From a virus: a stretch of DNA of 26,903 nt. The stretch lies in IMG/VR virus record IMGVR_UViG_3300008219_000075, positions 1 through 26,903 of that record. One strand, given 5' to 3'. Position numbers and translations under genes: made by a program. Shown one piece after another: positions 1-26,903 of the stretch. Below the pieces are notes generated by a model. That model was not told where the DNA came from. It did not search any database and worked only from the letters and a program-made list of their open reading frames with translations. Numbering within the stretch: position 1 is the stretch's first letter; each line of letters begins with the position of its first letter.

Positions 1-705
1 AGCACGATTACCACCATTGATTCCTCTGTTCCGTGGAGTACCTGCAACGGCAGCGATTGATTGTCCGTCTGAAGCGTTACCACTGATGATGAGCGTATGT
101 GCGTCTATGTTGCTGAGAGTAAGGGTTTCGCACCGCCATCTATCTACTATCATATGGCCGACTTCTAAGAATGTTTCTGTGAATGCAGGATCTACCACAG
201 CAGGCTTGCCACCCACGATGATGACGTTAGTCTCGTTTGTAGGTAGGGCAGACCCGGTATAAGCAGTGCCTAATGTAGTATCAGTTATCTCGACCAGGCC
301 AACAGGCGTTGTTCCTAAGTCCAGTCGCAACGTGTTGAACTTCTCCTCAAAGAAGATAGGTGCGTCTATAGGAGCATTGTATATGCCACTATCGCCCCTG
401 CTGAAGCTAGGTGGTTCCATCATTTCAACGGCCACAACGCTTGTGGTGGCTACAGAGCCTGCGAACAGGAAGGTTGCAGCCATCTGTGGGTTCAATCCGC
501 AAGCACGTAAGAAGGAATAAGGCGATTTGATAATGTTAAATGCAGTCCGCCACTTAGCTGATTCGGCCTGTAGGTATTCAACCGTAGCTAACAGTTTGTC
601 TCTTACTGCCTTAACCTTGTTATAGGTGCGTACCGGCGATGCTGTTACATTCCACCAGAAGAACTGAAACGAGGTATAAACTCCTAAGCCAAAGTCACTA
701 TTCAT
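1..705 (-). CDS. Virion structural protein, partial (runs off left edge)
   Basis: An uninterrupted minus-strand frame of 235 codons starts with ATG at 705 and is still open at the window edge, so the C-terminus is missing. A Shine-Dalgarno AGGAG lies at 713-717, seven bases before the start. The protein begins with an aromatic-rich stretch (FQFFWW near residues 13-18), has a hydrophobic segment around residues 75-95, and then a beta-rich part with motifs such as FSRGDSG (101-107), LRLDLGTTP (126-134), and NASDGQS (210-216) that I recall from late structural proteins of environmental tailed phages; a beta-helix or tail-spike fold is possible. It follows the 57-residue membrane protein with a 4-base gap, so it is in the same late operon. 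The plus-strand open frames over this stretch are shadows. Exact role is unknown. Confidence 0.75.
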   Translation of the reverse strand, partial: MNSDFGLGVYTSFQFFWWNVTASPVRTYNKVKAVRDKLLATVEYLQAESAKWRTAFNIIKSPYSFLRACGLNPQMAATFLFAGSVATTSVVAVEMMEPPSFSRGDSGIYNAPIDAPIFFEEKFNTLRLDLGTTPVGLVEITDTTLGTAYTGSALPTNETNVIIVGGKPAVVDPAFTETFLEVGHMIVDRWRCETLTLSNIDAHTLIISGNASDGQSIAAVAGTPRNRGINGGNRA

Positions 706-709
706 GGCA

Positions 710-883
710 CTACTCCTGCTCTAAGACTTTGAGCGATACACCGCCCAGGAACCCAAAGACAGATCCAATAACGGCTGTTACCACCTCTGTTGCACCCATC
801 TGCATACCAATCCACATGCCGTACAACCCAAAGACTGTACCGCATACAACTGCTGCCATTATCTGTGGTCTTAATCGTCCCAT
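710..883 (-). CDS. Small two-helix membrane protein, holin candidate
   Basis: This 57-residue frame is shorter than usual gene-calling cut-offs but well supported. Start is the ATG at 883, with AGGAG ending six bases upstream; an in-frame ATG at 889 would sit directly on that Shine-Dalgarno. The N-terminus is basic (R3, R5), followed by two hydrophobic, glycine-rich segments at about residues 8-27 and 33-50 joined by a short loop, and a charged C-terminus ending KVLEQE. Size, two-helix topology and location just after the tail fibre gene are typical of class II holins, which permeabilise the inner membrane to release endolysin; no endolysin is visible in the window. It could instead be a structural membrane-associated or injection protein. 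Membrane location is a solid inference; holin function is tentative. Confidence 0.65.
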   Translation of the reverse strand: MGRLRPQIMAAVVCGTVFGLYGMWIGMQMGATEVVTAVIGSVFGFLGGVSLKVLEQE

Positions 884-908
884 GCTCATCTCCTATGCTA
901 CAGGCATT

Positions 909-3900
909 CTAGTTGTCAACCCATGATAACTGTCCGCTGCCATTGGTGGACAATACCTGTCCAGAAGTACCATCGGCATTAGGCAGGAGATAATTGATAG
1001 CAGCAGCGTCTACAGCACTAGGATTGGCTCCAATGGAAACATAACCTACATTACTGTTAGCAGGTGAGACATGGGTTGATTTTCCAGAATGATGGAAGTA
1101 AACACCAAAACTGTGATTATGTTGGTTATATAAGTTCAAATCTCCCCTAGAACCTAACACCATAGTAGCTTTATTGATGGCACTTTCAGTTACAGCCGTA
1201 GAGAAGTGCAGCTCTGATCTATTTAGACCCGAAGTAATATCGTTTTCTGTTCTTACTGCTATCTCTGCCATTACCAGTATGGCATCACTTCCAGAGGCTT
1301 CATCAGGGGCTTGAAAACGTATAGCTCCTAGAGTATCTAAGTTCTCCATAGCCGTTTCCCCTGTTTGTAGAGTTAGAATGATCGGACTGTCATCTCCAGT
1401 AGCTGTGTGTTTAAGATTTAACCCTGTATCTGCTACATGTGTGAGTGTAATTTCAGAGTCTGCACCAAAGGTTAGAACGGCTCCATCGCTAACCAATCCT
1501 AAGTCATCCGATATTGTTGCATCCCCGGTGACTGCTAATGTCGAACCATCATATGTTAATCCTGACTCTCCGTTCAAAGCCGTAGAGGAACTGAAGGTTA
1601 CAACCCTATTATCGGCTCCATTAGCTACGGCAGATACGGCTCCACCTGCATCTTCCCATGCAACCCCACTACCAGTAGAAGTTAATACTTGTCCATCACT
1701 ACCTTGTGCCCCACCAACAGTTAAGTTATCAACTTCCGCTGTGCCGTCTACATCAAGGTCTGTGCCTACATATAGCTTCTTAGCTATACTTGCGCCACCC
1801 TCTGTTCGCAAGGCCCCTGTATCACCAGTGGCATCAGAAGAATCAGTAGTGTCTGTAATGTCTACGATACCTGAGAAGGTTCCTGTCGTTCCTGCTATAG
1901 CTGCAAATGTTCCTGCCGCTGCACTACTAGCCCCAATAGTTGTTCCATCTATAGCACCTGCCCCAATATCAACAGTGGCTAATGTTGCAGTACCAGTAGT
2001 AGATATATTCTCGTTACCAAACGAAATCGCCCCACTGGAATCTGTGATGCTTCCGTTAGCTAGTGTTATGTTTCCTATAGTAGATCCAGTAGCTGCGGAT
2101 ATCGTGCCAGTGAAGGTAGAATTATCATCAGCAGTTATCGCACCCACATGCAGGTTGGCATAGTCATCAATGTCTACGTTCCCGGTCGTTGTTCCTGCCT
2201 CATCGTTGGTAAAGGCAGTGACGAACTCATCAGCGGACTCATCCCACAGTATGGCCCTGTTAGCAATGTTGGTACTAGAGCCGTTGCCCCTGGTAAATAT
2301 TATGCCTAAGTCATTAGCCGGGGACGCTGTTGTTCCTTGTGCTAGTTTAATAAGCGGATCTGTAACGGTTAGGTTGGTAGTATCAACCGTGGTTGTTGTT
2401 CCGCTAACAGTAAAGTTGCCACTAACTGTCAGATTGTCCGTGATAGTCACATTGCCATCAGCCACTTCAAGGGAGTTCTGGCCGTCAGTGCCAGTAATAA
2501 CCAGCTTCTCATCAGAAGCATCCCAAAACATGTGGTCCCCGCTAGTTGCAGAGTAGAAGTATACATCCTCTCCTGATCCGTCAGTGCCAAAGCCTATGTT
2601 GCTACCGTCAGAAGTAATGGTATCGAGGGCTATGCCTCCTACGTTAGTGATATCGGCATCATTGAAGCTCGTTGCACCCAGCGTATTAGATGCTGCGGTA
2701 GACGTTAGCCCACCACTAACCGTGGTAGCACCAGTAATAGTTAGAGTAGAGCCATCAGACGATAGGTACTCGCCACCTCTGTCGTAGAAGTAGAGCTTGT
2801 CCACCACCCTTACATCTCCATCGAGAACATCCAGTGCAGTAGCCCCATTCGTGCCTGTAATTTGCAGTACCTCCTCAGAGGAATCCCATGTCAGGTTGTC
2901 CCCTGATGTACCTGAGTAGAAGACTACATCCTGTCCGCTCCCATCTGAACCAACCGTGAATGTGCCTGCGGATATAACTGTGTTGCCTGCTACATCAAGA
3001 GTGCCATCAAAGTCTGAGTTGCCTGAGATATCTAGGGTTGCTGCATCTAACTCACCAGTGATTGTCAGGTTTCTTTGTCCTGTCGTATCTATGTTTGCAT
3101 CCGTAGTAACTACCTTAGAAGCAATCGCTGTGCCTGCGGTTAGCCCATCTAGTAATTCTAGTTCGGCTTCTGCAAGAACTGCACTGCCTGCTGTAAATCC
3201 TGTGCCTGTTACTATACCTGTTGAGGTAATTGCCCCAGAAGCTATCGTGGTTATACCGCTCAATGCTCCATCAAAGACAACTGCTCCATTGATATCTACT
3301 GTAGTGTCTGAGGTTATCGTTAGAACTCCATCAGCGGACTGGTGAATGAATGTGCCTGTATCCCCGAATAGGATTTTCTCCGTGCTATTCATAAGGATCT
3401 CATCAGAGAACTTGAAGTAGTCCTCGTCTTCCATCCATGTAATAACACCATCGGCACTTTCAGCATCAAATGTCAGGGTAATATCTGTAGCTGCTGTGCC
3501 AGTACCAAATGTTATTGAGTCTTGGTTGAAGTCTATAGATTGTGCCCCTGCCGTAGAAGACGCAATAGTGAACGCCTTTATAAGACTGCCACCTTGTAGC
3601 ACATCGAATTCTATCTGACCATCTTCAGAGCCAGATGTCACGTCCGTGGCAACCACTGTCATACGAGCAAATTCATCTAAGTTACCGGCAGAATCTGCCA
3701 ACTTAAAGGACATATAAACTTCATCATTGTCAGCCCTGGTCGTGTTAGCCCCACTAAATACAGCGACCTGGTTGGCCGTGCTGTTTGTAAGGTTGGTGGC
3801 TGTTAGCGCAGGGGTTGTTGCCGCTGAATCGTTACGGACATCAATTTCCCTGAGAGATATCTGGTCATTCCATTGGATGTAGCGTATTGAGCTACCTCGT

Positions 3901-4076
3901 GTAATCTTTATGTCATATTTGTCTTGATCAGCCTCGTTGAAATACCAAAGGCCAGCGGCACTGGTAGTAGTTGATGCCTCTTCTGCGCCATCTGATTCTT
4001 GCAGAAGCTGTACCGTCGCTCCCTGGATAGCACTGCCTGAGTCATCGTATAAGTAACCTTGAAAATTAATAGCCAT
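909..4076 (-). CDS. Tail fibre / tail-fibre-like repeat protein
   Basis: This 1055-residue protein is the likely receptor-binding fibre. Residues 1-80 resemble a small beta-sandwich of the carboxypeptidase-regulatory or Cna-B type (GYLYDDSGSAIQGATVQLLQ), a common virion-attachment head. The body is a long Ser/Thr/Gly/Asp-rich shaft of short beta repeats with almost no Cys (none seen). A module is duplicated: residues 377-433 (GSDGSGQDVVFYSGTSGD...) and 497-551 (GTDGSGEDVYFYSATSGD...). A second motif appears at 794-808 (GQVLTSTGSGVAWED) and again at the very C-terminus, 1039-1055 (GQVLSTNGSGQLSWVDN). No intramolecular chaperone domain is evident after it. A histidine-rich patch (NQHNHSFGVYFHH, 984-996) could bind metal in the trimer tip, as in other fibres. 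Start is ATG 4076 after a GGGGG Shine-Dalgarno, one base after the upstream stop (TAAcATG). Family assignment is firm; receptor is unknown. Confidence 0.85.
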   Translation of the reverse strand: MAINFQGYLYDDSGSAIQGATVQLLQESDGAEEASTTTSAAGLWYFNEADQDKYDIKITRGSSIRYIQWNDQISLREIDVRNDSAATTPALTATNLTNSTANQVAVFSGANTTRADNDEVYMSFKLADSAGNLDEFARMTVVATDVTSGSEDGQIEFDVLQGGSLIKAFTIASSTAGAQSIDFNQDSITFGTGTAATDITLTFDAESADGVITWMEDEDYFKFSDEILMNSTEKILFGDTGTFIHQSADGVLTITSDTTVDINGAVVFDGALSGITTIASGAITSTGIVTGTGFTAGSAVLAEAELELLDGLTAGTAIASKVVTTDANIDTTGQRNLTITGELDAATLDISGNSDFDGTLDVAGNTVISAGTFTVGSDGSGQDVVFYSGTSGDNLTWDSSEEVLQITGTNGATALDVLDGDVRVVDKLYFYDRGGEYLSSDGSTLTITGATTVSGGLTSTAASNTLGATSFNDADITNVGGIALDTITSDGSNIGFGTDGSGEDVYFYSATSGDHMFWDASDEKLVITGTDGQNSLEVADGNVTITDNLTVSGNFTVSGTTTTVDTTNLTVTDPLIKLAQGTTASPANDLGIIFTRGNGSSTNIANRAILWDESADEFVTAFTNDEAGTTTGNVDIDDYANLHVGAITADDNSTFTGTISAATGSTIGNITLANGSITDSSGAISFGNENISTTGTATLATVDIGAGAIDGTTIGASSAAAGTFAAIAGTTGTFSGIVDITDTTDSSDATGDTGALRTEGGASIAKKLYVGTDLDVDGTAEVDNLTVGGAQGSDGQVLTSTGSGVAWEDAGGAVSAVANGADNRVVTFSSSTALNGESGLTYDGSTLAVTGDATISDDLGLVSDGAVLTFGADSEITLTHVADTGLNLKHTATGDDSPIILTLQTGETAMENLDTLGAIRFQAPDEASGSDAILVMAEIAVRTENDITSGLNRSELHFSTAVTESAINKATMVLGSRGDLNLYNQHNHSFGVYFHHSGKSTHVSPANSNVGYVSIGANPSAVDAAAINYLLPNADGTSGQVLSTNGSGQLSWVDN
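2424..2588 (-). repeat. Tail-fibre module, copy 2
   Basis: Codes for residues 497-551 of the 1055-residue fibre (GTDGSGEDVYFYSATSGD then FWDASDEKLVITGTDG). It is a diverged duplicate of residues 377-433, about 120 residues upstream. The conserved core is GSGxDVxFYSxTSGD followed by WDxSxExLxITGTxG. Confidence 0.75.
2778..2948 (-). repeat. Tail-fibre module, copy 1
   Basis: Codes for residues 377-433 of the 1055-residue fibre (GSDGSGQDVVFYSGTSGD then TWDSSEEVLQITGTNG). Paired with the copy at 2424-2588. Duplication of shaft modules is a known way fibres change length. Confidence 0.75.
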
Positions 4077-4077
4077 G

Positions 4078-4476
4078 TTATCCCCCTGCCATACGAGAAT
4101 GATCCCTGTAGTTTAGGGCCTCCCTGCAATAATATTCTGGATCTCTGAATAGATCATCATCATCTATAAAGATCAACCTCACCCCCGCACCTTCTACTTG
4201 TGCCCTAGCAAACATATCTCTAGCCTGTGTATTGACCCCTGTTTCATAGTGATAGTATACACCCTGTACGTTAACTGCCAAGTCAGGGGGGTTTGAGAAC
4301 ACAAAGTCCAGTACAATGCCGCCCTTGTCCAGCCGCCCACCCATGCGTGAGGACTGGTACGAGAAGTCTTCTCCCGGCACTTTGCCTAACTGCTCAAACG
4401 TAATATAGGCAATATACTCAGGCAATGAACCAGGCCAACTCGGTGGTACTTCTATTTGCTGTGCCCTCGTAGTCAT
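4078..4476 (-). CDS. PD-(D/E)XK-like (Vsr/DUF559-type) fold protein
   Basis: This 132-residue protein sits between two virion genes, with TAAcATG junctions on both sides, so it is co-translated with the tail genes. Its pattern follows the small nuclease folds of the Vsr/DUF559 type: GGRLDKGGIVLDFVF (46-60, with D57 at the first acidic position), then a second strand LAVNVQGVYYHY (66-77, Q71 and H76), then RDMFARAQVEGAGVRLIFID (86-105), matching the family's helix with RDxxR followed by a final strand. In active enzymes the second strand normally reads (E/D)xDG or ExK; here it is NVQG, so the catalytic acid may be replaced by N69/Q71 and the protein may be non-catalytic. I recall similar proteins beside tail genes in other environmental phages. 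The fold assignment is moderate and rests on pattern only; activity is uncertain. Confidence 0.6.
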   Translation of the reverse strand: MTTRAQQIEVPPSWPGSLPEYIAYITFEQLGKVPGEDFSYQSSRMGGRLDKGGIVLDFVFSNPPDLAVNVQGVYYHYETGVNTQARDMFARAQVEGAGVRLIFIDDDDLFRDPEYYCREALNYRDHSRMAGG

Positions 4477-4477
4477 G

Positions 4478-4771
4478 TTATCCCTCTAGTATCATTGTCC
4501 AGCAAACCTTATCACTGTTCGTTGCAGCATCTACATAGAACACATTGGCTGGTACTGATCCCCCAAAGTCTCCAAAGTTTAATTCAATCTCGTTACCGGC
4601 ACTCAGTTCATATCCCGTAGTAGAGGCTACATCAGACACCCCCACATAGGACACACCAGAGTTGCCAGCTAATGCTTTTGCTTTAACAAACTTCACCCTG
4701 TTGGTTACGTTATTTAATTGCACTCTTGTGCCTGCACTGCTCACGGTTGTAACACCGGTCACTAATCTCAT
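4478..4771 (-). CDS. Small virion protein (97 aa)
   Basis: A 97-residue beta-rich protein with motifs VQLNNVTNRVKFVKAKAL, SYVGVSDV, LSAGNEIELNF and FYVDAATNSDKVCW. This layout (a strand set centred on YVG...V, an AG.EIEL turn, then YVDA) is one I recall in small structural proteins of tailed phages, possibly decoration or tail-tip proteins. It starts at ATG 4771 with AGGTGA just upstream and follows the 726-residue tail protein after a short gap; the next gene begins one base after its stop. No enzymatic motif is visible. Exact particle location is unknown. Confidence 0.7.
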   Translation of the reverse strand: MRLVTGVTTVSSAGTRVQLNNVTNRVKFVKAKALAGNSGVSYVGVSDVASTTGYELSAGNEIELNFGDFGGSVPANVFYVDAATNSDKVCWTMILEG

Positions 4772-4778
4772 ATTTCAC

Positions 4779-6959
4779 CTATGGCTCAACTACAGATATC
4801 TGCGTTGTGCCCCTTTCATCTCTTCCTGTATATTCCATTCCTACCGCTGCCGTAACATCGACATAGTAATTCCTTGTACCGCCACTGTCATCCCTAAAGG
4901 TAAACTCCACCAGCGTTGTGCTTTCAATGGCTGATATCAGCGCAGACCGTAAGTCTTTTGCTTCCTTGCCCTTATAAGGATTATTCAGATCCACCTCTAC
5001 TGTGTGTCCCCACTTTGCAGGGAGCTTCTTCCTCCACTCCAGAGTCAGGCTAACAACATCAGGACTTTCAAATTTCTCCAGTCCAGTCGTGGTTCCTGAA
5101 GACCTGGATAGCGTTAGTTTAAACTTAATGGCCCTGAATGTTGTGCCAACCCCACTGGCAAACGTGTACCTGTACGTGCCTGAACTCCCGCCAATTGAAA
5201 CCGTAGCCTCATCAGAGTGCGTCGCAGCAGTTGTGCTGTTCGATGCCCTCGTCACGGTAAGAGTATCGCCTGATATAGCACTAATAGTCATATGTTCGCT
5301 ATCAACGATTATAAAATCTCCAACAACTAGAGCACTGGCATCATCTACGGGCACTGACGTAGCACTAGTACTAGATATAGCTCCATTCAAAGTCGTTTTG
5401 GAAATTGAGCTACCAACCTGGTCAAACATTTCGGCTGAGTCAAGTGTGTTTACTGCCGTAGTATAACTCTCGATATAGTCCGTTGCATACTCCACCTTGA
5501 TCTCCTCTGTTGTGGAGAGATCCTGGCATTCAATCCGTAAATTGAGTGCCAGCTTATCAACTTCGCTTTGCCCTGCATTGAACCAGGGAGTCTCATGCAC
5601 CCCTGATGTTGCATAAGCAAAGTCATCTACCTCGCTAGGGTTAATAATGTCCTTTGGAAGATCCATGAAGTACACCACGCCATTAGCTCCCCACCATACC
5701 CGATAGGTATTGTATGCGGTACTAACATGCATATCATCAAAGGTCGTACCGGTATCACCTGCTATCCACTTTGTTTCCCACCCTAGCTCGTTATATCCCA
5801 ATATAGTGCTCGATCCTGTGTCATCAGCCATCACAGAGCTGCCTACATGGCTTTGCCATTGTCTTGATATAGCGTCTGCGGCGACAGCGGCCGCACCTAC
5901 TTGTGCGTCTATGCCTATTAACAATTCATTGTGACTACCTGCCATAGTACGAATCGCTCCACGCTTATCAGAGGGCAATCCGTCGTCACGGTCAGGCCCA
6001 GTGACTGTAACAACCGCAGAATTACTACCATTGATATACTTATACATACCGTTACCGCTAGGGATGTATACTGAATCTCTCCATCTAGTAGTTCCTTTTC
6101 CATTATCAGGATGAACTGGCAATGTAAATTGTGTGGCTACCCACATAGCATTATCCGCATCGTGTGCAAATAACCCCTCCGTCGTAGCAGCATAGATGAT
6201 AGGAACGCCCATTGCATTACGAGCTACAAATAACGCCGTTACGCTATTATCTGGTAGCGGTAACATTGCGTCGTTATACTCTGTGCCTACTGCTGCCGCA
6301 CTCCAAAGCTGTCCGTCATGGGAGATGCCCCACAACCTGTCGTCCCAGACTGTCAGAAACTTAGTGTCTTGTGTGTCTGTAGTCCACGAAGTGCCGTTAG
6401 TGGAATAAGAATAACCAGAACCGCCCGAATCATAGTGAGCCAGTACCAAATATGAAGTGCCACTAGCGTTGGTAAAGACTATGCTGTCTGTAACCGCATC
6501 TGTTATACCTGATGTTGTTAGTGCCGATCCCCAGCTATCTCCACCATTGGCATATTTAAATAGCTTAGGCGTAGCTCCTCCTCCACCATTCCACGCTGCA
6601 TAGACTTCGCCGCCAAATGTCTCAATTGCCCCAACTGTAGCCTGTCCTAAACTGTGTGATGGCGTGTCGGTAGCCGTTGCAAGGTTTGCTAAGACTAAAT
6701 GATTCTTATAGCGTAGCTGACAGGTGCTAAACCACGCCCTGGTTACATCAGCGGCACCTTCCATGCGGTTAATGCCAATGCCGCCACGCCAATCAGACCA
6801 GGCAACGATAGATGAACGTAACTGATCGTCTTTAGATGTATCGCCTATAACAACTTTAGCCGGGTATATAGACGCTAGTGTGCTGCGAATAGGCCGTGTA
6901 ATAGGATAATACACCCCATTCAGAGAGATTTCGTTGGTATCTATAACCTTGGATGTCAT
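4779..6959 (-). CDS. Tail protein with beta-propeller-like N-terminal region
   Basis: A 726-residue late protein. Residues about 100-350 have a run of repeated strands with W/D-rich turns (for example GGEVYAAWNG, DDRLWGISHDGQLWS, TTEGLFAHDADNAMW, GNGMYKYINGS) that look like blades of a beta-propeller. Residues 522-588 form a separate module (TSVPVDDASALVVGDFIIV, then DTLTVTRASNSTTAATHS) that recurs in phage tail proteins. Residues 635-726 are a compact beta domain (LTLEWRKKLPAKWGHTVEV ... EFTFRDDSGGTRNYYVDV). The start codon overlaps the stop of the upstream gene by one base (TAATG), indicating translational coupling to the connector-like protein. A role in the tail hub or baseplate-like structure is inferred from position and size; no catalytic site is visible. 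Confidence 0.7.
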   Translation of the reverse strand: MTSKVIDTNEISLNGVYYPITRPIRSTLASIYPAKVVIGDTSKDDQLRSSIVAWSDWRGGIGINRMEGAADVTRAWFSTCQLRYKNHLVLANLATATDTPSHSLGQATVGAIETFGGEVYAAWNGGGGATPKLFKYANGGDSWGSALTTSGITDAVTDSIVFTNASGTSYLVLAHYDSGGSGYSYSTNGTSWTTDTQDTKFLTVWDDRLWGISHDGQLWSAAAVGTEYNDAMLPLPDNSVTALFVARNAMGVPIIYAATTEGLFAHDADNAMWVATQFTLPVHPDNGKGTTRWRDSVYIPSGNGMYKYINGSNSAVVTVTGPDRDDGLPSDKRGAIRTMAGSHNELLIGIDAQVGAAAVAADAISRQWQSHVGSSVMADDTGSSTILGYNELGWETKWIAGDTGTTFDDMHVSTAYNTYRVWWGANGVVYFMDLPKDIINPSEVDDFAYATSGVHETPWFNAGQSEVDKLALNLRIECQDLSTTEEIKVEYATDYIESYTTAVNTLDSAEMFDQVGSSISKTTLNGAISSTSATSVPVDDASALVVGDFIIVDSEHMTISAISGDTLTVTRASNSTTAATHSDEATVSIGGSSGTYRYTFASGVGTTFRAIKFKLTLSRSSGTTTGLEKFESPDVVSLTLEWRKKLPAKWGHTVEVDLNNPYKGKEAKDLRSALISAIESTTLVEFTFRDDSGGTRNYYVDVTAAVGMEYTGRDERGTTQISVVEP

Positions 6960-8224
6960 TACTCAACTTGCCTCACATTCACAAGCATGGGTAATGCCCT
7001 CCTGGCTCTCTCTGCCTGTGCTGCCCAATACGCACTAAGCTGACGCTTGGCATCAGGGTCTGTAGCAGGCCCACCTGACGTAGATATTAACGCAAGGTTG
7101 GTAGCGTTGGCTATAATAAAGTTCTCATCTACCTCGGTAGCTGTTGAGTCACTAGATAGTAATGCAGGCTTATCTCCACCTGTGATCTTGAGTAGCCTGT
7201 ACCCTACCTCATCCTGTCCGTTACGCACCAGGATCAAGTCACGAGCCTCTTTATCTATTCTCCATAGCCTCCGTGGTAACGTAACCCATTCAGCCGTATC
7301 GTTCTCTACTGCTGATATATCATCAATCCATACAGTACAGGCCCCTAAGTCTGAGTCATACTCCAGCCCTACTGATATGATAGCTGTGTCTGTATTTGGG
7401 TTAGACAACGCCATCCTAACAAACGTCCATGTATTAGCGGACAGAGCTGGTATACTTAATGTCTCTAAGGGACTACCACATGACGCTGTATCATCCAGCA
7501 ATAGCTTCAGGTTGCCTGCGCTAGTAGCCACTGTGCTCTTAACCCACATCTCTATGTAGTCATACTTACTGATGTCTTTACTGGTAATGCTGTCAGTAAC
7601 GAAATCACCTGCTGACGCACCTGCCGCAATAACCATCTTGAGTGACTGCGTGCCCTGCTTCCTGTCCTGAGTGTCCAGGGATTGAGTAAAGTCACCATCA
7701 GTCTTTTCGTCAAAGGTTGTGTTGCAGGCATGAATACGAGTCGCGCTAACCTTATCGCGGTACTCAATCTTACGGATCATTGAAATATTAGAGGGGATAT
7801 CAAACCTAGCTTGATGTCCATCTCCATGTAGCTCAACATTCTCAATGGGATCATATGCATTGCCAGTAACGCTAATGATAGATTGATTAATAAAAGAATC
7901 AATAATAGAAGGATTATATGGAGAATCCCATAGTTCATATGTATCACCGGCAACAGTCGAAAATGACAGAGCCTGTCCTAGTGTTAGCCTATAAGCAGAT
8001 GCTGTATAGTCACTAACAAGCCTGGTTTCAGCACTATCAGAATTACTGGTATCAAAAACAACAACCCACTTACCGTTGTGATTGTCATCACCACCAGTAA
8101 ATGTTAATGATATTAGCGTGGTTGTTGACCCGGCATCATAAGTAGTACCAGTTTGCATCGCTCCAAGGCTATGACCAATGGACTGCCTTAGTTGCTTGCG
8201 AGTTCTCCCTTGTAAAACAGGCAT
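6959..8224 (-). CDS. Connector/adaptor-like virion protein with CBM-like insert
   Basis: A 421-residue protein. The N-terminal 150 residues (TRKQLRQSIGHSLGAM ... YNPSIIDSFINQSIISV) and the C-terminal 110 residues (WVTLPRRLWRIDKEARDLIL ... AYWAAQAERARRALP) resemble head-tail adaptor or neck proteins: short helices flanking a beta core. Between them, residues about 160-308 look like a jelly-roll carbohydrate-binding module: FDEKTDGDFTQSLDTQDR, QGTQSLKMVIAAG, YDYIEMWVKS, LKLLLDD, WTFVRMAL, VGLEYDSDLGACTVWIDDI. The final strand pattern VWIDDI is the usual calcium-site end of such domains. The gene starts at ATG 8224, preceded by AGGT, four bases after the 51-residue gene ends. Adaptor role is inferred from shape and location; sugar binding is unproven. 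Confidence 0.6.
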   Translation of the reverse strand: MPVLQGRTRKQLRQSIGHSLGAMQTGTTYDAGSTTTLISLTFTGGDDNHNGKWVVVFDTSNSDSAETRLVSDYTASAYRLTLGQALSFSTVAGDTYELWDSPYNPSIIDSFINQSIISVTGNAYDPIENVELHGDGHQARFDIPSNISMIRKIEYRDKVSATRIHACNTTFDEKTDGDFTQSLDTQDRKQGTQSLKMVIAAGASAGDFVTDSITSKDISKYDYIEMWVKSTVATSAGNLKLLLDDTASCGSPLETLSIPALSANTWTFVRMALSNPNTDTAIISVGLEYDSDLGACTVWIDDISAVENDTAEWVTLPRRLWRIDKEARDLILVRNGQDEVGYRLLKITGGDKPALLSSDSTATEVDENFIIANATNLALISTSGGPATDPDAKRQLSAYWAAQAERARRALPMLVNVRQVE

Positions 8225-8227
8225 AAG

Positions 8228-8383
8228 CTACCTCGTTGGTGCTACGGGACCCCGTTGCTCGCGTCGCTGTCTGGCAATATACAACGCTAATGCATACTTT
8301 GGGTCCTTTAGCTTATCAGCATTAGGGATCCTGGGTGGAGTCTTTGGGCTGCGCTGGCCATTGCGTACTGGTCGGCCTGCCAC
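8228..8383 (-). CDS. Small basic protein (51 aa), GTG start
   Basis: A frame of 51 codons fills the gap between the 38-residue gene and the 421-residue gene, using GTG at 8383 preceded by AAGGGTGG; another in-frame GTG lies at 8395. It encodes a basic, proline-containing peptide (RNGQRSPKTPPRIPNADK ... YALALYIARQRREQRG) and stops at 8228, four bases before the next ATG. The tight packing with neighbours and coherent composition argue that it is real; without it this would be the largest non-coding gap of the late module. No known family recognised. Both the start and the gene itself remain somewhat uncertain. Confidence 0.5.
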   Translation of the reverse strand: MAGRPVRNGQRSPKTPPRIPNADKLKDPKYALALYIARQRREQRGPVAPTR

Positions 8384-8384
8384 C

Positions 8385-8501
8385 TTAGTAACCACCCTTC
8401 TTCTTCTTAGTCACTGGCTTTCCTGTGGCCCTAGAATGCCTCTGAGCCGCGGCTCGGCCCTTAGCGGTGTACGGGAAATGTCTCTTGCCTACTTTTGGCA
8501 T
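8385..8501 (-). CDS. Small basic protein (38 aa) of conserved phage type
   Basis: A 38-residue gene starting at ATG 8501 and ending TAA at 8385, with AAGGGGG upstream and its start two bases past the stop of the 75-residue gene. The peptide reads MPKVGKRHFPYTAKGRAA then a Lys/Arg tail ending KKKKGGY. I recall short proteins with the same K(R/K)HFPYTxKG core in many environmental phages near capsid genes. The strong positive charge suggests nucleic-acid or capsid-interior binding, but no function is established. Too short for typical gene callers. Confidence 0.75.
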   Translation of the reverse strand: MPKVGKRHFPYTAKGRAAAQRHSRATGKPVTKKKKGGY

Positions 8502-8502
8502 C

Positions 8503-8730
8503 TCAGCCCCCTTTCTTGCCTTTGTTATCTTTCTCTTGTGCCTTCTCTAGTTCTGTCCTAACAGATCTTAGTTCTGCATGAGCAGCATCCAGTCGCGCCG
8601 TAAGTTCAACAACCGCTCTGTTAAGAGCTGCATTCTGCACCTGTAGTGCAAACTTGGCATCCTGGTTTATAACCTTGCGTATGTCCTCTGCGTTGACCGA
8701 TACATCAACGCTCGTATTATCCTGTGTCAT
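8503..8730 (-). CDS. Coiled-coil small virion-cluster protein (75 aa)
   Basis: A 75-residue protein predicted from its heptad-like sequence to be mostly one coiled coil: residues about 25-66 (FALQVQNAALNRAVVEL ... RLDAAHAELRSVRTELEKAQ) with a Lys/Gly-rich tail (EKDNKGKKGG). It starts at ATG 8730 with AGGAA upstream and lies four bases after the 123-residue gene's end. Its stop is followed directly by the 38-residue gene. A structural or scaffolding accessory role is possible; nothing catalytic is visible and no family is recognised. Confidence 0.65.
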   Translation of the reverse strand: MTQDNTSVDVSVNAEDIRKVINQDAKFALQVQNAALNRAVVELTARLDAAHAELRSVRTELEKAQEKDNKGKKGG

Positions 8731-8734
8731 ATTC

Positions 8735-9106
8735 CTATTTCCTTATCTGATAGTAGATTTGATTGTTCGTACTTTGTCTACGCCTTAAAGCGTAGCTACG
8801 AAACTCGTTCAGAGCCTTTCCTATTTCCTTGCGCTCCTCTTGTGTAGGAGCACGCTTCTGATACTTAGTCTTAACCTCCTCAAGGAAGGTTTCTGCTGCC
8901 TGTGCCATCATGTCTTCGACATGTGCCCGGCTATCAGACTCATCAGCAAGTACATCTACTCGTTGTTGATGTTCTACGCCAAACTTATCCTTAGCTTTTA
9001 ACAAGACAGAATACTTGAATATCTTTGTTCCTGTCTCAGCGTTATATCCCACAGGGGCTGCCCCTGATGGAGCTGACCCCTGTGGTGTCCATAACTCATT
9101 TATCAA
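8735..9106 (-). CDS. Hypothetical late protein (123 aa)
   Basis: I do not recognise this 123-residue protein. The first 55 residues are beta-like (GTKIFKYSVLLKAKDKFGVEHQQRVDVLA), the rest is helical and charged (SRAHVEDMMAQAAETFLEEV, APTQEERKEIGKALNEFRSY), ending in a basic tail (LRRRQSTNNQIYYQIRK). It lies 27 bases after the decoration-like gene and 4 bases before the 75-residue gene, inside the head-protein cluster. It could be a head-completion or assembly factor, but this is guesswork from location. Confidence 0.65.
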   Translation of the reverse strand: MINELWTPQGSAPSGAAPVGYNAETGTKIFKYSVLLKAKDKFGVEHQQRVDVLADESDSRAHVEDMMAQAAETFLEEVKTKYQKRAPTQEERKEIGKALNEFRSYALRRRQSTNNQIYYQIRK

Positions 9107-9133
9107 TGTCCTAATTCCTTAGTATTATAATTC

Positions 9134-9901
9134 CTAGTTGCGAATATTCAACATCACGACTTGGTTGTCCGTATCTACGGACGGGATGCTCATCGCTGTA
9201 CCAATAGGCGCAGTGTCCTCTTCTGAGGAAGCATCCCATAAGTCGAATGCACCAGACTCGCCAGACGCTTGACTCACGCCTATAGCGTCACCAACAACAG
9301 CTACTGCAGCTCCTGACAGAACAGAAGCAATGCCTGCTGTTTGTATCCAGCAGTAGTAACTGGCTGTTACAGGTATGGTTGTTACACCAAGAGGTCCTGT
9401 GGTCATTGTACCGTCACCATCAATGATCTTGATGTTGGTGTATGGGTTGTATATAAGCCCAAAGAGCGATGATGTTGTTAAAGCTGTTCTTATACCATCT
9501 GGCTCATCAAGGGTGATAATAACCGTGTTATCGGCAGATGCGTCATGCGTTGGATGAGACTTGATTCTGTATACCTCTCCCTGTCCCGGCCCATCGTTGC
9601 ATATCAGATACCCATCTGCATACTGGTCTTTTGTTAGGTCCGTGGTGGGCACTTCAATGCTGATTGTCGTGTCCCCTGCCGATTGTGCTGCCGTGGCGGC
9701 AACGTCCATATCGTGTGCAGCTACCGCGGCAACGCCATCCACAATCTTGCCTGCGGGCGTAATCGCCGTCGAGCTGTTCTTAGCATAGTAAAATACTCTA
9801 CCATCAGGGGTCACTGCCCTTGTGCCGAGCTTCTGCTTTTGCTCGGAAGTCTCAACCTTCTCTTGTCCATAACTCAAATAAATCGTTGTTGGGAATGCCA
9901 T
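9134..9901 (-). CDS. Capsid decoration-like protein
   Basis: A 255-residue protein opening YLSYGQEKVETSEQKQKLGT then RAVTPDGRVFYYAKNSSTAI; I recall this opening (SYGQEKV..T..Q..LGT..V.PDGRVF.Y) from proteins next to capsid genes in environmental phages. It continues as a beta-rich, Gly/Thr/Ala-rich sequence with a long low-charge middle and ends VDTDNQVVMLNIRN. The start ATG 9901 follows a full AAGGAGG five bases upstream, one of the strongest ribosome sites in the window, fitting a highly made virion protein. It is separated from the upstream 114-residue gene by 80 bases that contain a stem-loop. A head decoration or accessory capsid role is inferred. Confidence 0.7.
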   Translation of the reverse strand: MAFPTTIYLSYGQEKVETSEQKQKLGTRAVTPDGRVFYYAKNSSTAITPAGKIVDGVAAVAAHDMDVAATAAQSAGDTTISIEVPTTDLTKDQYADGYLICNDGPGQGEVYRIKSHPTHDASADNTVIITLDEPDGIRTALTTSSLFGLIYNPYTNIKIIDGDGTMTTGPLGVTTIPVTASYYCWIQTAGIASVLSGAAVAVVGDAIGVSQASGESGAFDLWDASSEEDTAPIGTAMSIPSVDTDNQVVMLNIRN

Positions 9902-9937
9902 AGCAATCCTCCTTATATAACAGGCTCAATGTCCTGC

Positions 9938-9974
9938 GAATGCCGTTAGTATTTTGTCACTAGGCACGGCATTC
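9938..9974 (-). other. Intergenic stem-loop before decoration-like gene
   Basis: A perfect 9-bp inverted repeat, GAATGCCGT at 9938-9946 and ACGGCATTC at 9966-9974, with a 19-base loop that can form a further 4 bp (TAGT/ACTA). On the minus-strand transcript there is no U-tract after it, so it is not a classic terminator. It could be a processing or stability element that adjusts the level of the decoration-like gene, which begins 37 bases further on. Confidence 0.45.
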
Positions 9975-9981
9975 TTTACAC

Positions 9982-10326
9982 CTAGCTGGTTGGGTTATAG
10001 TACGGGCCTGTCTTAGCGGTACGGGGGGCAGCAGGAGCCTTCTGTTGTTCTGCTACAACCCGCACACACCAATGACATGTACATGTACTACCCGGAGGCC
10101 ACGGGAAAAGCCCAATACGAGCTTTTCTGTTTACATAGTCAGGGTTGCCTGGGAGGTTCTCTATCTTAGAGCCAACCGCATGAACCACCTCGCCACTAGG
10201 ATTATATGTAGCCCTGTGGCGATGTAGTGTTACCTTCGGCTGCCACTCGTCTATGTAATTCCACGAGTAACCCTGACCGACTAATTCCTGTCGCAACTCA
10301 GTGCGTTCCTTAGTTGTTATTGCCAT
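9982..10326 (-). CDS. Small Cys-containing late protein (114 aa)
   Basis: A 114-residue protein directly after the capsid gene. I choose ATG 10326, with GAGGT six bases upstream, over the TTG immediately before it. The N-terminus is helical and charged (TTKERTELRQELVGQGYSW), followed by LHRHRATYNPSGEVVH and a short cluster TCTCHWC (C82, C84, H85, C87) that could bind zinc together with H35/H37. A basic, proline-containing tail closes it. Not recognised as a named family. Position between capsid and decoration proteins suggests a head protein or assembly factor. The metal site is inference. Confidence 0.6.
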   Translation of the reverse strand: MAITTKERTELRQELVGQGYSWNYIDEWQPKVTLHRHRATYNPSGEVVHAVGSKIENLPGNPDYVNRKARIGLFPWPPGSTCTCHWCVRVVAEQQKAPAAPRTAKTGPYYNPTS

Positions 10327-10338
10327 CAAATACCTCGA

Positions 10339-11199
10339 TTAGCTTGTTGCAGGCGTGGCTGCATCTAATGTTAATGCAACGCCTTTGCTATCATCAAGCT
10401 CGAATACCCCATAGTCAGCGGTTATAACGACTTCTGTTGCCCTGAGTGACGCATCTCTTTGTCGCTCAGTTCTGGTGTCTACGCTCTTCAGTACGGCTAA
10501 AGCCGACTTGTCTGCACAAACACCGACTGCATCATCGCTGCTATCAATGGTTATGTTGCCATCTTCAAATATTGGCACGCCGTTTATTGGGCGTAACCCG
10601 CTGAAGAAGTTGCCAAGTAGGTCTTGCGACCATCCATTAGGTACTGGATATGTGGTCGATGCCGTCACCGCAGTGTTGGCAATGTCCCACACCGCAAATG
10701 GGTGCTGAACAATGTAGACCTGTGATCCAAACTTATTGCCCTTGGCGTATGCAACTGTTGCGGACACGTTTGCAAGGCTCATGCTGCGGCCAGCAGAACC
10801 GATATCGGTGCTGAAGCCACTATAAAGAGCCAGTACATCCTTGTCCTTCTTGCGTGCCATGCCGTCACCAAGCTGCCTGCCTATGATAGAGAACACATTC
10901 TGTGCGCTCTGTCTGGCAAGTTTGTCGGTTATGACAATCTTGGCTCCAACCTCAGCGGCTGTGAGATCAACAGTTGTCATTCCGATATCTTCCTCGTCAA
11001 TTATGTCCTGACCATCAACGAGATCTGTCATGTCCATCTGTCCCACTTTGGGAACAGTGACCTGTTTTGAACCCTTGGGCAGAGCGAATTGCTCAATCAG
11101 GTTCATAGCTGGAGCATTATGCTCCTCTGTGTAACGAGCAGTCGAGATGATGATCCTTTGAGCATTCTCAAGATTACCCGTTGTTGCTGTCTGTGCCAT
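10339..11199 (-). CDS. Major capsid protein (HK97-fold type)
   Basis: The 286-residue protein is the best candidate for the major capsid protein. It has a helical N-arm (LENAQRIIISTARYTEEHN), a beta E-loop-like part (LPKGSKQVTVPKVGQMDM), a spine-like helix (ITDKLARQSAQNVFSIIGRQLGDGMARKKDKDVLALYSGF) and a C-terminal P/A-domain part with VYIVQHPFAVWDI, LRPINGVPIFEDGNI and SLRATEVVITADYGVFELDD, all usual for HK97-fold capsids of phages with a separate scaffold. It follows the scaffold-like gene by 22 bases and has an AGGAGGT site before ATG 11199, consistent with very high expression. The length is at the small end but normal for this type. Confidence 0.85.
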   Translation of the reverse strand: MAQTATTGNLENAQRIIISTARYTEEHNAPAMNLIEQFALPKGSKQVTVPKVGQMDMTDLVDGQDIIDEEDIGMTTVDLTAAEVGAKIVITDKLARQSAQNVFSIIGRQLGDGMARKKDKDVLALYSGFSTDIGSAGRSMSLANVSATVAYAKGNKFGSQVYIVQHPFAVWDIANTAVTASTTYPVPNGWSQDLLGNFFSGLRPINGVPIFEDGNITIDSSDDAVGVCADKSALAVLKSVDTRTERQRDASLRATEVVITADYGVFELDDSKGVALTLDAATPATS

Positions 11200-11221
11200 T
11201 ACGACACCTCCTTAATTAGCG

Positions 11222-12010
11222 TCATTGCATGACGCGCTTAACGGCATCTATTGCCGCCTGGGAACGATCACCGTTAATGTACGCATCCATTAGACGTTGA
11301 TCACTGGACGCGGATGCCTGCGCTGACCCTTGGCTATTGTCAAATGCCTGCGCTGGTACCTGTCCTTGCTTTAGCCGCGCATTCTCTGCCCGGAGTTCAC
11401 GCTCCTGCTTTATGCGCTTTGCTTCCTTTTCCATTTCCGCAGGGGAGTTAGTCTGTTGCAACGCCCGCATATCTGCGATCATCTGCTTATCTGCTAACCC
11501 TTCCTTCTCAAGAAAATGCATGGCAGCCATTTGTCTGCCCTCGATGAAGCCCAGCAGATTAGCCGATTCTTCATCTTGTTGCCTAAACTTCTGTTCCTGC
11601 TGCACATATCTTCGTGCCTGATCTCGTGCCATCGCAGGGGTGTAGCCTTGCTGCGTAAGAGTTTGCTCATAGCTGCGTGCTGTCTGGCCTATCTGGTCGC
11701 GCCACCGCTGTGCTTCTTCTGCAGAACGTCTTTGATGTAACTCATTGAGTTGCTGTTGTTGTTCCGGAGACATCACCTTCTGCCCAGGCTGCGGTGACTC
11801 TGGCGGCGCACTAGGCGCAGCCTGTAATTCTCCCGCAGGTGCCTCTACCGGGGTATCACTCGCAGGAGTATCCTCTGCCGGTGCCTCTGCTGGCGCATCT
11901 TCTGCGTCACCATCAGACAATGGCGGCAAACCTGCATCTACATCTGCATCAGGTTCATCCAGATAACTTATCTGCGAATTCTCTTCCTCTGGTATTGTTG
12001 ACGTTACCAT
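11222..12010 (-). CDS. Capsid scaffold-like protein
   Basis: A 262-residue, acidic, low-complexity protein directly before the capsid gene. Residues 1-80 are Asp/Glu/Pro/Ala-rich and probably disordered (DADVDAGLPPLSDGDAEDAP, AEAPAEDTPASDTPVEAPAG); residues 80-220 are Gln/Arg/Glu-rich and helical, likely coiled coil (SPEQQQQLNELHQRRSAEEA, EMEKEAKRIKQERELRAENA); the C-terminus holds a short helix (DQRLMDAYINGDRSQAAIDA). Acidic disordered head, long helix, and a basic C-terminal helix that contacts capsid protein are the classic scaffold plan. ATG 12010 has AAGGAG eight bases upstream. No protease domain is fused. Function is a strong positional inference. Confidence 0.8.
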   Translation of the reverse strand: MVTSTIPEEENSQISYLDEPDADVDAGLPPLSDGDAEDAPAEAPAEDTPASDTPVEAPAGELQAAPSAPPESPQPGQKVMSPEQQQQLNELHQRRSAEEAQRWRDQIGQTARSYEQTLTQQGYTPAMARDQARRYVQQEQKFRQQDEESANLLGFIEGRQMAAMHFLEKEGLADKQMIADMRALQQTNSPAEMEKEAKRIKQERELRAENARLKQGQVPAQAFDNSQGSAQASASSDQRLMDAYINGDRSQAAIDAVKRVMQ

Positions 12011-12034
12011 AACCTATTCTCCTTTTCCTCTATA

Positions 12035-12063
12035 TATATACACCATTCTATCACTAGACACAA
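12035..12063 (-). promoter_or_regulatory. Candidate promoter before scaffold/capsid genes
   Basis: In the only sizeable gap within the right half of the late module, the minus strand reads TTGTGT, 17 bases, then TATATA (a run of TA continues). The spacing fits sigma70 and it sits just before the scaffold and capsid genes, which need high expression. The -35 matches the consensus at only three of six bases, so this is a weak call. Confidence 0.35.
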
Positions 12064-12069
12064 CACTTG

Positions 12070-15000
12070 CTATCGCGCCCCTACTTCTTCAGGGACTTTT
12101 GAGGGACCAAACATCAGGTCAGACGGATCTATAGCCTGCATCATAGTCTCATATTGTTCGCGATATGGTGGCAGATAAAAGATCTCTCTAAATTCCTGTC
12201 GCCCCATATCGTCACGCGCTGCCCTATATCGCTCTAGTATCTTGTCGCGCCCTTTAAAATCAAAACCGTACATTACCATTGTGTTTAACCATCCACTCGG
12301 TGCATTCTCTAGGAACTCATCTTTATAGTTATGAATTAACCCTCCTGCATACCGATTAGCCTTGCTGGGCGCAGCCTCCAGAAATCGCTTGGCACGGGCT
12401 AGGATTCGGTAAACCTCTCGGCCCTCTTCCATATCATCTCTCAATGCCTTAGGCGCATTCATGTAGTCTAGTATCTTGATCCGCTCTAGGCTGGGAACCA
12501 TCTCCTCAAGTCTAGCAATTACATTCGGATGCTTGTTAATGTTCCAATAGTTAATATCTGTCCCGTCTACTTCAACCTTGAGTTTACTCACCCATCTCGT
12601 AGCCTCTGCTAACTGTTTAGCTCGTGGATGATACTCGCCCTCTGTCAGATGGATACTCTGTAATAACCAGAGAGATTCTTGTTCACTAAGGGCGGCCCAG
12701 AACTCCATCTCGCTTGGCTCAAACTCGTCCCAGTCTATCTCGCCCTGAGCGTTAGTTGCATTTGCGTATAGCTGATAGTAGGACCACCGAACATGTTCGA
12801 GTGTGTTCTTCTCAGGCTCCTCTCGCTCATCGGTGCCATAGAGTTCTTGGTACTTGCCTCCGGGTCCGTGTAGTTCATTATTTTTATTAGCCTTGGCCTG
12901 AGCGATCAGCTCTTTGGCGTACCGTGGGCTATGCCCTGGTGAAAACGGTTCGTCGCTGAGATAGTTCTCCGCTATCTCCGCAATCGCTTCTATATGGGCT
13001 TGCTCAATTTGGTCTATTTCCCGCTTTAATGGACCCTTGGGGCCCCTGTAGCCTGGGTCACCTGTTTCCTCGGTAAGCCGTTTGTCATATTGTCGTCGTG
13101 TGCTCCAGGGCAACTCATCCCACGGAGTGTCTCTCGATTCAGGATCCTGCTGGTGGTATTGTTGCATCATCTGCGTTCTTGTTAACGGATATCCGCGACC
13201 GCCAACGAATTCTGCCGTTGCCCCAACAGCCCTCTCCGAAGGAGTGCCTCCCTCAAGCAACACAGCCTGTGCCCAGATCGGAACAAAGTTTGGCAGCAAT
13301 ACCGTCGGCACTGCCTGCGCCCAACCTCTTAGATCGCCCATTTCGTTTCTGGTTGGTTCGCCAACATAGTTATAACCAGACAGCAGATCAACCCCCCTGC
13401 CTATGACAGGAGCCGAGCTACCACGCAGGAATCGTACCATCGGATTCTCCATTGTAATGCCCTTGGTTAAATCCATAGGGTCAATAGCACTTTTCGCGAT
13501 AAGCTGTATCACGCTTCTTACTTTGGTTCCCGGTCCAATATTTCTGCCAAAGAGGTCCCATGTGAAGAACTTGCTGGAGGTAGGAGTCATGTGCTCCTGC
13601 ACGCTATCTGCCCATTCACCAACATTATACTTGTCCTCATCTGTGTTGGCGATATAATGCGCTGTAGTCAATGCCACGCTCAACGCCGATAGTCCTGCAA
13701 TTGCCTTCCCCATGCCGTCCCGTGCCAGCTTGGTACGCAAGGGTTGATTTTGCCCTAGAAATCCTTGCCCTGGCGCGAAGGTGCGAGCGATGCCAACCCC
13801 AGTATCCCACAGTAATGACGCAATAGCCCTGTTATACCGTGGCGCAAGCAGTAGAGATGTCTCTATTTGTCGTATTCGCGGAGAGACTCCCACCCTTGCA
13901 CTTGATGACAGTCCCCGCATCTCGTTAACAAAGTCATCTATGTCGGCCATCTTCACAGCGTCAATAGTGCCATCGGCATTCCTCGCCAGATGCTCAAGCC
14001 CTTCTGCCATTTCTATACCAGCAACATCGAGGGCCGCATTATATCCGACCTGGAACTTACTCAGTCCTCCGCGATATATGTTAAAACCTCTGGCCGCCAG
14101 ACCCTTCAGCCCTGGGCCTTCAGTTCTTTCCTGTAGCCACCCGCCTCGGTCAAATGCCTCTGTAAATTCAACCCCATTACGGGTTGTTATTAGATTTTGA
14201 TGCCTGTTTACAGTGTCCGCGTGCTTGGCAAGGTATCCGTCATGGAAGGCTGGGTCCTGAAAGGCCAATCCGAATCCTCTCATAGCCTTGCCATATGCTA
14301 CTGGATCTGTGCCAGCCATATATAGTAGCTGGATCAGGAACGGGCTTATGTCGCCAGCCAGTGTAAAGAATCTTGCAACACCATTAGCCTGGTTAGCCAG
14401 ACCCAAAGCTCTGTTTAACTGAGGGGCTGATATTTCTGCCTGCAATGCCGTTAGTGCCTCTTTAGCACGAGGCCCCTTAAACGCCCTTGCGCTAAAGTCC
14501 GGCCCTAAACTTCTGGCCAATACCTCGTCGCCAAAGCCAAATTGCTGTTCTCCTTTGATAAACTTGCGGAATGAAAGCTCGGCATTAGGTTCCAGCTTGA
14601 AGTCCGGTATGTTCTTAATGAGCCAGTCAGAAAACCTCCTGTTAGCAACGGTGTTATATGCGGCTTGTATATTAAGGGCAAGGGCATCTTCTTCTGGTAA
14701 GTAGCGCAGTCCGTCGTCCAGTGCATCAGCCTGAGTGGCATACTGTCGCTGTTTACCGAATGATGGCTGTGCCCCTATACGTCCCTGTCCTAAGTCGTTA
14801 AACGTCGCAGACTGCTCTAGGTTGCCCGCACCATCAAACTTAGCATATACCCGTCTGCCCGCATATTCGCCTCCCTCATCAAATGATAACGGCGTAATGT
14901 CTATGCCGTTACGCTTCAGGAAATCTAGCTTCTCCTTCTCAAGCAGGCTAGCGGCTTCCAGCCAATCTCGTTGGTTCTTGTTTAACGCAAACGCACCCTT

Positions 15001-17025
15001 CTGCTGCACAGTCTGCCCCTCCCGTAGCGGCATAGTAAACTCGCCCTGCTCTAACCAGCCTCGCCAGTTTGTCCGCAAATCATTCGGTGACATGCCTGCA
15101 AATGGATTCGCCACCGGTCCCTGGCCCATAGCAATAAAGCCACTCTGATCCACTGCGCCAAATAGATCTGAAAACTTACCCAGTCGTAGCAAGGATGCCA
15201 TAGCTACCTGTGTCTTCTGCTGTCCCTCGGACATAAGCATTGCCCTGCCTATAAGTCCCTTTAACTCTACCTTGCCAGCTACGGCAGCGCGATTGAGAGG
15301 CCCAATGATCTGCTTAATTCCTGGCTTGTTCGCAATCACGCGGCCTATCTTGTCCCTCTGTGATAGGTCAACAGCCTCATCCATACTCCGTGGATCTTGT
15401 ATTTTACGATCCTTTGGATCTATTGGAGCTTCGACAGGCTTCTTGGGTATAATATTGCCATTGCGATCAATCTCGAAGTCAGGCTCCAGTCCTTGCTGTA
15501 TGCGTTGCTTACGCAAGCGTAAATCTGTAGCATCCCGTGCTCGCGCCTTCAGTGTTAGGATATCAGCATCAGGCGACACTGCCTGTGCCTCTAAGATCCT
15601 TTCTCTAGACATCGCGTCAGGCTTGGCAGCCTCCTCGTTAAGGAGTCGGTCGTATTCTTCGTCATATATTGTAGAGCGTTGTCCCTCAATATCTTGAGCA
15701 AGCCTCTCCTGGGACTGAGCGAGCCGCGCTTCTTCTTCAATACGCATCTTAGGCAAACGCAACTCTTCGGCTTCCTCTACCAGTCGGAGCCTCTCGACAG
15801 CCTTCTTGCGTTTTTGGCCTGAAGTTGCTGCTATTTCTTTTTGAAGGTCCAATTTAATGGCCGCAGACCGTTGCTGTTGTTCCGCCTGTGACAGAATAGG
15901 AGCATCTGGAACTTTCTCCCGTGCAGTAAGGTCATCAAGTTGTCTTTGCAGGTGCTGCACTGTGTCCTCATGGCCTCGAATCAACGCAGCATATTCTTCC
16001 ATAGCCTTCTCAAATGCCTTGGGAGGTCGTATCCGTGGAGTTAATCCAGCAAAGTAATCCTCCCACCCTGTTCCTGGTGCGCCCATCCGTGCCCGCCTCC
16101 GGTCCTCCTCGGCCTGTCTAATAATGTTCTTGTGCTCGCCGATGCTTTGCTCTAGTCCCTCTCTGGTAGTCAGTACCGCTCGCTCTTGCCCCCGCATACC
16201 AATCACCCCCGGCATCCGAGTTTGCATAGGCGATAATCCCTCATATGGAGTCTCGCCAATTGGCAATGGCTCTGGTGCTCCACCAAAAGGAACCACTTCT
16301 TCTGCCTCATCGACGATCGAAGGCCCAACCAGGTCATCTGCAATATCTGCTACGCCTTGATCCACGGCATCAGCAAGACCTGTATCATAAGCACGGCTAC
16401 CCAGCAGAGGCTCTCGTATGCCGCGCCATATACCAGCAGGTACTGCAAGTGCCTGACGGCCAAGCCATTCCTCAGCCTCCCAAGGAGCACGAGCCACCTT
16501 GCCTAAGCCAGTGATTCCCGTTCTTAATCCCCTCTCTGTCGCCTCTCTTGTAGCGGCAGGGGCTAGTCTGCCAAGAGTCCCGGCAAGCTTTGGTGCGGCT
16601 CTGATAAGCCCCTTGCCTATAGCGGCCGGTGCGCCTGTAGGAATAATGGCACCCGCAGCCAGCTCTGATAGCCCCCAGTAACCCGTCCCTGCATCCATCT
16701 TGGCCTGAGCCGCAGTAATAGCAGGATCCCATTCACCCTGTCTGCTTAGTTTCCAGAATTCTTTAGCGGCTTCAGGAACCTTTGCGGGATCTGGTACCCA
16801 GTCTTGGTATCCAGGCACGACCTGTCTAGCCGTCGGATCCAACAGTCCAGCCGGACCAGGAAGCCATGAGGTCAATGCCCCAAGCGTGCCCCAGCCAAGG
16901 CCAAGCAATCGATCGGCGCGCTCCATGCCAGGCAATATCTTGCCTACCCATTCGGGCATACCGCCAGCGGTGCGCTTGCGTCTTAGTCGTTCTAGACTGT
17001 CAGGATCCCGAAGACCATTACTCAT
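12070..17025 (-). CDS. Giant virion-associated protein (1651 aa)
   Basis: The largest gene in the window. Residues 1-230 are small-residue-rich with amphipathic or hydrophobic segments (LLGLGWGTLGALTSWLPGPA, ELAAGAIIPTGAPAAIGKGL). Residues about 335-510 form a long charged helix or coiled coil rich in Glu, Arg, Gln. Residues 880-1250 carry the conserved-looking core, including RFFTLAGDISPFLIQLLYMA, YRGGLSKFQVGYNAALDVA and LLLAPRYNRAIASLLWD, with hydrophobic stretches near 1105-1125. The last 350 residues are helical and acidic. I recall giant proteins with the same FF...D.SPFLIQ and APR...A core in environmental phages; they are likely ejected internal virion proteins that enter the host envelope, but no lytic active site is visible. 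The start overlaps the 117-residue gene's stop (TAATG). Function is inferred. Confidence 0.65.
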   Translation of the reverse strand: MSNGLRDPDSLERLRRKRTAGGMPEWVGKILPGMERADRLLGLGWGTLGALTSWLPGPAGLLDPTARQVVPGYQDWVPDPAKVPEAAKEFWKLSRQGEWDPAITAAQAKMDAGTGYWGLSELAAGAIIPTGAPAAIGKGLIRAAPKLAGTLGRLAPAATREATERGLRTGITGLGKVARAPWEAEEWLGRQALAVPAGIWRGIREPLLGSRAYDTGLADAVDQGVADIADDLVGPSIVDEAEEVVPFGGAPEPLPIGETPYEGLSPMQTRMPGVIGMRGQERAVLTTREGLEQSIGEHKNIIRQAEEDRRRARMGAPGTGWEDYFAGLTPRIRPPKAFEKAMEEYAALIRGHEDTVQHLQRQLDDLTAREKVPDAPILSQAEQQQRSAAIKLDLQKEIAATSGQKRKKAVERLRLVEEAEELRLPKMRIEEEARLAQSQERLAQDIEGQRSTIYDEEYDRLLNEEAAKPDAMSRERILEAQAVSPDADILTLKARARDATDLRLRKQRIQQGLEPDFEIDRNGNIIPKKPVEAPIDPKDRKIQDPRSMDEAVDLSQRDKIGRVIANKPGIKQIIGPLNRAAVAGKVELKGLIGRAMLMSEGQQKTQVAMASLLRLGKFSDLFGAVDQSGFIAMGQGPVANPFAGMSPNDLRTNWRGWLEQGEFTMPLREGQTVQQKGAFALNKNQRDWLEAASLLEKEKLDFLKRNGIDITPLSFDEGGEYAGRRVYAKFDGAGNLEQSATFNDLGQGRIGAQPSFGKQRQYATQADALDDGLRYLPEEDALALNIQAAYNTVANRRFSDWLIKNIPDFKLEPNAELSFRKFIKGEQQFGFGDEVLARSLGPDFSARAFKGPRAKEALTALQAEISAPQLNRALGLANQANGVARFFTLAGDISPFLIQLLYMAGTDPVAYGKAMRGFGLAFQDPAFHDGYLAKHADTVNRHQNLITTRNGVEFTEAFDRGGWLQERTEGPGLKGLAARGFNIYRGGLSKFQVGYNAALDVAGIEMAEGLEHLARNADGTIDAVKMADIDDFVNEMRGLSSSARVGVSPRIRQIETSLLLAPRYNRAIASLLWDTGVGIARTFAPGQGFLGQNQPLRTKLARDGMGKAIAGLSALSVALTTAHYIANTDEDKYNVGEWADSVQEHMTPTSSKFFTWDLFGRNIGPGTKVRSVIQLIAKSAIDPMDLTKGITMENPMVRFLRGSSAPVIGRGVDLLSGYNYVGEPTRNEMGDLRGWAQAVPTVLLPNFVPIWAQAVLLEGGTPSERAVGATAEFVGGRGYPLTRTQMMQQYHQQDPESRDTPWDELPWSTRRQYDKRLTEETGDPGYRGPKGPLKREIDQIEQAHIEAIAEIAENYLSDEPFSPGHSPRYAKELIAQAKANKNNELHGPGGKYQELYGTDEREEPEKNTLEHVRWSYYQLYANATNAQGEIDWDEFEPSEMEFWAALSEQESLWLLQSIHLTEGEYHPRAKQLAEATRWVSKLKVEVDGTDINYWNINKHPNVIARLEEMVPSLERIKILDYMNAPKALRDDMEEGREVYRILARAKRFLEAAPSKANRYAGGLIHNYKDEFLENAPSGWLNTMVMYGFDFKGRDKILERYRAARDDMGRQEFREIFYLPPYREQYETMMQAIDPSDLMFGPSKVPEEVGAR

Positions 17026-17378
17026 TAGAAGTTATATAAGAACCTTGTTCGTGGATTTGCGGCCATGCCAGTTACGCCCCTTGTTGCCTGTGGCAACGAT
17101 GAGTATCTCTTAGTCCAAGGATCAGTTTCCAGATACTCCATAAAACTAGTCGGAGCCTGCCCTGCCCGCATAGCAGTGCCAGCGGCTCCCAGGTAATCTT
17201 GGAATATATCCTGGTAAGCATTGGAGACATACCTGCGTCGACGCGGGCTGCCTTGACCAAATGCCATGCCGGTAGGCGAACTGTAATACTGGGCAGGTTC
17301 ATACTGCTCTAGTACCTTAGTCCACCAGTCCGTAGTTAAATCTCCGTATGGATTCTGATAAGGATTTTGCGTCGTCAT
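17025..17378 (-). CDS. Hypothetical late protein (117 aa)
   Basis: Unrecognised 117-residue protein, rich in Tyr, Gln, Arg and Pro. It opens TTQNPYQNPYGDLTTDWW, has a basic run PRRRRYVSNAYQDIFQDYLG near the middle, and ends NPRTRFLYNF. ATG 17378 has AAGGAG seven bases upstream. Its stop overlaps the start of the giant protein by one base, so the two are translationally coupled and may act together, for example as a small partner or chaperone of the giant protein. The 223-residue gene just before it also ends with an aromatic, Asn/Pro-rich segment. Confidence 0.65.
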   Translation of the reverse strand: MTTQNPYQNPYGDLTTDWWTKVLEQYEPAQYYSSPTGMAFGQGSPRRRRYVSNAYQDIFQDYLGAAGTAMRAGQAPTSFMEYLETDPWTKRYSSLPQATRGVTGMAANPRTRFLYNF

Positions 17379-17389
17379 AAGCTACTCCT

Positions 17390-18061
17390 TTATGTAGCGG
17401 GGTTTGTCATACCCATGTACCAATTAAGAAATGTGTTTGGATCATACCCCTCAGCCTGTCGCGCTGTATACATTGCACTCATAGCTCTCTGTATCGCATC
17501 GCCTACAGCACCTTGGTATGACCCCTGGCCTGGCCCGCGCTGTAGCGCAAGTAGATTGGCAATTGCTGCCTGGTTAGCAGTCGACCCCCCTTGCAGAGGA
17601 TTGAAGGAGGCTGCCTGCATCGCTAATCGACGGCCTGCCTCTGAGCCAGGGCCACCAGCCTCCATCAGTTGGGTTGCATAGTCCGCTTGGCTTAACCCGG
17701 CTATATTGGCTGCTGTCTGTGCCCGTGCCCGGAGCGTATTATAATCGGCCTGCCCTGTAGGGCCGCCTGCAAGGAACTGGGCAAAGCTCGGCTCATACCC
17801 CCCGCCCGCTACGTTTGCCATATAGGGCGATGCCAATGCGTACCTTGCTCTAAGTCGCTGTCCCATTTCTTGCATAGGTGCGCGCTGCATACCTGGCGCA
17901 ACGCCCAGCATAAACTGTTGCCAGTCCTGCTCTGGAGTACGCATTTGCGCCCAGTCTATGTCGGATGCTAAACCAGTAAACGCGCCTGCTGCTCCTCCTG
18001 TGCCCCATTGTCCCGTTGTATACGGTGTCTCCCCGTTGAGTCCCCCCCATGTATTAGTCAT
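17390..18061 (-). CDS. Ala/Gly/Gln-rich late protein (223 aa)
   Basis: A 223-residue protein of strongly biased composition (Ala, Gly, Gln, few charges). It starts with a Trp/Gly-rich segment (NTWGGLNGETPYTTGQWGTG), continues with helical Ala/Gln/Arg stretches (DYNTLRARAQTAANIAGLSQ, SEAGRRLAMQAASFNPL) and ends YDPNTFLNWYMGMTNPAT. Composition of this kind is common in small internal virion or injected proteins, but I do not recognise a family. ATG 18061 follows AAGGAG. It lies between the 807-residue and 117-residue genes within the portal-to-scaffold cluster. Confidence 0.65.
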   Translation of the reverse strand: MTNTWGGLNGETPYTTGQWGTGGAAGAFTGLASDIDWAQMRTPEQDWQQFMLGVAPGMQRAPMQEMGQRLRARYALASPYMANVAGGGYEPSFAQFLAGGPTGQADYNTLRARAQTAANIAGLSQADYATQLMEAGGPGSEAGRRLAMQAASFNPLQGGSTANQAAIANLLALQRGPGQGSYQGAVGDAIQRAMSAMYTARQAEGYDPNTFLNWYMGMTNPAT

Positions 18062-18082
18062 TATCTCGTACTCCTTCTTATA

Positions 18083-20506
18083 CTATATGATTGCTGTGAT
18101 TCGCGCTGCCGTCGGACTGACTTCGCGCTTATATCCTTTTGTCGGCACAAAGGTTGTGCCTGATACCCATAAGTCTCCAGACCTAATAACGTTCTTGTCC
18201 CTAAGACTCAAGCGATCAAACTGAGCCTTGGTACCACCAGTCCATCGTCCTGTTAGATACGGCAGACCACTCTTACGCCGTGCATCCTGTTCGTCGTCAA
18301 ACGGCTCAGGCATCGACCGAAGCGTTTCGTCGGGTATTTTCTCGTCAGGTGCAGGTGCAACCGTGCTTTCATATGGTTTGTATACTGTGCCTCCTGGCAT
18401 TCGCTCCCCCTCAGCATCATACCTGGCAGCTTCTAGCTGACTCAGAGCCTCGTCGTGCATTCCTGCCGAAACTGGAAAGTTTCGCCAGGGCTTGGTTGTC
18501 GCCTCATAGGCGGCGAGATCTGCCTGATTCAAATCTTCTCGGCCTTGTGGAGGAAACGCTGCTGCGTACAGTCCTGGTCCCCGTGTCCCGCCAGTCAGTT
18601 GCGGATCCATCATATTAATCCCTGGTTCGGCTACCGTCTCGGCTAGTGGTAGCTGACCGGCAGTCATCGCAGATTGTCTTGTGCCTCCCGTTAATTGCGG
18701 ATCCATCATATTAATCATGGGAGCTTGCGGCACCGCTGTTGGTGTCTGGGGGATAGAATAGTCCCGCTCTCCATATGGTGTAGCAGCGACTGCCTTTTCA
18801 TACGGAGTTTTAGTCATGCGGTCAAAGATATCCCATTCCTCAACCCCCATATTGCGCCAGTAATCCATCGTGGTGCCCACTGTCTCGTGTATGCCTGTTG
18901 CAATATAGCCTGTCTCAAAGCCTGTCGCGTACAGTTTTGCCAGGCGATCACGGTTATACTTGCCGGTATCACCTGCATTCTGACCAAAGACTGAAAGGAT
19001 CGCTGAGTTCCCTTGGCTGTACGCTCCACCTGGGTCTAGGGATTCCTCCCTTAATGCATCCTTGATCTTCTCGATGTTAGCATAAAACATTTCGCCCTGT
19101 GTGTGACGCTTTGGATCCCACACATATCCCTCTCGCGGAGCCGCTCGCGCAGTATCCACTTCGAGATCGCCGTAATCGCCAACAGTCAGGCCAGGTCGAT
19201 CAAGGAACTGCGCAAAGGCTTCCGGAGTCATGTTTTGTGCTCCAGACGGAGCAGTCCATATAGCAAAGTTTATCCAGGCATCATAGAATAACGCATCCAT
19301 GTTCTCTTGCACAGCACTATGGTTGGCATTCGGTACTTTACTCATCGCCTGATAGAACTTCGGCACAAACAGTTCCTGAACAATCTCGCTTTCGACAAGG
19401 CTTTCTGCTCCACCTCTCTCAAATGCTATCTGCGCTGGCGTTGGGGGCGGAGCTGCCTTATCTGCCTCTTCTGTGCCTTCGTCACTCACCAACCAAGCAG
19501 GCATACCTGTATCAACTGGCCGCGTGTAGTCTGTAATATCGCCCCAGTTGACCTTATCCTCAGGATGAATACGAGACTCATCGGTCTCGATCTTCATATC
19601 AATTGCCCATGTAAGGGCATTAAATAATTCCGGCCTCTCGGTTTTCAGTTCAGGAGTGACCTCAATCCAGTTCTGAATCCCAGGAAGTTTCCATCCTATC
19701 GCTGGATCTGGCTCTCGTAATCCAGCCACGAAATCCTGGAATATCTCTAGGTCGCTCTCGTCTGAATACAATGATGAGTTAAAGTGTTCATTAAGAATCT
19801 CCTGATCACTAAGATCCACGGTATCAGCATAGGACATAAGCTTCGTGCCTTCCCGCGGCTCAATCGCTGATGGCCCAGCAACTGCCGTGCCTGAAACATT
19901 GATCATCGGACTGCCCAGACCAACTCTCCCTATATTACCCACCTCAGGGCCTGAAGAAGGTAAGCTGGCATTTATTACCTGAGCGGGCAATGACTTGCTC
20001 ATGGTATCACCTAGCATAGTCATAGACTGATCAAACATATTCTTGCCAGTCTCTATTACATCTAACCCCAACGCCATAGCGTTGTCCTTCGCGCTATCCA
20101 TAAAGTCGTTCAGCCACCCGCCTGCGCCTGCATTGTCAATGAGGTCGTCAGCATCCCTGACCAATGCCTCTCTCGCTGCCGGACTAAGATCCATCATGGA
20201 CTCAAGTCCGGGGTTCTCCATCAGAATCATGTCTATATTAGCATCATCAAGCGTCGGCCCCCACGGGGTCATAAGCGCATTAGGGTTCGTAAGCTGATAC
20301 ATGGCTTTATCAATAGCATTCTCGTCTGAATAATAAGCGAAGTCATCTGCCCTATCGATACCACCCAGTGCCTTGGAAGCTTCTTCAGATGCAGCCTCGT
20401 CAAGGCTCTGATTTTTGAAGACCATATTAAAGGTTGCCCCGATTGGCATAGACGCTAAGGGCATCAGGCTTGCAAACACCTTGGGCAGATTATCCCAAAC
20501 GGCCAT
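18083..20506 (-). CDS. Large late protein of unknown function (807 aa)
   Basis: An acidic 807-residue protein with no family I can name. Residues 1-30 include a hydrophobic stretch (FASLMPLASMPIGATFNMVF). The N-terminal 160 residues are acidic and helical. Residues 380-560 look like a helical domain (VQENMDALFYDAWINFAIWT, YNRDRLAKLYATGFETGYIA). The C-terminal third is proline-rich and probably flexible, and contains a 13-residue exact repeat, INMMDPQLTGGTR, at 598-610 and 630-642; SPMINVSG at 199-206 is a weaker echo. The C-terminal 60 residues are basic. The start overlaps the portal stop by one base (TAATG), so it is made together with portal. It could be an internal virion protein or a portal-associated factor; this is from position only. 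Confidence 0.65.
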   Translation of the reverse strand: MAVWDNLPKVFASLMPLASMPIGATFNMVFKNQSLDEAASEEASKALGGIDRADDFAYYSDENAIDKAMYQLTNPNALMTPWGPTLDDANIDMILMENPGLESMMDLSPAAREALVRDADDLIDNAGAGGWLNDFMDSAKDNAMALGLDVIETGKNMFDQSMTMLGDTMSKSLPAQVINASLPSSGPEVGNIGRVGLGSPMINVSGTAVAGPSAIEPREGTKLMSYADTVDLSDQEILNEHFNSSLYSDESDLEIFQDFVAGLREPDPAIGWKLPGIQNWIEVTPELKTERPELFNALTWAIDMKIETDESRIHPEDKVNWGDITDYTRPVDTGMPAWLVSDEGTEEADKAAPPPTPAQIAFERGGAESLVESEIVQELFVPKFYQAMSKVPNANHSAVQENMDALFYDAWINFAIWTAPSGAQNMTPEAFAQFLDRPGLTVGDYGDLEVDTARAAPREGYVWDPKRHTQGEMFYANIEKIKDALREESLDPGGAYSQGNSAILSVFGQNAGDTGKYNRDRLAKLYATGFETGYIATGIHETVGTTMDYWRNMGVEEWDIFDRMTKTPYEKAVAATPYGERDYSIPQTPTAVPQAPMINMMDPQLTGGTRQSAMTAGQLPLAETVAEPGINMMDPQLTGGTRGPGLYAAAFPPQGREDLNQADLAAYEATTKPWRNFPVSAGMHDEALSQLEAARYDAEGERMPGGTVYKPYESTVAPAPDEKIPDETLRSMPEPFDDEQDARRKSGLPYLTGRWTGGTKAQFDRLSLRDKNVIRSGDLWVSGTTFVPTKGYKREVSPTAARITAII
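18581..18619 (-). repeat. 13-residue peptide repeat, copy 2
   Basis: Codes for INMMDPQLTGGTR, residues 630-642 of the 807-residue protein. The DNA is nearly identical to the other copy, 96 bases away, which suggests a recent duplication or selection for the peptide. Confidence 0.85.
18677..18715 (-). repeat. 13-residue peptide repeat, copy 1
   Basis: Codes for INMMDPQLTGGTR, residues 598-610 of the 807-residue protein, identical at the protein level to the copy at 18581-18619 with a 32-residue period. Confidence 0.85.
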
Positions 20507-22371
20507 TATGGTCCTCCTTGTGCGCCTGGCCTAGGAGTTCCCGGTGGCACCACTGGTCCTGCCTGCGGCACCGGCATCGGTGGAGGCACACCCATTGCAG
20601 CATTAGGCATTACTTCAGGAGGGAAACCCGGAGGGCCGCCTGGGGGTGGTCCCATTGGACCACCAGGCATTGGTCCACCAGGCATTGGGCCGCCGCCCAT
20701 AGGCGGTGCTCCCATTTCTGGCACAGGCGGTGCCATTGCTGATGCCATCTTTTGCTGTAGAATCTGCCGCTTCTCAAGTAATACTGACATTAGCTCACCA
20801 AGATAGAAGTCAACGAGATCCTGTCGCCCCTGCCTCTCAGCAGCTTGCATCATGGACCATAGCGTAGCTTCCGGCAGCATCTTCTCGGCAAGTTGTTCCT
20901 TAATGGCGTCGTCCATCTGGTCGGCATCCTGTATTGCAAGGATGCGATCCCGTATCGCCCTGTCTGACAGAAGAGGAGTCGGTCCTTCCCGTGCAATCTG
21001 TGCCATCGAGAACTTCGTCATGTCGTCCTGTGGCAATTGTCCGATCAAATGTACCTCTGCCATACCCGCACCCTTGATCACATCGGTTGTAATCTCCTGT
21101 GCGAAGTAGGTTCGGTTACGATCCATACCAGATACTTCCATTGACTTATATGAGCCGGATGCATACTGGTCAGCAATAATATTAAATATCATGCGGTAAG
21201 CCTTCTCAATAGACCTGAGATACTTTCCTACTACTGTATCTACGCCCTGCCTCAAGGTATTAATGGCGTAACCCGATAGCTGGAATGGTAGGTCCCCGTA
21301 CACGGAGTGGGGCAGGGAGCCACGCTGTAGCTCTCCTGAGACCAGGCTCATAAATGCGCCAGTCTCTTTCGCTACTTCGAGAAGTCCCAGGGGTTCTACT
21401 TCTTCCCCCTGTGCAAGGGAGATCTCTGAACCCTCCAAGTACGGATCCTCATCTAAGGTCTTAGTGCCGTCCCGTGACTTCACCTTCAGTCCCTGTCTTC
21501 GTGACCGGGCGGTGAGTTCCAGCAGCGTACTCATCATAAGATTATGCTTGGGATATAAATCTCTAGTAGAGCGGAACACACTCTCGCCCATATCCGCTAT
21601 GGTATCTACAATAGTAGTATTATTCAGTCCCATGATCAGTGGATTGGCACCGACAGGCCCGATAAATACAGGAACCTGATCGGCTCCATGCTTCATCTGC
21701 TTCTTGGCAATCTTATACTGCGGGTTATTGGTATCACCGTTGTGGATAACAATCGTGTTCATCTCCTTATCATAGAAGTCGTACACGAAAGATCCGTCTG
21801 CATGCTGCGGCGCATCCCAGTCAACCTTCACATTATACTGTGCAAAGATCTGATCCTTGGTTTTAATCATCTTATGGCAGGCCCAGTCTAGTCCTTCAGG
21901 ACCAAGACCCCAGTAAGTATGAAGCGGATCCCACGGCGTGACATCCACATAAGTAGATCCATCATCGCGCTTGGCAAGTAATGCCCGTCCTGCGTACCAG
22001 CCCCGTATAACGGTGTACCAGGCAAGCTGATCCCTAAGATTAGGCATCATCAGAGAGCACAGACGCTCGTCTGCTGATCTGAGTATGCCAATCAGGAACC
22101 GTTCCTTCTGGTCATTCTTGTCGCGGAGTTCTTCGTCAGCCCCGTCATGGGGTATTCTGACGGTCATGTCTGCGCTTGCAATCCAGCCCATCACCTTATC
22201 GGCAAATGTCTGGGGTTCATTAGACGTATAACTCTGGTAGCCCTCGCCTGCATCGTAAGGACTAAGCCTGTATAAGGCGTGGTCTTCTTCCATGCGGTCC
22301 CGCAACGGCTCCGTGGCCTCGTAGTGTCCTTCAACCAGTGATATGATGTCTTCGGGTTTTCTGCGTGCCAT
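20506..22371 (-). CDS. Portal protein
   Basis: A 621-residue protein immediately after the large terminase (stop and start abut, TAAATG), the normal portal position. The N-terminal part (HYEATEPLRDRMEEDHALYR, ADKVMGWIASADMTVRIP) and the helix-rich middle (LRDQLAWYTVIRGWYAGRAL, DVTPWDPLHTYWGLGPEGLD, STLLELTARSRRQGLKVKS, then FQLSGYAINTLRQGVDTVVG around residues 363-382) follow the portal plan: wing, stem, and clip, with the crown region helical after residue 470. Residues 546-621 are an unusual tail made mainly of Pro, Gly and Met (GPMPGGPMPGGPMGPPPGG). Portals form the dodecameric DNA channel at one capsid vertex and dock terminase and neck proteins. Family assignment rests on order, size and local motifs, without an alignment. 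Confidence 0.85.
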   Translation of the reverse strand: MARRKPEDIISLVEGHYEATEPLRDRMEEDHALYRLSPYDAGEGYQSYTSNEPQTFADKVMGWIASADMTVRIPHDGADEELRDKNDQKERFLIGILRSADERLCSLMMPNLRDQLAWYTVIRGWYAGRALLAKRDDGSTYVDVTPWDPLHTYWGLGPEGLDWACHKMIKTKDQIFAQYNVKVDWDAPQHADGSFVYDFYDKEMNTIVIHNGDTNNPQYKIAKKQMKHGADQVPVFIGPVGANPLIMGLNNTTIVDTIADMGESVFRSTRDLYPKHNLMMSTLLELTARSRRQGLKVKSRDGTKTLDEDPYLEGSEISLAQGEEVEPLGLLEVAKETGAFMSLVSGELQRGSLPHSVYGDLPFQLSGYAINTLRQGVDTVVGKYLRSIEKAYRMIFNIIADQYASGSYKSMEVSGMDRNRTYFAQEITTDVIKGAGMAEVHLIGQLPQDDMTKFSMAQIAREGPTPLLSDRAIRDRILAIQDADQMDDAIKEQLAEKMLPEATLWSMMQAAERQGRQDLVDFYLGELMSVLLEKRQILQQKMASAMAPPVPEMGAPPMGGGPMPGGPMPGGPMGPPPGGPPGFPPEVMPNAAMGVPPPMPVPQAGPVVPPGTPRPGAQGGP

Positions 22372-23724
22372 TTACACCCACCGTTTCACAGAGATTTTGT
22401 TCCTGTGTTCTATATACCCATAGCCAAATCGGTCTACCAAGCCATATATCAAGGCTTTCACTCCGTGGTTGTTCTTATCTTCGGGCGTATCACCTACTAT
22501 ATTACCATCACGGTCAACTTTCCATCTATAGGCCCGTGTTTGCCCGTCGATGGGAGACGCAACGGAACCAAACTCAGACAGTACGCCCTTACACTTTGGC
22601 GAGAATGCTATCCGCGGAGAGTGGGTCTTAGAATCTATCTTCAGCCACCCTTTAAGCCGTTCTGTTCCCTCATTAATCCTGATTTTCTGGCTCGACAGGT
22701 ACAGCCCGGTCTGATCCAGCCACACCTCGGTAGGCGCAGCCATTGCCTGGTGCTGTGTTCCTGCTATATCTATAACTCCGAAGTTAACATCCTTCCACCA
22801 CTGTCTGCTCCGTGCTATATCTATAATCTCGTCCGTCACAAGTCCCTGTTCATATATCTCATCAATAACACAGATCTGTTCTCCTCTGACCTGCACGACT
22901 TCGACGGCGTATGCTCCTGCGTATCCCGGGTCCATCCACAGGTGGACGGGTGTTCCTGGGTCGTATTCAAGTTCGCTGATATGCATATCGGGTCGAAACT
23001 CCGGAAATACAAGTCCACGAGGTGGTGAAGGCTTGCCCTCAATGCGTTCCATAAAGAAGTCATCGCTTGATGCCTCCTTGAGTTTCAGAATCTCAGGATC
23101 GGTTGAGCCGCCTGGGTAAAGATGTGTGTTGGTATAGCTGGGCAGCGAGAAGGCTCTTGCCTCAGGTTCGGCCCCTGATGCCCATGCAGTATACATCTGG
23201 GGGTACCATCCAAGCGACCCTTCAAATGTACCGCCCAGAAACATCCATCCCCTCTTCGGCGCACATCTGCCTCGCAGCCTGAAGAATGTTTCCATATCAA
23301 GCTGAGACGCTTCGCATCCAATAATACCATCCGGGGCACGCATAGCAAGAGTCCTTGGATCCTTAGCGGACTTCGTCTCTATAAGCGTGCCGTCCACGAG
23401 TGTAATATGTCCGGGGTCTACACGTTTAGAAACCTCTTTAAGCACGCCAAGTTTAGCAAAGTCCTCTGCAAGGTAAGTAAACTCAGCCCGTGTTCTTTCG
23501 TAGTCTGCGGCGACGAGCCAGTAAAGCCCTCTGCCCTCCGTCTCCAGAAACCTGGCCAGCAGATACTTGGCCGCTATCATGCTCTTACCTGCCTGCTCCC
23601 CACCCGCTACGAGGTTAAAACGATACGGCGATGCAAGTATGATCTCCTGCGCAGGAGTCGGCGTAAAGTCCACTCTGCTATACAGGTACGACGTTAAGCT
23701 CTCCCGGTTTATCGCAGTAGTCAT
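22372..23724 (-). CDS. terL: Terminase large subunit (packaging ATPase/nuclease)
   Basis: A 450-residue terminase, the motor that translocates DNA into the capsid and cuts it. The ATPase part has Walker A GGEQAGKS (41-48) and a Walker B-like strand with the catalytic glutamate in GIIGCEASQLD (133-143); the aspartate normally before this Glu is Cys here. FLGGTFEG (162-169) fits the ATP-coupling region. The RNase H-like nuclease has its metal-binding acids at D265 (LWMDPGYAG), D288 (ICVIDEIYEQG) and D319 (GVIDIAG), followed by the late motif NNHGVKALIYGLVDRFG (418-434). Length and domain order are normal. The start codon overlaps the stop of the 99-residue gene (ATGA), so the two are translationally coupled. 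Confidence 0.93.
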   Translation of the reverse strand: MTTAINRESLTSYLYSRVDFTPTPAQEIILASPYRFNLVAGGEQAGKSMIAAKYLLARFLETEGRGLYWLVAADYERTRAEFTYLAEDFAKLGVLKEVSKRVDPGHITLVDGTLIETKSAKDPRTLAMRAPDGIIGCEASQLDMETFFRLRGRCAPKRGWMFLGGTFEGSLGWYPQMYTAWASGAEPEARAFSLPSYTNTHLYPGGSTDPEILKLKEASSDDFFMERIEGKPSPPRGLVFPEFRPDMHISELEYDPGTPVHLWMDPGYAGAYAVEVVQVRGEQICVIDEIYEQGLVTDEIIDIARSRQWWKDVNFGVIDIAGTQHQAMAAPTEVWLDQTGLYLSSQKIRINEGTERLKGWLKIDSKTHSPRIAFSPKCKGVLSEFGSVASPIDGQTRAYRWKVDRDGNIVGDTPEDKNNHGVKALIYGLVDRFGYGYIEHRNKISVKRWV

Positions 23725-24020
23725 TCACCTGCCTCGTTATTCCATAACGTAATAAACTCAGGTGTGCCCTCACCCATCCAGGCCCCTATAACATTGAACT
23801 CAAAATACTCTACCGCCATAGTATACGGATCATCATCTTCATCGTCCGATGTCATTTGCTCTGCGAGGATCTCAATACACTTATCCTTATCGTACACCAC
23901 TATGGGTTCTCGCCCAATTCTCTCGCTAATCCCCACAATTGCATCCTCAAAACCGTCTGCCAGCAACGCTTCCTCATTCCATTCTGATACCCATTCCTTA
24001 ATCCTGTCTATAGTAGTCAT
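23721..24020 (-). CDS. Conserved phage protein of unknown function (99 aa)
   Basis: A 99-residue acidic protein with the pattern DGFEDAIVGISERIGREPIV then VYDKDKCIEIL, an Asp/Glu-rich stretch (MTSDDEDDDPYTMA), then VEYFEFNVIGAWMGEGTPEF. I recall this arrangement (GFD.AIVG...R.G....VYDYD..I..L..... EAVEYFEFNV.GA..GE.TP) from many phages and some bacteria, always small and without a named function. The start overlaps the stop of the 27-residue peptide and its own stop overlaps the terL start (ATGA at both ends), so it is made together with terminase. A role in packaging is possible but unsupported. Confidence 0.75.
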   Translation of the reverse strand: MTTIDRIKEWVSEWNEEALLADGFEDAIVGISERIGREPIVVYDKDKCIEILAEQMTSDDEDDDPYTMAVEYFEFNVIGAWMGEGTPEFITLWNNEAGE

Positions 24021-24100
24021 CTCTTCCTTCCTACCTTATCCTGTTTTCTAGCCTTCTTACGGGCTTTCTTCATGGCCTTAATTGACTTCGGCTTCGCCAT
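24017..24100 (-). CDS. Tiny basic peptide (27 aa)
   Basis: A 27-codon frame starts at ATG 24100, with GAGGAAG six bases upstream, and stops in an ATGA overlap with the next gene. It lies partly over the 3' end of the small terminase gene in another frame. The peptide is extremely basic (MAKPKSIKAMKKARKKARK then QDKVGRKR), with 13 Lys/Arg in 27 residues. The good ribosome site plus the coupled overlap support it being translated; it may also serve mainly to couple translation of the 99-residue gene. No family recognised. Confidence 0.5.
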   Translation of the reverse strand: MAKPKSIKAMKKARKKARKQDKVGRKR

Positions 24101-24608
24101 TCTGCTTCCTCTTTAGAATCTCGTCTATCTGCTGGTCCACAGGAGTCTCAAAGTTCTTGGATGCCTGCGCCAGCTCCTTCGGATGCTCCCTCGCAGCCTT
24201 ACGCCATTCCTTAAGCAGATCCCGCGCAACCTCATCCTGAACAATCGCAGCCGGACGGTACTTATTAGGTAGGTTAGCATTCAAAAGCGTAATTGCCAAG
24301 ATGGGAACCTTCTTAACAGCTTCAGGGTCCATGACAATTCCGACAATAACTTCCTCCAGTCCCTCGGCAAACTCCTGCCGTGCATCCAGCACCCGCTCAG
24401 GAAACATAGGATCGTTAGCCATCCAGTCTTCATATGTTGACCGCACCACACCTGACTTCCGTAACCCATTAAGAATCGTACCCTTCTCCTTCAAACCCTT
24501 CAGAAAGTTGTCCTGGTTAGTCCGCATCTTCTGACGCTTTACGGACAGCTCCGCTAAACTCTTCTTCGTCTCATCATCATATTCATGCGGGATTCTTTTC
24601 CTTGTCAC
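24078..24608 (-). CDS. terS: Terminase small subunit (putative)
   Basis: A 176-residue protein at the head of the packaging genes. It has a charged N-terminus, a helix-turn-helix-like segment around residues 34-66 (FLKGLKEKGTILNGLRKSGV followed by TYEDWMANDPMF) of the kind used by small terminases to read the DNA start site, a central helix (QEFAEGLEEVIVGIVMDP), and a Lys/Glu-rich C-terminal helix that would oligomerise and contact the large subunit. The start is GTG at 24608 with GGAGG (24615-24619) six bases upstream. It is the first gene after the repeat-rich control region, which may include its own binding site. Assignment is by position and HTH pattern. Confidence 0.7.
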   Translation of the reverse strand: MTRKRIPHEYDDETKKSLAELSVKRQKMRTNQDNFLKGLKEKGTILNGLRKSGVVRSTYEDWMANDPMFPERVLDARQEFAEGLEEVIVGIVMDPEAVKKVPILAITLLNANLPNKYRPAAIVQDEVARDLLKEWRKAAREHPKELAQASKNFETPVDQQIDEILKRKQNGEAEVN

Positions 24609-24634
24609 CGAACACCTCCGTTACTATATCTATT

Positions 24635-24823
24635 ACTTTACTAATTACTTTACTTTACTACCCCCCTTAAGGGGGGTATGTAGTAAAGTAAAGTAATTAG
24701 ATACTTATATAAACTTTACTTTACCCTACTTTACCAAACTTTACCAAGTAAAGTAGCCCGTCTCAGGCACAAAGCAGTAAACTTTACCGGAATCTTACTT
24801 CATGTTACCCAGTAAAGTAAAGT
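24635..24823. repeat. Array of ACTTTAC/GTAAAGT motifs (iteron-like)
   Basis: Thirteen exact heptamers in 189 bp. Direct ACTTTAC begins at 24635, 24647, 24652, 24713, 24718, 24728, 24738 and 24781; inverted GTAAAGT begins at 24683, 24688, 24748, 24812 and 24817. At 24718-24747 three direct copies lie at exactly 10-bp spacing (ACTTTACCCT then ACTTTACCAA twice), and an inverted copy starts at the next 10-bp register, 24748. One-turn spacing suggests a protein binding one face of the helix, as at replication origins, terminase pac sites or repressor arrays. Which of these it is cannot be told from sequence. Confidence 0.85.
24641..24700. repeat. 20-bp inverted repeat around C6-TTAA-G6
   Basis: Perfect 20-bp arms at 24641-24660 and 24681-24700 flank a 16-bp palindrome CCCCCCTTAAGGGGGG (24661-24676); the right side has four extra bases, TATG. 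The element could extrude as a cruciform or fold as a very stable hairpin. It is not followed by a clear T-run for termination in the usual place, so an origin or packaging role is as likely as a terminator. Confidence 0.85.
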
Positions 24824-25102
24824 AACCGGGATCCTTTGTCAACGGAAGCCTTTAACAGCAGCAAATTGTCGAGGGTATCCCTACCATATCTCTTATTCTC
24901 TCAAGCCATACCCCCTCAATACACACTAACACAGCCTCCAGACGACAGTCGCAAGCTCCTGTCGCTGTCGGCCGTTGCAAGGTTTTTGGGTTCTGCGCAC
25001 TTGCGCCTAGATCCTTAAGCACCATGTTTCCCGCCGGGATCATTGGCGTTTAGTTTTGGTTGCTGATACTTGATGCTGTGCATGGCTTCACGATACAGCG
25101 AC

Positions 25103-25128
25103 TGGATATAGTATCTGGATATAGTATC
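25103..25128 (+). repeat. 13-bp tandem repeat with two GATATAGTATC copies
   Basis: The unit TGGATATAGTATC occurs twice head to tail (25103-25115, 25116-25128). Each contains the near-palindrome GATATAGTATC (GATA-N3-TATC). A third related copy lies at 25275-25285 over the promoter's -10. Confidence 0.8.
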
Positions 25129-25258
25129 TGTGTTAGATTCTTTTATATCTGTGTCACGCCATTGCAAACATCCAACACAATACCCACCACTCACCCCATC
25201 ACGCTACCATATACGCCACTGTTGTAATATGCCTAGGCTATAGCTATTGTTCAAGGTG

Positions 25259-25287
25259 TTGACATGTGGTTCATGATATGGTATCTT
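25259..25287 (+). promoter_or_regulatory. Sigma70-type promoter for the plus-strand early genes
   Basis: TTGACA (25259-25264, perfect -35), a 17-base spacer, then TATCTT (25282-25287) with TGG just before it, an extended -10. It points at the 70-residue gene about 100 bases downstream. The GATATGGTATC element at 25275-25285 overlaps the -10, so a protein bound there would be expected to block or modulate the promoter. Confidence 0.7.
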
Positions 25288-25393
25288 GTCTACGTTGCAA
25301 CTCTGGTTCATGTCAGTGGACACAGAGCCACGATGCCAGATAGCAACAACAGGAACCCGGGACATTAACACTATAGGAAAGGGGGATAGCAAC

Positions 25394-25606
25394 ATGAGTC
25401 TACACAGTGATAAGCATTTCCGCATCCAAGCCGAAAGACTACGACTTCGCAAAGTAGCCGAACCATATCATCAATTAGGCTTTCCGCGTAATGCTGAGCC
25501 TGCGCAGGCATTCGGAAAATACGCAGGCCGTGAGTCGTGGCATATAGCGCATAGATCAGCTAAATACTATGCCACGCGATCTGTAGACATAAAACCAAAA
25601 AACTAG
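25394..25606 (+). CDS. Small basic early protein (70 aa)
   Basis: First gene of the plus-strand module, 70 residues from ATG 25394, with a purine-rich ribosome site (GGAAAGGGGG, 25377-25385 region) upstream; the frame is open further left but lacks any start with a ribosome site. It is basic and His/Arg-rich (DKHFRIQAERLRLRKVAEPY, then GKYAGRESWHIAHRSAKYYA), probably helical. I do not recognise the family. Early position and positive charge suit a DNA- or RNA-binding or host-takeover protein, which is inference only. It is expressed from the promoter at 25259. Confidence 0.6.
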   Translation: MSLHSDKHFRIQAERLRLRKVAEPYHQLGFPRNAEPAQAFGKYAGRESWHIAHRSAKYYATRSVDIKPKN

Positions 25607-25662
25607 CCTAGCCTAGACAATTTAATATATTGGGTATGCCTACCAATTAAATACAGTTACAG

Positions 25663-25687
25663 GCGTTGATATGGATAGTATCAACGC
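25663..25687. promoter_or_regulatory. Perfect 9-bp inverted repeat (operator or hairpin)
   Basis: GCGTTGATA (25663-25671) and TATCAACGC (25679-25687) flank a 7-base centre TGGATAG, in the gap before the 48-residue gene. There is no T-run after it. The GATA/TATC halves match those of the GATATRGTATC elements upstream with a wider spacer, so it may be another site for the same protein, or an RNA hairpin in the leader of the next gene. Confidence 0.6.
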
Positions 25688-25729
25688 GCCCAAAATTACA
25701 ACACAAATACAAATTTAGGAAGTGAGACA

Positions 25730-25876
25730 ATGGCAAATACCAATGGAACCAAAACACGTAAGGCACAAGGCACGACAAAAGCACAGGCAAAACGCGACAA
25801 CAGGCACGCCAAAATTAAAGCCAATGGAAAAGCCAAGCAACACATACGCCACACGTATAGTTGGGACGTGGCGTGA
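25730..25876 (+). CDS. Lys/Arg-rich small protein (48 aa)
   Basis: A 48-residue gene too short for common cut-offs. ATG 25730 is preceded by AGGAAGTGAG. The peptide begins MANTNGTKTRKAQGTTKAQA and is then dominated by Lys, Arg, His, Asn (KRDNRHAKIKANGKAKQHIR), ending TYSWDVA. Its stop overlaps the ATG of the next gene by one base (TGATG), so the two are translationally coupled. That overlap, and the lack of a good ribosome site for the next gene alone, support this frame being translated. Likely nucleic-acid binding; no known family. Confidence 0.65.
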   Translation: MANTNGTKTRKAQGTTKAQAKRDNRHAKIKANGKAKQHIRHTYSWDVA

Positions 25877-26640
25877 TGAAACTATTAACAATCGATAACG
25901 ACCCGAAAACGTCAAAGGGCAGGAAATTCGGCTATCTCACAGGCGTACAATACCTGGCACCCGAACAGCTAGCAAGTGAAGCACTAGGCCAATTGGTTAA
26001 CTTGTGTCCATTCGCTTCATTGGGCTGTGTTGGTGGATGCCTGAACACTGCTGGTCGTGGAGTATTCAACGATGTACAACAGGCTAGAATCAATCGCACT
26101 GTGTTGTACTTCAACGATCGTGCAACCTATTGGGTAAAACTAATCAAGGAAATTAAAGCTTTAGAGCGTAAGGCAAAACGTGAAAACTTAACTCCTGTGG
26201 TTAGGCCAAATGGCACTAGTGATATTAAATGGGAATCAACGCCTGTGGTAATCGATGGTATAAAGATTGCTAATAACATAATGGAACTATTCCCCAATGT
26301 GCAATTTATGGATTATACAAAATGGCCATATCACAAGCGACCGACTCACTCATTGCCTAGCAATTACGATCTAACATTCTCACGTTCAGAATCAAACGAA
26401 ATTGAAGCTTTAGAAAACTTGGCGAATGATAGGCGTGTTGCTGTAGTGTTTAGCAGTAAGAAAGACGATCCAATACCAGAGATATATACGATTAAAGCAG
26501 ATAACCAATTCGTGCCAATTCCAGTAGTCAACGGCGATATATCTGATCTCAGATTCCTTGATCCCACAGGCGTGATCATACACCTATACGCTAAAGGCAA
26601 AGCACGTAAGGATCAATCTGGTTTTGTGGTGCGAGTATAG
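25876..26640 (+). CDS. Phage gp88-like protein with three-cysteine cluster
   Basis: A 254-residue protein. I choose ATG 25876, coupled to the previous stop (TGATG), over upstream in-frame TTG codons. Recognisable blocks: KTSKGRKFGYLTGVQYLAPE (11-30), LCPFASLGCVGGCLNTAGRG (43-62; C44, C51, C55), VRPNGTSDIKWE (109-120), FMDYTKW (144-150), LTFSRSESN (166-174), VAVVFSS (188-194), VVNGDISDLRFLDPTGVII (217-235) and KGKARKDQSGFVV (240-252). I recall this set from a widespread phage family linked to mycobacteriophage gene product 88, whose function is not established to my knowledge. The C-x6-C-x3-C cluster followed by alternating strands and helices could hold an iron-sulfur or zinc site; that is inference. 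It lies in the early module. Confidence 0.75.
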   Translation: MKLLTIDNDPKTSKGRKFGYLTGVQYLAPEQLASEALGQLVNLCPFASLGCVGGCLNTAGRGVFNDVQQARINRTVLYFNDRATYWVKLIKEIKALERKAKRENLTPVVRPNGTSDIKWESTPVVIDGIKIANNIMELFPNVQFMDYTKWPYHKRPTHSLPSNYDLTFSRSESNEIEALENLANDRRVAVVFSSKKDDPIPEIYTIKADNQFVPIPVVNGDISDLRFLDPTGVIIHLYAKGKARKDQSGFVVRV

Positions 26641-26654
26641 TTTCAACTTTGGTC

Positions 26655-26680
26655 GAGTGGCCAACTACGGTTGGTCACTC
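26655..26680 (+). other. Strong RNA hairpin with UACG tetraloop
   Basis: GAGTGGCCAAC (26655-26665) pairs over all 11 positions (one G-U) with GTTGGTCACTC (26670-26680), closing a TACG loop on a C-G pair, the very stable cUNCGg type. It begins 15 bases after the gp88-like stop. There is no U-tract, so it is more likely a 3' stability or processing element than a full intrinsic terminator. Confidence 0.65.
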
Positions 26681-26722
26681 CATCCAGCGTTAAAGCTGAG
26701 AATTTGATATCTGGAGGACACG

Positions 26723-26903
26723 ATGAACATAATGGCCTACACATACGAAGCGGATTACCATTGCATACCATGTACAGTGAAAAGGTTTGCATACTTTCAC
26801 ACTGGCAACGTAAGAGGAGGAGGAGTTGACTGGTATGGTATCTATACTGACCAAGTAGACAATGAAGGCAATCTAGTCAATCCAGTATTCAGTACTGATG
26901 AAT
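26723..26903 (+). CDS. Small CxxC phage protein, partial at right edge
   Basis: An open frame from ATG 26723 runs off the window after 60 codons. GGAGGA (26713-26718) lies just upstream; a second in-frame ATG at 26732 would be 13 bases from it and is less likely by spacing, although relatives I recall begin MAY. The sequence opens MNIMAYTYEADYHCIPCTVK with a CxxC pair (C14, C17), then GVDWYGIYTDQVDNEGNLV. I recall small phage proteins with this MAY.Y.A..YC..C opening and a later CxxC pair, which would make a zinc ribbon; the second pair would be beyond the edge. No function is known to me. Confidence 0.65.
   Translation, partial: MNIMAYTYEADYHCIPCTVKRFAYFHTGNVRGGGVDWYGIYTDQVDNEGNLVNPVFSTDE

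Follow-up and report, generated by a model that had tools for sequence, protein, structure and literature searches.

An array of one repeated seven-base word and a single constant box beside it probably form the DNA-packaging initiation site (pac or cosB/cosN-like) of this virus, in the leader of its late operon. We give this reading, which rests on sequence comparison, a probability of about 0.6. The window, meaning the whole stretch of DNA that was analyzed, is a 26.9-kb fragment (26,903 bases) of an IMG/VR virus. The first-pass annotation had left three candidates for the array: a replication origin, a packaging site, and a regulator array. The packaging site is now the best supported of them, by its co-variation with the HTH domain of the small terminase subunit (TerS), by the single cluster, and by the box beside the late operon, while the regulator and the origin have lost ground.

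The array and its surroundings

The features of the region are as follows.

24635..24823, no strand: array of 13 ACTTTAC/GTAAAGT sites in clusters spaced 5/10 bp, with dyads (counts, resampling, family phasing); proposed TerS-binding part of the packaging site
24641..24700, no strand: long perfect inverted repeat at the terS end of the array (sequence; equivalent hairpins in many relatives)
24837..24842, minus strand: TTGACA, a −35-like hexamer between box and array (sequence)
24860..24914, minus strand: conserved 55-bp box GGGGTATGGCTT-N24-ACCCTCGACAATTTGCT, single copy, with the extension TTAAAGGC to 24848; proposed constant core of the packaging site
24078..24608, minus strand: terS, small terminase subunit, 176 aa, GTG start, Sf6-gp1-like (phrog_4044)
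24414..24542, minus strand: part of terS coding for residues 23-65, three N-terminal helices including the HTH (AlphaFold model); hypervariable, co-varies with the word
23721..24020, minus strand: 99-aa ORF between terS and terL, phrog_13182 (unknown function); missing or replaced in many relatives
22372..23724, minus strand: terL, large terminase subunit (phrog_2)
25259..25287, plus strand: sigma-70-like promoter TTGACA-17-TATCTT, 10/12, for the divergent early genes (consensus match alone)

ACTTTAC/GTAAAGT was present in 17 exact copies in the window, 13 of them within 24635-24823. Chance would give 2.52 copies in the whole window, and the maximum over 100 shuffles was six. When the 430 bp upstream of terS were resampled with a first-order Markov model, the commonest 7-mer reached at most four copies, against the 13 observed. 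The earlier count of 13 exact copies in both orientations within 189 bp was therefore confirmed, and the direct copies at 24718, 24728, and 24738 and the inverted copy starting at 24748 were found where they had been placed. Elsewhere in the window and in relative G001, just four to five scattered copies of ACTTTAC occurred, which is close to chance.

Direct copies in the array were spaced 5 or 10 bp apart, and dyads also occurred. At its terS end, two 21-bp arms (24641-24661 and 24680-24700) form the perfect inverted repeat, with ACTTTAC/GTAAAGT sites on both arms and CCCCCCTTAAGGGGGG at its center (24659-24678). The first-pass annotation was right about the array and had missed this inverted repeat, the box at 24860-24914, and the family-wide nature of the arrangement. 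The Rfam search returned no family reaching its gathering score. An intrinsic terminator was discarded as an explanation of the C/G hairpin, which was absent from the terminator scan and is followed by no T-run. Within the array region, GTGCCTGA lies at 24763-24770 on the minus strand, and the similar TTTCGTGCCTGA was seen in L008, L011, and L064, which have other words.

Turnover of the word among relatives

About a hundred related viruses had the same layout with different array words. The IMG/VR relatives, mostly with a TerL 67-100% identical, carried the array at the same place upstream of terS, and in these relatives as in the window it adjoined the terminase genes. It was present in most relatives having sufficient upstream sequence, with a word specific to the lineage: ACTTTAC, ATAACAT (dyad ATAACATGTTAT), TTACTAGTAA, GTAATATTAC, AATTACA/TTACATGTAA, ATCCTTA, and others, to which a search with the box pattern added TGAAACA, CATGTA, ATTTCA, AATTGCA, and TTGCAAA. 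Close relatives with the same terS and no array, named beforehand as the finding that would count against the first-pass reading, were not encountered. Some relatives, for example L080-L083, had no clear array. Searching with TerS reached no further than the ACTTTAC lineage and its closest kin; the wider family came from the TerL and box searches.

Up to ~18 copies of one word were counted per array in the family, and each genome had one cluster in one place. In five relatives (G002, G003, G004, G006, and G007; 25-37 kb) the dyad form of the word was restricted to the array. The far end of many arrays forms a hairpin with the word in its arms and usually a C-run/TTTA or TTAA/G-run at its center. 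Searches against 50,697 annotated phages gave no match to the DNA of array and box and just two weak matches to TerS, and literature searches returned no description of such arrays.

The one-turn phasing noticed in the window was borne out across the family. We pooled the distances between sites of the same orientation from one locus per word class (21 classes), and they peaked near multiples of one helical turn. The power at 10.5 bp was 0.267, compared with a mean of 0.077 and a maximum of 0.175 for random placements (0/2000 reached the observed value). Because the distances are phased at 10.5 bp, the data support binding of the sites on one face of the DNA.

A constant box beside the array

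The array is located just downstream of the 55-bp box, whose family form is GGGGYATGGCTT-N24-ACCCNYGMCARANTTTT, usually followed by TAAA(A/G)GC; the last bases of the window's copy deviate from this pattern. Our search pattern tolerated a gap of 22-26 bases, and all of the matches (50/50) were 55 bp in total, with the gap fixed at 24 and its sequence variable. No genome searched for the pattern had more than one copy, and the strict pattern overlooks some lineages with a diverged form. The box has inverted GGGTAT/ATACCC arms, and it also occurs in relatives without a common array word.

In 45 of the 46 newly fetched loci, terS lay downstream of the box. In most loci ~20-25 bp separated the box from the start of the array, also when terS was 1-2.3 kb downstream. 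This was so in L252, L255, L256, L258, L267, L276, and L279, where other genes put terS 1-2.3 kb from the array and the array was still on the side of the box; the exception in distance was L252, whose array began ~160 bp past it. Since the array stays near the box when terS is displaced, we assign it to the box rather than to the ribosome-binding region of terS. In L255, L267, and L243, which also have terS displaced downstream, small proteins with an HTH (identified by eye) are encoded directly after the array.

The word changes together with the HTH of TerS

The best fold matches of TerS were 3hef, 4dzp, and 4dzj, with a probability of 1.00 and ~18% sequence identity in the fold match. The likeness to gp1 of Shigella phage Sf6 lies in the best of these matches (3hef) and in the Pfam family PF20901, found in 17 of the 74 members, and the assignment by profile is weak; the low identity (~18%) sets the two proteins apart. 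Sf6 gp1 is a ring-forming TerS with its HTH domains on the outside. Three helices (residues 23-42, 45-52, and 56-65) were modeled with high confidence, with a pLDDT >95 in the HTH, and the model predicts an Sf6-like protein with an N-terminal HTH and a helical oligomerization core. The family comparison showed that the N-terminal helices are hypervariable and the middle part conserved. We know of no comparable repeat array reported for the pac site of Sf6.

Similarity of the words followed the identity of the TerS HTH in a partial Mantel test controlled for the TerS C-terminus and TerL (r = 0.346, 0/2000, n = 57), and again in an enlarged partial test (r = 0.275, 0/1000 permutations, n = 73). 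The TerS C-terminus and TerL contributed little to word similarity (0.07-0.10). The 16 word classes required 15 changes on the TerS tree, which is the minimum, and 17 on the TerL tree. With the TerL tree needing so few more, descent explains much of the word distribution, and a few exchanges carry the extra signal.

Such exchanges are visible in near-isogenic pairs, most clearly in L041/L042. L041 and L042 share 96.6% DNA identity over 3.2 kb and 98% identity in TerL, yet their TerS and arrays differ (HTH 38%; GTAATA vs. ATAACA). L012 and L007 are 94% identical in TerL and 93% in the C-terminal part of TerS, with an HTH identity of 73% and the words TAAGGA and CTTTAC. As a counter-case, L016 and L064 have a common word despite an HTH identity of just 38%. 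Individual residues of the recognition helix varied too much to be associated with the word column by column; columns 40, 83, 49, and 70 did best (numbering of the window-type TerS). L041 also has an additional 173-aa ORF between terS and terL.

The specificity of the site thus appears to change together with the HTH domain of TerS, possibly in part through linkage. As TerS adjoins the array, hitch-hiking within a single recombination cassette could account for part of the co-variation.

Other readings of the array

Structural genes follow terL on the minus strand, and the early genes run in the opposite direction from ~25.4 kb, so the array lies in a divergent gap between early and late genes. 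This position, with TTGACA at the upstream edge, would suit an array of late-operon operators recognized by some phage regulator that is not TerS, for instance a MerR/excisionase-like protein of 74-120 aa or a sigma-region-4-like protein. Such a regulator would switch late genes on or off and provide superinfection exclusion according to word type. Dimeric repressors typically bind dyad sites, and a MerR-like HTH protein with a variable helix was present in 13 of the 24 genomes or fragments. However, no second cluster of sites was seen at the early promoter or elsewhere, and the identity of the MerR-like protein tracked the word less well than TerS did: for 12 genomes the partial correlation was 0.51 (1/1000) with TerS and 0.20 (51/1000) with the MerR-like protein. 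With seven genomes the latter gave r = −0.09. Because it tracked the word less well than TerS and a search of the 47-kb contig G014 did not find it, the protein was set aside as reader of the word. For the sigma-region-4-like protein there were too few sequences for a comparison with the word. The promoter consensus scan, moreover, found no good late promoter. We consider a non-TerS regulator unlikely. Dispersed repressor operators of the lambda or stoperator kind were rejected, with a single cluster per genome.

Some observations concern the genes and promoters themselves. TTGACA at 24837..24842 is a possible candidate for the late-operon promoter; its −10 is poor and overlaps the array, and the consensus scan did not report it. 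Two sigma-70-like consensus matches were found, with 1.6 expected. The early genes start with a GP88 (PF17338) protein (25861-26640), which has relatives in Mycobacterium, Pelagibacter, and jumbo phages. The small MerR/excisionase-like HTH protein with the variable helix is encoded in the early operon of 13 relatives (for example at −7637 from terL in G003 and at −9885 in G015). A 170-212 aa protein with a C-terminal sigma-70 region-4-like HTH, which may be a phage transcription factor, is encoded in the early operon of G002, G003, G004, G007, and L259 (L121-L128, L259). Other early genes, assigned at least in part by eye, were a pair in G001 (L129) and G015 (L288/L289) encoding a VWA-like protein and an AAA protein (MoxR/CbbQ-like by eye), and, in G007 (L125), a gene for a C5 cytosine methyltransferase of 400 aa (by eye) at the operon's far end.

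The array also resembles iteron origins and phage operator arrays in its dyad sites repeated at one-turn phase. If its sites are iterons that an initiator reads, with the hairpin beside them, the array would be a replication origin; the early region has a conserved RepA-like helicase. In G014, G015, and G016 the minimum of the cumulative GC skew lay ~0.6-1.5 kb from the box; in G003 and the window it lay close to the box. This turn coincides with the switch in gene orientation; G002, whose contig begins inside the late region, had no skew turn. Beside the array there is usually terS and no initiator gene, and the identity of the RepA-like protein vs. the word (r = 0.64, 15 pairs, uncontrolled for kinship) fails to separate from descent. 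Unlike iteron origins or operators, the array is a single cluster tied to packaging genes, and no initiator or repressor was seen to track the word. An origin is, in our judgment, less probable still than a regulator.

A role chiefly in TerS autoregulation, the array being the operator and packaging starting elsewhere, would agree with its position immediately upstream of terS in the window and with the repression by SPP1 TerS of its own synthesis (reported in the title of a reference in PMC6316719), but it is very improbable given the seven loci with terS 1-2.3 kb off and the array beside the box.

Comparison with known packaging sites

The closest known kinds of site are P1 pac, SPP1 pac, and lambda cosB. 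P1 pac spans 161 bp; PacA/PacB bind its seven TGATCA/G hexamers, which form two groups (PMC10028697). It is alike in that one short word is clustered at the TerS gene, with sites flanking the cut region and a reader of the TerS type (PMC10028697). It differs from our arrays, which have up to ~18 copies of one word with 10.5-bp phasing and a constant box on one side, lie outside the terS coding sequence, and change their word across the family. Hexamers of the P1 GATC type were not found, as no array word contains the methylation site GATC.

The pac of SPP1/SF6 (pacL-pacC-pacR) is similar in overlapping promoters, the ribosome-binding site, and the start of terS, and in its direct repeats (PMC6316719, PMC4737164). 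Its TerS is likewise a ring with HTH domains and is reported to be a repressor of its own synthesis (PMC6316719, PMC4737164). Three pairs of direct repeats are present in SPP1, whereas here one dominant word tracks the HTH; the DNA-binding domain of SF6 TerS showed little preference for the pac direct repeats (PMC6316719, PMC4737164).

In the cos sites of lambda, 21, and N15 (cosQ-cosN-cosB), a constant cut core is followed by variable TerS sites and then terS, as in our proposal (PMC4669245). Lambda and 21 have cosN and cosQ in common; their R sites and the recognition helix of TerS differ and are exchanged as a left-end cassette (PMC4669245). In the lambda type the R sites number no more than three and come with an IHF bend; the window has 13 sites and an Sf6-like TerS, and so departs from cosB in the number of sites. 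Packaging sites read by terminase, and TerS/site cassettes exchanged between phages, are already known. The novelty is in the many phased copies of one word, in a constant box with rigid spacing, and in the wholesale turnover of the word within one family.

How the site would work

From the layout and from P1, SPP1, and lambda, we infer TerS binding, cutting, and autorepression as follows. Viral DNA would be marked by a TerS ring or multimer, several of whose HTH domains would occupy successive sites along one face of the helix. TerL, recruited by TerS, would be positioned or would cut at or near the constant box, which is probably read by TerL itself, conserved across the family, or by another fixed factor. 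Packaging would then proceed into the late genes or across the genome. The array is placed between the −35-like hexamer and the start codon of terS, so bound TerS may also repress its own operon, as reported for SPP1. Turnover of the word would stop co-infecting relatives from packaging each other's DNA.

In the assembly data, contig starts did not cluster at the box and many contigs ran across it; a cos with fixed genome ends was therefore left unsupported. For most TerS proteins, in vitro binding to pac is weak and unspecific (PMC9611059, PMC4737164), and against this a strongly repeated TerS site is unusual. About a dozen phased TerS sites, with a word replaced wholesale along with the HTH and a constant 55-bp core, might constitute an identity code for packaging, and the first natural set of sites showing a TerS ring reading by several HTHs on one face; we propose this tentatively.

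A review of 2022 described TerS-DNA recognition as still unclear and controversial after four decades (PMC9611059). The difficulty comes mostly from the known pac sites being degenerate and weakly bound. Dozens of TerS/site pairs occur naturally in this family, their words strongly repeated and clearly distinct while the framework stays constant; if the array is a packaging signal, these pairs form a natural test set of the way such signals are recognized. The near-isogenic pairs L012/L007 and L041/L042 make specificity swaps, footprinting, and cryo-EM feasible, and the signature of box plus array is a way to locate the packaging start in metagenomic phages of uncultured hosts.

For the host of this virus, the sole genome matches to TerL were in MAGs of Chloroflexota/Dehalococcoidia (52-54%; L226-L228). 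Both array and box were absent from these three, which are thus useful for a guess at the host alone. Taken with the source samples, presumably deep-ocean metagenomes, the matches make a SAR202-like host plausible.
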